Positions 1 through 61,529 of a DNA stretch of 61,529 bases are shown in pieces. A program made the position numbers and the translations under genes. The notes beneath the pieces were generated by a model. That model made no database searches. It was not told the DNA's origin and saw only the letters and a program-made list of their open reading frames with translations. How positions within the stretch are numbered: the stretch's first letter is position 1; each line of letters begins with the position of its first letter. The stretch lies in NCBI GenBank assembly GCA_009701715.1, contig WLJO01000012.1, forward strand, positions 1 through 61,529, given 5' to 3'. This DNA is from Actinomycetota bacterium (GTDB lineage Bacteria; Actinomycetota; Acidimicrobiia; Acidimicrobiales; Ilumatobacteraceae).

Positions 1-538
1 AACCCTGTGCCCAAGTGGTGGGCGGAGCGGTCTCGTTGGTCGGGTCGCAGGGTGCCTTCTTCTGCGGGCGGCAGACCACGTGCTCGACGACGATCTCGCA
101 GTTGCTGTCCTGCGACGTGATTGCCACTCCACCACCGTGGTAGAAGTACGCCTCGGTCGTGTTCTTGCCCTCGGACCCCGGGATGTTGTTCGGGTCGCCG
201 GCGAACGTGACACCGCGATTGGTGCCGTCAACCTTCACATCGATGTTCATCGTGGGGGCCGGGCCGTCAGCGGAGTGCGACTCTGCGACCACTCCGTTCA
301 CCGTGTTCACGATGTCGGCGTGCCACGTGCCATCATGGTTGTTCTGGTTGGGCGAGAACCAGACGCAGCACGTGCCGCTCTGGACCCGGTAGCTGTCGAA
401 GCCCGCTGCGGCATACGCCGGGATGGACTTCATCATCGGCACCGTGTACACCACTGCTCCGGCGGCCGCAGCCTTCGCCAGCAGAGCGCGGCGACTGCTT
501 CCGGTCGCCTCGGTCGTGATCTCTTCGTTGTCAGCCAT
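1..538 (-). CDS. Tat-signal secreted protein, C-terminus cut by window edge
   Basis: The frame starts at the ATG at 538 with a GAGGG Shine-Dalgarno just upstream and stays open to base 1, giving 179 visible residues. The N-terminus has a short acidic lead, a twin-arginine motif (SRRALL, residues 15-20), an alanine-rich hydrophobic stretch and a likely AYAAAG cleavage region near residue 43, so I infer Tat export. The mature part has a CC pair (SGTCCVWF) and further cysteines near the visible end (CEIVVEHVVC, KKAPC). I recognise no catalytic domain. It lies 44 bp downstream of a PqqD-like gene on the same strand, so the two are probably co-transcribed. It may be a substrate or partner of a peptide-modification system; that is inference. 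Confidence 0.75.
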   Translation of the reverse strand, partial: MADNEEITTEATGSSRRALLAKAAAAGAVVYTVPMMKSIPAYAAAGFDSYRVQSGTCCVWFSPNQNNHDGTWHADIVNTVNGVVAESHSADGPAPTMNIDVKVDGTNRGVTFAGDPNNIPGSEGKNTTEAYFYHGGGVAITSQDSNCEIVVEHVVCRPQKKAPCDPTNETAPPTTWAQG

Positions 539-582
539 TTCCATCCCTCTTGAGCCAGACGACTTCAGTACTGTCCGTGATT

Positions 583-885
583 CTAGTCCACCAAGAGTGC
601 GCCTTCAATCATCAAATTCTCAAGAAGGGACTTCAGGTCGGAAATGAGGGCCCCGGGGGACTGCCCAAAGACCTCCGCGAGGTCCTCGGCGAGTTGGCCG
701 AGGGAGGCAGGGCGCTCGAGAAGTGCCCAGATGGCTGGCGCTGAGCCTTCGAGAAACACGGGACTTTCGGCCCCCGGACAGAGCAAAAGCACCCCGTTTG
801 CGTGCCGACGGCTGAGCACTTCCGGGTTGCGGTGATACACCAAACCGCCACTCGGAGTGGTGGACTCGGAACGGTCGCCCTCCAT
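583..885 (-). CDS. PqqD-like peptide-recognition protein
   Basis: A 100-residue protein with the small PqqD-family pattern: an N-terminal strand region (LVYHRNPEVLSRRHANG), a conserved 'ng...LEGSAPAIWALLERPASL' core, and a C-terminal winged-helix-like part (LAEVFGQSPGALISDLKSLLENL). PqqD-family proteins bind leader peptides of ribosomally made modified peptides and hand them to maturases. I chose the ATG at 885 over the ATG at 930 because a TACTGT box lies exactly 8 bases upstream and the longer version would overlap the divergent gene. It precedes the Tat-signal gene on the same strand. No maturase is visible here; it may lie left of the window. Confidence 0.75.
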   Translation of the reverse strand: MEGDRSESTTPSGGLVYHRNPEVLSRRHANGVLLLCPGAESPVFLEGSAPAIWALLERPASLGQLAEDLAEVFGQSPGALISDLKSLLENLMIEGALLVD

Positions 886-889
886 CGAC

Positions 890-902
890 GAGTACAGTAC
901 TC
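890..902. promoter_or_regulatory. Palindrome giving back-to-back -10 boxes for divergent genes
   Basis: GAGTACAGTACTC is a perfect 6+1+6 palindrome. Read on the plus strand it holds TACAGT (893-898), 9 bases before the GTG at 908. Read on the minus strand it holds TACTGT (899-894), 8 bases before the ATG at 885. Both fit the TANNNT leaderless pattern seen across the window. No good -35 is visible on either side. Confidence 0.5.
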
Positions 903-907
903 CGATC

Positions 908-2044
908 GTGGGATCCTCCGGGAGCGACATCAGACGGCAGTGGCCAGTCGATGAGTGGGTGGCGGACGTGGCGAGCTTCGGCCTGCCCTCGAGCCGTCGG
1001 CTCGACAGCCTCGTTGTTCACCGATTTGCGTGGACCGAGTTCCTCGCAGGCTGCGAGGAGAACCGGGTGCTCGGTCTGCTCGCCGAGGCCCTGCGGGCTG
1101 GGAGTTGTCACTTGCCTGACTACCAGCGTGAATCGGTCGAGTCGAGGTGCGGCTGGTGGCTCGCCCACGACCTCGTTGTCGAGCGTCAACTTCTGTGCGT
1201 GGCTGACGTGCTGCAGGACGCCGGGATCGAGTTCCGGGTGCTGAAAGGGGTAGCGCTCGCCAATTCGGTCTACCGGGATCCAGCCATGCGGCTGTTCGGG
1301 GACATCGATCTCGTCGTGGAGCCCGACCACTTTCTGCGCGCAGCGGAGGCGATCACGGTGGCTCTCGGTGCCGTCCGCGAACTTCCCGAACTGCGCCCCG
1401 GGTTCGATCAACGATTCGGGCGGGAGATCCTCCTGCGCAGTGACGGGCTTGAGGTGGACCTCCACCGGACGCTGGTGGATGGACCCTTCGGACTGTGGAT
1501 TCCGCTCGACGACCTCTTCGCGGAGAGTCGTACGTTTCTGCTCGGTGGGCGAGAACTTCCGCGGCTCGGGGATCCCGCCCAATTCGTGCACGCGTGCATG
1601 GCGGCCGTGCTCGGGGACTGGCCGCCCCGCCGGATCGCGCAGCGTGATATCGCAGAGTTGCTCGTCGGGGGCGAGCGGGCGGGGACGCTGGAGGCTGCGT
1701 TGGTGCAGGAACTGGCGTTGCGCTGGCGGGCCACGGCAGTTGTTGCGCTCGCCATCCGCACGACAGCGGCAGACCTCGGGCTAGAGACGAGCCATCCGCT
1801 GATCGCCTGGGCGCAGGGGCATCGACCGGGTCCTGGCGACCGGCTGTTGCTCGCCTCCTACCGCGGCCGGGCGCGGGGCTATACGAGCCAGGCGCTGTCG
1901 GTGTTTGCCCTGCCATCGTGGCGAGACCGGTTTGACTACGTCCGCGCGATCCTCCGCCCGAGCAGGGCCTATTTGGAGGCGCGGGGATTCCGTCGGGGGG
2001 ACCGCTTCCGCAAGGCGATCGGTCTGGGAGCCCCTCGGCGCTGA
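908..2044 (+). CDS. Nucleotidyltransferase-like protein (NTP_transf_5 type)
   Basis: A 378-residue protein. The signature region ([29 protein letters not shown]) carries the G-D-I-D-L aspartates of the nucleotidyltransferase fold, followed by an alpha-helical half, as in the uncharacterised nucleotidyltransferase family often found beside PqqD-like and lasso-peptide-type genes. The substrate is unknown. I prefer the GTG at 908, 9 bases after a TACAGT box, over the GTG at 857, which would overlap the divergent PqqD-like gene; a GTG at 959 is also possible. It is probably part of the same locus as the two minus-strand genes to the left. Confidence 0.7.
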
Positions 2045-2168
2045 AATTCGGGTGCCATCGCTTTCCGGGCTCCGTACACTTTGCTGCTGTCGGGCCAGCG
2101 TCGTCCCGATCCAGTTCAGAGGTTCCTTCGGCATGCAGTGCCGAGCCGAGCACTTGAGGATGAGGACG

Positions 2169-5100
2169 ATGCACAGCGATCTGCCCGCGGCCCACGGGCT
2201 CTACGACCCACGCTTTGAGCACGACGCCTGCGGCGTGTCGTTTGTGGCGAACTTAAAGGGTGTCCGTAGCCACGACATCGTGTCGAAGGGGCTGTCGGCG
2301 CTCTGCAACCTCGAGCACCGAGGGGCAACCGGTGCCGAACAGAACACCGGTGACGGAGCCGGGATCCTGATCCAGGTCCCCGATGCGTTCCTGCGGGCCG
2401 TCGTGCCCTTCACGCTGCCGACTGCTGGCGCATACGCAGTGGGCATGGCATTCCTCCCGGCGGACGGCGGATTGTGCGCTCGGGCCAAGTCAGCGATCGA
2501 GGCGATCGTGACCGATGAGGGCCTCAGCCCGCTCGGGTGGCGCCTGGTGCCCACCAACCCGTCGATACTCGGCCAGACGGCACTCGACGTGATGCCGACG
2601 TTCGAACTGTTCCTGCTCGACGACCCGGCGGGAACGACCGGGCTGGAGCTGGACCGCAAGGTCTACGTCGTGCGCAAGCGTGTCGAGCACGAGTTGACCG
2701 GCAACCTGTCGACATACTTCCCGTCGCTGTCGTCGCGGACCCTCGTGTACAAGGGCATGTTCACCTCGCCGCAGCTCGGCGAGTTCTACCCGGATCTCGC
2801 CGACGAGCGGATGGACTCGGCCCTGGCGCTGGTGCACAGCCGCTTCTCCACGAACACGTTCCCGTCGTGGCCGCTGGCGCACCCGTACCGATTTGTCGCC
2901 CACAACGGCGAGATCAACACGGTGCAGGGCAACGAGAACTGGATGCGGACCCGCGAGGCCCTGCTCGCCACACCGCACATCCCGAACCTCCAGCGGACCT
3001 TCCCGGTGTGCACGCCCGGCGGATCGGATACCGCTCGGCTCGATGAGGCCATCGAACTCCTGCACCTCGGCGGCAGGTCGCTGCCGCACGCTGTCCTCAT
3101 GCTCATACCGGAGGCGTGGGAGAACCACCCCACGATGGAGCCCACCAAGCGGGCGTTCTACCGCTTCCACTCGTCGATGATCGAGCCGTGGGACGGCCCG
3201 GCGAGCGTTGCGTTCACCGACGGAACGGTGATCGGTGCCGTGCTGGACCGCAACGGTCTGCGCCCGAGCCGCTTCTGGGTAACCGCCGACGACCTCGTGA
3301 TCATGGCGAGTGAGGTCGGCGTGATTGATGTCGACCAGTCACGGATCGTGAAGAAGGGGCGGCTCCAGCCCGGTCGGATGTTCCTCGTGGATACCGCGCA
3401 GGGCCGAATCGTTGACGACGAGGAGTTCAAGGCACAGCTCGCTTCCGAGCACCCGTACGCAGACTGGCTCGATCAGGGACTCACCGAGCTGTCGGACCTG
3501 CCGACCCGGGAGCACATCGTGTTCAGCCACGACAGTGTGCTGCGGCGCCAGCAGGTGTTCGGCTACACGCACGAGGAACTGAAGATCATCGTTGCGCCGA
3601 TGGCTAAGTCCGGGCTCGAACCGATCGGGTCGATGGGTACCGACACACCGATTGCCGTACTGTCCGAGCGCCCCCGGCTGCTGTTCGACTACTTCCAGCA
3701 GCTGTTTGCACAGGTGACCAACCCACCGCTCGACGCGATCCGCGAAGAGGTCGTGACCGCGGTGTCGTCCACGATCGGGCCCGAGGCGAACCTGCTCCAG
3801 CCCGGACCCGAGAGCTGCCGCCAGTTGGTCCTGCCGTTCCCGATTATCGACAACGACGAACTGGCCAAGATCGTGCACGCCGGCGAGGACCCGAGGTTTG
3901 CCCACCTGAAGGCAGTCACCATGAGTGGCTTGTTCCGTGTGTCGGGCGGCGGTGCGGCGCTCAGGCAGGCCATCGAGGACATTCGTGCGCAGGTTTCGCA
4001 GGCGATCGACGAGGGTGCGCGCATCATTGTTCTGTCGGACCGCAATAGCGATTCGGCCCTCGCTCCGATCCCATCGCTGTTGCTCACGAGTGCGGTGCAC
4101 CACCACTTGATCCGCGAGAAGAAGCGGACGAAGGTCGGCGTGGTCGTCGAGTGCGGCGACGCGCGTGAGGTTCACCACATGGCGCTGCTGATCGGCTACG
4201 GGGCGGGCGCAGTCAACCCGTACCTCGCGTTCGAGTCCATCGAGGACATGATCGCCGACGGGGACTTCGGGCTCGCGGGCGTCGACCCGAAGAAGGCCCT
4301 GAAGAGCTATATCAAGGCCTGCGGCAAGGGCGTGCTGAAGGTCATGTCGAAAATGGGCGTGTCCACTGTCGCGTCGTATACGGGTGCGCAGATCTTCGAG
4401 GCGATCGGTCTCGGCAAGGAACTCGTCGCCGAGTACTTCAGCGGAACAGTGTCCCGAATTGGGGGTATCGGTCTGGACGAGCTCGCCAAGGAGGTGGCCA
4501 TCCGCCACGCCAACGCGAATCCGTCCCGGCCAGAACTGCGGGCCCACCGCGAACTGGATCTCGGCGGTGAGTACCAGTGGCGCCGGGAGGGGGAGATCCA
4601 CCTCTTCAACCCCGAGACAGTGTTCAAGCTGCAGCACGCGACACGGTCGAAGCGGTACGACATCTTTAAGCAGTACACGAGGCTTGTCGACGACCAGAGC
4701 CGCAAGTTAGCGACCCTGCGCGGCCTGTTCGAGCTGCGTTCCGAGGGACGTTCGGCGATCCCGATCGAGGAGGTGGAGCCGACGAAGGCGATCGTGCGCC
4801 GTTTCTCCACGGGAGCGATGAGCTACGGCTCGATCTCGAAGGAGGCGCACGAGACCCTCGCGATCGCCATGAACCGGATCGGCGGCAAGAGCAACACCGG
4901 CGAGGGTGGCGAGGACGCAGACCGCTTCACCGCGGACGCGAACGGCGACCTGCGTCGCTCGGCGATCAAACAGGTGGCATCGGGTCGCTTCGGCGTCACC
5001 AGCGAGTACCTCGTGAACGCCGACGACATCCAGATCAAGATGGCCCAGGGTGCCAAGCCCGGTGAGGGCGGTCAGTTGCCCGGCAGCAAGGTTTACCCGT

Positions 5101-6728
5101 GGGTGGCCAAGACGCGGCACTCCACCCCCGGCGTCGGTCTCATCAGCCCACCTCCGCACCACGACATCTATTCGATCGAGGACCTCAAGCAGCTCATCCA
5201 CGACCTGAAGAACGCCAACCCAGCTGCACGAGTGCATGTGAAACTGGTGGCCGAGGTCGGTGTCGGAACGGTTGCTGCGGGTGTCTCGAAGTGCAAGGCC
5301 GACGTGGTGCTGATCTCCGGTCACGACGGCGGTACCGGCGCATCTCCGCTCACCTCGCTGAAGCACGCAGGAGGCCCGTGGGAACTCGGTCTTGCGGAGG
5401 CTCAGCAGACGTTGGTGCTCAACGGGCTGCGCGACCGCATCGTGGTGCAGGCCGACGGTCAAATGAAGACCGGACGGGACGTGGTGATCGCCGCGCTGCT
5501 CGGCGCCGAGGAGTTTGGGTTCGCTACGGCGCCGCTCGTCGTGAGCGGCTGCGTGATGATGCGCGTATGCCACCTCGACACGTGCCCGGTGGGCGTGGCC
5601 ACCCAGAACCCCGTGCTCCGCAAGCGTTTCAGCGGCAAGCCGGAGTTCGTCGTGAACTTCTTCGAGTACATCGCTGAGGAGGTCCGCGAAATCATGGCGG
5701 AACTCGGGTTCCGGACGATGGACGAGATGATCGGCCGCGTCGAGGTCATCGATGCCCGTCACGCAGTCGATCACTGGAAGGCGGCCGGGCTGGACCTCTC
5801 GCCGATCCTGACGGTCCCGGACAACAGGTACAACCAGAGCCTGCGACAGACGGTCGCGCAGGACCACGGTCTCGAGGCGGCCCTTGATCGGACGCTGATC
5901 GAGCGTTGTCAACCGGCAATCGAGCGCGGTGAGGCCGTGGCCATCGAGGTGCCGATCCGCAACGTCAACCGTACGGTCGGCACGATGCTCGGGTACGAGG
6001 TCACCAAGCGCTATGGCGGTGCAGGGCTGCCGGACGGCACGATCGACATCAGCTTCCGCGGTGCAGCCGGCCAGAGCTTCGGGGCATTCGTCCCGTCGGG
6101 TATCACGATGCGCCTCGAGGGCGACGCCAACGACTTCCTCGGCAAGGGTCTGTCGGGCGGGCGGATCATCGTGCGGCCCGATCGTGCGTCCACCGTGGTG
6201 GCCGAGGACAACATCATCGCGGGGAACGTGGTCGCCTACGGCGCCACGTCCGGTGAGGTGTTCATCAGCGGCGTGGTGGGCGAGCGATTCTGTGTCCGCA
6301 ACTCCGGCGCGATCGCCGTGGTCGAGGGCGTGGGTGACCACGGCTGCGAGTACATGACCGGGGGCAAGGTGGTCGTGCTCGGCACGACTGGTCGGAACTT
6401 CGGTGCAGGGATGAGCGGTGGGGTTGCTTACGTATACGACGTGGACGGTTTCTTCGGCGCCCGCGTGAACTACGACATGGTCGAGATCGAGCATCTCGAC
6501 GACGAGGACGTGGCGTTCCTCCGGGCCACAGTGACGAGTCATCTCGGCTACACGGGTTCGGCGGTTGCCGGCCGCCTGCTCGGCGACTGGGACGCCGCGC
6601 TGTCCCGGTTCCGCAAGGTGATGCCGATGGACTACGCCCGTGTCATGCGGGTGATGCGAGAGGCCCATGCCGCGGGCTTGTCCGATGACGAGATGTTCAA
6701 GCGAGTGATGGAGTCCTCCAATGGGTGA
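2169..6728 (+). CDS. gltB: Glutamate synthase (NADPH) large subunit
   Basis: A 1519-residue GltB that makes two glutamates from glutamine and 2-oxoglutarate. The start at ATG 2169 has GAGGA 8 bases upstream and places the catalytic cysteine at residue 21 (HDACGVSF) after the usual short propeptide. Domains in order: class II glutamine amidotransferase (about 21-430), central domain, FMN-binding synthase domain ([18 protein letters not shown]), the [3Fe-4S] cysteines in [15 protein letters not shown], and a C-terminal glycine-rich beta-helix (about 1260-1470). It overlaps gltD by 8 bases. The upstream gap contains a small hairpin (2128-2144) whose role is unknown. Confidence 0.97.
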
Positions 6729-8172
6729 GACGACAGGTTTCCTGAAGTGGGATCGCCAGACGCCGAAGCGCCGTCCGGTTCCGGTGCGTCTGCGCGACTG
6801 GAAAGAGGTGTATGAACCCCTCGACGTGGAAGCACTCGCGCACCAGGCTGGGCGCTGCATGGATTGCGGTATCCCGTTCTGCAACAACGGGTGCCCGCTC
6901 GGGAACCTCATCCCGGACTGGAACGACCTCGTCTACCGGAATCACTGGCGCGAGGCGATCGACCGATTGCACGCAACGAACAACTTCCCTGAGTTCACCG
7001 GTCGGCTCTGCCCGGCGCCCTGTGAGAGCGCCTGCGTCGTCGGTATCAACTCCGACCCCGTCGCCATCAAGCAGGTCGAGGTTGAGATCATTGACCGAGC
7101 GTGGGCCGAGGGATGGGTGGAGCCGCAGGTTCCGAGCGTGCGGACCGGCAAGCGTGTCGTCGTGATCGGTTCCGGTCCGGCGGGTCTCGCTGCGGCACAG
7201 CAGCTGACGCGAGCCGGGCACGATGTCGTGGTACTCGAGCGATCGGACCGTATCGGCGGGCTGCTGCGCTACGGGATCCCCGAGTTCAAGATGGAAAAGC
7301 GTCACCTCGACCGTCGCCTCGAGCAGATGGAGGCCGAAGGGACCGAGTTCCGCGTCGGCGCCATCGTCGGCGAGAACGTCGACGCAGAGGTGCTGCTCGC
7401 CTCGCACGATGCCGTCGTCCTCGCGTGCGGGGCGACGGCCTGGCGTGACCTGTCGGTACCGGGTCGCGAACTGAGCGGCATCCATCAGGCCATGGAGTAC
7501 CTCCCGCTCGCCAACAAGGTGCAGGAGGGCGATCTGTCGGCACCCTCGATCGATGCCGGTGGCAAGCACGTCGTCATCATCGGCGGCGGCGACACGGGGG
7601 CCGATTGTCTCGGCACCTCGCTTCGCCAAGGCGCCGCAAAGGTGACCCAACTGGAGATCATGCCGGCCCCGCCGGAGACCCGTTCCGAGGCCAACCCGTG
7701 GCCGCAGTATGCGATGGTTATGCGCACGTCGTCCGCTCACGAGGAGGGCGGTGAGCGCGTGTACAGCGTGAACACCGAGCGCTTCGTCGATGATGGAGCG
7801 GGCAACGTCCGCGCGCTGCTCATCCACGAGGTCGCGATGCGGGACGGAAGGTTCGTCAAGGTTGAGGGCACTGAACACGAATTGCCGGCCGACCTCGTGT
7901 TCCTCGCGATGGGGTTCGTCGGCCCGGAGCGCGGTTCGTGGCTCGATCAACTCGGTGTCACGCTCGACGAGCGCGGCAACGTTGCGCGTGACGAGCACTA
8001 CATGACCAATATTCCCGGGGTCTTTGTTGCCGGTGACATGGGACGCGGTCAGAGCCTGATCGTGTGGGCAATCGCCGAGGGCAGGGCCTGCGCGGCAGGC
8101 GTTGATACCCGGTTGATGGGCGAGAGTCGGCTCCCTGTGCCGATCCCGCCGACTGCTCGGCCACTCGTCTGA
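6721..8172 (+). CDS. gltD: Glutamate synthase (NADPH) small subunit
   Basis: A 483-residue GltD that passes electrons from NADPH through FAD and iron-sulfur clusters to GltB. The N-terminal cluster cysteines are visible ([17 protein letters not shown] and [10 protein letters not shown]), followed by an FAD-binding GxGxxG ([15 protein letters not shown], about residue 143) and an NADPH-binding site ([12 protein letters not shown], about residue 284). The C-terminal [14 protein letters not shown] is typical of the family. It overlaps the gltB stop, so the two subunits are co-translated. Confidence 0.96.
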
Positions 8173-8205
8173 GCGGCGCGACACCACTGAAGCGCTCGGG
8201 CATAT

Positions 8206-8211
8206 TACGCT
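8206..8211 (+). promoter_or_regulatory. TACGCT -10 box, leaderless start of LysM gene
   Basis: TACGCT lies 8 bases before the ATG at 8220, and no Shine-Dalgarno is visible. Confidence 0.45.
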
Positions 8212-8219
8212 CAATCCCG

Positions 8220-8807
8220 ATGTTCCTCCGGCTGTTCCGTGTTGCCGCGCCCGTGATGTTGGGTGCTGCGGTGCTCGGTGCTTGTGCCGGGTCGTCGTCG
8301 GGCACGGAGACGACGCTGTCGCCGAATGCCACGGCATGGCGAACCGTCCCGCCCGTGTTGGCCACGGCCATCCCCACTTCGCTCTCCATAGCGAACGTGC
8401 AGTACACGGCCAAGCAGGGCGACTACGCCAACAGCATCGCCTCGATAGCGGGTGGGGGCTGCTCGGGTGCGGAGATCCTTGCGGCGAACCCTGGGGTCAC
8501 CACGATCAATGCAGGCGACCTCATCAACGTGCCGGCGAACTGCCTCGGCCCGGGCGTGACCGAGGACATCCTCAACGGAACCGTCATCCCTGAGACCAGC
8601 ACCCCCAAAGAGGACAAGACCACCACGACGGCCGAGGAGACCTACAACACCTTCGTCGTGAAGTCTGGCGACTTCTGGGTCCGTATCGCCCGGCGGACGG
8701 GTTGCACCTACCGTCAGCTCAAGGCGGCGAACCCCGGTGTCACCAAACTCTTCCCGAAGCAGGAGCTGAAGGTGCCCAGGTCCTGCGACACCCGCAAGGA
8801 CCAATAG
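8220..8807 (+). CDS. LysM-domain lipoprotein
   Basis: A 195-residue lipoprotein. The signal peptide ends in a lipobox (VLGACAG, cysteine at about residue 21), followed by a Thr/Ser-rich stretch. Two LysM-like units follow: about residues 60-105 (YTAKQGDYANSIASIAG ... LINVPANC) and 142-190 (FVVKSGDFWVRIARRTG ... LKVPRSC). LysM units bind peptidoglycan glycan chains, so this is probably an envelope-anchored cell-wall binder. Each unit carries a cysteine pair, which suggests an internal disulfide. No enzymatic domain is present. Confidence 0.8.
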   Translation: MFLRLFRVAAPVMLGAAVLGACAGSSSGTETTLSPNATAWRTVPPVLATAIPTSLSIANVQYTAKQGDYANSIASIAGGGCSGAEILAANPGVTTINAGDLINVPANCLGPGVTEDILNGTVIPETSTPKEDKTTTTAEETYNTFVVKSGDFWVRIARRTGCTYRQLKAANPGVTKLFPKQELKVPRSCDTRKDQ

Positions 8808-8844
8808 CACTGAGGGAAGCGGGCCCACCAGTCGCCGGCGCACG

Positions 8845-8850
8845 TAGTGT
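8845..8850 (+). promoter_or_regulatory. TAGTGT -10 box, leaderless start of hydrolase
   Basis: TAGTGT lies 8 bases before the ATG at 8859. It favours that ATG over the GTG at 8847, which overlaps the box. Confidence 0.45.
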
Positions 8851-8858
8851 TCTCCGGT

Positions 8859-9905
8859 ATGGGGATCGAATCGCAGTTCGTCCAGACCGTGGACCTCAGG
8901 GTGCACGAGCGGGTCTCCGGCCCGACGGACGGCCATCCGGTGGTCCTGCTCCACGGGTTCCCGCAGACCAGTTACCAGTGGCGTCACCAACTGACCGCAC
9001 TGGCCGACGCCGGGTACGCGGGATACGCGCCGGACAACCGGGGATTCGGCGGCACGGACAAGCCGGGCGCCCGTGTGAGTCGGGCACTGCTCGCTCAGGA
9101 CGTCATCAACTACCTCGATGCCAAGGGGATCGAGCGCTGCACACTCGTTGGCCACGACTGGGGCGGCATCATCGCGTTCAAGACCGCAATCGATTACCCG
9201 GACCGAATCGAGCGGCTCGCCCTCATTGACACCTTGTGCACCGTGTGGACGTCGGTAGGGCCGCACGGATGGTGGTTCAAGGCACCGGGGATCGCGGAGG
9301 AGTTCTTCGCGAAGTATCACCGTGAGTTCATCGAGGTCATGTTCGCGGGGAGGGACGCATCCGTGCTGGGGGACAGGCCCCTGAACCCGTGGGGCCAGAT
9401 CCCGAACGGTGTCCGGCCCCGGCCCGACTGGATCGACGACGAGGCGCTGGCCCACTACGTCGACGCGTTCTCGGACCCGTTGGTCTGGGAGCACGCAATC
9501 AGTTACTACCGATATGCACTCCCGTTCCACGAGGTACTCGAAGATCCCACGAGGGCGTGCGGCGAGCGCTACCGGTCCCTCTCCGAGCAGGATGTGGCCG
9601 ACTACTGGCTGCACCCCGCGGGCATGGAGAAGAACCCAGCGTGGCCGCGCTTTGCGGACTACGGCCCCGAGGACCGCCACAAGCAGTTCCCGAAACCGAC
9701 ACTGTGGCTGTACGGCGGCTACCTCGGGGGTTCGATGGAGGAGGGGCGGACGGCAGTACCCGCAGGGAACCCCTTCCTCGACCAGTTCGCCCGCTACTTC
9801 CCCGACCTCCGCGCACGATCTGTCGGTGGTGGACACTTCCTCGGCGAGGAGTGTGCGGGCTACGTCAACGACTGCCTGCTGAGGTTCCTCTCTGGGGCGC
9901 TCTAG
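8859..9905 (+). CDS. Alpha/beta hydrolase, epoxide hydrolase/dehalogenase-like
   Basis: A 348-residue alpha/beta hydrolase. It has the HGFP oxyanion motif at residues 32-35, a nucleophile elbow GHDWGG with Asp100, and a C-terminal histidine in VGGGHFLGEE. An aspartate nucleophile is the mark of epoxide hydrolases and haloalkane dehalogenases rather than serine esterases. The cap region contains tyrosines (YYRYALPFHEV) that could be the ring-opening residues of an epoxide hydrolase. The substrate is unknown. Its stop codon shares the palindrome CTAG (9902-9905) with the convergent gene. Confidence 0.8.
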   Translation: MGIESQFVQTVDLRVHERVSGPTDGHPVVLLHGFPQTSYQWRHQLTALADAGYAGYAPDNRGFGGTDKPGARVSRALLAQDVINYLDAKGIERCTLVGHDWGGIIAFKTAIDYPDRIERLALIDTLCTVWTSVGPHGWWFKAPGIAEEFFAKYHREFIEVMFAGRDASVLGDRPLNPWGQIPNGVRPRPDWIDDEALAHYVDAFSDPLVWEHAISYYRYALPFHEVLEDPTRACGERYRSLSEQDVADYWLHPAGMEKNPAWPRFADYGPEDRHKQFPKPTLWLYGGYLGGSMEEGRTAVPAGNPFLDQFARYFPDLRARSVGGGHFLGEECAGYVNDCLLRFLSGAL

Positions 9906-11074
9906 GCGCGCGGCCAGATCACCTTGCCGTCGGCGTTGTAGATGCCCGCGAGGACGCTCGGGTCGACGAGGCCATCAGTGGAGGGTGTCCCACCCTCGGT
10001 GAACACGCCGGCCTTTGCGTAGGCGTCGATCTCGGCCTGCAGGCCAGCGACGTCGGGCATTCCGAACGGGGTGCCCTGTGGCGTCAGGCTCTTGATGAGC
10101 GCCGACTCGGTCTGCCAGCGGAACTTCTCGCCGTCAGGTGACAGGAAATTCGGGTTCCCGCCAGCGGTGATGGCGTCGACGCAGATCTGTGCGGCACCGT
10201 CGGGATCGGCCAACGCATCGGCGAGACCCAACATCACCGCACGCATGAAGTCCTGCGCAGCCGTCGGGTGGGCGGCGAGGAACTCCTTGTTCGTGTAGAT
10301 GAGGCCAAAGGATCCGGGGATCTGCTCGGCGGTGGGATCGAACGTGTTGAATGTGATGTCCGCGGCCTGCAACTGGCCGGGCTCGTTGGACTTCCAGCCG
10401 GGGAACGTGACGATGCTCGGCAGTGCGATGTGCACCTTCGGGTCGAAGCCGTCGATGAGCACCGTCTTGTAATCGGTTCCCTCCACGAGGCTGTGGCTCG
10501 CGAGGAGTGCCTTGATCGAGGAAGGCAGCTTGCCCTTCACACCGATCGTGGTGCCCTTGAGGTCCTCGTACGTGGCGACGAACTCCTTGCCGATGAGCAC
10601 GTCGATCGCCGTGCGACCATCAACGCTCATCCCGACGAGGCTGGCGCCGTTCGCAGCCGAGAACTCGGCGAGTTCGGTGAAGGAACCGGAGGACGAGAAC
10701 TGCGCCTTGTTGCCCGCGACGAGCGGGTAGTTCGCAGTAGAGAACGAGGGCTTCAGATCGACCTTCAGGCACATCTTGTCGAAGTAGCCCTTGTTCTGGG
10801 CCACGACGACCTCGACGATGGATGCCGCAGCAGCGAAGTCGAACCCGGTCAGGTAAGTGATGGTGCCGGCATCCTTGTTCGCCTGACAGCGCTCGGCGCT
10901 GATACCGGACTCGCTGACGCCAGCGGGCTCGGTTGTCGGGGTGGCTTCGGTGGTCGGCGTTGCCGTGGAATCGGTGGCTGCCGTGGTGGGCGAGGATGAC
11001 TTGCTACCGCACCCTGCCGCGCCGAGCGCGACCGATACAGCGAGGACGATCGTGATCGTGCGCTGATGAGTCAT
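9902..11074 (-). CDS. NMT1/THI5-like ABC substrate-binding lipoprotein
   Basis: A 390-residue periplasmic-type binding protein with a lipobox (LGAAGC), a Thr/Pro-rich linker and then an NMT1/THI5-like fold starting at ITYLTGFDFAAAASIVEVVVAQNKGYF. The family feeds NitT/TauT-type importers of nitrate, sulfonates, thiamine precursors or aromatic compounds. The ATG at 11074 follows a GGAGG Shine-Dalgarno. It is the last gene of a four-gene minus-strand operon (ATPase, permease, chorismate mutase-VOC, binding protein). I cannot tell the ligand; the neighbour suggests an aromatic or chorismate-related acid, by inference only. Confidence 0.85.
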   Translation of the reverse strand: MTHQRTITIVLAVSVALGAAGCGSKSSSPTTAATDSTATPTTEATPTTEPAGVSESGISAERCQANKDAGTITYLTGFDFAAAASIVEVVVAQNKGYFDKMCLKVDLKPSFSTANYPLVAGNKAQFSSSGSFTELAEFSAANGASLVGMSVDGRTAIDVLIGKEFVATYEDLKGTTIGVKGKLPSSIKALLASHSLVEGTDYKTVLIDGFDPKVHIALPSIVTFPGWKSNEPGQLQAADITFNTFDPTAEQIPGSFGLIYTNKEFLAAHPTAAQDFMRAVMLGLADALADPDGAAQICVDAITAGGNPNFLSPDGEKFRWQTESALIKSLTPQGTPFGMPDVAGLQAEIDAYAKAGVFTEGGTPSTDGLVDPSVLAGIYNADGKVIWPRA

Positions 11075-11141
11075 GGGGAACCTCCGTGAACGTGGGAAAA
11101 AACTGGTACTCACTGCGCCGGGAGGTGCATCCCGGCCGGGC

Positions 11142-11915
11142 TCAGCTCCGCATCGCGCGGAACAACGACAGCACATTCGTCGCCCCGAAGCCCACGCGGT
11201 GCCCGGTGCGGGATAGAAACCCGAACTGGACCCCGGTCGCCTCGTCGTGGACGGTGAAGAACTGTTCGTGCCCCTGGGCATCCACGACGACCTCGGTGAG
11301 GAGCGGTGCGTCGAGCGCGTCGAGTGCCGCACGCGCATAGCCGGCGTTGAGCACCTCGATGCTGATGTGCTGTACCCCTGCGCCGTACTCGTCGAGGTAC
11401 GCGGCCACCTCCGGCCCGGCATCCCGGCTGACGAGCACGATGTGCACGCCACCGGCGGCGACGGCGGCCATGCCGGTGCCGGTCTCGGCCATGGCCTCGT
11501 CATGGAAGCCGAGCCGGTCGACGAGGGCTGAGCGCGCTGCCTCGAGGTTCTCCACCGCGACGACGATGTGGTCGATGCGGCTCGCTACCGTGTCGAGGCC
11601 GCTGCGGTCCCCCGTCACGGCCTCTTTCGTGGGGGCGGGCTCCGGCCGAGACCGTGCAACCTCGATGCGGTGCGTCTCGGTCAGCAGGACCCTCACGATC
11701 TGCTCCGCGAAGTCCGGGTCCACCCCGGCGTCGATGGCCCACTGGCGTCGGGTGTCGATGACCGTACGCACGCGCGCAGGTTGGATGATCGGGGTGTCGT
11801 CCTGCTCCTTGAGATGGGCAACCTCGTGGCACACCTCGAGCCGTGCGGCAAGGATGCGTACGAGTTCCTGATCAAGTTCGTCGATGCGGGATCGGAGATC
11901 TGCCAAGGTCGTCAT
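11142..11915 (-). CDS. Chorismate mutase (AroQ) fused to an HPPD-like VOC domain
   Basis: A 257-residue two-domain protein. Residues 1-88 match the AroQ chorismate mutase helices (LRSRIDELDQELVRILAARLEV); Arg8, Arg25, Lys36 and Arg48 align with active-site residues of the E. coli enzyme, but the Glu52 position is Val49. Residues 113-257 match the C-terminal half of 4-hydroxyphenylpyruvate dioxygenase: His116 (IDHIVVAV), His183 (VQHISIEV) and the end GFGATNVLSLFRAM. The third metal ligand, normally Glu in FFEVIQR, is Gly232 (QFGFLSR). It may therefore be a binding or isomerase domain rather than a normal dioxygenase. It lies 38 bp after a permease gene inside an ABC operon. Confidence 0.8.
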   Translation of the reverse strand: MTTLADLRSRIDELDQELVRILAARLEVCHEVAHLKEQDDTPIIQPARVRTVIDTRRQWAIDAGVDPDFAEQIVRVLLTETHRIEVARSRPEPAPTKEAVTGDRSGLDTVASRIDHIVVAVENLEAARSALVDRLGFHDEAMAETGTGMAAVAAGGVHIVLVSRDAGPEVAAYLDEYGAGVQHISIEVLNAGYARAALDALDAPLLTEVVVDAQGHEQFFTVHDEATGVQFGFLSRTGHRVGFGATNVLSLFRAMRS

Positions 11916-11953
11916 CGACCTTGACGGTAGCCGCCGGGGCTAGGTGACGCCCC

Positions 11954-12739
11954 TCAGGCTGCCGGGCGGCGTTCGGAGGCATGCCAGTGGAGCACCCGGG
12001 AGCGGAGGGTGGCGAGTGCGAGCATGCCGACCACGCCGAGGGCCGCCATGCAGAACACCACGGCCCAGACCCCGTTCGCGTTGTTGAACGAGGCGTAGCG
12101 CTTGCCCCAGGCGCCGAGGCCGCGAGTGACGAGCGCGTACCCCTCCACGAGATAGGCGATGACGAGGGAGAGACCGATGTTCCAGCGAGCCGCGGTGAAC
12201 AGTGACGGCAGTGCTGCGGGCAGTCGCAGCCGCCAGAGGACCTCCCAGCGGCTCGCGTCGACGGACCGGAGCAGCTCCCGGGATGCGGAGTCGGCCGAGC
12301 GCATCCCGTCAGCCGCGGCGATTACGAACGCGGGCAGGCATGCCAGTGCAATGATGAACTCGATGGGCCTCCATCCGGCGCCGAGCCAGAGGACAGCCGA
12401 CGGTGCGTACGTGGCGAACGGTGTGACCATGACGAGCACGAGGACCGGGGTCGACGCTGCGTCGAGGATGTTGCTCGCCGCCATTGCGGCTCCCCAAAGA
12501 ACGGCGATCACGAGGGCGATAAGGAAGCCCACGAGCGCCTCCCTGCCGGTGGTCAGTGCCTGGGTCCAGTAGAAGCGTGGTGCCTCCCAGATGTCGTGGA
12601 GAGCCTGGCTTGGGGCGCGCAGCACGAAGGGCCGGATGTGGAGCGACCTGACCAGCAGTTCCCACAGGCCGAAGAACACCGTGAGCCCGATGAGGCCAGC
12701 GAGGGCCCGTTCGCTGCCGCGGAGCGGTCGGCGGTTCAT
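11954..12739 (-). CDS. NitT/TauT-type ABC transporter permease
   Basis: A 261-residue permease with about six hydrophobic segments and a conserved cytoplasmic EAA-type loop (ASRELLRSVDASRWEVLWRLRLPAALP). This is the BPD_transp_1 family partnering NMT1-like binding proteins. Its ATG overlaps the stop of the ATPase gene by 4 bases, so the two are co-translated. Substrate unknown. Confidence 0.9.
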   Translation of the reverse strand: MNRRPLRGSERALAGLIGLTVFFGLWELLVRSLHIRPFVLRAPSQALHDIWEAPRFYWTQALTTGREALVGFLIALVIAVLWGAAMAASNILDAASTPVLVLVMVTPFATYAPSAVLWLGAGWRPIEFIIALACLPAFVIAAADGMRSADSASRELLRSVDASRWEVLWRLRLPAALPSLFTAARWNIGLSLVIAYLVEGYALVTRGLGAWGKRYASFNNANGVWAVVFCMAALGVVGMLALATLRSRVLHWHASERRPAA

Positions 12740-13497
12740 CGTCCGGCCCCGTCCCGCAGCGCTGTCCGCAACTGCGTCTCGACGGCGAAGAACGCGACGT
12801 CCTCCTCGAGCCCGGACCGTCGAGGCCTCGGCAGGCCCACGGGCACGATCGAGTGGATCCTCCCGGGTCGGGGGGTCATGACCACGACCCGGTCCGACAC
12901 GAAAGCAGCCTCGGCGATCGAGTGGGTGACGAACAGCACCGTCGCCCGCGTGCGCTCACAGAGCGAAACGAGGAGGTGTCGCATGTCCTCGCGGGTCATC
13001 TCATCGAGCGCGGCGAAGGGTTCGTCCATCAGCAGCAGCGGGGCATCGAGGGCAAAGGCCCGCACGAGCGCCACGCGTTGTTGCATCCCGCCGGAGAGTT
13101 CGTGCGGGTACGCGTCAGCGAAGGCGTCGAGGCCGACCTCACGGAGCAGTTCGTCCACGTCGGTCCGCAAGGTCGTCGCCGTCGCGGATCGGTTGACGTC
13201 GAGCAGGAGACGGGCATTTGCACGCACCGTCCGCCAGGCGAGCAAGCCGGGCGACTGTGGCACGAGGCCGACCCGCTTGGCCCGGCGGGCGGCGGCCGGG
13301 GGGAGTCCGTCGACGAGGACCGAACCGTCCGAGGCCGGCTCGAGGCCGCCGACGATGCGCAGCAGTGTGGTCTTGCCACACCCTGACGGTCCGAGCAGGG
13401 TGACCACCTCCCCGGACTCCACCGTCAGGTTGACCGGGGCGAGCGCCTCGACGGGACCGAACCGCTTGGTGAGGCCCGTAATACTGACTGCGGTCAT
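12736..13497 (-). CDS. NitT/TauT-type ABC transporter ATPase
   Basis: A 253-residue ATPase with Walker A (GPSGCGKTT, about 37-45), Q-loop (VPQSPGLL), ABC signature (LSGGMQQRVALVRA), Walker B (LLLMDEPFAALD) and H-loop (VTHSIAEA). It is the first gene of the operon. No clear TANNNT start box or Shine-Dalgarno is seen. A GGGGTACCCC palindrome lies about 66 bp upstream (13563-13572) and could be an operator. I see no CTGAGA core of a TPP riboswitch upstream, which argues against a thiamine-controlled system. Confidence 0.92.
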   Translation of the reverse strand: MTAVSITGLTKRFGPVEALAPVNLTVESGEVVTLLGPSGCGKTTLLRIVGGLEPASDGSVLVDGLPPAAARRAKRVGLVPQSPGLLAWRTVRANARLLLDVNRSATATTLRTDVDELLREVGLDAFADAYPHELSGGMQQRVALVRAFALDAPLLLMDEPFAALDEMTREDMRHLLVSLCERTRATVLFVTHSIAEAAFVSDRVVVMTPRPGRIHSIVPVGLPRPRRSGLEEDVAFFAVETQLRTALRDGAGR

Positions 13498-13644
13498 GTC
13501 GGCGGGGTTCCCATGGTGTCCCGCATGCTAATTACCGGTTGGGCACCCCGACCGGCCGGCTGGGGGTACCCCACCCCGGAGCCGCATCGGCGCTGGTCAG
13601 GGCAGGCAGGGATCGGGGTGCGGCACCGGCCTGCGGCCGCATCT

Positions 13645-13753
13645 CGCCCACTTTTGGTGGGCGCGCTGGTATCTTGGTTGGGTCCGAAGCGGCCAACCCT
13701 GCTCCGTGATGCCGATGAGACAACCGTCTCCGGCGCCCCTCCTTCCAGGAAGG
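13645..13753 (+). promoter_or_regulatory. Folded 5' leader region of rpsO
   Basis: Four inverted repeats follow one another: CGCCCAC/GTGGGCG with a 5-base loop (13645-13663), GGTTGG/CCAACC (about 13676-13698), GCCG..GAGAC/GTCTC..CGGC (13711-13734), and CCTTCC/GGAAGG (13741-13753), whose right arm is the Shine-Dalgarno. S15 commonly represses its own mRNA through such leaders; that this one does is inference. Confidence 0.4.
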
Positions 13754-13760
13754 CCTCATC

Positions 13761-14024
13761 ATGACCATGCCCGACAAGCAAGCAGTCATCGGCGACAACA
13801 AGCTCCACGGCACCGACACCGGTTCCCCCGAGGTGCAGATTGCGCTGCTCAGTGCGCGCATCAACCAGCTCACGGACCACTTGAAGTCCCACAAGAAGGA
13901 TCACCACACTCGTCGTGGTCTGCTCATGCTCGTCGGTCGCCGGCGCCGCATGCTCGACTACGTGAAGGCCAACGACATTGCGCGTTACCGCGCAATCGTG
14001 GCCAAGCTCGGCCTGCGTCACTGA
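13761..14024 (+). CDS. rpsO: 30S ribosomal protein S15
   Basis: An 87-residue S15 with the conserved helices ([42 protein letters not shown]). It binds 16S rRNA in the small-subunit platform. The ATG at 13761 has GGAAGG 7 bases upstream; an internal ATG at 13767 (MPDKQ) could also serve. pnp follows, the usual bacterial order. Confidence 0.96.
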
Positions 14025-14031
14025 AGTAGGC

Positions 14032-14088
14032 CTGACCGGCGGGTATGCGCCACTTCGGCGCCGCAACCTGCTGAAGTACCGGGGTCAG
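14032..14088 (+). ncRNA. Structured element 1 in rpsO-pnp spacer (Actino-pnp candidate)
   Basis: An outer stem CTGACC(GG)/(CC)GGTCAG encloses GGT..GCGCC-ACTTC-GGCGC..ACC. The position, in the 5' leader of pnp in an actinobacterium, fits the known Actino-pnp motif, but I could not run a covariance search. Confidence 0.4.
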
Positions 14089-14143
14089 CGCCGTCCGGCG
14101 AAGACCCCACCAATCAACACACCGGAGCGATTCGTCCGGTTGT

Positions 14144-14196
14144 CAGTCGCCAGTCCTCCGTTCGCCATCACGGCGATCGTGGAGGCTTGCCGACTG
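14144..14196 (+). ncRNA. Structured element 2 in pnp leader, long interrupted hairpin
   Basis: A long hairpin with matched arms in order: CAGTCG/CGACTG, CCTCC/GGAGG and GCC/GGC around a 5-base loop, separated by near-symmetric internal loops. Long leader hairpins upstream of pnp are RNase III targets in other bacteria; the role here is inferred. Confidence 0.4.
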
Positions 14197-14236
14197 GGAA
14201 CCGGGGCGCTCCACCAAACACATAAAGGAGCATGGA

Positions 14237-16687
14237 ATGGCTGACGCCATCCGCGTGTCGGGTCCCGTTGGGGGCACCGACAAGACCCTGTCGTACGAGA
14301 CCGGCAAGCTGGCTCTGCAGTCCCAGGGGGCTGTGGTGGCCTCCATCGGGCGCACCACGGTGCTTGCGACTGCAAACGCCGCAAAAGACGTCCGTGACGG
14401 CATCGATTTCTTCCCGTTGACGGTCGACGTCGAAGAGCGTGCATATGCCGCGGGCAAGATCCCCGGCTCGTTCTTCCGCCGTGAGGGTCGTCCCACTGAG
14501 GACGCAATCCTCACCTGCCGCCTCACTGACCGTCCGCTGCGCCCGGCCTTCCCCGATGGCTACCGCAACGAGACCCAAGTGGTCATCACGGTACTCGGTG
14601 CCGATCAGGCGAACCCGCACGACATCCTGTCCATCAACGCCGCATCCGCGTCGTTCATGATCAGCGGCATCCCGTTCGACGGCCCCATCGGCGCCGTGCG
14701 TCTGGCCTACAGCCAGTCTGGCGAGTGGATCCCGCACCCCACGTTCGAGGAGGGTGACGACTCGACATTCGAACTCGTCGTCGCGGGCCGCGAACTGGAC
14801 AACGGCGACGTCGCCATCATGATGGTGGAGGCAGGTGGTACGGAGAAGTCGTACTCGTACTACGAGAACGGCGCACCGAAGGTGACCGAAGAGGTCATCG
14901 CCGGCGGTCTCGAGGCCTCGAAGCGCTGGATCAAGGAATCGATAGCGCTGCAGAAGCAGCTCGTTGCAGCAGTCATTGCTGCGAAGGGTTCGATCACGCC
15001 GCTGTCCTACAAGCCGGTTCTCGACTACGGCGACGACGTCGGCGCCGGCGTCAGCCGTGTGGTCGGCGACAAGATCGCCAAGGCGATCACCATCTCGCTC
15101 AAGTCCGAGCGCAATGCCGCTACTGACGCCGCTACGGCCGAGGCTGTTGCCTCGCTGGCCGGTACGAAGGATGCACCGGGCGAGTTCGCCGGCCGCGAGA
15201 AGGAGATCAAGGAAGCCGTTCGCAGCCTCACCAAGCAGCTCGTCCGCAAGCGCGTGGTGGAGGAAGGTGTTCGCATCGACGGCCGTGGTCCCACGGACCT
15301 CCGTCCGGTCTCGGCCGAGATCGGTGTCCTCGACACGGCGCACGGCTCTGGCCTGTTCCAGCGCGGCGAGACCCAGGTGCTCAACGTCACCACACTCGCC
15401 ATGCCGCGCATGAACCAGCTGCTCGACACGCTCACGCCAGAGAAGCAGAAGCGCTACATGCACCACTACAACATGGCCCCGTGGGCAAACGGCGAGACCG
15501 GCCGCGTCGGTTCGCCCAAGCGCCGCGAGATCGGTCACGGTGCGCTCGCGGAGCGTGCGCTGCTCCCCGTGGTCCCGAGCCAGGAGGAGTTCGCCTACAC
15601 GCTGCGCCTCGTGTCCGAGGTGCTCGCCTCAAACGGTTCCACCTCAATGGCCTCGGTCTGCTCGAGCAGCCTGTCGCTCATGGACGCCGGAGTGCCGATC
15701 AAGGCGCCGGTGGCCGGCATTGCCATGGGCCTTATCTATGCCGAGGGCAAGTACACGACGCTCACCGACATCCTCGGTGCAGAGGACGCATTCGGCGACA
15801 TGGACTTCAAGGTTGCCGGAACGGCAGATTTCGTCACCGCCCTGCAGCTCGACACCAAGATCGAGGGCATTCCCGCCGACGTGCTTGCCGCTGCCCTGCA
15901 GCAGGCGAAGGAAGCACGACTCGCGATCCTCGCCGTGATGAACAAGGCCATTGCCGCACCGCGTTCGTCGGTTCGTGACACTGCGCCGAAGATCGTCAAC
16001 TTCACCATCCCGCTCGACAAGGTGGGCGAGGTGATCGGGCCGAAGGGCAAGGTCATCAACACCATCCAGCAGGAGACCGGTGCGGATATCGCCATCGACG
16101 ACGACGGCGTGTTCGGCATCGTCACTATCGGTTCCACCGACAGCGACAAGGTGGAGGCAGCCCGCGAGCGCATCCTCATGATCGTTGATCCGCCCAAGGC
16201 AGAGGTGGGCGCCACCTATGCAGGTCGGGTTGTCAACATCACCAAGTTCGGTGCGTTCGTCAACATCCTCCCGGGCCGTGACGGCCTCGTGCACATCTCC
16301 AAGCTCGGCGGCGGCAAGCGCATCAGCCAGGTGGAGGACGTGCTCAGCCTCGGTCAGGAGATCCAGGTGGTCGTGGACGAGATCGACGAGAAGGGCAAGG
16401 TTTCCCTGAGCCCCGTCGGCCTCGAGATCCCCGACTCCGCTGTCTCCAGCGGCGGTAGCGGCGGCGGTGATCGCGGTGGAGACCGCGGCAGCGGTGCAGC
16501 CCGGGGCGTGTCGTTCGAGGATTCCTTCGACAGCGAAGCACGTGAGATTTTCGGTGACCTCGGTCCGGGTGGCGAGGCCTCCGGTGCGGATCGTGGCGGC
16601 GATCGCGGTGGAGACCGCGGCGGCGATCGCGGTGGAGACCGCGGCGGTCGCAGCGGCGGCGGGGACCGTGGTCGGCGCCATCGCTGA
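14237..16687 (+). CDS. pnp: Polyribonucleotide nucleotidyltransferase (PNPase)
   Basis: An 816-residue PNPase, the phosphorolytic 3'-5' exoribonuclease of mRNA decay. Two RNase PH-like domains (about 1-230 and 310-550) flank the all-helical domain, followed by a KH domain (IGPKGKVINTIQQETGA, about 598-614) and an S1 domain (YAGRVVNITKFGAFVNILPG). The C-terminal 75 residues are a Gly/Asp/Arg-rich tail with GGDR repeats, absent from E. coli PNPase and probably RNA-binding or disordered. The ATG at 14237 has AAAGGAG upstream. It overlaps the next gene by 20 bases. Confidence 0.97.
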   Translation: MADAIRVSGPVGGTDKTLSYETGKLALQSQGAVVASIGRTTVLATANAAKDVRDGIDFFPLTVDVEERAYAAGKIPGSFFRREGRPTEDAILTCRLTDRPLRPAFPDGYRNETQVVITVLGADQANPHDILSINAASASFMISGIPFDGPIGAVRLAYSQSGEWIPHPTFEEGDDSTFELVVAGRELDNGDVAIMMVEAGGTEKSYSYYENGAPKVTEEVIAGGLEASKRWIKESIALQKQLVAAVIAAKGSITPLSYKPVLDYGDDVGAGVSRVVGDKIAKAITISLKSERNAATDAATAEAVASLAGTKDAPGEFAGREKEIKEAVRSLTKQLVRKRVVEEGVRIDGRGPTDLRPVSAEIGVLDTAHGSGLFQRGETQVLNVTTLAMPRMNQLLDTLTPEKQKRYMHHYNMAPWANGETGRVGSPKRREIGHGALAERALLPVVPSQEEFAYTLRLVSEVLASNGSTSMASVCSSSLSLMDAGVPIKAPVAGIAMGLIYAEGKYTTLTDILGAEDAFGDMDFKVAGTADFVTALQLDTKIEGIPADVLAAALQQAKEARLAILAVMNKAIAAPRSSVRDTAPKIVNFTIPLDKVGEVIGPKGKVINTIQQETGADIAIDDDGVFGIVTIGSTDSDKVEAARERILMIVDPPKAEVGATYAGRVVNITKFGAFVNILPGRDGLVHISKLGGGKRISQVEDVLSLGQEIQVVVDEIDEKGKVSLSPVGLEIPDSAVSSGGSGGGDRGGDRGSGAARGVSFEDSFDSEAREIFGDLGPGGEASGADRGGDRGGDRGGDRGGDRGGRSGGGDRGRRHR
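16595..16642 (+). repeat. Two perfect 24-bp tandem repeats in the pnp tail
   Basis: A 24-bp unit encoding GGDRGGDR is repeated exactly at 16595-16618 and 16619-16642. A diverged copy lies near 16461-16495. The array sits in the tail-coding part of pnp and could change length by slippage. Confidence 0.8.
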
Positions 16688-17933
16688 TCCCGCAATCTCT
16701 CTCACCACACTGTCGAGTGGGCTCCGGATCGTGTCTGAACACGTCCCCGGAGCCCTCTCCGTTTCTGCCGGTGTGTGGGTAGGGGTCGGGGCTCGCGACG
16801 AGCCGCAGGCGATCTGTGGTGTGTCGCACTTCCTCGAACACCTGCTGTTCAAGGGGACCCACCGTCGCAGTGCCCGCGAGATCGCGACCACCGTGGATCG
16901 TGTGGGCGGCGACATGAACGCGTTCACCGCGAAGGAATTCACTGCCTACGTGTGCCGTGTGCCCGCAGCGCATGTGGAGCTGTCGCTCGACGTGCTCGGT
17001 GATGTCATCACCATGCCGGCGCTGCGCGATGCCGACGTGGAGAGCGAGCGCCAGGTGATCCTCGAGGAACTGGCGATGGACGAGGACACACCCGACGACA
17101 CCGCGTACCGCCTGTTCAGCGCGGCCTTGTTCCCGCAGCACCCGCTCGGTAGGGAGACCGCGGGCGAGGTCGACACGGTCCGCTCCATCAAGCCGGACGA
17201 TGTTCGCGATTTTTTCGGCCTGAACTACCGGGCCGGCAACATGGTGCTGGCCCTCGCAGGTCCGGTTGGCCACGCAGACGTCGTTGCGTTTGCGGAACAA
17301 CATTTCGGAGCGCTCAGTGCCGGAAAGGCCGAGTTCGAGCGCGAGCGGCCCTCTGACGCTGTAGAGGCGGTTGCGGGGGAGCAGCGGGACTGCGAGCAGG
17401 TGCACCTCCTTGTCGGGTGTCGGGCGCTTGAGCGCACTGACCCCGGCCGCGAGGCACTTGACATGGTGATGCATGCGCTCGGGGGTGGGCCGTCGAGCCG
17501 GCTCTTCCAGACGATCCGCGAGGAGCGGGGCCTCACGTACAGCACCTATGCGAGCGCATCCGCGTACGCGGACGCAGGGCTCGTCGGTGCCTATGCCGCC
17601 ACGAACCCGGAGACCGCCGCCGAGGTGCTCGGGTTGCTCGAGGCCGAGATCAACGCAGTCATCCGGGATGGCATCACCGACGATGAACTGGCGATCGCCA
17701 AGGGGTATCTCACGGGAGCCTTCGCGATGGGGTTCGAGGGAACCGGCTCGCGGTCCGAACGTCTCGGTTCGTCGTTCACGAACTACGGGCACATCCGCCC
17801 GGTGGACGAGCAGGTTGCACGGTGGCAGGCGGTCTCGCTTGCCGACACGCGCAACGTGATTGAACGGGTGTTCGTGAATCCGCGTGTGCGGTGTGCCGTC
17901 GGCCCGGTCGACCTGAAGTCCCTCCTCGCCTGA
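16668..17933 (+). CDS. M16 family zinc metallopeptidase
   Basis: A 421-residue M16 (pitrilysin/processing-peptidase-like) protein. The inverted zinc motif HxxEH is His54-Phe-Leu-Glu57-His58 (GVSHFLEHLLFKGT), with the downstream glutamate in ERQVILEELAMDEDTPDD. The second half carries the family's GGGPSSRLFQTIREERGLTYS. I chose the GTG at 16668, inside the end of pnp, because it gives the standard N-terminus. A pnp-M16-dapB order is common in actinobacteria. The substrate is unknown; no signal peptide is seen, so it is probably cytoplasmic. Confidence 0.9.
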   Translation: MVGAIADPAISLTTLSSGLRIVSEHVPGALSVSAGVWVGVGARDEPQAICGVSHFLEHLLFKGTHRRSAREIATTVDRVGGDMNAFTAKEFTAYVCRVPAAHVELSLDVLGDVITMPALRDADVESERQVILEELAMDEDTPDDTAYRLFSAALFPQHPLGRETAGEVDTVRSIKPDDVRDFFGLNYRAGNMVLALAGPVGHADVVAFAEQHFGALSAGKAEFERERPSDAVEAVAGEQRDCEQVHLLVGCRALERTDPGREALDMVMHALGGGPSSRLFQTIREERGLTYSTYASASAYADAGLVGAYAATNPETAAEVLGLLEAEINAVIRDGITDDELAIAKGYLTGAFAMGFEGTGSRSERLGSSFTNYGHIRPVDEQVARWQAVSLADTRNVIERVFVNPRVRCAVGPVDLKSLLA

Positions 17934-17962
17934 CCGTCGCTTTCGGTACCGAGAACGATGGC

Positions 17963-17968
17963 TAGGGT
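17963..17968 (+). promoter_or_regulatory. TAGGGT -10 box, leaderless start of dapB
   Basis: TAGGGT lies 7 bases before the ATG at 17976. It supports that start over the ATG at 17958. Confidence 0.45.
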
Positions 17969-17975
17969 TTCGGCC

Positions 17976-18749
17976 ATGAGCATCAGGGTCGGGGTTGTGG
18001 GCGCGGGCGGCAAGATGGGCACGGCTGTGTGTGCTGCCGTGGCCGCGGATCCGGCGCTGTTACTCGTCGCCGCCGTCGACCCGTTCGCGAAGGGCGAGGA
18101 GCGCTCCGGGACCGTGGTGAGCGAGTCGTTGGGCGCGCTCACCGACACTGGAGTGCAGGTTGTAGTCGACTTCACCGTTGCAGCCGCCGGGCGCGAGACG
18201 CTCCCGTGGCTTGCTGCGCAGGGGATGCATGCTGTCGTTGGCACCACGGGCTTCTCCGACGCGGACCTTGCCGGGTTCCGTTCGGCGTTCACCACCAGCA
18301 ACTGCCTCATTGCTGCAAACTTCGCGATCGGTGCGGTGCTCATGATGCGCTTCGCGGAACTGGCGGCGCCGTTCTTCGAGACCGCCGAGATCATCGAACT
18401 GCACCACGACGCGAAGGCCGACGCTCCGTCGGGCACCGCCGTTGCCACCGCCGGGCGAATGGCGGCTGCGCGCACGGAGCCGTGGGCACCGGACCCGACG
18501 CAGCACGAGGTGTACCCCGGGGCACGCGGGGGTGAGGGCCCTACTGGTATTCGTGTTCACGCGGTGCGCATGCGCGGCATGATCGCCTCGCAGGAAGTCA
18601 TCCTCGGCACAACCGGGCAGACCCTCACGGTCCGCCACGACACGTTCGACCGGGCAAGCTTCATGCCCGGGGTGGTTCTCGCGTGCAAGCGAATCAGCGG
18701 GTGGGGCGAGCGCTTCACGCTCGGCCTCGAGCCGGTCCTCGGGCTGTAG
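17976..18749 (+). CDS. dapB: 4-hydroxy-tetrahydrodipicolinate reductase
   Basis: A 257-residue DapB for the lysine/diaminopimelate pathway. It has an N-terminal NAD(P)H-binding motif (VGVVGAGGKMG, residues 4-14), the family signature ELHHDAKADAPSGTA with the catalytic His and Lys, and the tail ILACKRI-like VLACKRISGW. The ATG at 17976 gives the normal N-terminus. dapA of the same pathway lies about 7 kb downstream, not in the same operon. Confidence 0.95.
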   Translation: MSIRVGVVGAGGKMGTAVCAAVAADPALLLVAAVDPFAKGEERSGTVVSESLGALTDTGVQVVVDFTVAAAGRETLPWLAAQGMHAVVGTTGFSDADLAGFRSAFTTSNCLIAANFAIGAVLMMRFAELAAPFFETAEIIELHHDAKADAPSGTAVATAGRMAAARTEPWAPDPTQHEVYPGARGGEGPTGIRVHAVRMRGMIASQEVILGTTGQTLTVRHDTFDRASFMPGVVLACKRISGWGERFTLGLEPVLGL

Positions 18750-18754
18750 GACCG

Positions 18755-19435
18755 TCAGACGTCGTTTCGGGGTTCGTCCTGCGTGACGACGGTCTCTGCG
18801 GCACGCTCGACGGCGCGCGTACGCCGGTATGACTGCGCCAGGGTGACGGCGAGGAATCCGCCGATCAGCCACCACTGGTACTTGCCGATCCACTTGAGAG
18901 CGTCCTTGAGCTCGGACTCCCAGTAGTTCGCTGCCAACCACACCCACCACAGACGCAGTGCCGTGCCGATGACGAGCATCGAGAAGAAGGGTCGCGGTGC
19001 CATGCGCCGGTGCCCGACGAGTGCGCAGACGATGTTGGAGCCCGGCATGACGAGCACGAACAGCCAGCCGACACGATCGGTGGCCCGCTCGAGCCACCGC
19101 AGCGTGGCGGGGCGCTGGTTGCCGAGTTGGCGGTCGAGCCAGGCAAACCCTCGTCCGCCGTACCAGCGTCCGAGGAGGTAGCAGACGGATCCGGCAAGGA
19201 AGAGCCGGACGAAGCCGATGGCCGCATAAGCCGGCGTGGGGATGCCGGCAGGGACGGCAAAGAGCAGGTGCCGGATGCGCGAAGACCCGGCGAGGAGAAG
19301 TTCGGGGCTCCGCTTGACCAGTCGTGGGGCCATGACCGAGGCGATATTTGCCGCCGCGTAGAGAACGACGTAAATCAGGACCAGAGTCTGGAGGCGGGGG
19401 TCCCGGCTCCGGGTATCGACAGCAACGTCACTCAC
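18755..19435 (-). CDS. DedA/VTT-like membrane protein
   Basis: About 226 residues with four to five hydrophobic segments. The segment after FAVPAGIPTPAYAAIGFVRLFLAG and the later MPGSNIVCALVGHRRM loop resemble the DedA/VTT (SNARE-associated) family, whose members include undecaprenyl-phosphate or lipid flippases. The match is partial. I chose the GTG at 19435 because TAGTGT lies 9 bases upstream; a GTG at 19441 is also in frame. The basic C-terminal tail (YRRTRAVERAAETV) is probably cytoplasmic. Confidence 0.65.
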   Translation of the reverse strand: MSDVAVDTRSRDPRLQTLVLIYVVLYAAANIASVMAPRLVKRSPELLLAGSSRIRHLLFAVPAGIPTPAYAAIGFVRLFLAGSVCYLLGRWYGGRGFAWLDRQLGNQRPATLRWLERATDRVGWLFVLVMPGSNIVCALVGHRRMAPRPFFSMLVIGTALRLWWVWLAANYWESELKDALKWIGKYQWWLIGGFLAVTLAQSYRRTRAVERAAETVVTQDEPRNDV

Positions 19436-19444
19436 GATCACTGG

Positions 19445-19450
19445 ACACTA
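19445..19450 (-). promoter_or_regulatory. TAGTGT -10 box for the DedA-like gene
   Basis: Minus-strand TAGTGT lies 9 bases before the GTG at 19435. Confidence 0.4.
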
Positions 19451-19532
19451 ACGTCTGGCACGGGAATCCGGGGCCAGCCCGGAGGGGAACGGGCCGGTCG
19501 GGTCGACCGCCACACACGAGGAGTATGTGCGT

Positions 19533-21158
19533 ATGTACAGCACCATGCAGGACTATCCGCTGACGATCGTTCACCTGTTCGAACGGGCGGAGACGTACCA
19601 CCGCGAAAAGACCATCGTGACGGCGACGGCGACGGGACGCGAGCGCACCAACTACGGCGCATGGGCCGAGCGCACACGCCGCCTCGGTGGGGTGCTCGAC
19701 GCCCTCGGTATCTCGTCGATGGGGCGCGTTGCCACGTTCGGCTGGAACACCGCCCGCCACCTCGAGCTGTATTTTGCCGCTCCCTGTACCGGTCGGGTCC
19801 TGCACACCCTGAATATCCGCCTCTTCCCGGAGCAGATCACGTACATCGTCAACCATGCAGAAGACGAGGTGATCTTCGTCGACCGTTCCCTGCTCGCTCT
19901 GCTCCAGCCGCTCCTCAAGACATTCACCACCGTCAAGCACCTCGTGCTGATGGACGACGGCAAGGGCGAGGTCCCCGAGGATCTGAACGGGATCCCCCTC
20001 CACGACTACGAGGACCTGCTGGCGGCTGCGAAGCCGGTGGCGTTCAACGTCACCGACGAACGGCGTGCCGCGTCAATGTGCTACACGAGCGGAACGACCG
20101 GCAACCCCAAGGGTGTGGTGTACAGCCACCGGTCGACGTTCCTGCACACGATGGCGACGATGTTCGCTGACGGTGTGGGCGTGAGGGAGTCCGATGTCAT
20201 CCTCCCGGTCGTGCCGATGTTCCACGCGAACGCCTGGGGGCTCGCCCACTCGGCTGTAGCGGCAGGTACCGGTCTGGTCATGCCCGGCCCCGACCTCTCC
20301 GGACCGGCCGTGGCCGACCTCATCGTCGACGAGAAGGTCACGGTTGCTGCCGGCGTGCCGACCATCTGGCAGGCCGTGCTCCCGGAGATGAAGGGCCGCC
20401 CGCACGTGCTGCGTGCCATTCCCTGTGGCGGCTCCGCCGTTCCTCGGGCGCTCTCGGAGGGCTTCCGCACTCAGCTCGGGGTGCCGCTGCTCCAGGCATG
20501 GGGCATGACGGAGACCTCGCCGGTTGCCGCAGTGTCGACCATCCTCGGCTCGGAGGCCGGGCTTCCCGAGGAGGCCAAGGCGGATCTTCGCACCATGGTC
20601 GGGCGAACCCTGTTTGGTGTAGAGGGTCGCGTGGTCGAGCCGGGAACCACCACACCGCTGCCGTGGGACGGCGAGACGAGTGGGGAACTGCAGTGCGCCG
20701 GCCCGTGGGTGACGGGTACGTACTACAACGACGAGCGCGCGGCGGAGAGCTTCACCGACGACGGTTGGCTCCGCACCGGCGACGTGGCAACCGTGGATCC
20801 CTATGGACGTATTCGTCTCGTGGATCGCACGAAGGACCTCATCAAGTCCGGCGGTGAGTGGATCTCGTCGGTGGAGATCGAGAACGAGCTGATGGCGCAC
20901 CCGAAGGTGAAGGAGGCCGCCGTTATCGGTTGCGTGCACCCCAAGTGGGGGGAGCGCCCGCTCGCGTGTGTCGTCATGAAGCCCGGCGAGACGATGACCA
21001 AGGACGACGTTCTCGACCACCTCCGCCCCACGCTCGCGAAGTGGCAGTTGCCGGAGGATGTGGTGTTCATCGACGAGGTGCCCAAGACGAGCGTGGGTAA
21101 GTTCTCGAAGAAGACCCTGCGCGACCGGTTTGCGGACTATCAGTTCCCCGGTGCCTGA
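19533..21158 (+). CDS. Fatty-acid/long-chain acyl-CoA ligase
   Basis: A 541-residue member of the AMP-forming ligase family that activates a carboxylic acid as acyl-AMP and then acyl-CoA. The P-loop is MCYTSGTTGNPKGVVYSHRS (about residue 185). Other motifs are QAWGMTETSP, the adenine-binding GWLRTGDVATVDPYGRI and the catalytic lysine region KTSVGKFSKKTLR at the C-terminus. The ATG at 19533 has GAGGAG 9 bases upstream, better than the GTG at 19527. Chain-length preference cannot be read from sequence; similar sequences are often annotated as medium- or long-chain. Confidence 0.9.
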   Translation: MYSTMQDYPLTIVHLFERAETYHREKTIVTATATGRERTNYGAWAERTRRLGGVLDALGISSMGRVATFGWNTARHLELYFAAPCTGRVLHTLNIRLFPEQITYIVNHAEDEVIFVDRSLLALLQPLLKTFTTVKHLVLMDDGKGEVPEDLNGIPLHDYEDLLAAAKPVAFNVTDERRAASMCYTSGTTGNPKGVVYSHRSTFLHTMATMFADGVGVRESDVILPVVPMFHANAWGLAHSAVAAGTGLVMPGPDLSGPAVADLIVDEKVTVAAGVPTIWQAVLPEMKGRPHVLRAIPCGGSAVPRALSEGFRTQLGVPLLQAWGMTETSPVAAVSTILGSEAGLPEEAKADLRTMVGRTLFGVEGRVVEPGTTTPLPWDGETSGELQCAGPWVTGTYYNDERAAESFTDDGWLRTGDVATVDPYGRIRLVDRTKDLIKSGGEWISSVEIENELMAHPKVKEAAVIGCVHPKWGERPLACVVMKPGETMTKDDVLDHLRPTLAKWQLPEDVVFIDEVPKTSVGKFSKKTLRDRFADYQFPGA

Positions 21159-21170
21159 CGGCGCTCGTCG

Positions 21171-21914
21171 TCAGCCGAGGTCGAGCACGCGCTGGAGGAA
21201 CGCCCGGGTGCGTTCCTCTGTCGGTGCCGTGAACAATCGCTCGGGCGGTCCCTGCTCGAGAATGCGCCCGGCGTGGAGGAAGCACACGCGGTCCGAGATC
21301 TCGCGCGCGAATTCCATTTCGTGTGTGGCGATGAGCATCGTCATCCCCTGGGTCCGTAGGTCTCGAACGAGGTCGAGCACCTCCCCGACCAGTTCGGGGT
21401 CGAGTGCCGACGTGATCTCGTCGAGCAGCATGATCTCGGGCTGCATCGCTAGCGCACGAACAATCGCGACGCGCTGTTGCTGCCCCCCGGAGAGCCGGTC
21501 CGGGTATTCATCGGCCTTGTCCGCGAGGCCGATGCGTCCCAGCAGATCCCGCGCCAGCGTGTCGGCCTCCCGGGAGGACTGACCCAGCACCTTGCGCGGC
21601 CCGAGGGTCACGTTCCGCAGGACCGTCATGTGTGGGAACAAGTTGAAGCTCTGGAAGACCATGCCGATGCGCCGCCTGATCGGGTCCGCATCGAGGCTGG
21701 GCTCGGCGACGTCCACACCGTCCAGCTCGATCACGCCATCGTCGGTTGGCTCGAGGAGATTGATGCAGCGCAGCAGGGTCGACTTCCCTGAACCGGAGGA
21801 ACCGATCAGCGAGATCACCTCGCCCCGCGAGACGTCGAGGTCCACGTGGTCGAGCACCAGCTTGGTGCCGAATCGCTTGACGACCCCGTGGAGGCGCAGT
21901 TTGGGGTCGGTCAT
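21171..21914 (-). CDS. Polar amino acid ABC transporter ATPase
   Basis: A 247-residue ATPase of the GlnQ/HisP class: Walker A GSSGSGKST (about 38-46), signature LSGGQQQRVAIVRAL, Walker B IMLLDEITSALDPE, H-loop ATHEMEF. It overlaps the permease gene by 4 bases and is the last gene of the three-gene importer. Confidence 0.93.
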   Translation of the reverse strand: MTDPKLRLHGVVKRFGTKLVLDHVDLDVSRGEVISLIGSSGSGKSTLLRCINLLEPTDDGVIELDGVDVAEPSLDADPIRRRIGMVFQSFNLFPHMTVLRNVTLGPRKVLGQSSREADTLARDLLGRIGLADKADEYPDRLSGGQQQRVAIVRALAMQPEIMLLDEITSALDPELVGEVLDLVRDLRTQGMTMLIATHEMEFAREISDRVCFLHAGRILEQGPPERLFTAPTEERTRAFLQRVLDLG

Positions 21915-22750
21915 CGCACTGCCGTTCCCTGCATGCGGCGCCGCTCACGCGCCAACAGGTGATCGGTGAGTCGCGTCAACGGGATCGAGACGCAGAGGAA
22001 GAGGATCGCGGCCCCGATGTACGGGGTGAAGTTGTAGAACTTCGCCTTCGCGATGCCGGCCTGACGCAGGACTTCGATGGGGCCGACGATGCTGACGAGC
22101 GCCACGTCCTTCTGCAGGCTCACCATGTCGTTCATGAGGGCGGGGACCACTCGCCGCACGGCCTGGGGCAGCACGATGTGCACCATGGTCTGGCGGGACG
22201 ACAGGCCCAACGAGCGGGCAGCCGCACGCTGGCTCTCGTGCACGCTCTCGATCCCGGCACGGAATACCTCGGCGACATAGGCGGAATAAGCGACCACGAG
22301 CGCCACACCGGCCCACACGACGGCCTTGCCCCAGGTGCGGTTCTGGATGAGCCCGGGGACGCCGAACCCGATGATCGTGATCCAGAGGATCATCGGCACG
22401 CCGCGCATGACGTCGGTGTACAGGGTCGCGAAGAGCCTGAGCGGGTACAGGGCGGGCGAGCGCACGTTCCGCGCGAAGGCAATCAGCAGACCGAGCGCGA
22501 GGATGCACGGCGTGCAGATCAGGAAGATCTGGATGTCGTACCAGAAGCGGCCGGGAAGTTTCGGGAACGTCTCCCGGAACGTGTTGCCGTCGAGGAACGA
22601 CGCGCGGACCCGGTCCCATCCGGGGATCATCGGTACGAGCAGCACAAGCAGCGCGATCGCGCCGACCGTGCTCACCGTGGCGATCACGGTGCTGCGTCGT
22701 CGCTGATGCTTCTCGAACTGTTGACGTCGTGAGATCCCCGAGGGGTTCAT
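21911..22750 (-). CDS. Polar amino acid ABC transporter permease
   Basis: A 279-residue HisM/GlnP-type permease. After a basic N-terminus (SRRQQFEKHQRRRSTV) it has about five to six membrane segments and the conserved loop ESVHESQRAAARSLGLSSRQTMVHIVLPQA. The ATG at 22750 is 29 bp after the binding-protein stop. Only one permease gene is present, so the channel is probably a homodimer. Confidence 0.9.
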   Translation of the reverse strand: MNPSGISRRQQFEKHQRRRSTVIATVSTVGAIALLVLLVPMIPGWDRVRASFLDGNTFRETFPKLPGRFWYDIQIFLICTPCILALGLLIAFARNVRSPALYPLRLFATLYTDVMRGVPMILWITIIGFGVPGLIQNRTWGKAVVWAGVALVVAYSAYVAEVFRAGIESVHESQRAAARSLGLSSRQTMVHIVLPQAVRRVVPALMNDMVSLQKDVALVSIVGPIEVLRQAGIAKAKFYNFTPYIGAAILFLCVSIPLTRLTDHLLARERRRMQGTAVR

Positions 22751-22779
22751 CGCGCGGTCTCCCCGGGGCGTGCGCAGCG

Positions 22780-23691
22780 TCAGTCGCGGCTGATGACGGC
22801 GATGCCGTTGGCGCCCTTGAGCCACTCGGTCTCGATTGTGTCGAGCTCGCCACTGGCACGCAGGTTCGCGAGGGCAAGGTTCACGCAACCAACGAGGGGG
22901 CTGTCTTTGGCGAGCAGCATCCCCAGTTCGTCACCCTTCTCGCCCTCTTGGCGAACGAACTGTCCGACCACGGTTCCGTTGGTCAGCTCGCCGTACGCGA
23001 TCGCGCCCGAGGTCGGCAGGTCCACCAGGATTCCGTCGAGCTGCTTCGACTCGAGTGCCGTCTTCGCGCCCGTGTTGTCGTCGAAGGCCTGTGCTCCCGT
23101 TGTCGGCTTGATGACGTCGGTGATGAAGTCGAGGCTCGTGGTGCCCACGGCAGCACCGAGCTTGGCCTCCTTCAGGTCGCTCAGCTTGGTGGCGGTGGCG
23201 AACTTGGAGTCGGCGAACATCACGAGGGCCTGGTTCGTGACGTAGTACGGATCGCTGAAGGAGACGACCTTGGCACGCTCGGCGGTGATGGAGTATTGCT
23301 GGAGGTTGAAGTCGAAGGTCTTCGGCCCCGGGGCGATTACCTCGTCGAAGCCGGTGCGGACCCAGGTGACGGCTTCCTTGGCGAAGCCCAGCTGGGCGGC
23401 AACGGCGTAGGCAACCGCCGCCTCATACCCCTGGCCCGTCTCGGGCTTGTCGTCGACCACCCACGGCCCGAAGGCCGGGTTCCCGGTGGCAACGGTGAGC
23501 GTTCCGGCGGTGACCGTGGTTGCGTCCTTGGCGCACTCGGCGGGGGACGCCGCAGCGGCAACCGTAGTCTCGCTCGGCGCCGCGGTGGTGGTGGGCTCGG
23601 CGGATTGCTTGGATCCGCAGGCGGCGAGTCCGATGGCGAAGAGGCCGGCGGTCCCGGCGGCGAGGAGACGACGTGACGAGATGGGATTCAT
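22780..23691 (-). CDS. Polar amino acid ABC substrate-binding lipoprotein
   Basis: A 303-residue binding protein (SBP_bac_3 type) with an arginine-containing N-terminus (SSRRLLAAG) and a lipobox (GLAACGS). The core carries the amino-acid binding pattern GYEAAVAYAVAAQLG ... TFDFNLQQYSITAERAKVVSFSDPYY. It is the first gene of a binding protein-permease-ATPase operon. Specificity cannot be read from sequence. Confidence 0.92.
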   Translation of the reverse strand: MNPISSRRLLAAGTAGLFAIGLAACGSKQSAEPTTTAAPSETTVAAAASPAECAKDATTVTAGTLTVATGNPAFGPWVVDDKPETGQGYEAAVAYAVAAQLGFAKEAVTWVRTGFDEVIAPGPKTFDFNLQQYSITAERAKVVSFSDPYYVTNQALVMFADSKFATATKLSDLKEAKLGAAVGTTSLDFITDVIKPTTGAQAFDDNTGAKTALESKQLDGILVDLPTSGAIAYGELTNGTVVGQFVRQEGEKGDELGMLLAKDSPLVGCVNLALANLRASGELDTIETEWLKGANGIAVISRD

Positions 23692-23698
23692 GCAGGTC

Positions 23699-23704
23699 AA
23701 CGTA
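23699..23704 (-). promoter_or_regulatory. TACGTT -10 box for the amino acid importer operon
   Basis: Minus-strand TACGTT lies 7 bases before the ATG at 23691. It is close to the TetR operator (23725-23759), so the regulator could affect this operon too. Confidence 0.45.
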
Positions 23705-23721
23705 GCAGCGGGCACCCTTCC

Positions 23722-23759
23722 TTGACGGTGAGACAGAATGCGTTCTACTGTCTCACCGT
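23722..23759 (+). promoter_or_regulatory. Promoter overlapped by a perfect TetR-type operator
   Basis: TTGACG (23722-23727), an 18-base spacer and TACTGT (23746-23751) form a good sigma70 promoter ending 6 bases before the GTG at 23758. A perfect inverted repeat, ACGGTGAGACAG (23725-23736) and CTGTCTCACCGT (23748-23759) with 11 bases between, covers the promoter and the start codon. It is very probably the binding site of the TetR protein encoded just downstream. Confidence 0.75.
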
Positions 23760-24351
23760 GCCTGACCTTGGTCCGGGGGACCCCAAGCAGCTCAATGACC
23801 GCATTCTCGATGCGGCGCGTTCCTGCTGCGATCGCTGGGGCATCCAGAAGGTCACCGTCGACGACATCGCAGCCGAGGCCGGCGTGTCCCGGGCAACGCT
23901 GTACCGGGTGTTCCCCGGTGGCCGCGAGGTGCTCTTCGAGGCGCTGCGTGAACGCGAGATCCGTTCGTTCCTCGCCGAGCTCGACGTGCGCGTTGCGGAG
24001 GCCAGCACGCTGGAGGATCTCGTGGTCGGGATCATCACCCATGCGCTCGGCCAGCTCCGCTCGGACATCCACCTCCAACTCATGATGGCGTCCGAACCCG
24101 GTGAGGTTGCCCTCACGCTCGGCGTGGAGAGCCTGCCGAACATCGTGCTGCTCGCAACCACCGTTCTCGGCCCGCGCCTCTCCAGGTTCCTCGCCCCGAC
24201 CGCCGCTGCTGAGCTTGCCGAATGGGTGAGCCGTGTCGTGGTCTCCTACTTCCTTGCGCCGTCCCCACTCGTCGATCTCTCGGACCCGGTGCAGGCCGCA
24301 GCGTTCACGCGCCGCTTCGTGCTGCCGGCGTTCCTCGTCCCGTCCATCTGA
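23758..24351 (+). CDS. TetR family transcriptional regulator
   Basis: A 197-residue TetR-type repressor. The N-terminal helix-turn-helix is clear (ILDAARSCCDRWGIQKVTVDDIAAEAGVSRATLYRVFPG, about residues 14-52); the C-terminal ligand domain is not family-specific. I chose the GTG at 23758, which is inside the operator and 6 bases after the -10 box, so the mRNA is probably leaderless and autorepressed. It lies 38 bp upstream of the di-iron oxygenase, its likely target, and faces the amino acid importer. Confidence 0.88.
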   Translation: MPDLGPGDPKQLNDRILDAARSCCDRWGIQKVTVDDIAAEAGVSRATLYRVFPGGREVLFEALREREIRSFLAELDVRVAEASTLEDLVVGIITHALGQLRSDIHLQLMMASEPGEVALTLGVESLPNIVLLATTVLGPRLSRFLAPTAAAELAEWVSRVVVSYFLAPSPLVDLSDPVQAAAFTRRFVLPAFLVPSI

Positions 24352-24389
24352 CCGCCCACCGTCAATCGATTCCGTACAGAAGGTTCACC

Positions 24390-25511
24390 ATGTCCACCAC
24401 CGAAGACATCATTGGCCGCTCGGACCTCAACGACATCGAGGCCATCCTCGCCATCTCCAACACCGACGTTGATGAGGTCGAGCACATCGTCAAGGACAAC
24501 TCCGACGCCATCTTCACTTGGGACTACTCGTTGAAGCGCCCGGCACTGCGGCGGCTCTACGAGAAGGCCAAGACCGGCCAGTGGAACGGCACCACCGACC
24601 TCGCATGGGACACTGATGTCGACCTCGAGGCCACCATCGCCGCCGATCAGGCAACGCTCGGTTCGGGTGTGGACCCCAACGTGTACATCGGGACCCCGGT
24701 GGAGAAGTGGGGGCCCAAGGAGTGGATGGAATTCGGCATGGAGAGCCGTCGGTGGACACTCAGCCAATTCCTCCACGGCGAGCAGGGCGCGCTGATCTGC
24801 ACAGCAAAGATCACCGAGACCGTTCCGTGGTACGACGCGAAGCTGTACGCCGCCACTCAGGTGGTCGACGAGGCACGCCACGTCGAGGTGTTCGCCCGCT
24901 ACATCGACGAAAAGCTCGGCGGCGGCTATCAGGTGAACGCCCACCTCCGGATGCTCCTCGACGACATCGTGAACGACAGTCGCTGGGACATGACGTACCT
25001 CGGGATGCAGGTGATGGTGGAGGGACTCGCGCTCGCAGCCTTCGGCTTCCTCCACCAGCTCACCGGAGAGCCGCTCCTCAAGCAGCTCCTTCGCTACGTG
25101 ATGAGCGACGAGGCCCGCCACGTGGCCTTCGGCGTGCTGTCGCTCAAGGAGGTCTACGAGGGCATGGACGACCGTGAGATCAAGGACCGTCAGGAGTTCG
25201 CCTTCGAGGCTGCAGTCCGTATGCGTGATCGCTTCCTGTCCCAGGAGGTTTGGGAGCGGATGGGGATCGACGCCCGTCAGGTCCTGCCGATCGTGATCAA
25301 CGACCCGACCCGAGCGGTGTTTCAGCAGATGCTGTTTTCCAAGATCGTCCCGAACTGCAAGAAACTGGGCCTGCTCGACCGTAACGACGCCTGGCTGCGG
25401 CGCCGGTTCCAGGAGATGAACGTCATCCAGTTCGAGGACTGGGAGGGTACGGGCGAGGAATACCTCAAGTTCGAGCTCGGCAAGGACGCCCCGAGCCCCA
25501 TCGCCGGCTGA
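24390..25511 (+). CDS. Ferritin-like di-iron oxygenase
   Basis: A 373-residue ferritin-like protein. Six ligands of a carboxylate-bridged di-iron site are visible: Glu131 (LHGEQGAL), Glu161 and His164 (DEARHVEVF), Glu211 (VEGLALAAF), and Glu241 and His244 (DEARHVAFG). It resembles AurF-like and ribonucleotide-reductase-like oxygenases. The ATG at 24390 has AGAAGG 6 bases upstream. It follows the TetR gene on the same strand and is probably co-transcribed and repressed by it. The substrate is unknown; an upstream acyl-CoA ligase hints at lipid chemistry, but this is weak. Confidence 0.8.
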   Translation: MSTTEDIIGRSDLNDIEAILAISNTDVDEVEHIVKDNSDAIFTWDYSLKRPALRRLYEKAKTGQWNGTTDLAWDTDVDLEATIAADQATLGSGVDPNVYIGTPVEKWGPKEWMEFGMESRRWTLSQFLHGEQGALICTAKITETVPWYDAKLYAATQVVDEARHVEVFARYIDEKLGGGYQVNAHLRMLLDDIVNDSRWDMTYLGMQVMVEGLALAAFGFLHQLTGEPLLKQLLRYVMSDEARHVAFGVLSLKEVYEGMDDREIKDRQEFAFEAAVRMRDRFLSQEVWERMGIDARQVLPIVINDPTRAVFQQMLFSKIVPNCKKLGLLDRNDAWLRRRFQEMNVIQFEDWEGTGEEYLKFELGKDAPSPIAG

Positions 25512-25572
25512 CGTACAGGCCCGGTCGGACCCCCGGTTTGCCTTCTTGCCCTGCCGGTCCACCGGCGACAAG

Positions 25573-25578
25573 TACGAT
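25573..25578 (+). promoter_or_regulatory. TACGAT -10 box ahead of the dapA leader ORF
   Basis: TACGAT lies 6 bases before the ATG at 25585. It is the only plausible start box in the 243-bp gap before dapA. Confidence 0.4.
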
Positions 25579-25584
25579 GGTCTG

Positions 25585-25755
25585 ATGATGTCCCCTCGCC
25601 CGTACGGCCGGGGCTCACAGGACAGACCGAAGGCAGGCGAGACGACCATGAATCCCGGTGTGATGCGCAGTTCGTCCCACGATGCGTGGGCGAACCCGGG
25701 CGGACTCCTCCCGATCACCCAGCACGACGGGACAACGACGGACGGGTGTTGGTGA
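25585..25755 (+). CDS. Small leaderless ORF translationally coupled to dapA
   Basis: A 56-codon frame (MMSPRPYGRGSQ... ending TTDGCW) starts 6 bases after a TANNNT box. Its TGA overlaps the dapA ATG (TGATG), and dapA has only a weak Shine-Dalgarno, so ribosomes may reach dapA by re-initiation. I recognise no family. There is no run of lysine codons, so classical lysine attenuation is not supported. It may be an untranslated leader instead. Confidence 0.35.
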   Translation: MMSPRPYGRGSQDRPKAGETTMNPGVMRSSSHDAWANPGGLLPITQHDGTTTDGCW

Positions 25756-26669
25756 TGGCCCGCTTCGGACGTGTCCTCACCGCAATGGTCACGCCCTTCG
25801 ACGAGAACGGCGCGCTGGACCTCGACGCGGCACAGGCCCTGGCGCGCTGGCTCCAAGACAACGGCAACGAGGGACTCGTTGTAGCCGGCACCACCGGCGA
25901 GGCACCGGTGCTCAGTGACCCGGAACGGCTCGACCTGTTCAAGGCGGTCATCGAAGCAGTCACCATTCCGGTTGTTGCAGGTGCCGGGACCAATGACACC
26001 ACCCATTCGGTACACATGACCAAGTCCGCTACGGCACTCGGCGCGGCCGGCATCCTTGCGGTCTGCCCGTACTACAACCGCCCGTCCCAGGCGGGCATCG
26101 AGGCGCACATGCGCGCGATTGCCGACAGCACGCACCTGCCGATCGTCGTCTACGACATCCCAGTCCGCAGTGGACGGAAGATTTCCTCAGCGAGCCTCCT
26201 GCGGCTCGCACGCGAAGTGAGCAACATCGTTGCCCTCAAGGATGCGGCCGGCAACCCGAGTGAGACGGCCAGCGTTATCGCGCAGGCACCCGCCGGGTAC
26301 GAGGTGTACAGCGGCGACGACGGGCTGACCCTGCCGCTGTTGGCGGTCGGAGCGGTCGGCACGATTGGGGTCGCCACTGCCTGGACCGGTTCGGACCACC
26401 GTCTTATGTTCGACCTCTGGGAGGCCGGGGACACCACCGGGGCCCGGCAGGTCAACACCGCGCTGCTCGAGTCCTTCTCCTTCGAGACCGGCGACGACGC
26501 ACCAAACCCAATCCCCACGAAGGCCATGCTCCGGCACCTCGGCCTCAAGGTCGGTCAGGCAAGGCTGCCAATGGGTCCTGCACCGGTCTTCGTGGAAGAA
26601 CGTGCACCCGTTGTCTGGAAGAACCTCTGCACCGCCCGTGAGTCCTATCCCCAATCATCCAAGCACTGA
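25755..26669 (+). CDS. dapA: 4-hydroxy-tetrahydrodipicolinate synthase
   Basis: A 304-residue DapA, which condenses pyruvate with aspartate semialdehyde. It has the GTTGEAPVLSDPE pyruvate-binding loop, the YYNRPSQAG motif with the proton-relay tyrosine, YDIPVRSGRKIS, and the Schiff-base lysine in VALKDAAGN. The ATG at 25755 starts the conserved N-terminus (RFGRVLTAMVTPFDENG). rnj follows after 10 bp, a common actinobacterial order. Confidence 0.95.
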   Translation: MARFGRVLTAMVTPFDENGALDLDAAQALARWLQDNGNEGLVVAGTTGEAPVLSDPERLDLFKAVIEAVTIPVVAGAGTNDTTHSVHMTKSATALGAAGILAVCPYYNRPSQAGIEAHMRAIADSTHLPIVVYDIPVRSGRKISSASLLRLAREVSNIVALKDAAGNPSETASVIAQAPAGYEVYSGDDGLTLPLLAVGAVGTIGVATAWTGSDHRLMFDLWEAGDTTGARQVNTALLESFSFETGDDAPNPIPTKAMLRHLGLKVGQARLPMGPAPVFVEERAPVVWKNLCTARESYPQSSKH

Positions 26670-26679
26670 GGACCCCCCA

Positions 26680-28341
26680 ATGAATTCATCAGTGCGCATT
26701 GCCTTTCTGGGCGGTCTCGGCGAGATCGGCCGCAACTGCATGGTCATCGAACAGGACAACCAGCTGCTCCTCATCGACTTCGGGCTCATGTTCCCCGACG
26801 CCGACATGCACGGCATCGATCTCGTCCTGCCGGACTTCTCCTACCTCCGGGACAATGCGGACCGGATCGTTGGCTGTGTGGCGACCCACGGCCACGAGGA
26901 CCACGTCGGCGGCCTGCAGTTCCTGCTGCGCGAGGTTTCGTTCCCGATCTACGGTTCGGCGGTCACGCTCGGCCTCGCCCGTCACCGCATCGAGGAGGCT
27001 GGCCTGCTCGGCAAGACCGACTTCATCGTGGTGAAGGACGGTGAGCGTCGCAAGATCGGCCCGTTCGACGTCGAGTTCATCCCGGTCACCCACTCCGTAC
27101 CGCACGCGCATGCGATTGCGCTGCATACGCCGCAGGGTGTGATCCTGCACTCGGGCGACTTCAAGCTCGATCTCACGCCGGTCGACGGACGCCGGACCGA
27201 TCTGGCGCGCCTCGGCGAGATCGCGAAGGTCGAGGGAATCCGGCTCCTGATGTGCGACTCCACCAATGCGGAGGAAAAAGGCTACGCGCCCAGCGAGCGG
27301 TCGGTCGGCGCAGCGCTCAAGGCCCTCTTCGTGCAGCAGCGCGGGCGCCGGGTGATCACCGCCAGTTTCGCGAGTCACATCCACCGGATCCAGCAGATCA
27401 TCGAGGCGGCCGTCGACGACGGCCGGGTGGTGGCCACCCTTGGCCTGTCGATGAAGAAGAACGTCCGCATGGCGCGGGACCTCGGTCTGTTGCGGATACC
27501 CGACAGCGCAATCGTCGGGATTGACGAGATCGACAAGTACCCGCCGGAGAAGGTGTGCGTCATCTCCACCGGTTCCCAGGGTGAGCCGATGTCGGCACTC
27601 GCCCTGCTTGCCCGTGGCGACAGCAAGTTCCTCAAGGTCGGTGAGCACGACACGGTCATCCTGTCGAGCCACGCCATCCCGGGCAACGAGTCGAACGTGA
27701 ACCGCGTGATCGACGGCCTGCTTCGCGCTGGCGCGCAGGTGATCCACTCGGGAATCGCCGACGTGCATGCGACAGGTCACGCGCAGGCCGACGAGTTGAA
27801 GACGTACCTCTCCATCGTCCAGCCCGAATGGTTCGTCCCGATCCATGGGGAGTACCGGCATCTCGTGGCCCACGCCCGACTCGGTGAACTGATGGGTGTC
27901 CGAGCCGATCGAGTGCTTCTCTGTGAGGACGGCGACGTCCTCGAGGTTACCGATGCGGGTGTGGAGCGTGCCGGCCGCGTGCCGGCGGGCTACCTCTATG
28001 TCGACGGCATCGTCGGCGACGTGGGTCAGGGTGTTCTGCGCGACCGCCGCGTCCTCGCCGAGGAAGGTGTGGTCGTCGTGGTGGTGACGGTCGATGTCCA
28101 GCGCGGCGAGGTACTGACGGGCCCCGAGATCATCACGCGGGGTTGGGTGTACGCGCCCGAGGCGGAGGATCTTCTCGACGAGGCGTGTGACCGGATCGCG
28201 GCATCGCTCGAGGAGTCGCTCGCCAAGGGGGTCCGTGACGTGGATCAACTCGAGCGCGAGGTGCGCCGGGTCACCGGCAAGTTCGTCTCGGAGCGCACGA
28301 AGCGGCGGCCGATGATCGTTCCGGTGGTGATGGAGGCGTGA
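26680..28341 (+). CDS. rnj: Ribonuclease J
   Basis: A 553-residue metallo-beta-lactamase/beta-CASP nuclease acting in 5' mRNA decay and rRNA maturation. The zinc motif HxHxDH is His70, His72, Asp74, His75 (THGHEDHVGG). It also has the ASFASHIHRIQQI and STGSQGEPMSAL beta-CASP motifs and SGIADVHATGHA. The ATG at 26680 has GAGGA 7 bases upstream. The stop overlaps the next start by 4 bases. Confidence 0.95.
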   Translation: MNSSVRIAFLGGLGEIGRNCMVIEQDNQLLLIDFGLMFPDADMHGIDLVLPDFSYLRDNADRIVGCVATHGHEDHVGGLQFLLREVSFPIYGSAVTLGLARHRIEEAGLLGKTDFIVVKDGERRKIGPFDVEFIPVTHSVPHAHAIALHTPQGVILHSGDFKLDLTPVDGRRTDLARLGEIAKVEGIRLLMCDSTNAEEKGYAPSERSVGAALKALFVQQRGRRVITASFASHIHRIQQIIEAAVDDGRVVATLGLSMKKNVRMARDLGLLRIPDSAIVGIDEIDKYPPEKVCVISTGSQGEPMSALALLARGDSKFLKVGEHDTVILSSHAIPGNESNVNRVIDGLLRAGAQVIHSGIADVHATGHAQADELKTYLSIVQPEWFVPIHGEYRHLVAHARLGELMGVRADRVLLCEDGDVLEVTDAGVERAGRVPAGYLYVDGIVGDVGQGVLRDRRVLAEEGVVVVVVTVDVQRGEVLTGPEIITRGWVYAPEAEDLLDEACDRIAASLEESLAKGVRDVDQLEREVRRVTGKFVSERTKRRPMIVPVVMEA

Positions 28342-28913
28342 CCCGCCTCCGTGCGGCGGGGCTCCTCACGGGGGCCCTGTTGTTCGCGGCGTGCGGATCG
28401 GGCACGTCCTCGCAGGGTCCGAAGTCCGCGCCACCGTCGACGACGGGTAGTGCAGCCCCAGGCGCTGCCGATTCCGGTGTGAACGGTCCATGCGGACGGG
28501 CTGCGCCCCTGGCGCCTCCCCGGATCGGCGAGATCCGCAGCGCTGTGGAGAGACTGAGCGGGGGTGCTGGCGTGGCCCAGTACTCCGAGGTGAACGCAAC
28601 CCCGTCCGAGACCAATGTCTTCGTCGTGCGGGACGGCAAGGAGTTTGCCTACGTCGTGTGCACCGACAGCGTGTCCGAACCCACCGATGGGGGACAGGAC
28701 TACCGCGGGCCAACCTTCACCGATTCCGATATCGAGTTCGCTCCGACGGTGCTCGACAAGGTGCTCGGGAGCATCAAGGACTCGCACGTTGTCGCCTTTT
28801 CGATCACGCCGCGCGACGGTGGTGGGGTGGAATACATCGCCACGATCACTGCGCCGAGCGGTGAGTTCAGGGTCCTACTCGACGCCGACGGGGGCATTCT
28901 GGCCACCGGGTAG
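28338..28913 (+). CDS. Hypothetical lipoprotein
   Basis: A 191-residue lipoprotein beginning at a GTG that overlaps the rnj stop. The signal peptide ends in a lipobox (LLFAACGSG, cysteine about residue 19), followed by a Ser/Pro/Gly linker. The remainder (about 65-191) is a small unrecognised domain with two cysteines (GPCGRAA, YVVCTDS) that may pair. No enzymatic motif is visible. Its place between rnj and ftsK suggests an operon, but ftsK also has its own start box. Confidence 0.8.
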   Translation: MTRLRAAGLLTGALLFAACGSGTSSQGPKSAPPSTTGSAAPGAADSGVNGPCGRAAPLAPPRIGEIRSAVERLSGGAGVAQYSEVNATPSETNVFVVRDGKEFAYVVCTDSVSEPTDGGQDYRGPTFTDSDIEFAPTVLDKVLGSIKDSHVVAFSITPRDGGGVEYIATITAPSGEFRVLLDADGGILATG

Positions 28914-28980
28914 CGCACGCGGCCCGGCCCGCAGACAAGCGGCAGTATCGAGATGCCCCGATCACGTGGCACCCCATTGG

Positions 28981-28986
28981 TACCGT
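28981..28986 (+). promoter_or_regulatory. TACCGT -10 box, leaderless start of ftsK
   Basis: TACCGT lies 9 bases before the GTG at 28996; no Shine-Dalgarno is visible. Confidence 0.4.
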
Positions 28987-28995
28987 GGAAGCACA

Positions 28996-31533
28996 GTGAG
29001 CACTCGGGAACCCTCTCCCAAGCGCCGGAACCAGTCGACGCGTGCCTCCGGGTCAGCCTCGAAGGGCTCGCGAGCGTCGGGCAAATCGACCTCGTCGGGC
29101 TCCCGGGCCGCGAGCAGTCGCCGTCCGGTGATGGCCGATCCCACCCCGCAAGCGTCGTTCCGGGGCGCGTTCAGCGGCCGTAAGCACGAGTTCGGTGGGA
29201 TAGCGCTCGTGGCACTTGGCATCATCGTCGCACTCGGCGTCTACCTGGAGATCGCCGGGCCCTTCGGCCGGGCCATGACTTCCGGGCTCGGTTGGCTCAC
29301 CGGAATCGGCCGTTTCCTCATCCCGATAGCGCTCATTGGCCTCGGGCTCAGTCTGATCAAGCAGGGGTACGACGCCCGTCGGGCTCGCCTCGTGATCGGC
29401 TGGATCCTCGTGTCGGCGGCTGCCGTTGGCCTCGCGCACATCGGGCGCGGTCCCCAGGGTTGGGGTGCCAAGGCTGAACGCCTCGACGGCGGCGGCGCGA
29501 TCGGTTCGCTCCTCGGCGCGCCGCTGGAGGCGCTCCTGTCGCCGGCCGGTGGCACCGTGCTGCTCATTGCCGTGCTCCTCGTTGGGCTCCTTCTCGTTAC
29601 CGGCAAGACTGCCCGCGAGTTCTTCTCGTTGATCCTTTCAAGGACCCGAAAGGTTGCTGTGCCCGTGGGGCACGCAGCTAAGCGCAAGTGGGATGACCTG
29701 TCCACGCTGAATAGCGAGCGCGAGGGCGACGACGACTGGGGCGATGACGACTGGGGTGATGACCTGTCCAACGACGGGCTCGTGCGCCGGCGCGCCGACT
29801 TTGACGACGAGTTCTTCGACGATGAGTTTTTCGACGGTGATGATGAGAGGGAGACCCACCCTGCGCCGGGTCGGCCCGCAAGGATCTATGACGGGGAGCG
29901 GGACCTCCCGGTGCCCGCTGCGCCCGAACCGGACCGCAGGGAGCCGGCGCGGAAGCCCCCGAGGCGCACCGAACCGGTCTTCGACGACCTCGCCCCCGGC
30001 GAGCAAGGTCACCTCGATCTTGGCCCGGCAGGCGAGCCGGGGAAGTGGAAGCTTCCGTCGCTTGCGTCCCTCGGGCGGTCGACGAACCAGGCGATCAACA
30101 TGGTCGAGGTGGAGGCGCGCGGGCGCGTGCTTGAGGAGTCGCTTGCGGCGCACGGTGTGGAGGTCCGCCTCGTCGGCCAGACCGTGGGGCCCACGGTCAC
30201 CCGTTACGAGCTGGAGCTCGGGGCGGGTGTGAAGGTTGCGCGGGTCACCACGCTCCAGAAAGACATTGCGTACGCCCTTGCTGCCGTGGACGTGCGCATC
30301 CTTGCCCCGATCCCTGGTCGCTCCGCCATTGGCATCGAGGTTCCCAACCACACCCGCCACCTCGTGATGCTCGGCGACCTCTTCGCGTCTGCGGAGTCCA
30401 AGGCGGCAAGCCACCCACTCGACGTTGCCATCGGCAAGGACATCGCCGGCCGGGCCGTGTTCCTCAACCTCTCCACGACGCCGCACCTGCTCGTTGCCGG
30501 TGCAACCGGGGCCGGTAAGTCGAGCGGGATTAACTGCATCCTCACCTCGATCCTCATGCGTACCACCCCGGACCAGGTTCGACTCATCCTTATCGACCCG
30601 AAGCAGGTCGAGATGGGGCAGTACAACAACTCGCCGCACCTCCTCACCGCCCCGGTCACCAACCCGAAGAAGGCTGCAAACGCGCTGGCGTGGGCGGTCA
30701 AGGAGATGGAGCGTCGGTACGACCTGCTGTTCGAGGTGGGCTACCGGGACATCGGCGGGTACAACTCGGCCTACGACCGGGGTGAGCTGAAGCCCCAGCC
30801 CGGTCAGGAGTTCGCGTATGACCGCCTGCCGTACATCGTGGTCGTCGTTGACGAGTTGAACGACTTGATGATGGTCGCGGCCCGTGATGTGGAGGACAGC
30901 ATCACCCGGATCGCCCAGAAGGCGAGAGCCGTGGGTATCCATCTCATCGTCGCCACCCAGCGCCCGAGCGCGAATGTGATCACGGGCGTCATCAAGGCCA
31001 ACATTCCCGCCCGCATGGCCTTCGCCGTGAGCAGCCAGACCGACAGCCGGGTCATCTTGGACCAGAACGGTGCAGAGAAACTGGTGGGCAAGGGAGACAT
31101 GCTCCTGCTGCCGGGGAACTCCAGCGTCGCGGCGCGTATCCAGGGCGCGTTTGTCACCGAGGAGGAGATCCGCAAGGTCGTGGCGCACTGGAAGCGCCAG
31201 GCACCCAGCGTCACCTACGTCACCGGGGTGGAGGGCGACGAGGACGGCCCCGCGGGCGGGTTCGGAGGTGGACCCGGTTCGTACGGGGCCGACGACGACG
31301 AGGACGAAACCCTGCTGCGCCAGGCCATGGACCTCGTGGTCCGGAGCCAACTCGGGTCCACGTCGATGCTGCAGCGCAAGCTGAAGGTCGGCTTCGCGCG
31401 CGCAGGGCGAATCATGGACCTGCTCGAGCAGCGCGGTGTGGTTGGGCCGAGCGAGGGGTCAAAAGCCCGTTCGGTGCTGATGACCGTTACGGAGCTCGAG
31501 CTCATCCAGGAGCAGGATCGCGGCGGGAGATAG
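28996..31533 (+). CDS. ftsK: DNA translocase FtsK/SpoIIIE
   Basis: An 845-residue septal DNA pump. After a Ser/Lys/Arg-rich lead there are four membrane segments (about 58-215), a strongly acidic linker with repeated DDDWG and DDEFF units (about 240-285), then the RecA-like motor with Walker A GATGAGKSSG and Walker B IVVVVDELNDLMM, and the C-terminal gamma winged helix (SMLQRKLKVGFARAGRIMDLLEQRG) that reads polar DNA motifs. The GTG at 28996 follows a TANNNT box; an internal ATG at 29131 is an alternative. It clears chromosome termini at division. Confidence 0.95.
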   Translation: MSTREPSPKRRNQSTRASGSASKGSRASGKSTSSGSRAASSRRPVMADPTPQASFRGAFSGRKHEFGGIALVALGIIVALGVYLEIAGPFGRAMTSGLGWLTGIGRFLIPIALIGLGLSLIKQGYDARRARLVIGWILVSAAAVGLAHIGRGPQGWGAKAERLDGGGAIGSLLGAPLEALLSPAGGTVLLIAVLLVGLLLVTGKTAREFFSLILSRTRKVAVPVGHAAKRKWDDLSTLNSEREGDDDWGDDDWGDDLSNDGLVRRRADFDDEFFDDEFFDGDDERETHPAPGRPARIYDGERDLPVPAAPEPDRREPARKPPRRTEPVFDDLAPGEQGHLDLGPAGEPGKWKLPSLASLGRSTNQAINMVEVEARGRVLEESLAAHGVEVRLVGQTVGPTVTRYELELGAGVKVARVTTLQKDIAYALAAVDVRILAPIPGRSAIGIEVPNHTRHLVMLGDLFASAESKAASHPLDVAIGKDIAGRAVFLNLSTTPHLLVAGATGAGKSSGINCILTSILMRTTPDQVRLILIDPKQVEMGQYNNSPHLLTAPVTNPKKAANALAWAVKEMERRYDLLFEVGYRDIGGYNSAYDRGELKPQPGQEFAYDRLPYIVVVVDELNDLMMVAARDVEDSITRIAQKARAVGIHLIVATQRPSANVITGVIKANIPARMAFAVSSQTDSRVILDQNGAEKLVGKGDMLLLPGNSSVAARIQGAFVTEEEIRKVVAHWKRQAPSVTYVTGVEGDEDGPAGGFGGGPGSYGADDDEDETLLRQAMDLVVRSQLGSTSMLQRKLKVGFARAGRIMDLLEQRGVVGPSEGSKARSVLMTVTELELIQEQDRGGR

Positions 31534-31545
31534 CGCCCGGTTCGG

Positions 31546-32568
31546 TCAGCCTCGGCTCGGGCGGAACTCGTTGTCGAGCGAGCTCCCGACGAAGTGCGCG
31601 TCGAGCACGTGCAGGCCGAACCGTTCGCTCAGCGCTCGGCACGTCGCAACGCCCCGTACGCTGTTGCCCCGCTCGTCGAGAGGGGGTGAGTACACGGCGA
31701 TGCCGAACTTCCCCGGCACAACGGCAAGAACGGCGCCGCTCACCGAGCTCTTTGCGGGGAGGCCAACGAGGTACCCCCACTGGCCGGCGTAGTCGTACAT
31801 GCCGCAGGCGAGCATGATGCTCAGCAGGTCCTTGAGGTACTCGGACTGGATGGCCCGCACCCCGGTCACCGGGTTCACCCCACCGTTGGCGAGCGTCGCT
31901 GCCATCACGGAGAGGTCCTTGCAGTTCACGAGCACGGCGCACTGCTGGAAGTAGAGCTCGAGGGTCTCCTCCACCCGATCCTCGATCATGCCGAAGTTCA
32001 GCATGAGGTGAGCGATCGCCCGGTTGCGATGACCGGTTGAGCGTTCCGAGATGAACGTGGCATTGTCCACGTGCAGGGTGCGCCCGACGTACTGCTCCAG
32101 TTTGCTGAGCAGGTTCTTGATGCGGTCCACATGGCTGGCACCCGGAATGAGATCGGTGGTAGCGATAGCCCCGGAGTTCACCAGCGGGTTGAAGGGTCGG
32201 TTGGTGGACTGGTCCAGGACGATCGAGTTGAACGCCTCACCGGAAGGCTCGACGTTCACCTTGGACAGCACGTGATCCCGTCCGTGGCTGTCCAGAGCGA
32301 GGCCATAGACGAAGGGTTTGGAGGCCGACTGAATGCTGAACGGTTGCGCCGAGTCGCCTACCTCCACGGTGTTCCCGTCCACGCCGGTAATCGCGATCCC
32401 GAACCAGTTCGGGTCGGCGCTGGCGAGTTCGGGGATGTAGTCCGCAACTCGTCCGTGGGACATCCCCTTCAGGGAGGTGTGGATCTCGGTGAGCGTCCCG
32501 CGGATCGGCGAAGAGACGGTCCGCATCCGGTTGAGCAGGGAGTCGAGGTCGTTGTTCTCCTGCGTCAA
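31546..32568 (-). CDS. glsA: Glutaminase
   Basis: A 340-residue serine-dependent glutaminase converting glutamine to glutamate and ammonia. The beta-lactamase-like S-x-x-K is visible in FSIQSASKPFVYGLAL, and the family motifs NPLVNSGAI, GHRNRAIAHLML and GMYDYAGQWGYLVGLPAKSSVSG are complete. The start is a TTG at 32568 with GGAG 6 bases upstream. It is divergent from rimO and convergent with ftsK. A possible nitrogen-balance link to gltBD is inference. Confidence 0.93.
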   Translation of the reverse strand: MTQENNDLDSLLNRMRTVSSPIRGTLTEIHTSLKGMSHGRVADYIPELASADPNWFGIAITGVDGNTVEVGDSAQPFSIQSASKPFVYGLALDSHGRDHVLSKVNVEPSGEAFNSIVLDQSTNRPFNPLVNSGAIATTDLIPGASHVDRIKNLLSKLEQYVGRTLHVDNATFISERSTGHRNRAIAHLMLNFGMIEDRVEETLELYFQQCAVLVNCKDLSVMAATLANGGVNPVTGVRAIQSEYLKDLLSIMLACGMYDYAGQWGYLVGLPAKSSVSGAVLAVVPGKFGIAVYSPPLDERGNSVRGVATCRALSERFGLHVLDAHFVGSSLDNEFRPSRG

Positions 32569-32580
32569 GATCTACTCCGT

Positions 32581-32599
32581 TTGCGCCCCAGTGGCGCAA
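32581..32599. repeat. Inverted repeat between glsA and rimO
   Basis: TTGCGCC and GGCGCAA flank a 5-base centre in the 72-bp divergent gap, upstream of both starts. It could be an operator or a leader hairpin. Confidence 0.45.
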
Positions 32600-32626
32600 G
32601 CGACGATACCGGCCACGGTTTGTGGG

Positions 32627-32632
32627 TAGCGT
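32627..32632 (+). promoter_or_regulatory. TAGCGT -10 box, leaderless start of rimO
   Basis: TAGCGT lies 8 bases before the GTG at 32641; no Shine-Dalgarno is visible. Confidence 0.45.
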
Positions 32633-32640
32633 GAACAACT

Positions 32641-33942
32641 GTGAACAAACGGTTCTTCGTCGAGACCCTCGGGTGCCCGAAGAACCAGGTGGACTCCGAC
32701 AAGTTGATCGGCACCCTGCTCGCCGATGGCATGCAGCCGACGGACGACGTTGCTGAGGCCGATCTGGTGGTCGTGAACACCTGCGCCTTCATCGACGAGG
32801 CCCGGCGCGAATCGATCGACACCATCCTTGCGCTCGACGACCAGCGCAAGGAAGGCGCCCGCCTGGTGGTCACGGGATGTATGGCTGAGCGCTATGGGGC
32901 CGAGCTCGCCGAGGCGCTGCCGGAGGTCGACCAGGTGGCGGGCTTCGGCGTTCCGGTGACGCTCGGTCGCAAGTCGCTCGGTGTGTCGCCCGCGGGTCCG
33001 GCCCCGATGCTCGATCTGCTCAACCTGCCGCGGCCCAAGTCCAACTCGCCGTGGGCATACGTAAAGATCGCGGAGGGTTGCGACCGGTCGTGCGGGTTCT
33101 GCGCGATCCCTTCGTTCCGCGGGCCCCAGCGCAGCCGGGACGTGTCGTCGATCCTTGCGGAGGTCGAGTCGCTCGAGGCCCGCGAGATTGTGCTTATCGC
33201 CCAAGACCTCGCTTCGTACGGCAAGGACCGTCCCGACGAGTTGGGGGCCGGCTCGATCGTTTCGCTCGTACGGGCAGTTACGGAAAGGGCCGACTGGGTC
33301 CGCCTGTTGTACCTGTATCCCTCGGACCTGTCGGACGACCTAATCGACGCGGTCATCTCCACCGGCGTGCCGTACTTCGACCTCTCGCTCCAGCACGTCT
33401 CCAAGCCGTTGCTCCGCCGCATGCGTCGATGGGGTGACGGTGAGCGCTTCCTGCGCCGCATCGCTGACATCCGGGATCGGGCACCTGAGGCAGCGTTCCG
33501 CTCCAATTTCATTGTCGGCTACCCCGGCGAGACCGAGCGCGACCACGACGAGCTGCTGGCCTTTGTGGAACAGGCACAGCTCGACTGGTGCGGCTTCTTC
33601 GCGTACTCACCCGAGGAGGGCACCTATGCGGTGGGCCTCGACGGCGCGGTCGACGCCTCGCTGATGAACGAGCGGCTCAACGAACTCCGTGAGATGCAGG
33701 ACCGCATCACGGCCGGGCGCCGCGACCTGCTCATCGGTTCGGTCCAGCGTGTGCTCGTCGATCTGCCCGGCACCGCACGGTCCACACGGGAGGCGCCCGA
33801 GATCGACGGCATCATCGAGGTTCCCGAGGATCTCGCCGTCGGCTCGTTCCACGAGGTGGAGATCGTCGAGGCAATGGGCCCGGACCTCGTGGGGCGCCCG
33901 CTACTGTCGTTGGCGGGATGTCCGACGAATCATGAGCAATGA
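32641..33942 (+). CDS. rimO: Ribosomal protein S12 methylthiotransferase RimO
   Basis: A 433-residue radical-SAM methylthiotransferase. The N-terminal domain holds three cluster cysteines (TLGCPKNQVDSD, VVNTCAFIDEA, VTGCMAERY), followed by the radical-SAM CxxxCxxC (GCDRSCGFCAIP, about 149-156) and a C-terminal TRAM-like domain. TLGCPKN and the short length favour RimO over MiaB. The stop overlaps pgsA by 11 bases. Confidence 0.92.
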   Translation: MNKRFFVETLGCPKNQVDSDKLIGTLLADGMQPTDDVAEADLVVVNTCAFIDEARRESIDTILALDDQRKEGARLVVTGCMAERYGAELAEALPEVDQVAGFGVPVTLGRKSLGVSPAGPAPMLDLLNLPRPKSNSPWAYVKIAEGCDRSCGFCAIPSFRGPQRSRDVSSILAEVESLEAREIVLIAQDLASYGKDRPDELGAGSIVSLVRAVTERADWVRLLYLYPSDLSDDLIDAVISTGVPYFDLSLQHVSKPLLRRMRRWGDGERFLRRIADIRDRAPEAAFRSNFIVGYPGETERDHDELLAFVEQAQLDWCGFFAYSPEEGTYAVGLDGAVDASLMNERLNELREMQDRITAGRRDLLIGSVQRVLVDLPGTARSTREAPEIDGIIEVPEDLAVGSFHEVEIVEAMGPDLVGRPLLSLAGCPTNHEQ

Positions 33943-34495
33943 CCCGAGCGCAATCGCTACGTGGGCCAACTTGGTCACCGTTGCGCGCTTGCTGGTCTCA
34001 CCCGTGATGTTCGCGGCAATCGACGGGCGCCGGGGGTCGTGGTTCGCCACCGCACTCTGGTTCGTGCTCTGCATGAGCGATCTCGTCGACGGGTCGCTCG
34101 CCCGGCGCCACGGGGCAACACGCTCGGGAGCGTTCCTCGATCCGCTGGCCGACAAGGTGCTGGTGCTCGGGGCGATGTTCACGCTCGTTCAGCGGGACGT
34201 GTTCTGGATCCTCCCGGTCGTCATCATCGCCACCCGCGAACTAGCGATCCAGCTGTATCGCACGTTCGTCGGGGCGAAGGGTGTCAGCGTGCCGGCCACC
34301 CAGTTGGCGAAGTGGAAGACCTTCGCGCAACAGCTCGCCGTGGGTGCTGCCGTACTCCCGCTGATCGCCAATCACGCCACCTGGGCGTGGCAGGCCCTCC
34401 TCTGGCTCGCGGTCGGTCTGACCGTGTTCACCGGGGCCGATTACCTCGTGAAGGCCCAGCGCGCACGAGCCGACAGCGAGGTGGTTGCAGCATGA
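33932..34495 (+). CDS. pgsA: CDP-diacylglycerol-glycerol-3-phosphate phosphatidyltransferase-like
   Basis: A 187-residue integral membrane CDP-alcohol phosphotransferase. The signature D-x2-D-G-x2-A-R-x8-G-x3-D-x3-D is complete (starting DLVDGSLAR, ending FLDPLAD, about residues 49-74). The TATRELAIQLYR-like ATRELAIQLYRTF motif is typical of PgsA. It makes phosphatidylglycerol phosphate. It overlaps rimO and cinA, so the three are co-translated. Confidence 0.9.
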   Translation: MSNDPSAIATWANLVTVARLLVSPVMFAAIDGRRGSWFATALWFVLCMSDLVDGSLARRHGATRSGAFLDPLADKVLVLGAMFTLVQRDVFWILPVVIIATRELAIQLYRTFVGAKGVSVPATQLAKWKTFAQQLAVGAAVLPLIANHATWAWQALLWLAVGLTVFTGADYLVKAQRARADSEVVAA

Positions 34496-35748
34496 CACTG
34501 TCCTGCGAGGTCCTTGCGATCGGGACCGAGTTGCTCCTCGGTCAGATCGTCGACACTAACTCCTCGTGGATCGGGGAACAGTTGGCGCTGAGCGGTATCG
34601 GCACGCACCGGCAGGTGAAGGTGGGTGACAACCGCGAGCGCATTGTGCAGTGCATGCGTGAGGCCTTCGAGCGCTCCGACGCGCTCATCGTGTGCGGCGG
34701 ACTCGGACCGACCCACGACGACATCACCCGTGAGGCGATCGCCGAGGTCATGGGCGTGGGCATGCACCACGACGAGGAGGTGGCCGAGCGCATCCGTGAG
34801 ATGTTCGCCTCGCGGGGCCGCAGGATGGCGGAGAACAACTTCCGTCAGGCGCAGGTACCCGACGGAGCAACCGTCATCGCCCAGACCCGGGGCACCGCAC
34901 CCGGGCTCATCTGTCCCGTGCATGCCAGCAGTGGCGAGAAGGTTGCCTATCTCGTGCCGGGCGTCCCGCACGAGATGAAGGACATGCTCGAGCGCGCGGT
35001 CCTTCCGGACCTGCGCCGCCGTTCGGGTGACCCGAGCATCATCGTGTCGCGCACGCTGCGCACGTGGGGCGAGAGCGAGAGCGGGCTCAACGAGCGTCTC
35101 GACGGGATCATCGAACGGCTTGAGGATGCGGGTAACCCGACACTCGCGTTCCTGGCCAGCGGCTGGGAGGGCATCAAGGTCCGTCTGACGGCGCGGGCTG
35201 CCGACCGTGCGTCCGCACTGGCGCTCATCGAGCCGCACGAGGCGGCGATCCGCGCAGAGTTGTCGAGCCAGGTGTTCGGCCAGGACGCCGACACGATGGA
35301 ATCGGTGGTGCTCGATCTCATGCGTTCCCGGGGCCTCACGCTCGGCCTCGCCGAGTCGGTCACCGGTGGTCTGGTCGGTGCCCGGATCACCGGGATCGCC
35401 GGCGCCAGCGACGTACTTCTCGGCTCGATCGTGTCGTACGCAAGTGCCGTCAAGTTCAACCTGCTCGGCGTTCCGGAGGGTCCGGTGGTGAACGAGGCAA
35501 CGGCCGTCGCGATGGCGATCGGGGCGCGTCGGGTGCTCGGCAGCGATGTGGGCCTTGCACTCACTGGGGTCGCCGGGCCGAGCGAGCAGGATGGCATGCC
35601 CGTCGGCACGCTCTGTATCGGGCTCGTGGTCGGCGAGGCTGCGCCGGTCAGCACCACGGTGCGGCTTCCCGGTCAGCGCCAGCAGATGCGCGAGTTCTCG
35701 GTGATCTCGGCATTGGACCTGCTCAGACGCACGCTTCTCGGCCTCTGA
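34492..35748 (+). CDS. cinA: CinA-like protein / nicotinamide mononucleotide deamidase
   Basis: A 418-residue CinA with an N-terminal MoCF-binding-like domain (EVLAIGTELLLGQIVDTNSSWI, GGLGPTHDDITREAIAE) and a C-terminal PncC-type deamidase domain (GLTLGLAESVTGGLVGARITGIAGASDVLLGS, GVAGPSEQDGMPVGTL). It recycles pyridine nucleotides. The ATG at 34492 overlaps the pgsA stop by 4 bases. It closes the rimO-pgsA-cinA operon. Confidence 0.93.
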   Translation: MTLSCEVLAIGTELLLGQIVDTNSSWIGEQLALSGIGTHRQVKVGDNRERIVQCMREAFERSDALIVCGGLGPTHDDITREAIAEVMGVGMHHDEEVAERIREMFASRGRRMAENNFRQAQVPDGATVIAQTRGTAPGLICPVHASSGEKVAYLVPGVPHEMKDMLERAVLPDLRRRSGDPSIIVSRTLRTWGESESGLNERLDGIIERLEDAGNPTLAFLASGWEGIKVRLTARAADRASALALIEPHEAAIRAELSSQVFGQDADTMESVVLDLMRSRGLTLGLAESVTGGLVGARITGIAGASDVLLGSIVSYASAVKFNLLGVPEGPVVNEATAVAMAIGARRVLGSDVGLALTGVAGPSEQDGMPVGTLCIGLVVGEAAPVSTTVRLPGQRQQMREFSVISALDLLRRTLLGL

Positions 35749-35822
35749 GCGATGCCCGGGCGGTAGCGATTTCCCGCGCGGTCCGTCGACGCCCCACTAG
35801 CCTTTCTGCAACGGCTGTCCCG

Positions 35823-35898
35823 GCCCTCGTAGCTCAATGGATAGAGCAACCGGTTTCTACCCGGTTGGTTGGGGGTTCGAGTCCCTCCGAGGGCGCCA
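35823..35898 (+). tRNA. tRNA-Arg (anticodon TCT)
   Basis: A full cloverleaf: acceptor GCCCTCG/CGAGGGC, D-arm GCTC/GAGC, anticodon stem ACCGG/CCGGT with loop TTTCTAC, T-arm with TTCGAGT, discriminator G and an encoded CCA. It reads AGA arginine codons. Confidence 0.95.
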
Positions 35899-35927
35899 CG
35901 CAGCGTGGGATTCCCTCTCGATGGCCC

Positions 35928-35933
35928 TAGCCT
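35928..35933 (+). promoter_or_regulatory. TAGCCT -10 box ahead of the carD leader ORF
   Basis: TAGCCT lies 6 bases before the ATG at 35940, which opens a short ORF upstream of carD. Confidence 0.4.
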
Positions 35934-35939
35934 TGCAAG

Positions 35940-36011
35940 ATGTCCCGGCCGGCAAGGCCGCCGCCGGGCAGCCAGGTCCGGCCGCCAGCCCCCAAGACGT
36001 CAAGCACATGA
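35940..36011 (+). CDS. Small leaderless ORF upstream of carD
   Basis: A 23-codon Pro/Arg-rich frame (MSRPARPPPGSQ...) starts 6 bases after a TANNNT box. Its TGA (36009-36011) lies within the carD Shine-Dalgarno, so its translation could gate carD expression. No family is recognised and it may be untranslated leader. Confidence 0.3.
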   Translation: MSRPARPPPGSQVRPPAPKTSST

Positions 36012-36019
36012 GGTGACGA

Positions 36020-36796
36020 GTGAAGTTCAAGAAGGGCGACACCGTCATCTATCCCCAGCACGGGGCGTGTCTCGTTCAGGGCTCGAAGAAGCTTCTGGTG
36101 GACGGCGTGACGAGGGAGTACCTCATCCTGAAGTCGGTGATCGGCGAGATGACCCTGTCGGTGCCCGTCGAGAACGCTGACACCGTTGGTGTTCGTCCGC
36201 CGGTGAACGCCGATGAACTCGATGACCTCGTGTCGGTGCTCTCGAAGGCCGATCCCCGCGTGCCGTCCAACTGGTCGCGGCGCTTCAAGAACCACCAGGA
36301 GAAACTGAAGTCGGGCGACGTCTACCAAGTTGCCGAGGTCGTCCGAAACCTCGCAGCGCGTAACCGGGATGCAGCCCTGTCGGCCGCCGAGCGCACGATG
36401 TACGAGCGGGCGCGCATCAACCTCGTGTCAGAGATTGCGCCAGCCCTTCGGGTGAGCGCCGAGGAAGCCGAGATCTTCCTCGATCAGGCCCTCGCCAAGG
36501 GTGTGCTGAAGCCGGCCAAGGGTGGGGCGAAGGTCGACAAGGCCGTCGCGGCGAAGCCTGCGGTCGACAGCGAGTCCGACGACGGGGCATCGACAGCAAC
36601 GCCGGAAGCAGACAATGTGGCGAAGGCACCCGCCGCCAAGAAGGTGGCAGCGCCGAAGCCCGCCACCGACAAGACGGCGAAGGCACCTGCCGACAAGGCG
36701 GCGGCAGCCAAGCCTGATGTGGACAAGCCGGCCAAGACTGCGGCTGCGAAGCAGGCGGCGCCCGCCAAGGCCGCCACCAAAACCGCCGCCAAGTAG
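36020..36796 (+). CDS. carD: CarD-type transcription regulator with histone H1-like tail
   Basis: A 258-residue protein. Residues 1-165 are a CarD/CdnL domain pair: an RNA polymerase-binding Tudor-like part (FKKGDTVIYPQHGACLV) and a helical DNA-binding part (SNWSRRFKNHQEKLKSGDVYQVAEVVRNLAARNRD). CarD stabilises open promoter complexes. Residues 166-258 form a Lys/Ala/Pro-rich tail with AKP-like repeats, absent from the roughly 160-residue mycobacterial protein. The GTG start has GAGGTGA just upstream. Confidence 0.92.
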   Translation: MKFKKGDTVIYPQHGACLVQGSKKLLVDGVTREYLILKSVIGEMTLSVPVENADTVGVRPPVNADELDDLVSVLSKADPRVPSNWSRRFKNHQEKLKSGDVYQVAEVVRNLAARNRDAALSAAERTMYERARINLVSEIAPALRVSAEEAEIFLDQALAKGVLKPAKGGAKVDKAVAAKPAVDSESDDGASTATPEADNVAKAPAAKKVAAPKPATDKTAKAPADKAAAAKPDVDKPAKTAAAKQAAPAKAATKTAAK

Positions 36797-36822
36797 TCGT
36801 TCCCCTCAGGGCTGGGTGTCGG

Positions 36823-36828
36823 TACTGT
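36823..36828 (+). promoter_or_regulatory. TACTGT -10 box, leaderless start of GS-like gene 1
   Basis: TACTGT lies 7 bases before the ATG at 36836; no Shine-Dalgarno is visible. Confidence 0.45.
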
Positions 36829-36835
36829 CACCCGC

Positions 36836-38242
36836 ATGTCTGCGCCCACCAATCCCCGTGACGAGCGGGTCCACGTTTCCCGAGCGCAACTCGAGTCGCT
36901 CATTGCTGCTGGTGACATCGACACCGTCGTGATGGCCTTTGTCGATCTTCAGGGTCGTCTCACCGGTAAGCGGACGAGCGGTCGATTCTTCCTGGAGCAG
37001 GTGGCCGACCACGGCACCGAGAACTGCAATTACCTCATTGCGTGCGACATCGACAACAACCCGGTTCCCGGCTACCGCTTTGCCAACTACGACCTCGGGT
37101 ACGGCGACATGGTCGCGCAGGCGGACTGGTCGACGATCCGGATCACACCGTGGGTACCGCGAACCGCAATGATCCTGTGCGATCTCGTAGACGTGGACAA
37201 GGGCGCGCCGATCGAGGAATCGCCGCGACAGATCCTGCGCCGCCAGGTTGAGCGTGCGGCCCGTCTGGGGTACACGCCGATGCTCGGCAGCGAGATCGAG
37301 TTCTTCGTGTTCCGCGACACGTACGCCGAGGCCTACGAGAAGGGCTACCGCAATCTGGTGAACCACTCGCCCTGGCTGCAGGATTACCACGTGCTCCAGA
37401 CGACGATGGACGAGTACCTGATCGGTCAGATACGTCGTGGTCTCGAGGCGAGCGGCGTGCCGGTCGAGTTCTCCAAGGGTGAGGCCGGCCGCGGTCAGCA
37501 CGAGATCAACCTCGATTACACGACAGCGGTCGAGATGGCGGATCGCAACCACCTCTACAAGAACGCTGCGAAGGAGATAGCGGCGCTCAACGGGCGCAGC
37601 ATCACCTTCATGGCGAAGTACGCGTTCGACGACACCGGCTCGTCGTGCCATGTCCACTCCTCGCTCTGGCGGGAGTCCGCGTCCGGTCGATTCGAGACAG
37701 CGATGCACGATCCGCAGGGATCGAACGCTATGAGCGAGACGTTCCGCTGGTGGCTCGGTGGCCTCATCGCGACGGCGCGCGAGTTCTCGCTGCTGTGGGC
37801 ACCCACTATCAACAGTTACAAGCGTTTTCAGCCGGGCTCGTGGGCACCAACCGGTGTCGGGTGGGGAGTGGACAACCGCACGCTCGGGTTTCGCAAGGTG
37901 GGTCACGGCGCGAGTAGCCGCGTGGAGTGCCGCATCCCGGGTGCCGATGCCAACAGTTATCACGCGTTTGCGGGAACGATTGCCGGTGGGCTCCACGGCA
38001 TCGAGAACCGGATCGAGCCGCCCGCCCCGTTCTCGGGCAACGGCTATACGGCGCAGGACATCGCTCGCGTCCCGTGGAACCTCTCGGATGCGATCGATCT
38101 GTGGGAGTCGTCGTCCGTCGCACGCGCCTCGTTCGGCGATGAGGTCCACCACCACATCCTCAACGCAGCGAAGGCCGAATGGATCGCGTTCAACCAGACG
38201 GTGACCGACTGGGAGATGCGCCGCTACTTCGAGCGCATCTAG
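36836..38242 (+). CDS. Glutamine synthetase-like gamma-glutamyl ligase (1)
   Basis: A 468-residue glutamine-synthetase-fold protein: N-terminal beta-grasp (VVMAFVDLQGRLTGKRTSG), metal and glutamate sites (LGSEIEFFVF, GEAGRGQHEINL, SSCHVHSSLW), and the nucleotide-binding region APTINSYKRFQPGSWAP. It lacks the NLYDLP-type adenylylation tyrosine of GlnA and resembles the GlnA3/PuuA-type paralogues that gamma-glutamylate amines. I infer an amine substrate rather than ammonia. It ends on the CTAG shared with the convergent gene. Confidence 0.82.
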   Translation: MSAPTNPRDERVHVSRAQLESLIAAGDIDTVVMAFVDLQGRLTGKRTSGRFFLEQVADHGTENCNYLIACDIDNNPVPGYRFANYDLGYGDMVAQADWSTIRITPWVPRTAMILCDLVDVDKGAPIEESPRQILRRQVERAARLGYTPMLGSEIEFFVFRDTYAEAYEKGYRNLVNHSPWLQDYHVLQTTMDEYLIGQIRRGLEASGVPVEFSKGEAGRGQHEINLDYTTAVEMADRNHLYKNAAKEIAALNGRSITFMAKYAFDDTGSSCHVHSSLWRESASGRFETAMHDPQGSNAMSETFRWWLGGLIATAREFSLLWAPTINSYKRFQPGSWAPTGVGWGVDNRTLGFRKVGHGASSRVECRIPGADANSYHAFAGTIAGGLHGIENRIEPPAPFSGNGYTAQDIARVPWNLSDAIDLWESSSVARASFGDEVHHHILNAAKAEWIAFNQTVTDWEMRRYFERI

Positions 38243-38982
38243 AGCGCTTCGAGGTCCACCACGACCGGAAGGTGATCGGACAGGGCTGCCCATGCCGCCG
38301 ATGGATCGGGAACCTGCACGCCGACCACGCGGTACCGGGGGCCGACGAGGACATAGTCGAGGCGCTTGTCCGGGTGCGCAGAGGGAACGGTGCAACCGGA
38401 TCCCGGCGTCCCCGGCTGTGTGGAGGTCCACGCGTCGAGCAACCCGTACCCTGCGAAAGTCGCGAGGACGTCGGGTTCCTCACTGGCGTTGAGGTCGCCG
38501 ACCAGCACCGACACGTCGATGCCCCGTTCGGTCACGTGCTCCACGACGTGTTGCGCCTGCTGGACGCGTTCGGCGAGGTTTGCCCCGTTGCTCTCGAGGT
38601 GGGTATTGACGAGACAGAACTGTTCGGGTGCATGCCCTGCGCCGTGCGAAAACTTCACACGGACCGCCTGTGCAACCCGTCGGTGATAGGTCGACCGGCC
38701 GACCCCGGACGACAGTTCCCATGTCGACTCGAGTGTCATCGCGTGGCGCGAGATGACGGCAATGCCCTCGGCCCGCCACGGCACCAACGGTCCGAGCGGG
38801 AAGTGCTTGAACGTCCATTCGACCCGACACCCGAGACGGTTGGCAAGGCGGTTCGCCTGCCCGAGGCGGATCTCTTGGATCGCGACCACGTCGGGCGCGA
38901 AGGACTGGATGGCGCGCGCGAGTCCATCCCGGTCCGGTCTGGCCGATCCGAGTACGTTCCAAGTCATCACCCGCAGGTTCAC
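38239..38982 (-). CDS. Endonuclease/exonuclease/phosphatase family protein
   Basis: A 247-residue EEP-fold protein with the family motifs in order: MTWNVLG, AIQEIRLGQ (metal-binding Glu), NTHLESNGAN, VGDLNASEEPD, RLDYVLVG and LSDHLPVVVDL (catalytic Asp-His). The substrate could be DNA, a phospholipid or an inositol phosphate. The GTG at 38982 gives the common N-terminus; an ATG at 38967 is an alternative. No signal peptide is visible. It is divergent from the SDR gene with a 36-bp gap. Confidence 0.85.
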   Translation of the reverse strand: MNLRVMTWNVLGSARPDRDGLARAIQSFAPDVVAIQEIRLGQANRLANRLGCRVEWTFKHFPLGPLVPWRAEGIAVISRHAMTLESTWELSSGVGRSTYHRRVAQAVRVKFSHGAGHAPEQFCLVNTHLESNGANLAERVQQAQHVVEHVTERGIDVSVLVGDLNASEEPDVLATFAGYGLLDAWTSTQPGTPGSGCTVPSAHPDKRLDYVLVGPRYRVVGVQVPDPSAAWAALSDHLPVVVDLEAL

Positions 38983-39004
38983 CCGCACAGTCTGGCCGCA
39001 GCAG

Positions 39005-39010
39005 TAGCGT
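39005..39010 (+). promoter_or_regulatory. TAGCGT -10 box, leaderless start of SDR gene
   Basis: TAGCGT lies 8 bases before the ATG at 39019. Confidence 0.45.
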
Positions 39011-39018
39011 CCTCCCGC

Positions 39019-39834
39019 ATGGCACGGACACCTCGGCTCGAGAACAAGGTTGCGATCATCACCGGCGGTGCCTCCGGGCTCGGTCTGGTAGCCGCCATGC
39101 GCTTCGCCGAAGAGGGTGCACAGGTGATCATCGCCGACATCGTCGACGACGCAACTGCCGATGCAGCGGTGGACGCCGTGTCGAGGGCCGGGGCGGACGC
39201 CGGTGGCGAGGGATCCTTTGCGCGTTGCGACGTCACCGACGCGGCGTCGGTTGAGGCCGCAGTGGCGCACGCCATGGAGTCCTTCGGGGCGCTGCACGTG
39301 CTCCACAACAACGCCGGCGTGATGATCGGTGACGACGACGACCCGGTGTCCACACCGATCGAGACCTATGAGCGCACGATGGACGTCAACGTCAAGGGTG
39401 TGCTGCTCGGCTGCCGGTTTGCGATCCCGGCAATGGAGGCAACCATCGCTGCCGGTGGCGGGGGGTGCTCGATCATCAACGTTGCATCCTTTGTGGCCCA
39501 CATGGGCGCGGCCACTCCTCAGATCGCCTACACCGCGTCCAAGGGCGCAGTGCTGGCGATGACGCGTGAGATCGCCGTGATCTACGCCCGACGGGGCATC
39601 CGGGCCAATTCGCTTTGCCCGGGGCCGGTGCTGACCCCGCTGCTCGAGCGCTTCCTGTCCGACGAGGCGCGGCGTCAGCGCAGGCTCGTGCACATCCCCA
39701 TGGGCAGGTTCGGGGAGGCCATCGAGATCGCCAACGGGGCACTGTTCCTCGCGAGCGACGAGTCGAGCTGGATGACTGGTCAGTCGCTCATCATCGACGG
39801 CGGAATTACCGCCGCGTACACCACCCCGGAGTAG
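39019..39834 (+). CDS. Short-chain dehydrogenase/reductase
   Basis: A 271-residue classical SDR with cofactor motif TGGASGLG (residues 15-22), an Asp after beta-2 (IIADIVDD) suggesting NAD rather than NADP, NNAG (HNNAGVM), and the catalytic Tyr-x3-Lys in IAYTASKGAVLAM. The substrate is unknown. Confidence 0.9.
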   Translation: MARTPRLENKVAIITGGASGLGLVAAMRFAEEGAQVIIADIVDDATADAAVDAVSRAGADAGGEGSFARCDVTDAASVEAAVAHAMESFGALHVLHNNAGVMIGDDDDPVSTPIETYERTMDVNVKGVLLGCRFAIPAMEATIAAGGGGCSIINVASFVAHMGAATPQIAYTASKGAVLAMTREIAVIYARRGIRANSLCPGPVLTPLLERFLSDEARRQRRLVHIPMGRFGEAIEIANGALFLASDESSWMTGQSLIIDGGITAAYTTPE

Positions 39835-39892
39835 CGGCTTCTCCGGTGCCCCGGGAGGTCTGGAGCGCCTGCGGGCTGCCAGACTCTCGGGC

Positions 39893-40762
39893 ATGGCACG
39901 AGTCGCATTCTGTGGTCTGGGCGTGATGGGGTACCCGATGGCGGGTCACCTCGCGGCGAAGGGACACGACGTGGTGGTCTACAACCGCACCCCGTCGAAG
40001 TCCGCCGAGTGGGCGTCGCAGCACCCAGGAACGGTGATGGGTACACCCCGTGCCGCTGCGGAGGGAGCCGAGATCGTCTTCCTCTGCGTCGGCAACGACG
40101 ATGACGTACGCGAAGTGGCACTTGGCGGGAACGGGGCGCTGTCCGGCCTCACTGCGGGCGCGATCCTCGTGGACCACACCACTGCCTCGGCAGATCTCGC
40201 CCGGGAACTGGACGCGGCATGCAGGGCCCACGGTGTCGGGTTCGTCGACGCTCCGGTCTCGGGCGGACAGGCCGGAGCCGTGAACGGCGCGCTCACGGTG
40301 ATGTGCGGCGGCGATCCCGGCGTGTTCGAGCAGGCCCGACCGGTGATCATGGCCTATGCACGTGCGTGCGAACTGCTCGGGCCGGCGGGGTCGGGTCAGC
40401 TCGCCAAGATGGTCAACCAGATCTGCATTGCCGGCATCGTGCAGGGGCTCGCCGAAGGGGTCAACTTCGCGCAGCGTGCCGGACTGGATGTGGAACAGCT
40501 CATCGCCGTCATCTCGAAGGGTGCGGCGCAGTCGTGGCAGATGGAGAACCGTGCGCACACCATGGCGAGGGGCGAGTTCGAGTTCGGCTTCGCTGTGGAG
40601 TGGATGCGCAAGGACCTCGGCATCGTGCTCGACGAGGCCCACCGCAACGGAGCGCGCCTGCCGCTCACGGCCCTCGTCGATCAGTTCTACGCGCAGGTCG
40701 TGGAGCGGGGCGGGCTCCGTTGGGACACCAGCAGCCTCATCGATCTCCTCCAGAAGCCCTGA
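39893..40762 (+). CDS. 3-hydroxyisobutyrate dehydrogenase-like beta-hydroxyacid dehydrogenase
   Basis: A 289-residue member of the beta-hydroxyacid dehydrogenase family. The Rossmann motif is FCGLGVMGYPMAGHLA (5-20), the substrate-site motif DAPVSGGQAGAVNG is at about 117-130, and the catalytic lysine is in GSGQLAKMVNQ. NRTPSK after beta-2 suggests NADP. It could act on 3-hydroxyisobutyrate, tartronate semialdehyde or a related acid. No clear Shine-Dalgarno; CAGACT lies 7 bases upstream. Confidence 0.87.
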   Translation: MARVAFCGLGVMGYPMAGHLAAKGHDVVVYNRTPSKSAEWASQHPGTVMGTPRAAAEGAEIVFLCVGNDDDVREVALGGNGALSGLTAGAILVDHTTASADLARELDAACRAHGVGFVDAPVSGGQAGAVNGALTVMCGGDPGVFEQARPVIMAYARACELLGPAGSGQLAKMVNQICIAGIVQGLAEGVNFAQRAGLDVEQLIAVISKGAAQSWQMENRAHTMARGEFEFGFAVEWMRKDLGIVLDEAHRNGARLPLTALVDQFYAQVVERGGLRWDTSSLIDLLQKP

Positions 40763-40765
40763 GCC

Positions 40766-42811
40766 TCAGTTCCTGAGGTTCCTCAGGAACTCCTCGGCCT
40801 CAGCCCGGTGTCGCGTCCGCTTCATCGGGGGCAGGGCACGCACGAGATCCCACCGGTAGTTCGCCGTCCCGAGACGGGAGTCAAAGACGGCAACGACCCC
40901 ACGGTCGGTCGCCGTGCGGATGAGACGCCCGGCCGCCTGTGCGAGGAGCATCGAGGCGCGAGGGACGTCGATCGTGCGGAACGCTGCCGCACCGAGCTGC
41001 TCGCGACGCGCCGAGAGCAAGGGGTCGTCCGGTCGGGGGAACGGGATGCGATCGATCGTGACGAGCGTGAGGGTGTCCCCGGGGATGTCGACGCCCTGGA
41101 AGAAACCTGCGGTCGCGAAGAGGCAGGACTCTGGGTCCTCGCTGAACGCGCGGATGAGCGCAGGCTTCGGGAGGTCCCGCTGCGTGTAGACGTGATGGGT
41201 AGCGCCCTGCTTGAGCAGCATCGCCTTCACCGCCTCGGCGGCTAGGTCCATTGCCTTCCAGGACGTGAACAGTGCGAGGGTACGACCGCCTGCGGCAATG
41301 ATCAGCGCGGCGAGTTCGTCGTGCAGGGCGGCTGCGTAACCGTTGTTCCGCGGGTCCGGGAGGTGCATTGCGCAGTAGAGCAACCCATTGTTCTCGTAGT
41401 CGAAGGGGCTCCCGACGTCGAGGGAGTCCGTGGTGCCGGCGGGCAGGCCGACCCGTTCGGCGAGCGATGCCGGGATCGTGGCGCTCGTGAGGATTGCGGT
41501 GCGCTTGCTCCACACCCCCTTGGCCATCACCGGCCCCACCTCGAGCGGTGCGACCTCGAGCCTGGGTACCTCGGGCCCGCCGGATACGAACGCCACGTAC
41601 TGCTCGCCGAAGCCGAGCGTCACGTCGATGTTCTCGGCGAGGCGGAGGATGAGGGTTGCGGCCCGCAGCAGTCGTTGCTTGGCGTCGCCGTGGCGGTCCG
41701 TGATGGAACTGTCGATGTTGCGCAGCGCCTCGCTCGCCCGGTCGAGGCGAAGCCTTCCCTCGACGAGTGCGTTTGCGATCGCAACGGGCAGTGGGTTGGG
41801 GAGGCGATTGCCCACCTCGGGAGCGAGCACCTCGCGCAGCAGCGGCGCGATGTCGGACACGGCACCGATGAGGAGCGGGTCCTCCACCACTCGCCGCAGT
41901 GCCTGCGCAACGCGGGTGAACCGACCCGGTCCAATCGACACGCCCACGGTGTCGCTCATCACGTCCTCGAGCTGGTGTGCCTCGTCGAAGATCACCACAT
42001 CGTGGTCCGGCAGGATCGCTCCGTCGCTGGCCACGTCGAGCCCATACAGGAAGGTGTTCACGACGGTGACGTCTGCAACTGCGGCGCGGGCGCGAGCGGC
42101 CTCGGCGAAGCACTCTGCACCCATCGGGCAGCGCTGGCCGCCCGGGCACTCCTCGCTGCCGACGCTCACCTCGGACCACGCCCGGTCCGAGGGGGACCAG
42201 TCGAGCTCGGACTGGTCGCCGGTCTTGGTGACAGCGGACCAGTCGGTCAGCCGCTTGATCTCCACGCGGACCTCGCTCGGCAGGTCGTTGATCGCCGCGA
42301 CACCGAGATCGAGCACACCCTGGCCGGCACCAGCGCCTTCGCTGTCCGTTGACTTCTGACGGCCGCGCCTCGTCCCGGCGGCGCCCTGGGCGTTCTCCCT
42401 GATGCGCTGGAGGCACAGGTAGTTGCTGCGGCCTTTCAGGATCGCCCAGTCGAACGGCACGCCGAGGTGGGCCTCGATGAACGGGAGGTCCTTGGTGGCC
42501 AACTGGTCCTGCAGCGCCTTCGAGACGGTGACCACCACGATCGGTCGCGAACCCGGTGTGCCGTCGCCTGCGCCGTCGCGCTCGGCATTGCGCAGTGCCG
42601 CGCTCGTGATTGCCGGGATGAGGTAGGCGGCGCTCTTGCCGGTGCCCGTGCCCGCCTGCACGACGAGGTGTCGCTTGGACGCGATCGCCGTGGCGATCGC
42701 AGCGGTCATCTCCTGTTGTCCCGGGCGCTCCTCGGCCGCAGCGAGGGCCGCAGTGACCCTTGCGAGATCCCGTTTCGCCTGTTCGGCAGGGTCTCGGGCG
42801 CTTCGTTCCAT
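40766..42811 (-). CDS. dinG: DinG-type ATP-dependent DNA helicase
   Basis: A 681-residue superfamily 2 (XPD-like) helicase. Walker A is AGTGTGKSAA (53-62) and the DEAH box is VIFDEAHQLED. Iron-sulfur cysteines appear in NYLCLQR and ECPGGQRCPMGAECF. C-terminal motifs are FFQGVDIPGD and QAAGRLIRTATDRG. DinG unwinds forked DNA and R-loops. It is preceded by TAGGGT 10 bases before the ATG and is 3 bp from the convergent dehydrogenase. Confidence 0.9.
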   Translation of the reverse strand: MERSARDPAEQAKRDLARVTAALAAAEERPGQQEMTAAIATAIASKRHLVVQAGTGTGKSAAYLIPAITSAALRNAERDGAGDGTPGSRPIVVVTVSKALQDQLATKDLPFIEAHLGVPFDWAILKGRSNYLCLQRIRENAQGAAGTRRGRQKSTDSEGAGAGQGVLDLGVAAINDLPSEVRVEIKRLTDWSAVTKTGDQSELDWSPSDRAWSEVSVGSEECPGGQRCPMGAECFAEAARARAAVADVTVVNTFLYGLDVASDGAILPDHDVVIFDEAHQLEDVMSDTVGVSIGPGRFTRVAQALRRVVEDPLLIGAVSDIAPLLREVLAPEVGNRLPNPLPVAIANALVEGRLRLDRASEALRNIDSSITDRHGDAKQRLLRAATLILRLAENIDVTLGFGEQYVAFVSGGPEVPRLEVAPLEVGPVMAKGVWSKRTAILTSATIPASLAERVGLPAGTTDSLDVGSPFDYENNGLLYCAMHLPDPRNNGYAAALHDELAALIIAAGGRTLALFTSWKAMDLAAEAVKAMLLKQGATHHVYTQRDLPKPALIRAFSEDPESCLFATAGFFQGVDIPGDTLTLVTIDRIPFPRPDDPLLSARREQLGAAAFRTIDVPRASMLLAQAAGRLIRTATDRGVVAVFDSRLGTANYRWDLVRALPPMKRTRHRAEAEEFLRNLRN

Positions 42812-42821
42812 GGTCCAACCG

Positions 42822-42827
42822 ACCCTA
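42822..42827 (-). promoter_or_regulatory. TAGGGT -10 box of the helicase gene
   Basis: Minus-strand TAGGGT lies 10 bases before the ATG at 42811. Confidence 0.35.
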
Positions 42828-42876
42828 CTGGGGGTACACGTAGGATGAGGGGCATCGACGTCTACGCAAGCCCGCG

Positions 42877-43614
42877 ATGACCCTGTACCGCGATACGGGT
42901 GTCGTGCTGCGCACGTACAAACTTGGTGAGGCCGATCGGATCATCGTGTTGCTCACTGCCGGCCACGGCAAGGTGCGGGCGGTGGCCAAGGGAGTCCGCA
43001 AGACGAAGAGCCGCTTCGGAGGGCGTCTCGAGCCGTTGTGCCACCTGAGTCTGCTCATGTACGAGGGACGGAACCTCGACGTGGTCAGCCAGGTGGACAC
43101 CATCGACAGTCCGGCACCGCTGCTCAGCGATCTCGATCGCTTGACGCAGGGACTGGCGATGGTCGAGGTGGTTGACCACGTCGCGATGGATCGCGAACCG
43201 GCGCCTGCGCTCTACCGGATGCTGGTCGGTGCGCTCCGCACCCTCGGTACGCGGCCCTCGCCGTTGGTGGTGCCGGCGTTCTACTGGAAGGTGTTGGCCT
43301 CCGAAGGGGTCCAACCCCGACTCGACTCATGCGTCGGATGCGGCACCGCAGAACCGGAGGCCGTGCTGGTGGCCTTTGACATGCACGAGGGCGGAGTGCT
43401 CTGCAGGTCGTGCCGACGCGGTCGGCCCGTGTCGTCAGAGGCGCTCCGGATCACGCGGATGATCCTCGGTGGCCAGCTGAACGCGGCCCTCGACGAGCCC
43501 GCATCGTCGGCGACCGCCGAGGTCGGTCATCTCGCAACTGCTGCGATTGAGCATCACATCGACCGCAGGCTCAAATCGGTCGCGATGTTCGAGCGTGGTG
43601 ACCGACCCGCCTAG
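42877..43614 (+). CDS. recO: DNA repair protein RecO
   Basis: A 245-residue RecO of the RecFOR pathway. The N-terminal OB-fold reads YRDTGVVLRTYKLGEADRIIVLLT and continues KVRAVAKGVRKTKSRFGG. A zinc-binding pair, CVGCG and CRSCRRG, lies in the C-terminal half. No strong start signal is visible. It is 5 bp from the convergent lipoprotein gene. Confidence 0.92.
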   Translation: MTLYRDTGVVLRTYKLGEADRIIVLLTAGHGKVRAVAKGVRKTKSRFGGRLEPLCHLSLLMYEGRNLDVVSQVDTIDSPAPLLSDLDRLTQGLAMVEVVDHVAMDREPAPALYRMLVGALRTLGTRPSPLVVPAFYWKVLASEGVQPRLDSCVGCGTAEPEAVLVAFDMHEGGVLCRSCRRGRPVSSEALRITRMILGGQLNAALDEPASSATAEVGHLATAAIEHHIDRRLKSVAMFERGDRPA

Positions 43615-43619
43615 CGGGT

Positions 43620-44675
43620 TCAGTCGATGACGTGCTCTCCGTCCGAGGGGCTGTCGCCATCATCAACCTGTTCGTCGCCGTGGTCGCCGATGTTTGCGGA
43701 GTCCAGATCGCATCCGGTGATGCTCGAGTACCGCAGCAGGGGAGAGGTGGTGTTCTGGTAGTCGAGAACGCCGTCGGCGGTGTCCGCGCCGTCCAGCAGT
43801 TGAGCGGACGTCGTGCCCGCCGGTGTGGCAGTCGATCCACCACGGATCTGTGGGTACTCGTGCGTGACATACAGCGCGCTCGGAACGTTGCGACCCTGCT
43901 TGCGGGAGGCAGTGGTGCGAACGAGGTACTTGTCGGGGTGGGCCGGATCCTCTTCGCTGACGCATGCCAGGCCGGACATCGACGGGCCGCCGGCGCGGAT
44001 AGGGAACACGAGCTCGAGGTCGTCGGCACCGCGGAACCGGTCGATGCAACCATTGCCGTAACGGAAGAACACGGCTACGTCGTAGCCGCCGCTCTGCAGC
44101 ACACCGTTCAGCTCGCGGGGTGCGACGAAGCCGACCCGTACGAGCAGCTCTTCGGGGTTCGTTCCCGATACAGCGCTGTCCACCTGGGTCGCGACGATGA
44201 ACGCCGGCTCGCCGGTAACCGGCGCACCGCCGGGGGGACCCGACTCGGCTGGGTTCGTCAGGATGATGGCCATCTCGGAGCCCGCGCCGCCTCGGTCCAC
44301 GCGGATTCGGAAATCGGCCGTGTCCGGAGCGGTCTCGTAGACCGTGACCGTCGTGTCCCGGCGGCCGGACCCGGACCAGTCCACCTCACCGGTGGAGATC
44401 ACCCTCGCCCGTAGGCCGATCGGCTGCAGCGCACCGCAGACGGTGTCGCTCTCCTCGATGGAGGTGCTCGGCGCGGCAGTCGTCTGTCCGGTGCTGTTCG
44501 GAGGTTCGGTGGTCGGTGTGTCCGTGGTGGACACCCCGGCTGTCGTGCTCTCAGAGGCCGAGGTGGAGGACCGGATCGGTGCCGATGAGCCCGAGCCGCA
44601 CCCGAGCAGCGCGACAACCACGGTGCCGATGAATGCAGGAACGAACAGTGCGGGCCGACTGCGACGGGGAGTCAT
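43620..44675 (-). CDS. Hypothetical lipoprotein
   Basis: A 351-residue lipoprotein: basic N-terminus (TPRRSRPALF), lipobox (VALLGCGSG, cysteine about residue 23), and a long Ser/Thr-rich linker to about residue 75. The mature region is not recognised; it has five or so cysteines, several likely in disulfides (DTVCGAL, NGCIDRF, LACVSEE, TGCDLDS), and an acidic tail. The ATG at 44675 is 8 bases after TACGGT. Confidence 0.8.
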   Translation of the reverse strand: MTPRRSRPALFVPAFIGTVVVALLGCGSGSSAPIRSSTSASESTTAGVSTTDTPTTEPPNSTGQTTAAPSTSIEESDTVCGALQPIGLRARVISTGEVDWSGSGRRDTTVTVYETAPDTADFRIRVDRGGAGSEMAIILTNPAESGPPGGAPVTGEPAFIVATQVDSAVSGTNPEELLVRVGFVAPRELNGVLQSGGYDVAVFFRYGNGCIDRFRGADDLELVFPIRAGGPSMSGLACVSEEDPAHPDKYLVRTTASRKQGRNVPSALYVTHEYPQIRGGSTATPAGTTSAQLLDGADTADGVLDYQNTTSPLLRYSSITGCDLDSANIGDHGDEQVDDGDSPSDGEHVID

Positions 44676-44683
44676 CACACCCA

Positions 44684-44689
44684 ACCGTA
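44684..44689 (-). promoter_or_regulatory. TACGGT -10 box, leaderless start of lipoprotein gene
   Basis: Minus-strand TACGGT lies 8 bases before the ATG at 44675. Confidence 0.45.
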
Positions 44690-44745
44690 CGGCACATCCG
44701 CGGAGCAACGGCCGCGCCCGGCGCGTCCGGGGCATCGCGTCGCCG

Positions 44746-44751
44746 TATCCT
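44746..44751 (+). promoter_or_regulatory. TATCCT -10 box of glycyl-tRNA synthetase
   Basis: TATCCT lies 9 bases before the ATG at 44761 and only 3 before the ATG at 44755; the spacing favours 44761. Confidence 0.4.
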
Positions 44752-44760
44752 TAAATGCCT

Positions 44761-46071
44761 ATGCCCGCCAAGGACCTGGAACAGATCGTCAACCTCTGCA
44801 AGCGACGGGGGTTCGTGTATCCCTCGGCAGAGATCTACGGCGGGTTCCGCTCCTCGTACGACTACGGCCCGCTCGGTGCCCTCATGCTGCGCAATGTCAA
44901 GGACGCGTGGGTGCGCGCGATGGTGCAGCAGCGTGACGACACGGTTCTGATCGACGCGGCCATTCTCTCCCCACCGGCGGTTTGGGAGGCCAGTGGCCAC
45001 CTCGCGAATTTCACCGATCCGCTCGTGGACTGCACGTCCTGCAAGCAGCGCTTCCGGGAGGACCACCTCGATGATCGTTCCGTTTGCCCGGGCTGCGGGG
45101 CGAAGGACTCCTTCACCGAGGCGCGTGCGTTCAACCTGATGTTCAAGACCCATGCCGGGCCCATCGAGGGCTCGGGCGCGGAGGTGTACCTGCGCCCGGA
45201 GACGGCCCAGGGCATGTTCGTCAACTTCGCCAACGTGCTCCAGACGTCGCGCAAGAAGCCGCCGTTCGGTATTGCGCAGGTCGGCAAGAGCTTCCGCAAC
45301 GAGATCACGCCCGGCAACTTCATCTTCCGTACCCGCGAGTTTGAGCAGATGGAACTGGAGTTCTTCGTGCCGCCCGCCGATGGCCCGCAGTGGTACGAGT
45401 ACTGGTGCAGCGAGCGCCTCAACTGGTATGTGGGGCTCGGTATCCCGAGCGAGATGCTCCGCCTGCGTGCACATGACGCCGACGAGCTCTCGCACTACTC
45501 GGCGGGCACAAGCGACGTGGAGTTCCTCTTCCCCTGGGGCTGGGGCGAGCTCGAGGGCATCGCTCAGCGCACCGACTACGACCTCAAGCAGCACGCAACC
45601 CACTCGGGGGAGAAGCTCGACTACTTCGACCAGGCGACGAACGAGCGGTACGTGCCGTACGTCGTGGAACCTGCAGCGGGAGCAACGCGCACGATGGCAG
45701 CGTTCCTGCTGGCCGCCTACGACGAGGACGAGGTCGGTGGGGAGTTGCGGACCATCCTGAGGCTGCACCCACGCCTCGCGCCGTTCAAGGTGGCAGTGCT
45801 GCCGCTGTCCAAGAAGGACACACTCACACCGCTCGCCAAGCAGATTCACCGCACCGTCTCGGATCGGTACATGGTGGACTACGACGACACGCAGTCGATC
45901 GGTCGCCGTTACCGCCGTCAGGACGAGGTGGGCACTCCGCTGTGCGTCACGGTCGACTTCGATTCGCTCGAGGACAACGCCGTCACCATCCGGGATCGCG
46001 ACACCACCGAGCAGGTTCGGGTGCCGATCGACTCGCTGATGGGCGAACTGCTCGCCCGGCTCGGCTTCTAG
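44761..46071 (+). CDS. glyS: Glycyl-tRNA synthetase (alpha2 type)
   Basis: A 436-residue class II synthetase of the homodimeric type. Motif 1 region is KRRGFVYPSAEIYGG. The insert carries zinc-type cysteines (DCTSCKQRF, VCPGCGAKD). Motif 2 is FRNEITPGNFIFRTREFEQMELEFF, and motif 3 is near the class II arginine region before the anticodon-binding domain (VLPLSKKDTLTPLAKQIHR). It charges tRNA-Gly. Its stop shares CTAG with the convergent protease gene. Confidence 0.95.
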   Translation: MPAKDLEQIVNLCKRRGFVYPSAEIYGGFRSSYDYGPLGALMLRNVKDAWVRAMVQQRDDTVLIDAAILSPPAVWEASGHLANFTDPLVDCTSCKQRFREDHLDDRSVCPGCGAKDSFTEARAFNLMFKTHAGPIEGSGAEVYLRPETAQGMFVNFANVLQTSRKKPPFGIAQVGKSFRNEITPGNFIFRTREFEQMELEFFVPPADGPQWYEYWCSERLNWYVGLGIPSEMLRLRAHDADELSHYSAGTSDVEFLFPWGWGELEGIAQRTDYDLKQHATHSGEKLDYFDQATNERYVPYVVEPAAGATRTMAAFLLAAYDEDEVGGELRTILRLHPRLAPFKVAVLPLSKKDTLTPLAKQIHRTVSDRYMVDYDDTQSIGRRYRRQDEVGTPLCVTVDFDSLEDNAVTIRDRDTTEQVRVPIDSLMGELLARLGF

Positions 46072-46796
46072 GTCTCGCTGGCGACGGGCTCGGCGCCTGG
46101 TTCCGCGGGTGCGGGTCGGGTGGCGTGCCGACGTGTGCCCCGTGTGCGCTGGGGGACGAGCGGCCAGATCTGCAGCACGAGCAGCATGAGCGCGAACGGC
46201 GCGAGCCAGCGCACAGCGGGCTCGAGGAACGTCACCACGCCGACAGCGAGCGTGACCGCAGCACTGAACGCAATAGCGACGATGCCGCCGCGGCTCGGCC
46301 AGATGCTCTCGAGGACACCGGAGAGCACGTGACCGCCGTCGAGCGGGAGTATCGGCAGCAGATTGAGGAACCCGAAGACCGGGCCAGCGATCCAGATCAC
46401 GCCGGCCACCTGGGAATCGAAGACCTGGGGAACGTCGAACGGGTTGACACGCATCACGCCGAGCACGACGAGGCCGAGGACGATCTCCACGGCGGGGCCG
46501 GACACAGCGACCCAGGCGCGTTCGATCGGTGTGATCGGGCGGGGCGGGGTGTACCGGGTGGAGCCGGCGAGGAAGTCGAGCGCGATCTCCGGTTGGGCGC
46601 CGAGGCGCTTAGCTGCCGTGGCATGGCCGAGCTCATGGATCAGCGAGAAGATCGTGATGGCGATCGCGAACTTCCAGCCAACGCCCGGGTTCCAGATCAT
46701 GACGAGTGCGAGGAACGCGAGGAAGCCGGGCTTCACCTTGACCGGGAAGCCGAGGAGTCGAAGTGCCGGCACACCCGTCATCATATGGACCGACAC
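46068..46796 (-). CDS. Site-2 protease (M50) family membrane protein
   Basis: A 242-residue multi-pass protein with the intramembrane zinc motif HELGH (FSLIHELGHATAAKRLG, about 54-58) and the second ligand region NLLPILPLDGGH. These define M50 rhomboid-unrelated site-2 proteases that cut membrane-bound regulators. Partners are unknown. The start is uncertain: a GTG at 46796 or ATGs at 46784/46781. Confidence 0.85.
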   Translation of the reverse strand: MSVHMMTGVPALRLLGFPVKVKPGFLAFLALVMIWNPGVGWKFAIAITIFSLIHELGHATAAKRLGAQPEIALDFLAGSTRYTPPRPITPIERAWVAVSGPAVEIVLGLVVLGVMRVNPFDVPQVFDSQVAGVIWIAGPVFGFLNLLPILPLDGGHVLSGVLESIWPSRGGIVAIAFSAAVTLAVGVVTFLEPAVRWLAPFALMLLVLQIWPLVPQRTRGTRRHATRPAPAEPGAEPVASET

Positions 46797-46925
46797 TCAA
46801 GGGCTGGTTCGCGGTATCGGTAGTCTGTGCCGCGGTTACATACGTCTGCTACTTCGATCGTCGCCCCCTGCCACGGTCGCGGGCGTCGCGGAACTACGAT
46901 TACGCAGGATCATGAGGAGGAAGAC

Positions 46926-47657
46926 ATGCAGGTTCAGACCCGTCAAGGCCCGGCATATGGAGTGGCGCGGATCACGCTCGCGGGAGGCGAGGAGGTCAAG
47001 GTGGAGTCCGGCGCGATGATGGCCATGTCGGCCGGCGTGACGCTGCACTCCAAGGCAGAGGGCGGGATGCTCAAGTCGCTCAAGCGGGCCGCGCTCGGTG
47101 GCGAGAGCTTCTTCGTGAGTACCTACACGGCGCCCTCGCAGGGTGGCTTCGTGGATGTCGCTGCGCGACTCCCCGGCGACATCATCAGCTACGAGGTGCA
47201 GCCCGCCCTCCCGCTGTTCATCCAGAAGGGCTCGTGGCTCGCGAACGCCAACGGCGTGACGATCGACGCGCAGTGGGGTGGGTTCAAGAACCTGTTCGGC
47301 AGTGAGGGTGGTTTCATCGTTCGCGCCGAGGGCAGCGGTCCCGTGGTGTTCGCGTGCTACGGCGCGCTCGAGGTGTGGGACCTGGCTGCGGGTCAGACCA
47401 TCTCGCTCGACACGGGCCACATGGTTGCCTACGAATCAACGGTGTCCATGCAACTACGCAAGGTGACCGGTGGTCTCGTGCAGACGTTCAAGAGCGGTGA
47501 GGGCCTCGTGCTGGACTTCACCGGCCCGGGCAGGATTTGGTCCCAGACCCGCAACCCGTCGGAACTACTCGGCTGGATCAAGGCCGCGATCGGAACCGGC
47601 AACTCCGGACCCAGCGGGATGGGCGGGGCGCTCGGCGGCCTGCTCGGCCGCGACTAA
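46926..47657 (+). CDS. AIM24 family protein (TIGR00266 type)
   Basis: A 243-residue AIM24/TIGR00266 protein built of beta-strands: a conserved early block (ARITLAGGEEVKVESGAMMAMS), LKRAALGGESFFVSTYTA, and a glycine-rich C-terminus (GMGGALGGLLGRD). Bacterial function is unknown. A strong GAGGAGGAAG Shine-Dalgarno precedes the ATG, and TACGAT (46895-46900) could be the -10 box. TerC follows after 3 bp and is probably co-transcribed. Confidence 0.85.
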   Translation: MQVQTRQGPAYGVARITLAGGEEVKVESGAMMAMSAGVTLHSKAEGGMLKSLKRAALGGESFFVSTYTAPSQGGFVDVAARLPGDIISYEVQPALPLFIQKGSWLANANGVTIDAQWGGFKNLFGSEGGFIVRAEGSGPVVFACYGALEVWDLAAGQTISLDTGHMVAYESTVSMQLRKVTGGLVQTFKSGEGLVLDFTGPGRIWSQTRNPSELLGWIKAAIGTGNSGPSGMGGALGGLLGRD

Positions 47658-47660
47658 CGG

Positions 47661-48713
47661 GTGTCGATCACGGTGCTCGCCGGGAGGGTCTCCTCGGCAG
47701 GCAAGGACAAGTTCGTTGACCTCGACGTCTCCGGTTGGGCGTGGGTCGGGTTGCTCGGGGCCATCGCCGTGCTGCTGCTGTTCGACATCTTGGTGCTGCA
47801 CCGGGTGCCGAAGGTGTTGCCGCTCAAGCGTGCCGCTATTGAGTGGATCGGATGGACTGCGATCGGGCTCGCATTCACCTTCGTGGTGATTGCTTCTTGG
47901 GGCCGTGACGCCGGCGTCGAGTACCTCAGCGGCTACCTCATCGAGCAGAGCCTCTCGATCGACAACGTGTTCGTCTGGGCACTGATCCTCGGCACCTTCG
48001 CGGTGCCGGTGCAGTTTCAGCATCGTGTGCTGTTCTGGGGGATCTTCGGGGCACTCGTGCTCCGCGCAGCGTTCATCCTTGCCGGCGTGGCACTCATCGA
48101 GAAGTTCGACTGGGTCCTGTTCGTCTTCGGCGGGTTCCTTGTCTACACGGGCGTGAAGCTGGCGCTCTCCGGCGAGGACGATGAGGAGTTCACACCCGAG
48201 AAGAGCAGGTTCCTGCGGATTCTTCGACGGGTGGTGCCGTCCACGCCCGATTACGACGGCCAGAAGTTGTTTGTGCAGCGCAACGGCAAGCGGCTCGCGA
48301 CCCCACTGCTCGCAGTGCTCGTGCTGGTTGAGAGCACGGACGTCGTGTTCGCGGTGGACTCCGTCCCGGCGGTCCTCGGCGTCTCGCGGGAACAGTTCAT
48401 CGTGTTCTCCTCCAACGCGTTCGCGATCATGGGCCTTCGGGCGCTTTATTTCCTCCTCGCGGACATGCGCGCACGCTTCAGCTATCTGCAGCAGGGTCTG
48501 GCGGTCATCCTCGGGTTCGTCGGCGTCAAGATGGTCATCAGCCGCTGGGTCCACATCGAGACGTGGGTATCGCTCATGGTCATCGTGCTCGTCCTCGCGA
48601 TGTCGGTGCTCACCTCGATGCGCCGCACCCGCCATCCGGGGGCGCTCGACACGATCGAGTCGGTCCCAGGCGGGGCAGAGCCGGCGCTCGGCCTGCCGCC
48701 CGAGGAGAGCTGA
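47661..48713 (+). CDS. TerC family integral membrane protein
   Basis: A 350-residue TerC/Alx family protein with about eight to nine membrane segments. The conserved acidic motifs are SLSIDNVFVW and ESTDVVFAVDSVPA, whose aspartates are thought to bind metal ions. Family members export manganese or confer tellurite resistance. The GTG start is 3 bp after the AIM24 stop. I see no clear manganese riboswitch, but the upstream gene leaves no room for one. Confidence 0.9.
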   Translation: MSITVLAGRVSSAGKDKFVDLDVSGWAWVGLLGAIAVLLLFDILVLHRVPKVLPLKRAAIEWIGWTAIGLAFTFVVIASWGRDAGVEYLSGYLIEQSLSIDNVFVWALILGTFAVPVQFQHRVLFWGIFGALVLRAAFILAGVALIEKFDWVLFVFGGFLVYTGVKLALSGEDDEEFTPEKSRFLRILRRVVPSTPDYDGQKLFVQRNGKRLATPLLAVLVLVESTDVVFAVDSVPAVLGVSREQFIVFSSNAFAIMGLRALYFLLADMRARFSYLQQGLAVILGFVGVKMVISRWVHIETWVSLMVIVLVLAMSVLTSMRRTRHPGALDTIESVPGGAEPALGLPPEES

Positions 48714-48727
48714 GCCCGAGGGATCGC

Positions 48728-48733
48728 TAACCT
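48728..48733 (+). promoter_or_regulatory. TAACCT -10 box, leaderless start of dnaG
   Basis: TAACCT lies 6 bases before the ATG at 48740; no Shine-Dalgarno is visible. Confidence 0.45.
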
Positions 48734-48739
48734 CGCCGC

Positions 48740-50518
48740 ATGGGGATCGCGGAGGATGACATCGAGAAGGTCCGTTCGGCGACCTCTCTCGTCGACATCA
48801 TCCAGCCCTATGTGGCGCTGAGGAGGGTCGGGCGCAACTGGGTGGGCCTCTGCCCGTTCCACGCGGAGAAGTCTGGCTCGTTCAACGTTCGGGAGCAGAC
48901 CCAGCGCTACCGCTGCTTCGGCTGCGGCGCATCGGGCGATGTGTTCAAGTTCATCCAGGACATGGAGCATGTCGATTTCGTGACCTCCGTGGAAAAGCTT
49001 GCGGGCAAAGTGGGCATCGTGCTCACGTACTCGAGCGGCAGTGAGGCGCGAGACCGCGGTCGGCGCAAGCAGCTCGTCGAGGCGATGGAACAGGTTGTGG
49101 AGTGGTACCACCAACGGCTCCTCACGGCCCCCGACGCCCGCGAGGCGAGGGACTACCTGCGCAGCCGGGGTCTCACGGGGGAGGTGGCCCGGCAGTTCCG
49201 CATCGGTTGGGCACCCGACGACTGGGATCAACTGTCGCGTGACGTGAAGCTTCCCGACGAGGTGCTCACCACGCTCGGTCTCGCGTTCAACAACCGTCGG
49301 AACAAGTTGCAGGATGCGTTCCGGGCGCGAGTTCTGTTCCCGATCTTCACGCCGGAGGGGGAACCGGTCGCGATCGGCGGGCGGGTACTGCCCGGCTCGG
49401 TGGACCCCGCGAAGTACAAGAACTCATCCGAGACGCCGCTCTACTCGAAGTCACGGGTGCTGTACGGTCTCAACTGGGCGAAGGCCGATGCGGTGAACAG
49501 CAACCAGGTGATCGTGTGCGAGGGCTACACCGACGTCATCGGGTTCCACCGTGCCGGTCTGCGCCGGGCTGTGGCCACGTGCGGCACGGCGTTCACCGAG
49601 GAGCACGTCAAACTGCTCAAGCGGTACGCGAGCCGTGTGGTGCTGGCGTTCGACGCGGACGCTGCCGGGCAGGGCGCGGCCGAGAAGTTCTATGAGTGGG
49701 AGGAGAAGTATCAGGTTGAGGTGTCGGTTGCACACTTCCCTCAGGGCAAGGACCCGGCGGACATGGCGAGCAACGATCCCGAGGGCCTGAAACGAGCGGT
49801 CGACACCGCAGAGCCGTTCCTCGGCTTCCGGGTGCAACGAGCGCTCGCAAGCCGACCTGCGCAGTCCCCCGAGCAGCGCGCGCGTGCAGCCGAGGCCGCA
49901 ATGGCCGTGATCGGCGAGCACCCGAATGCAACGGTGCGTGGCCTGTACGCCGGGGAGGTTGCGGCGCGTCTGTCACTGCCCATCTCGGACCTCGTCGCCG
50001 CAGCGCAGCGCGGTGGCCGCCGCCCGGTTGTCGTCAACGTCCCGTCGGAACGCCGTCGCTCGGGTGACACCAAGGAGTTCGTCGCCGTTGCCCTGCTCGT
50101 GCAGCGCTGGGACGCGATCGCGCCGTGGTTGGTGGACGGGTTGTTCGCGGAGGACACCACGATGCGCGCATTCCGCGCGCTTGCCAGCTCGGGGGGGAAC
50201 CTCGAAGCGGCGATTGCGTCGTGTGATCCCGAGGCGCGTGACGTGCTGGAGCGCGCAGCTGTGGTGGACGTCGACGAGATCGACGTGGACACCGAGGCAC
50301 GCAATCTCCTCAACGCCGCAGTCCGCCGGGAACTCGCGAAGCGCACTCGTGTGGACATCCCCGACGAGATCCGGGAAGATGCTGAGGCCCGGCGCCTCCT
50401 CGAGCAATTGGAGGACATAAGCACCTCGCAGAACGCGTCGGACTCATTGCTAGTGTGGCTGCAGCGGCGAGTGGCCGATAGCCATCCGGAGTCAGGGGAC
50501 GATTCACGTGGCGAATGA
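48740..50518 (+). CDS. dnaG: DNA primase
   Basis: A 592-residue primase. The CHC2 zinc site is Cys38, His41, Cys59, Cys62 (LCPFH, RCFGCG). The TOPRIM catalytic domain is at about 255-340 ([34 protein letters not shown]). The C-terminal region binds the helicase DnaB. It overlaps the sigma factor gene by 11 bases, so the two are co-translated, as in the classical macromolecular synthesis operon. Confidence 0.96.
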
Positions 50519-51737
50519 CACGACCGGGCAGTCGCAGATGATGCCCGCGGTGGAGGTCGTGCCGGTTTCCGGAATAGACCCGGCAGAGTGGAATTCGCTC
50601 ATCGCTCGTGGCATCTCTGCGGGGATTGTGCATGCCGACTCCGTCTTGCACGTACTGCGTCACGTTGAGCTCAACGAGGACCTGTTGCATCAGGTGAACG
50701 GTGCGTTGACCGGCCGGAACATCCAGATCGACAATGCTGTCGAGGAACTGGTGGAGGACGACCACGGGGACCGTCGCCGCGAGCGCGCCGAGCGGATGGC
50801 GGGCAGTCACGATTCGGGAAACCCCACCGACCCGGTACGGATGTACCTCCACGAGATCGGCCGGGTCGGCCTGCTCAATGCGGACGACGAGCGTCGCCTC
50901 GCGCAGGCGATTCTTGATGGGCTCGCTGCGGCGGACCGTCTAGTTGTGGAGACCGTCACGCTTGCGGAGATCGATCGTCGCCGTCTTGAGCGCACCGTGC
51001 GGAACGGCGAGCGTGCCAAGTCCGATCTCATCCAGGCCAATCTCCGTCTTGTTGTGTCGATCGCGAAGCGCTATCAGGGCCGTGAGATGGCACTGCTGGA
51101 CCTCATACAGGAGGGGAACCTCGGGTTGATGCGGGCCGTCGACAAGTTCGACCACACCAAGGGCTTCAAGTTCTCCACCTATGCCACGTGGTGGATCCGT
51201 CAGGCCATCACCCGGGCCATCGCGGATCAGTCCCGCACCATCCGGATTCCCGTGCACATGGTCGAGCACATCAACCGGGTGCTCAAGGTGCAGCGCGAAC
51301 TGGTGCAGGACCTCAAGCGCGACCCAACGACTGTCGAGCTGGCCGAACGCACGGGGATGTCCGAGGAGCGGGTGCAGGACATCTTGCGCATCTCGCAGGA
51401 CCTCCGCTCGCTGGACGCCCCGGTGGGCGAGGAGGACGACGCCCGGTTCGGGGATCTCATCGCTGACGAGAATTCGAGGGATCCTGGCGAGGCAGCGCTG
51501 GACGACGAATTGAGGATCGTGGTGGAGTCGCTCCTCTCGGAGTTCCACGAGCGTGAGCAGGACGTGGTGCGGATGCGGTTCGGCCTCGATGACGGTCAGG
51601 CGCGCACGCTCGAGGAGGTCGGCAAGGCTTTTGGCGTGACACGCGAACGCATCCGACAGATCGAGGCGAAGACCCTCAACAAGCTGCGCCACCCGCGATA
51701 TCGCGAGCAGCTGAAGGCGTACCTCGGCGAGGGCTGA
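50508..51737 (+). CDS. rpoD: Primary RNA polymerase sigma factor (sigma70/SigA)
   Basis: A 409-residue sigma70. Region 1.2 is [16 protein letters not shown] (about 105-120), region 2 holds the core-binding and -10-reading helices ([35 protein letters not shown]), and region 4.2 is the -35-reading helix-turn-helix ([20 protein letters not shown]). The N-terminus is short compared with E. coli RpoD. The GTG start lies inside dnaG. Confidence 0.95.
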
Positions 51738-51814
51738 GCGCCGCGGTCGCCGAACCCGGCTGGCCTGCCCGAAGGTGGCATCGGCGGCCGCAGCCGCTAC
51801 TCTCGGGGTGCCTT

Positions 51815-51890
51815 TCCGGGGTAGCTCAATCGGCAGAGCGGCGGACTGTTAATCCGTAGGTTGTGGGTTCGACCCCCACCCCCGGAGCCA
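51815..51890 (+). tRNA. tRNA-Asn (anticodon GTT)
   Basis: Cloverleaf with acceptor TCCGGGG/CCCCGGA, anticodon stem GCGGA/TCCGT with loop CTGTTAA, T-arm GTGGG/CCCAC, discriminator G and an encoded CCA. A possible -10 box TACTCT lies at 51798-51803. Confidence 0.95.
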
Positions 51891-51910
51891 TCTCGGCTCT
51901 GTTCCCTTGG

Positions 51911-51930
51911 CCCGCTGCGGCGGGATTTTT
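51911..51930 (+). terminator. Rho-independent terminator after tRNA-Asn
   Basis: CCCGC-TGCG-GCGGG hairpin followed by A and five T residues, 21 bases after the tRNA end. Confidence 0.75.
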
Positions 51931-52011
51931 CGGTCTACACCCCCTTGTTCGCGGTACCGGAACTGCACAAAACCACGCGTTCGAGGACCGAGAACCATCA
52001 GGGTGGAGCGG

Positions 52012-52017
52012 TAGGTT
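52012..52017 (+). promoter_or_regulatory. TAGGTT -10 box of tRNA-Met
   Basis: TAGGTT lies 8 bases before the first base of the tRNA, so transcription would start at or near the mature 5' end. Confidence 0.35.
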
Positions 52018-52025
52018 GCCCGTCG

Positions 52026-52098
52026 GGGGCGGTAGCTCAGTGGTTAGAGCACGGGACTCATAATCCCTCGGTCGTGGGTTCGATACCCACCCGCCCCA
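52026..52098 (+). tRNA. tRNA with CAT anticodon (elongator Met or Ile2)
   Basis: Cloverleaf with acceptor GGGGCGG/CCGCCCC, D-arm GCTC/GAGC, anticodon loop CTCATAA and T-arm GTGGG/CCCAC; CCA is not encoded. The anticodon stem has its three G-C pairs at 28-30, not 29-31, so it is not the initiator. Elongator Met and lysidine-modified Ile cannot be separated by eye. Confidence 0.9.
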
Positions 52099-52126
52099 CT
52101 ACTGGTAAGCGACCATTCCACACGGA

Positions 52127-52173
52127 TTCTGGGTCTACATCTGGCGGACCGGTCGCCAGATGTAGACCCAGAA
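52127..52173. repeat. Perfect 20-bp inverted repeat with 7-base loop
   Basis: Arms at 52127-52146 and 52154-52173 are exactly complementary; the 7-base loop (52147-52153) holds ACCGGT. It lies between the CAT-anticodon tRNA and the convergent amidohydrolase gene. No T-run follows either arm, so it is not a classic rho-independent terminator, though a bidirectional terminator is the simplest guess. Confidence 0.85.
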
Positions 52174-52188
52174 ACCAGCGGGGGTGGG

Positions 52189-53310
52189 TCAGGCGGGGAT
52201 GCCTGCGATGTTCGCTGCCGCCGCATCCACCACGGCCTGCTGGTGGGCAAGCATCGGTCCACCTGCCATGTAGTCGAACGCAGCGAACGGGTCGTCGAGT
52301 GTGTGGTGGCCACTGAGTTGTTCCATTACGGCGAGGCCGCAGAACGGGACGTACATCGGGTTGTAGCCGCCCTCGTGCGACATAGCGATGCGGCCGTTGC
52401 AGAGCCGGTCGGCGGCCTCCATGAGGATCGAGGTGAGCAGCCGGTAGCCAGCACTGGTGACCATCTGGCGTGCCAGAGGGTCCATGAGGCTCGCGTCGAA
52501 GCCGCTCGACACGAGGATGATCTCAGGCTTGAATCGCTCGAGTGCCGGCACCACGACGTTGCGCATCGCGTACTCGTAGGCGGGGTTGCCCGATCCGGGC
52601 GGAAGCGGAACGTTGAGCGCTGTGCCCTTGCCGGCACCCTCGCCGGTTTCGGTGAGCAGGCCAGAGCTTGGCGGGAAGCAGTTGTCCTGGTGAACGGAGA
52701 TGGTGAGGACCGACGGGTCATCGTAGAAGATCGCCTGGGTGCCGTTGCCGTGGTGCACGTCCCAGTCGACGATCGCGATTCGTCCCACACCCCGGTTCGC
52801 CTGGGCGTGACGCGCAGCGATCCCGATGTTGTTGAACATACAGAAACCCATGCCCATACTCGGAACGGCATGGTGACCGGGCGGGCGCACAAGTGCGTAG
52901 CCGTTGCGCACCTCGCCTGACAGGACGGCATCGACCACACTCATGACGCCGCCGGCGGCGAGCAGGGCGATCTCGTACCCGCCGTTGCCGAATGGGGACA
53001 CGCCATCACCTGCGTCGCCACCCTTGGGCTGCAGAGATCCTGCCTTGATCGCTGCGAGGTGCTCAGCAGTGTGGCATCGCAGGATGTCGGCCTCGGTCGC
53101 CTGGCTTGGCTCAAGTCGATGGAGGTGGTTGATGAGGCCGGACACCACGATGAGTTCGTGCATGCGGCGCTTGGTCTCTGCGTTCTCGGGGTGCGGCATC
53201 GGCTGGATGCCACCGAAGCCGTTCGAGGGGAACATCGGACCGGACCCGGTGTCGTGCCAGCCGTAGATCTCGTGGTACAGGTAACCCGTGCGTGAGGAGG
53301 ACGTGCTCAT
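52189..53310 (-). CDS. Histone deacetylase-like amidohydrolase
   Basis: A 373-residue class II HDAC/acetylpolyamine amidohydrolase-like enzyme. Active-site motifs are visible: RPPGHHAVPSMGMGFCMFNN (His-His pair), DWDVHHGNGTQAIFYDD (zinc Asp-His), SSGFDASLMDP (zinc Asp) and GGYNP. Bacterial relatives deacetylate acetylpolyamines or other acylamines. The ATG at 53310 lies 6 bases after TACCGT, so it has its own promoter. It lies downstream of the P450 gene on the same strand. Confidence 0.85.
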   Translation of the reverse strand: MSTSSSRTGYLYHEIYGWHDTGSGPMFPSNGFGGIQPMPHPENAETKRRMHELIVVSGLINHLHRLEPSQATEADILRCHTAEHLAAIKAGSLQPKGGDAGDGVSPFGNGGYEIALLAAGGVMSVVDAVLSGEVRNGYALVRPPGHHAVPSMGMGFCMFNNIGIAARHAQANRGVGRIAIVDWDVHHGNGTQAIFYDDPSVLTISVHQDNCFPPSSGLLTETGEGAGKGTALNVPLPPGSGNPAYEYAMRNVVVPALERFKPEIILVSSGFDASLMDPLARQMVTSAGYRLLTSILMEAADRLCNGRIAMSHEGGYNPMYVPFCGLAVMEQLSGHHTLDDPFAAFDYMAGGPMLAHQQAVVDAAAANIAGIPA

Positions 53311-53316
53311 GGTCGT

Positions 53317-53322
53317 ACGGTA
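53317..53322 (-). promoter_or_regulatory. TACCGT -10 box of the amidohydrolase gene
   Basis: Minus-strand TACCGT lies 6 bases before the ATG at 53310. Confidence 0.45.
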
Positions 53323-53375
53323 GCAAAGGACTTTGCCGCCGTCTTGTGGGCCCGGTTGGGCCAGCCATGGGTCGG

Positions 53376-54659
53376 CTATCGGGTCTCGATGGTCATCGGG
53401 AGGTGCTTCATGCCGCCGATGAAGTTGGACCTGAGCCGCTCGATCGGCCCGTCCACGGCCCAGTCCTTCACACGGGGGAGCAGTTCCTCGAGGAGCAAGC
53501 GGATCTCCATACGGGCGAGTTGGGCGCCGAGGCACAGGTGTGGGCTCCGCAGGCCGAACGCAACGTGGTCGTTCGGTGTGCGCCGGATGTCGAAGCGATA
53601 GGGGTCGGGGAAGGCGTCGTGGTCGTGGTCTGCGGACGTGAACCAGATGACTACCTTGTCGCCCGCTCTGATGCTCCGTCCGTTCAGCTCGGTGTCGGCG
53701 AGCGCGGTCCGCCGGAAGTTCATCGTGACCGTGGAGTAGCGGAGGATCTCCTCCACGGCGCTCTCGACCAGTGCGGGGTTGGTACCGATCGCGCGCTGGA
53801 GGTCACGCATTTGGTCCGGGTGTTCGGAGAGTGCCTTCATCCCCGCGGCCATCGTGTACCGGCTGGTGTCGTTGCCTGCTCCGACAAGCAGCACGAAGAA
53901 GTTCTTGAACTCGCGATCGCTGAGCAACTCACCGTCCACCGCTGGTTGGAGCAGGGAGTTGATGACGTCGTGCATGGGGCAGGCGCGGCGTAGGTTCGCC
54001 TGTTCCTCGGCATATCGATACAGCTCGAGTCCGGCAGGGGAGCGAAAGGGCATGGCCCTGAACTCGTCGGTGTTCACGAGGTCCACGGGGTAGTCGGTCA
54101 TCTCGGGGTCGAAGTTGCCGAGCAGGGCGTCCCCGCGTTCGACGAGCCACGGCCCGTCTTCGTCGGGCACGCCGAGCAGTTTGCCGAGCATCCGCATCGG
54201 GAGTTGTTTGGCGATGCGTTCGGTGACGTCGAGGTGGACGGTGGACGACCCCGGGAGCGCGTCGTCCACGACCTGTCGGGCAATCTCCCGGATGGCCGCT
54301 TCGTACCCCATCACTTCGCGGCGGCTGAACGGGCGCGAGACGAGGCGCCGGTATCGCGTGTGTTCCGGCGGGTCGTACTCGAGCATGTTGCGCCGCGCCT
54401 CGAAGTCGTCGGGCTCCATCTCCTCGAGCGTGATGCCCTGGGCATTGGAGAACACGGCGGTGTTCCTGCTCACGCTCAACAGGTCGTCGTAACGGGTGAC
54501 CGCCCAGAACCCTTTGCCGCCGTCGGTCTCGTCCCACCACGACACGGGATCCGTTCGCCGGAGACGCTCGAATGTTGCGTGCGGGAAGCCGTTGGCGTAG
54601 GTGTCGGGATCGACGATGTTGAGGTCGTCAGGCCCCGTTGTCTCGATGGAGATGCTCAT
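53376..54659 (-). CDS. Cytochrome P450
   Basis: A 427-residue soluble bacterial P450. The I-helix is LLVGAGNDTSR, the ExxR pair is EEILR, and the heme loop is FGLRSPHLCLG with the proximal cysteine. The loop departs slightly from FGxGxHxCxG (Arg-Ser in place of Gly-x). The N-terminus (GFPHATFERLRRTDPV, WAVTRYDDLLSVSRN) is typical of actinobacterial steroid or fatty-acid hydroxylases. It is 22 bp after the GS-like gene and probably co-transcribed. No ferredoxin gene is adjacent. Confidence 0.9.
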   Translation of the reverse strand: MSISIETTGPDDLNIVDPDTYANGFPHATFERLRRTDPVSWWDETDGGKGFWAVTRYDDLLSVSRNTAVFSNAQGITLEEMEPDDFEARRNMLEYDPPEHTRYRRLVSRPFSRREVMGYEAAIREIARQVVDDALPGSSTVHLDVTERIAKQLPMRMLGKLLGVPDEDGPWLVERGDALLGNFDPEMTDYPVDLVNTDEFRAMPFRSPAGLELYRYAEEQANLRRACPMHDVINSLLQPAVDGELLSDREFKNFFVLLVGAGNDTSRYTMAAGMKALSEHPDQMRDLQRAIGTNPALVESAVEEILRYSTVTMNFRRTALADTELNGRSIRAGDKVVIWFTSADHDHDAFPDPYRFDIRRTPNDHVAFGLRSPHLCLGAQLARMEIRLLLEELLPRVKDWAVDGPIERLRSNFIGGMKHLPMTIETR

Positions 54660-54681
54660 GGGGTTCGTTCGGCTCCGTCGA

Positions 54682-55965
54682 TCACAGGAACGGGAGGTAG
54701 TACTTGTGCTCCCAGTCGGTGGTGTGCGCCGCGTACTTCGCCCACTCCTCCCGCTTGATCGCAAGGAGATTGTCCACACACATCTGGCCGAACGCCGACG
54801 CGAACTCGGTGTCGGCCTCGAGAGCGTCGAGGGCGATCGACAGGTTCTCCGGGGTCGACCGGCTCGTCGACGCCGTCTCGATCGCGTCGTTGGTCTCGAT
54901 GACGGGTGGTTCGATCCGGTTCATCACGCCGAGGTAGCCGGCAACCAGTACCGCTGCGGTGGCGAGGTACGGGTTGGCCGCACCGTCGGGCTGGCGGTAC
55001 TCGAGCCGTGTGCTCGCACCCCGCTCCGGTGAGACGCGCACGGTGGTGAAACGGTGGTCGAGGCCCCAGTTGGCCCAGAAGCCGGCCATCTGTCCGGCGC
55101 GCAGCCGCTTGTAGGAGTTCACCGTCGGCGCAACGATCGCGGAGAGCGCCTCGTGGTGCGCAAGGAGTCCACCGATCGCCCAACGGGCGGTGTCGGACAG
55201 CCCGTAGTCCCCGCTGGTGTCCACGAGGGCGTTGGTCCCCTCGGCGTTCCGCAGCGAAAGATTCACGTGGAGCCCGCTGCCGCCCGCTGCGGTGAAGGGC
55301 TTGCCCATGAACGTGAGGTGCAGACCCTTCTGGCGGGCGATCTCCTGGGCCATCAGCTTGAACACCGCAATGTCGTCAACGGCCTTGAGCGCACGGTCGT
55401 AGTGAAGGGTGAACTCGAGCTGTGGGGCGTCGTACTCGGTGTGCGCCGCTTCCACCGCGAGCCCGGCGCGAACGGCGCCCTCGAGCACGTCGTCGATGAG
55501 ACCGTGCGGATCGGCGATGGGGCCGGTCTGGTACACGATCGACCCGGGGGCGGATACCGCGCGCCAGCCGCCGCTGCCGTCGGGCTCCAGCGGGAAGGCC
55601 TCCAGCTCGATGCCTACGTAGGGGTCCAGGCCGAGGGATTCCCACAGTGCGATTGCGTTGCGGAGCACAGTTCGGGGCGCCACGTCGAGCAGTTCGTCGC
55701 GGAAGTAGAGATCGCACACCACGAGGCGTTCGCCCTCGACCCAGGACGGTCGCATCTCGGAGCGGTCGAAGACGGCCTCGCAGTCCGGCATTCCCTCAAG
55801 GAAGCGGGACCCGGGAGCGCCCACCGTCATCTGGTTGTCGAAGTTCTGTGCGAACAGCGTCAGGCAGTGCCGGATCCGGTTCGTGTGCGGCTCGCCGGGG
55901 AGGTATCGGGTTCGCGCCAGACCGAGATGATCGGTGAACAGCGTCCTGACTCGAGGGGAGACCAT
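54682..55965 (-). CDS. Glutamine synthetase-like gamma-glutamyl ligase (2)
   Basis: A 427-residue glutamine-synthetase-fold protein. Visible elements: VGIELEAFPLEPDGSG (metal/glutamate site), EYDAPQLEFTLHYD, the histidine motif GSGLHVNLSL, and APTVNSYKRLRAGQMAGF (nucleotide site). It lacks an adenylylation tyrosine motif and differs strongly from GS-like gene 1. With a neighbouring gamma-glutamyl hydrolase it is probably an amine gamma-glutamylating enzyme. The ATG has GAGGTG 8 bases upstream. Confidence 0.82.
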   Translation of the reverse strand: MVSPRVRTLFTDHLGLARTRYLPGEPHTNRIRHCLTLFAQNFDNQMTVGAPGSRFLEGMPDCEAVFDRSEMRPSWVEGERLVVCDLYFRDELLDVAPRTVLRNAIALWESLGLDPYVGIELEAFPLEPDGSGGWRAVSAPGSIVYQTGPIADPHGLIDDVLEGAVRAGLAVEAAHTEYDAPQLEFTLHYDRALKAVDDIAVFKLMAQEIARQKGLHLTFMGKPFTAAGGSGLHVNLSLRNAEGTNALVDTSGDYGLSDTARWAIGGLLAHHEALSAIVAPTVNSYKRLRAGQMAGFWANWGLDHRFTTVRVSPERGASTRLEYRQPDGAANPYLATAAVLVAGYLGVMNRIEPPVIETNDAIETASTSRSTPENLSIALDALEADTEFASAFGQMCVDNLLAIKREEWAKYAAHTTDWEHKYYLPFL

Positions 55966-56111
55966 GTTGTAAGCACCTCGTGGGCTGGTTGTCCGTCGTG
56001 ACGTGGCGGGAGCGGCGAGCCGGCTTGCCCCGCCCGGCTGACCCCAAGTCGTTTGGAACCATACAAGGTCTGGGTGCCGGACGGGAAGGGCTGCCGCCGT
56101 ACGTTGCCCCG

Positions 56112-56624
56112 CTAGCCGCCGCTCTCCACGTGCGTGAGGACCTTGCGCAGCAGTCTGGCGAGGGTTGCCTGCTCGGCGGGGCTCAGCACCTCGACCACCT
56201 GGGTCTCCTGGGCATTGAACTGCGGGAACAGGCGCTTGATCAGTGTCCGACCGCCTGGGGTGAGGCGTACCACGACGAGCCGACCGTCGGACTCGTGCGC
56301 GGTCCGCAGGACGTGCCCCCTCGACTCGAGCGTGGCGAGCACCCCGGTGAGCGTGCCCTTGGTGACCCCGCACTCTTCGGCGAGGTGACGTGTCTCCATC
56401 GGGCCCCATACCCAGAGCACGAACAAGGCGGTGAACGAGGTCCACGACAGGCCGGACTCGCCCAGTACGTCTCGCTCCATCCGTGCCCGCACGGCGTTGG
56501 CCACCCGGTACACGTTCTGCACAGCGCTCATCGAGGCGAAGTCGATGTCGTGGAGCGAGCCGACCCGGTTGGCCACCGCCTGCTCGCGCTCGGTCGGGTT
56601 GGAATCGCGTCGGACCGTTCCCAT
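56112..56624 (-). CDS. MarR family transcriptional regulator
   Basis: A 170-residue MarR-type regulator with a winged helix-turn-helix (TRHLAEECGVTKGTLTGVLATLESRGHVLRT, about 82-112, followed by a wing with DGRLVVVRLTPGG). The ATG at 56624 lies 8 bases after TACCGT. It is divergent from the gamma-glutamyl hydrolase and upstream of the GS-like and P450 genes, so it probably controls this cluster. Confidence 0.88.
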   Translation of the reverse strand: MGTVRRDSNPTEREQAVANRVGSLHDIDFASMSAVQNVYRVANAVRARMERDVLGESGLSWTSFTALFVLWVWGPMETRHLAEECGVTKGTLTGVLATLESRGHVLRTAHESDGRLVVVRLTPGGRTLIKRLFPQFNAQETQVVEVLSPAEQATLARLLRKVLTHVESGG

Positions 56625-56632
56625 CGCTGCAG

Positions 56633-56638
56633 ACGGTA
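56633..56638 (-). promoter_or_regulatory. TACCGT -10 box of the MarR gene
   Basis: Minus-strand TACCGT lies 8 bases before the ATG at 56624. Confidence 0.45.
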
Positions 56639-56649
56639 CCGCGGACGGG

Positions 56650-56677
56650 TTCGCACGCTGTAGGCGTGGGATAGATT
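56650..56677 (+). promoter_or_regulatory. Hydrolase promoter with MarR-operator candidate
   Basis: TTCGCA (56650-56655), a 16-base spacer and TAGATT (56672-56677) form a promoter 7 bases before the GTG at 56685. CACGC-N5-GCGTG (56654-56668) is an inverted repeat inside the spacer and a good candidate for MarR binding. Confidence 0.5.
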
Positions 56678-56684
56678 CCGTCCC

Positions 56685-57434
56685 GTGGGGAGACCTCTGA
56701 TTGCGCTGAGCGGGCGGCGATATGGCGCGCCGGAGGTGCCGTCGCTGCCGGCGAACTTCCGGGACGAGCAGGTAGACCTGCACCTTGCGGCGTACAGCGA
56801 CGCGGTTGCGGCAGCGGGTGGGGTGGCACTGATGCTGCCGTGCATCGACACCTCCGTCGAGGCTCTCGACCATATGGACGCGTTGGTGCTCACCGGCGGG
56901 GGTGATGTGGACCCGGCGCTGTACGGCGAGGACCCTCACGAGACTGTTTACGGCATCGACACGCACCGTGACCGGGTGGAGATCGCGCTGCTCCGTCGTG
57001 CGCTCGAGATTGGGATTCCAGTGCTCGCAATCTGCAGGGGCATGCAGGTGTTGAACGTCGCCCTCGGGGGTTCGCTGCTGCAGCACATCGAGGGCGAAGA
57101 GGTCGGTCTGCACGCGGCGTGGGAATACCCCGTGTCGGCACGCGTCCACACGGTCGCCTTCGACGAAGGCTCAATAGCCCGTGAGGTCTTCGGACCCGGG
57201 CTCAACGTCAACACCCTTCATCACCAGGCAGTCGGCCGTGTCGCGCCGACGCTCGTGTGCACGGGTCGCGCACCGGACGGGATTGTCGAATCCGTTGAGA
57301 TCCCGGGGTGCAGTGTCTGGGGCATGCAATGGCACCCGGAGCTACTGGCACCACAACCCGACCCGGCGTTCGCCTGGCTCGTCAAGCGTGCATCCATTGG
57401 CCTCGCGCCGAACATCCCTACGGGTAGCGGATGA
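56685..57434 (+). CDS. Gamma-glutamyl hydrolase, class I amidotransferase fold (PuuD-like)
   Basis: A 249-residue peptidase C26 protein. The nucleophile is Cys117 (VLAICRGMQVLN), and the catalytic His217 and Glu219 are in MQWHPELL; LVLTGGGDVDPALYGE is the oxyanion region. PuuD-type enzymes release the amine-derived acid from gamma-glutamyl-GABA. The GTG at 56685 follows a TANNNT box and has no Shine-Dalgarno. Its 3' end overlaps the convergent oxidoreductase by 17 bases, and part of its tail is duplicated at 58511. Confidence 0.88.
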   Translation: MGRPLIALSGRRYGAPEVPSLPANFRDEQVDLHLAAYSDAVAAAGGVALMLPCIDTSVEALDHMDALVLTGGGDVDPALYGEDPHETVYGIDTHRDRVEIALLRRALEIGIPVLAICRGMQVLNVALGGSLLQHIEGEEVGLHAAWEYPVSARVHTVAFDEGSIAREVFGPGLNVNTLHHQAVGRVAPTLVCTGRAPDGIVESVEIPGCSVWGMQWHPELLAPQPDPAFAWLVKRASIGLAPNIPTGSG

Positions 57435-58419
57435 CCACCTTGCCGCTGTTGCCGCCTGCGTGCAGGTACTCGACGGCATTGACAACCTGCTCGAGCCCGC
57501 TGAATACCCTGCGATCCACGAGGGGGTCAACGGCGCCGCTCTCAACAAGCGCGAGGTTCGCGACGATATGACCGGGCAACTCGTCGGGCCAGTGCGAAAA
57601 GAGGAAGGCCCGCAGTTGAGCCGACTTCCAGAGCAGCTTGTGGTAGATCCGCGGTGACGTGACGGGCTTCGGGCCGGTCGTGTACTCCGAGATGAATCCA
57701 CAGATGACGATGCGGCCTCGCTGCGCGATGTTGTCCACGCACGTGTCGAAGGTCTGTTCGCCGACCTGTTCGAAGACAAGGTCGATGCCGTTCGGGTATT
57801 CGGTACTCAGCACCGCGCCGAGGTCCTCGTTACGGTAGACAATGACGCGGTCACAGCCGAGCCTGCGCAATTCAACGGCCTTCTCCTCGGTGCTGCAGGT
57901 GCCGATGACGTGGTTGCCTGCCAACTTCGCCAGTTGCACGCACCAGCTCCCAACCCCGCCCGCAGCGGCCGTGATGAGCACCGTCTCGCCCGAACCCATC
58001 TGGCCGACGGAGTTGAGCCCGACCGATGCAGTGCTCCCGCAGACCACGGCGGTCATCACCTCGGGCGAGCAGGTGGGAACCTTGAGCACCTGCAGGGCAT
58101 CCCGATAGATGAGTTCTGCATACGCGCTCCCGAGACTCGGTGACACCACGTAGTCGCCCACAGCGAGATGGCTGATTCCTTCGCCAACCTCGATCACCTC
58201 GCCGATGCTCTCGCAGCCGAGGTCGAAGGGAAAGGTGCCGTCGGAGAAGTACACGCCAGCGGCGATATTGACATCGGATGCATTCACGCCCCCGAAATGA
58301 TTCCGGATGAGTACCTGGCCGGGCGCCGGGGAGGTTCTCGGAACCTCGACGATCTCGGCGGCTGCACGGAAGTTCCTCGTGTACCCGTTGCAGACGATCT
58401 TTCGATAACTGGACCCCAT
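57418..58419 (-). CDS. Medium-chain NADPH:quinone oxidoreductase-like protein
   Basis: A 333-residue MDR-superfamily protein without zinc-binding cysteine clusters, so quinone-reductase or enoyl-reductase-like. N-terminal GroES-like domain (PGQVLIRNHFGGVNASDVNI), then a Rossmann motif (LITAAAGGVGSWCVQLAKLAG) and FEQVGEQTFDTCVDNIAQRGRIVICGF. The substrate is unknown. It lies between two copies of the hydrolase 3' end. Confidence 0.87.
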   Translation of the reverse strand: MGSSYRKIVCNGYTRNFRAAAEIVEVPRTSPAPGQVLIRNHFGGVNASDVNIAAGVYFSDGTFPFDLGCESIGEVIEVGEGISHLAVGDYVVSPSLGSAYAELIYRDALQVLKVPTCSPEVMTAVVCGSTASVGLNSVGQMGSGETVLITAAAGGVGSWCVQLAKLAGNHVIGTCSTEEKAVELRRLGCDRVIVYRNEDLGAVLSTEYPNGIDLVFEQVGEQTFDTCVDNIAQRGRIVICGFISEYTTGPKPVTSPRIYHKLLWKSAQLRAFLFSHWPDELPGHIVANLALVESGAVDPLVDRRVFSGLEQVVNAVEYLHAGGNSGKVVIRYP

Positions 58420-58459
58420 GTCTGACCCCCGTTCGACTTGGATGTTCGGCTGACCGTAG

Positions 58460-58567
58460 CAGGGGGGCGACCAGCGGGGCGCCGGACAGCTGATGCCTCA
58501 GCCGAACCCAGCGTTCGCCTGGCTCGTCGAGCGTGCCACGGAAAGGTCCGCTCCTTCTCAACGTTGA
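58460..58567 (+). pseudogene. Fragment of a second gamma-glutamyl hydrolase 3' end
   Basis: After an in-frame TAG (58457-58459) the frame reads ...GQLMPQPNPAFAWLVERA..., matching the tail of the hydrolase ending at 57434 (LLAPQPDPAFAWLVKRA). DNA at 58511-58536 matches 57366-57391 with a single mismatch over 26 bases. The rest of the gene is absent. Confidence 0.65.
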
Positions 58568-58685
58568 AGAGGGCAGCGATACCTTGCAGGATTCGAGCGG
58601 GGGGCATCCCTGTCCGGCATGCAATGTTCATTGCTAGTTCACCAAACCGATCCGCCCCACGCGGTCGGTGAAATCGGTTGGATCG

Positions 58686-58691
58686 TATGCT
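58686..58691 (+). promoter_or_regulatory. TATGCT -10 box of the RCC1-repeat gene
   Basis: TATGCT lies 6 bases before the GTG at 58698; no Shine-Dalgarno is visible. Confidence 0.45.
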
Positions 58692-58697
58692 CACTCG

Positions 58698-61529
58698 GTG
58701 GCCAGAACGAGCAACGGTCATCGTCAGCACCGCCGCCTGAAGTCGTCTCGCTTCTTCCGCGCTGCGGTGGCCTTGATGGCGATGTACGGAGCGTTTGCGT
58801 CCTGGGTGCTGGCAGACGATGCGGCCTTTGCGGATGGCACCGATGCAGCTGCGTTCTCTGCGTACTCAAGTGCACTCGACTCGATCTCGGGCGACGCCTA
58901 CGAGCGTTGTGCGGTCACTGCGGCCGGCGCAGCCGAGTGCTGGGGTTACGCGCCCGGAGGGCGACTCGGTGACGGTCAGGAGAGTGTCGATCGGCTCTCA
59001 CCGGTGGGCGTTGTCGGTCTGTCGAGCGGTGTGCGCGCTATTTCCGCTGGCGGGTCGCAGGTATGTGCGCTCACAGAGGCCGGCGGTGCGAAGTGTTGGG
59101 GTGCCACGCCGGGCGATGGTTCCGGGTACTCGACGGTGCCGGTCGACGTCGTTGGTCTGACGAGTGGAGTCCGGTCGCTCTCGTCCGGTGGCGACTCGTC
59201 ATGCTTCGTCACCGATAGCGGCTCCGTCAAGTGCTTCGGTGGCAACTCCTGGGGCCAATTGGGCGACGGCACACAGAGCCCCAGCAACACGCCCGTTGAC
59301 GTGAATGGCCTCGGTGGGCCGGCGGTAGCCGTTGCCGTCGGCAGCCAGAATGCCTGCGCCCTCCTCACGTCGGGTGGCGTCAAGTGCTGGGGGTACGAGG
59401 CGTGGGGAACACTTGGCAACGGGTCGTGGGATCTCTTCTCCGCCGTACCGGTCGACGTGCAGGGTCTCCATCGAGGCGTCGTGGCAATTACGGTCGGCGG
59501 CGGTCACGCTTGCGCTCTCCTCTCGACGGGCGCGGTGAAGTGCTGGGGAACCAACGGTCAAGGTGAACTGGGCGACGGAACCTCTACAGGGTCCAACGTC
59601 CCGGTTGGGGTGCAGGGGCTCAACAGCGGCGTCGTGTCGATCTCTGCCGGTACCAACTCGACGTGCGCGCTGCTCGCAGACCGAAGCGTTCGTTGCTGGG
59701 GACGTAACTCCGAAGGCGCCCTCGGGATTGGCCAGACCGGAGGCCCGCGGTTCGTTCCCACGGCGGTGGTCGGGCTTCCCGGTGAGGCAGTCGCCGCAAC
59801 CGTGACCGGTTGGGGCGGGTGCGCACTCATCGAAGACGGATCGCTTTATTGCTGGGGCTACGGAGCCTCAGGACAGGTCGGTGACGGTCAGGGCACTCCA
59901 ATCACCGTAACGCCGTCGCGGGTCATTGGTTTTTCGGGCCGGACGCTTGGGTCAACTTCGCTGTCGCCCTGTGCGCCGGACGTCACCTTCGACGAGACCA
60001 CGGGCGACACGGTTTCCAGGTTCACCACGACGGGCGCGTGCACGTGGATGGTCCCGACCGGCGTCACGTCGGTGACGTATCTCGTCGTTGGTGGCGGTGG
60101 CGGTGGAGCCGTAGGTGGCGGCGGCGGCGGCGGTGTCGTGTCGAATGCAGACGCCGAGACCTACACCGTGATGCCGGGTGTCACGATTGCGGTGACCGTA
60201 GGCGAGGGCGGAGGTGCCGGCGACGGTCTCTCGCTGGCAGCGTCGAGGGGAGGCGACTCCGAGTTCGATGCCGTCCGCGCGTTTGGCGGAGGTGCTGGCG
60301 GCGGCGTTGCGTCGGTTCCGATTCGCGCGTCCGGCGGTGGGTCCGGCGGAGGCGGTGGCGCCGACCAGTCCCCTGTTGACCGAACTAGCGGCACTCCCGG
60401 CCAGGGCTTTGGGGGCGGACGGAGCGACCGCACAGTGTTGGGTGCCGGTGGTGGTGGCGGCGGTGCGGGTTCCGCAGGGGGGGACGCCCGCGGTGTTTCG
60501 CTCGGCGGGAACGGGGGCAGCGGCGTCGCGTCATCCATCACCGGAGTGGCGCATCACTATGGCGGTGGTGGCGGCGGAGGTACCAACGGTTCGTGCGACT
60601 GCACCGTTCCCGGCGGTGGTGGAGCGGGCGGCGTCGGTGGCGGTGGACGCGGCAGTTCCCTCACATCGACGTCCACGAGCGACCAATTCGACGGCAGCAG
60701 TGGGGTGACAAACACCGGTGGTGGAGGTGGCGGTACCGGTGTCGGCTCAAGCAGCGCAGGCACAGGTGGATCGGGAGTTGTGGTGCTCCACTACACCGCG
60801 CCGGTCGACGCGACCACGTACCAGCTTGCGGACAACTGGACAGTCGAGAGCAGCGACTCAAGCGGCGGTTCACTCAACCTCGCTGTCCGCTTGCGGACTG
60901 CAACAGTCGGCTACGTGACTGCTGTGTCGTACTACCGGGCCACTGGCAATTTGGGACCGCACACCGCCTACGTCTGGGACGAACAGGGAGTCGTGGTCGG
61001 GTCACAGCAGTTCGTCGACGAGTCCAACGCCGGTTGGCAACGCGTCGTGCTCGAACACCCGGTGCGTATCGATGCGGGTGCGTCGTTCTCGGTCGGGTAC
61101 TCGGCCCCGAATGGTGGGTATCCGCGGTCGACCTTTACAGGAACTACGTACGGGCCACTCTCGATACTGAGCGGCTACTACCGCTACGGCCAACCGGGTG
61201 GCCACCCCGATGGCACGGTGGGCACCAACTACATGGTCGATCTCGACTTTGTGGTTGGCGGTCCTGTCCCGCCGTCTGTCTATCGAGTAGGCGACGACTG
61301 GACGAACCCTTCGATCGCGGGTGAGCAGCCTGCTCTGAACCTGTCGCTACGACTCAGTTCCTCGGTGAGCGGTTACGTCCAGGCAGTGCGGTTCTTCAAA
61401 CCTGAGTCGAACCTTCCCCCGCACAACGTCTACGTCTGGGACGACTCCGGGAATATCGTGACCAGCGCGCTTTCGGCGTCCGAAACCGCCTCCGGTTGGC
61501 AGACGGTCTACCTCTCGAGCCCGCCGAGG
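58698..61529 (+). CDS. Very large secreted RCC1/glycine-rich/DUF4082-like protein, 3' end missing
   Basis: One frame is open from the GTG at 58698 to the window end (944 codons). It begins with a signal peptide (SRFFRAAVALMAMYGAFASW, ending near AFA). Seven RCC1-type blades follow (58908 to about 59930), each with a cysteine pair in a CALL...CWG pattern and G-Q-L-G-D-G. Then a glycine-rich domain (about 59970-60800) runs from TGACTWMVPTGVTSVTYLVV to GSGVVVLHYT. Two DUF4082-like units come next, starting YQLADNWTVES (about 60820) and YRVGDDWTNPS (about 61290), the second cut off. A GTG at 58668 is an alternative start. I infer a surface adhesin or matrix protein. Confidence 0.85.
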   Translation, partial: MARTSNGHRQHRRLKSSRFFRAAVALMAMYGAFASWVLADDAAFADGTDAAAFSAYSSALDSISGDAYERCAVTAAGAAECWGYAPGGRLGDGQESVDRLSPVGVVGLSSGVRAISAGGSQVCALTEAGGAKCWGATPGDGSGYSTVPVDVVGLTSGVRSLSSGGDSSCFVTDSGSVKCFGGNSWGQLGDGTQSPSNTPVDVNGLGGPAVAVAVGSQNACALLTSGGVKCWGYEAWGTLGNGSWDLFSAVPVDVQGLHRGVVAITVGGGHACALLSTGAVKCWGTNGQGELGDGTSTGSNVPVGVQGLNSGVVSISAGTNSTCALLADRSVRCWGRNSEGALGIGQTGGPRFVPTAVVGLPGEAVAATVTGWGGCALIEDGSLYCWGYGASGQVGDGQGTPITVTPSRVIGFSGRTLGSTSLSPCAPDVTFDETTGDTVSRFTTTGACTWMVPTGVTSVTYLVVGGGGGGAVGGGGGGGVVSNADAETYTVMPGVTIAVTVGEGGGAGDGLSLAASRGGDSEFDAVRAFGGGAGGGVASVPIRASGGGSGGGGGADQSPVDRTSGTPGQGFGGGRSDRTVLGAGGGGGGAGSAGGDARGVSLGGNGGSGVASSITGVAHHYGGGGGGGTNGSCDCTVPGGGGAGGVGGGGRGSSLTSTSTSDQFDGSSGVTNTGGGGGGTGVGSSSAGTGGSGVVVLHYTAPVDATTYQLADNWTVESSDSSGGSLNLAVRLRTATVGYVTAVSYYRATGNLGPHTAYVWDEQGVVVGSQQFVDESNAGWQRVVLEHPVRIDAGASFSVGYSAPNGGYPRSTFTGTTYGPLSILSGYYRYGQPGGHPDGTVGTNYMVDLDFVVGGPVPPSVYRVGDDWTNPSIAGEQPALNLSLRLSSSVSGYVQAVRFFKPESNLPPHNVYVWDDSGNIVTSALSASETASGWQTVYLSSPPR

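Follow-up and report, generated by a model that had tools for sequence, protein, structure and literature searches.

An AroQ chorismate mutase of Acidimicrobiales fused to an HPPD-like VOC domain that lacks the iron-ligand glutamate: a candidate regulatory domain

The residues with which 4-hydroxyphenylpyruvate dioxygenase (HPPD) binds iron are established, and the HPPD-type pocket binds aromatic 2-oxo acids; prephenate and 4-hydroxyphenylpyruvate are both made in the phenylalanine and tyrosine branch. HPPD-like domains occur in fusion proteins, the dehydroshikimate dehydratase of P. putida being described as one (excerpt of PMC8264583, citing Peek et al. 2017). AroQ enzymes are themselves frequently fused or held in complexes, which allows control of their activity (excerpts of PMC10520331). 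The position of Glu52 in the E. coli enzyme (EcCM) is occupied by glutamate in about 80% of AroQ proteins and by valine in 8%; the latter include PchB, an isochorismate pyruvate lyase, and *MtCM, a genuine mutase with side lyase activity (excerpts of PMC12329711), so Glu52 is not obligatory for a mutase.

Here we describe a gene combining an AroQ domain with an HPPD-like VOC domain, found in a window of 61,529 nucleotides (contig WLJO01000012.1, assembly GCA_009701715.1) from an actinobacterium of the family Ilumatobacteraceae. The AroQ-VOC fusion gene is real: the open reading frame at 11142-11915 on the minus strand starts with ATG and encodes 257 amino acids. Its parts are as follows.

11142..11915, minus strand: AroQ-VOC fusion gene, 257 amino acids plus stop (open reading frame list, Pfam, genome search)
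11646..11906, minus strand: AroQ chorismate mutase domain, residues 4-90 (Pfam, 1ecm match, alignment)
11145..11594, minus strand: HPPD-like VOC domain, residues 108-257 (Pfam, profile and structure alignments)
11568..11570, minus strand: His116, under the first HPPD iron ligand
11367..11369, minus strand: His183, under the second HPPD iron ligand
11220..11222, minus strand: Gly232, under the HPPD ligand Glu

The first domain matches Pfam CM_2 (PF01817) at residues 7-85 (70.2 bits, cut-off 27). The second belongs to the VOC superfamily, as indicated by matches over the cut-offs of two Glyoxalase-clan models, Glyoxalase_4 (PF13669; residues 115-216, 30.6 bits, cut-off 27) and Glyoxalase (PF00903; 24.3 bits, cut-off 20.6), which together span residues ~113-224, and by its predicted VOC fold. 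In a model of moderate confidence predicted from 78 sequences (mean pLDDT 80.3, pTM 0.58; an earlier model from 23 sequences had mean pLDDT 81.4 and pTM 0.67), residues 1-93 matched E. coli chorismate mutase 5vht with a VIA-align Z of 11.8, a value for which the tool advises caution with helical bundles, and residues ~103-257 matched VOC structures with Z of about 12-15. The architecture named in the original prediction, AroQ followed by an HPPD-like domain, was borne out by Pfam and by profile alignment with the C-terminal half of HPPD.

The same architecture turned up in other genomes as a clade-wide family. A scan of a species-genome collection, which looked only for two AroQ-domain peptide patterns, returned 144 relatives, and all of the best 80 of the 144, which were retained, have both domains (80/80). 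These 80 are titled Acidimicrobiales, Ilumatobacteraceae or unspecific actinobacterial bins, and some carry clearly odd species labels, Bifidobacterium breve among them. Of 396 genomes sampled across the phylum and scored on the best 6 candidates per genome, 6 reached 1e-20, all in the window's family, and a sample of 298 genomes of the order, scored on the best 8 candidates per genome, gave 8 full-length matches, 7 in the window's family plus one in genome G040. Judging by database titles, the fusion is carried clade-wide by Acidimicrobiales, mostly Ilumatobacteraceae. The G040 protein (L023/L049) was the sole fusion found outside the family; it is 46% identical, has GLEE for GHEQ, and lies on a contig of 5.5 kb on which no flavin genes were seen.

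We surveyed chorismate mutases in 61 genomes, the window's own and 60 relatives. The fusion was found in 24, a free AroQ in 14, the unrelated AroH in 21 and none in 2, and no genome had two types. The fusion genomes are 23 of the 37 in the window's family plus G040 of another family (the fusion of G030 is split across two contigs), and the free AroQ genomes are 13 in the window's family plus G039. All 14 free AroQ frames end 84-95 codons past the domain start and are therefore without a following VOC domain. A second PF01817 or PF07736 gene was found in none of the 24 fusion genomes. Since no genome has more than one mutase type, the fusion appears to stand in place of the ordinary mutase. The two genomes in which no mutase was detected are G022 (91% complete) and G037 (84%).

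The next enzymes of the pathway are encoded separately. TyrA was over the cut-off in 57 of the 61 genomes and a separate prephenate dehydratase in 56 of 61, and every fusion genome (24/24) has TyrA, prephenate dehydratase or both. No prephenate dehydratase match was found in G000, G005, G006, G007 and G037. The first of these is the window's own genome (97.35% complete), and both of its genus mates (G001/G002) have one; because genus mates of G005 and G007 (G031, G032) do as well, these are likely assembly gaps. We considered whether the VOC domain might be a general substitute for prephenate dehydratase and rejected this on the separate gene in 56 of the 61 genomes, though none was matched in G000.

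In the AroQ domain, residues were examined in an alignment of 78 members, consisting of the window's protein, 71 of the best 80 loci (the other 9 were omitted by hand for brevity) and 6 of the 24 fusion-genome loci. Arg8, Arg25, Lys36, Arg48 and Glu85 are invariant (78/78). We take the first four to be the catalytic R11, R28, K39 and R51 of EcCM, with numbering from the match to 1ecm (query 4-55 = chain 7-58) and Glu85 placed by extension. At the position of E. coli Glu52 the AroQ-typical glutamate is missing and all 78 have valine (Val49). The free AroQ proteins retain glutamate there (14/14) and look like a different lineage from the AroQ domain of the fusion. The best NCBIfam model, TIGR01803 CM-like, presumably the subfamily of PchB and its relatives, scored 63.6 bits, below its curated cut-off of 73.35, and PchB was among the best PDB matches. 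From these residues and from its standing as the sole mutase detected, we consider it very probable that the fusion has chorismate mutase activity.

The identity of the VOC domain was pursued by aligning it with HPPD, HmaS and other VOC enzymes. A VOC profile of 39 sequences (every second row of the 78-member alignment) was compared by forced global HHalign with the C-terminal half of 9 HPPDs (9 of 12 loci from related genomes, 3 having been missed by a motif filter), with the HPPD N-terminal half, and with 1 of 7 methylmalonyl-CoA epimerase (MMCE) sequences. The respective probabilities and scores were 96.7 and 54.0, 88.6 and 38.8, and 96.0 and 50.2, which rank the templates only roughly because template lengths differ. 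The best alignment pairs the VOC domain with the His of 'IDH', the His of 'GVQH' and, over Gly232, the Glu of 'FFE' of HPPD. It also pairs the C-terminal 'GFG.GN..ALFEAI' helix, Gln218 with the Gln of LLQIF, Arg236 with the Arg of IIQR, and Asn247 and Phe252 with GNFKALF.

HmaS (2r5v) was the best PDB match to the VOC profile, which hit both of its VOC modules significantly (28.2 and 24.9 bits); a further, C-terminal stretch, insignificant alone at 3.1 bits, placed FFEVIER over QLGFISR. The predicted model gave a tie between the HmaS N-domain (VIA-align Z 14.8) and C-domain (3zgj; Z 14.5, 145 residues aligned, up to residue 257). The top Foldseek ranks went to a VOC protein of unknown function and MMCE, with HPPD and HmaS from rank 10, and single-sequence NCBIfam matches point to MMCE and the N-terminal, not the C-terminal, HPPD domain. 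As these other methods favour other templates or tie, it is the profile alignment that carries the C-terminal assignment; it favours, with reservations, placing the VOC domain on the HPPD C-terminal domain. MMCE was not preferred as the closest relative, by a small margin (50.2 against 54.0, with one MMCE sequence, and with Foldseek putting MMCE above HPPD); what tipped the choice towards the HPPD C-domain was the C-terminal helix and the GVQH motif that it has in common with the fusion. The fusion falls short of the whole-family models TIGR01263 for HPPD (30.4 bits, curated cut-off 277; one VOC domain where HPPD has two) and TIGR03081 for methylmalonyl-CoA epimerase (35.3 bits, cut-off 114.95). 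We also rejected the VOC domain as a copy of the host's HPPD: HPPD was over the cut-off in 0 of the 24 fusion genomes. Within the family it was over the cut-off only in G009 and G021, both with a free AroQ.

The VOC domain lacks the full 2-His-1-Glu iron site of HPPD. As the original prediction had it, two histidines align with HPPD iron ligands and the third ligand, a glutamate, is replaced by Gly232, and the alignment extends all three points to the family: His116 is kept in 78 of 78 members, the window's included, His183 in 75 (Gln in 2, Arg in 1), and position 232 has Gly in 68, Ser in 10 and the HPPD glutamate in none. The absent carboxylate at 232 is thus, across the aligned sequences, a fixed trait of the AroQ-VOC family. 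Residue 160, which aligns with a glutamate of human MMCE that we take to be a metal ligand, is Val in 76, Ile in 1 and Ala in 1, so that by alignment a non-ligating residue also occupies the ligand position of the domain's first half. The ten relatives with Ser232 are L112, L113, L117, L119, L120, L124, L127, L128, L133 and L145. Two of them, L128 and L133, combine Ser232 with Gln for His183, as though their site had moved still further away from binding a metal.

An acidic ligand elsewhere in the domain was also considered. Six positions are acidic in at least 74 of 78 members (Asp108, Asp115, Glu187, Asp212, Glu217 and Asp224). Asp115 is common to HPPD; Glu187 (Glu in 70, Asp in 8), Glu217 (78/78) and Asp108 (77/78), the last of which lies ahead of the barrel, are not. 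Glu187, Glu217 and Asp108 align with no HPPD ligand position. The VOC domain may have a relocated carboxylate, but Glu217 probably faces away from the pocket, because Gln218 and Phe220 are constant and 219 is variable, in keeping with the HPPD strand, whose Gln and second Phe are turned towards the site.

Other pocket-type residues are kept, Gln218 in 77, Phe220 in 76, Arg236 in 78, Asn247 in 75 and Phe252 in 77 of 78, and Gln230 and Val/Ile248 stand where the aligned HPPD residues are phenylalanines. Pairwise identity averages 0.66 for AroQ, 0.60 for VOC and 0.49 for the linker. Against two genus mates, dN/dS was 0.05 and 0.13 for VOC and 0.06 and 0.09 for AroQ, values safe in direction only because dS is ~1 to 2. 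By these measures both domains look constrained, and the VOC domain looks unlike a decaying relic. Losing the glutamate while keeping the His, Gln, Phe and Asn residues fits a role in binding better than one in redox chemistry, and it is very likely, given the substitution in every member, that the domain has lost HPPD activity.

In the window, the fusion lies on one strand between the permease and binding-protein genes of an NMT1-type ABC importer.

11954..12739, minus strand: ABC importer permease (BPD_transp_1; NCBIfam TauC, SaoP, NtrB), upstream of the fusion
12736..13497, minus strand: ABC importer ATPase, whose gene shares 4 bases with the permease gene
9902..11074, minus strand: NMT1/THI5-like substrate-binding protein, downstream of the fusion

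The location in an ABC importer operon, part of the original prediction, holds in this window, but it is only one of two common settings of the family. Among the best 80 of the 144 relatives, with contexts read from tblastn, the first recognized gene met upstream on the same strand, within 1.5 kb, is riboflavin synthase in 34 and an ABC permease in 23 (FO synthase 2, other or none 19, contig end 2), and the nearest within 2.5 kb downstream is FO synthase in 46 and a binding protein in 26 (other or none 4, contig end 4). RibE, FO synthase or RibF is nearby in 69 of the 80 loci, and in 11 none was seen within the stretches examined. Measured between alignment ends, fusion and riboflavin synthase lie a median of 17 bases apart, and the two overlap in four loci. 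On contigs that are long enough, the block usually sits between rpsO/pnp and ribF-truB-rbfA. NCBIfam supplied the names FO synthase CofGH (1018.1 bits), riboflavin synthase, RibF and TruB; other neighbours are presumably RpsO, Pnp, RbfA, DapB and GltB/D, assigned by recognition. The settings meet in L096 and L040, where the order is ribE, ATPase, permease, fusion, binding protein, FO synthase (with kilobase gaps in L040). Of the block, the window has the importer alone; ribE and FO synthase sit elsewhere in its genome, on other contigs. Genome G023 has two CofG-type FO synthase matches over the cut-off, on contigs C5 and C26.

No genes of the riboflavin/FO block were found near the free AroQ genes in the 14 stretches examined. 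At 4 of these 14 loci (L051-L064), a weak relative (27-30%) of the window's gene at 32641-33942, whose product we take to be MiaB/RimO-like, is nearby.

The importer matches the taurine/nitrate/sulfonate family in Pfam and NCBIfam. RibXY, a riboflavin importer of this class shown in Chloroflexus, was also found in Actinobacteria with an FMN riboswitch (excerpts of PMC4418817). Riboflavin synthase was below the cut-off in 6 of the 10 importer-type fusion genomes (G001, G010, G012, G013, G016 and G034; present in G000, G017, G020 and G023) and in 4 of the 14 importer-free ones (G002, G004, G030 and G040), a difference too small to settle the importer's substrate. Because riboflavin synthase is missing in those 6 of 10, the importer may be RibXY-like, and a RibXY-like riboflavin importer is a fair guess for 9902-13497. 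No FMN riboswitch or other Rfam family was over the gathering score in 8 loci, and Rfam gave no match to E 0.5 in window positions 8000-17000. We did not adopt a RibY identity for the binding protein, to which the sole pointer was one weak PDB match (4nmy), the riboflavin synthase pattern being too slight.

Our preferred reading of the whole, to which we give an even chance, is a housekeeping chorismate mutase with a regulatory, HPPD-derived VOC domain. The AroQ domain would convert chorismate to prephenate for phenylalanine and tyrosine. The VOC domain, of the HPPD/HmaS type, would have ceased HPPD chemistry with the loss of the carboxylate needed for the Fe(II) site, would keep a small-molecule pocket, and would tune the mutase as a non-redox ligand-binding domain, playing the part that ACT plays in E. 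coli PheA. We propose a sensor domain replacing ACT because the pocket residues are kept, the glutamate is lost and AroQ enzymes are often controlled by a domain or partner. Candidate ligands would be an aromatic 2-oxo acid (prephenate or 4-hydroxyphenylpyruvate), tyrosine, or a flavin/deazaflavin metabolite, as suggested by the location of the gene with ribE and FO synthase. The name of the NCBIfam model for CofH states both substrates, tyrosine and 5-amino-6-ribitylaminouracil, a riboflavin precursor, and a mutase beside FO synthase would stand upstream of the tyrosine supply. Taken by itself, the ligand-binding regulatory role, which is drawn by analogy, could equally well prove right or wrong; it corresponds to the non-catalytic sensor that the original prediction had offered as an alternative, and is the option we favour.

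The VOC domain might instead be mainly structural, binding no small ligand and serving to stabilize or oligomerize the mutase or to dock FO synthase, riboflavin synthase or another partner. We regard this as doubtful but worth keeping in view. Adjacency speaks for it, with ribE nearest upstream in 34 of 80 loci and FO synthase nearest downstream in 46, as does the AroQ-delta mutase of M. tuberculosis, which needs a partner enzyme for full activity (excerpts of PMC10520331). Such a role would leave unexplained why the pocket-facing His116, His183, Gln218 and Gln230 are kept in 74-78 of 78 members while neighbouring positions vary.

We think it unlikely that the VOC domain is a working enzyme, making the protein bifunctional, with a 2-His metal site or a carboxylate from Glu217 or Glu187 acting on prephenate or a related 2-oxo acid from AroQ. 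The retention of His116 (78/78) and His183 (75/78), the constant Glu217 and the acidic residue at position 187 in 78 of 78 would suit such an enzyme, and prephenate, being a 2-oxo acid, belongs to the class of ligands that HPPD chelates. Against this, all 78 members have lost the third ligand, 3 of them have Gln or Arg in place of His183, and Glu217 seems to point away from the pocket, judging by the constant Gln218 and Phe220 around a variable Phe219. The known next steps, TyrA and prephenate dehydratase, are encoded elsewhere. A bolder form, in which the carboxylate-free 2-His site diverts prephenate or oxidizes or halogenates an arylpyruvate in connection with deazaflavin (F420) supply, seems to us quite improbable. 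The original prediction had speculated on a parallel with Fe(II)/2-oxoglutarate halogenases; a halogenase-like open metal site finds no support here, since the likeness is the Gly substitution alone, Ser replaces Gly in 10 of 78, and these halogenases have a fold other than VOC.

Least probable of all is that the AroQ domain is an isochorismate pyruvate lyase or aminodeoxychorismate mutase of a specialized pathway, for although Val49 replaces Glu52 in all 78 fusions while all 14 free AroQ proteins retain glutamate, PchB is among the best PDB matches and TIGR01803 (63.6 bits) is the best NCBIfam model, that score is under the 73.35 cut-off, the 24 fusion genomes have no other PF01817 or PF07736 gene and each has TyrA, prephenate dehydratase or both, and *MtCM is a true mutase despite its valine (excerpts of PMC12329711).

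If the preferred reading of a regulatory VOC domain is true, the fusion would represent a new way of controlling the phenylalanine/tyrosine branch point, with a degenerate HPPD-type domain replacing ACT, and a clean natural example of a metallo-enzyme fold turned sensor. Aromatic amino acid synthesis is tied by position to riboflavin and F420 genes, which makes sensing of flavin/deazaflavin supply by the mutase a testable idea. Were the 2-His-site reading true, the VOC domain would be the first enzyme of the HPPD fold in which a coordination site is open, and it would work in tandem with a chorismate mutase. We found no description of an AroQ-VOC fusion in the open-access literature searched; within that scope, the fusion is an undescribed, clade-wide form of chorismate mutase.

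Among known systems, the fusion resembles E. coli PheA (AroQ-PDT-ACT) and TyrA (AroQ-PDH) in joining AroQ to a second domain at the phenylalanine/tyrosine branch (excerpts of PMC10520331), as AroQ-DAHP synthase fusions do as well, going by PDB titles. In none of the three is the partner a VOC domain, and in the fusion genomes TyrA and prephenate dehydratase are separate genes. PchB serves siderophore synthesis and *MtCM is an exported mutase, and both, unlike the fusion, are without a VOC domain. They share with it the valine at the E. coli Glu52 position of the AroQ fold (excerpts of PMC12329711).

On the VOC side, the fusion shares with the C-domain of HPPD and HmaS the fold, the two His ligands, GVQH, the Gln of LLQIF, the Arg of IIQR and the C-terminal GN..ALF helix, and differs in its single VOC domain against two, the change of Glu to Gly/Ser, the attached AroQ, and a score of 30.4 against 277 bits. 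MMCE shares the VOC fold, scores nearly as high as the HPPD C-domain in the profile comparison and ranks above HPPD in Foldseek, but its structural alignments stop at residue 236-240, short of the C-terminal helix. The further ligand positions of MMCE are, we assume, filled, whereas both are non-ligating in the fusion. The structure search also matched 5hmq, titled a TIM barrel/HPPD fusion protein (Foldseek). This dehydroshikimate dehydratase is likewise a shikimate-related enzyme with an HPPD-like C-terminal domain, and it differs in having another enzyme fold and serving another pathway; an HPPD-like domain on a shikimate-related enzyme therefore has a precedent, on another enzyme.
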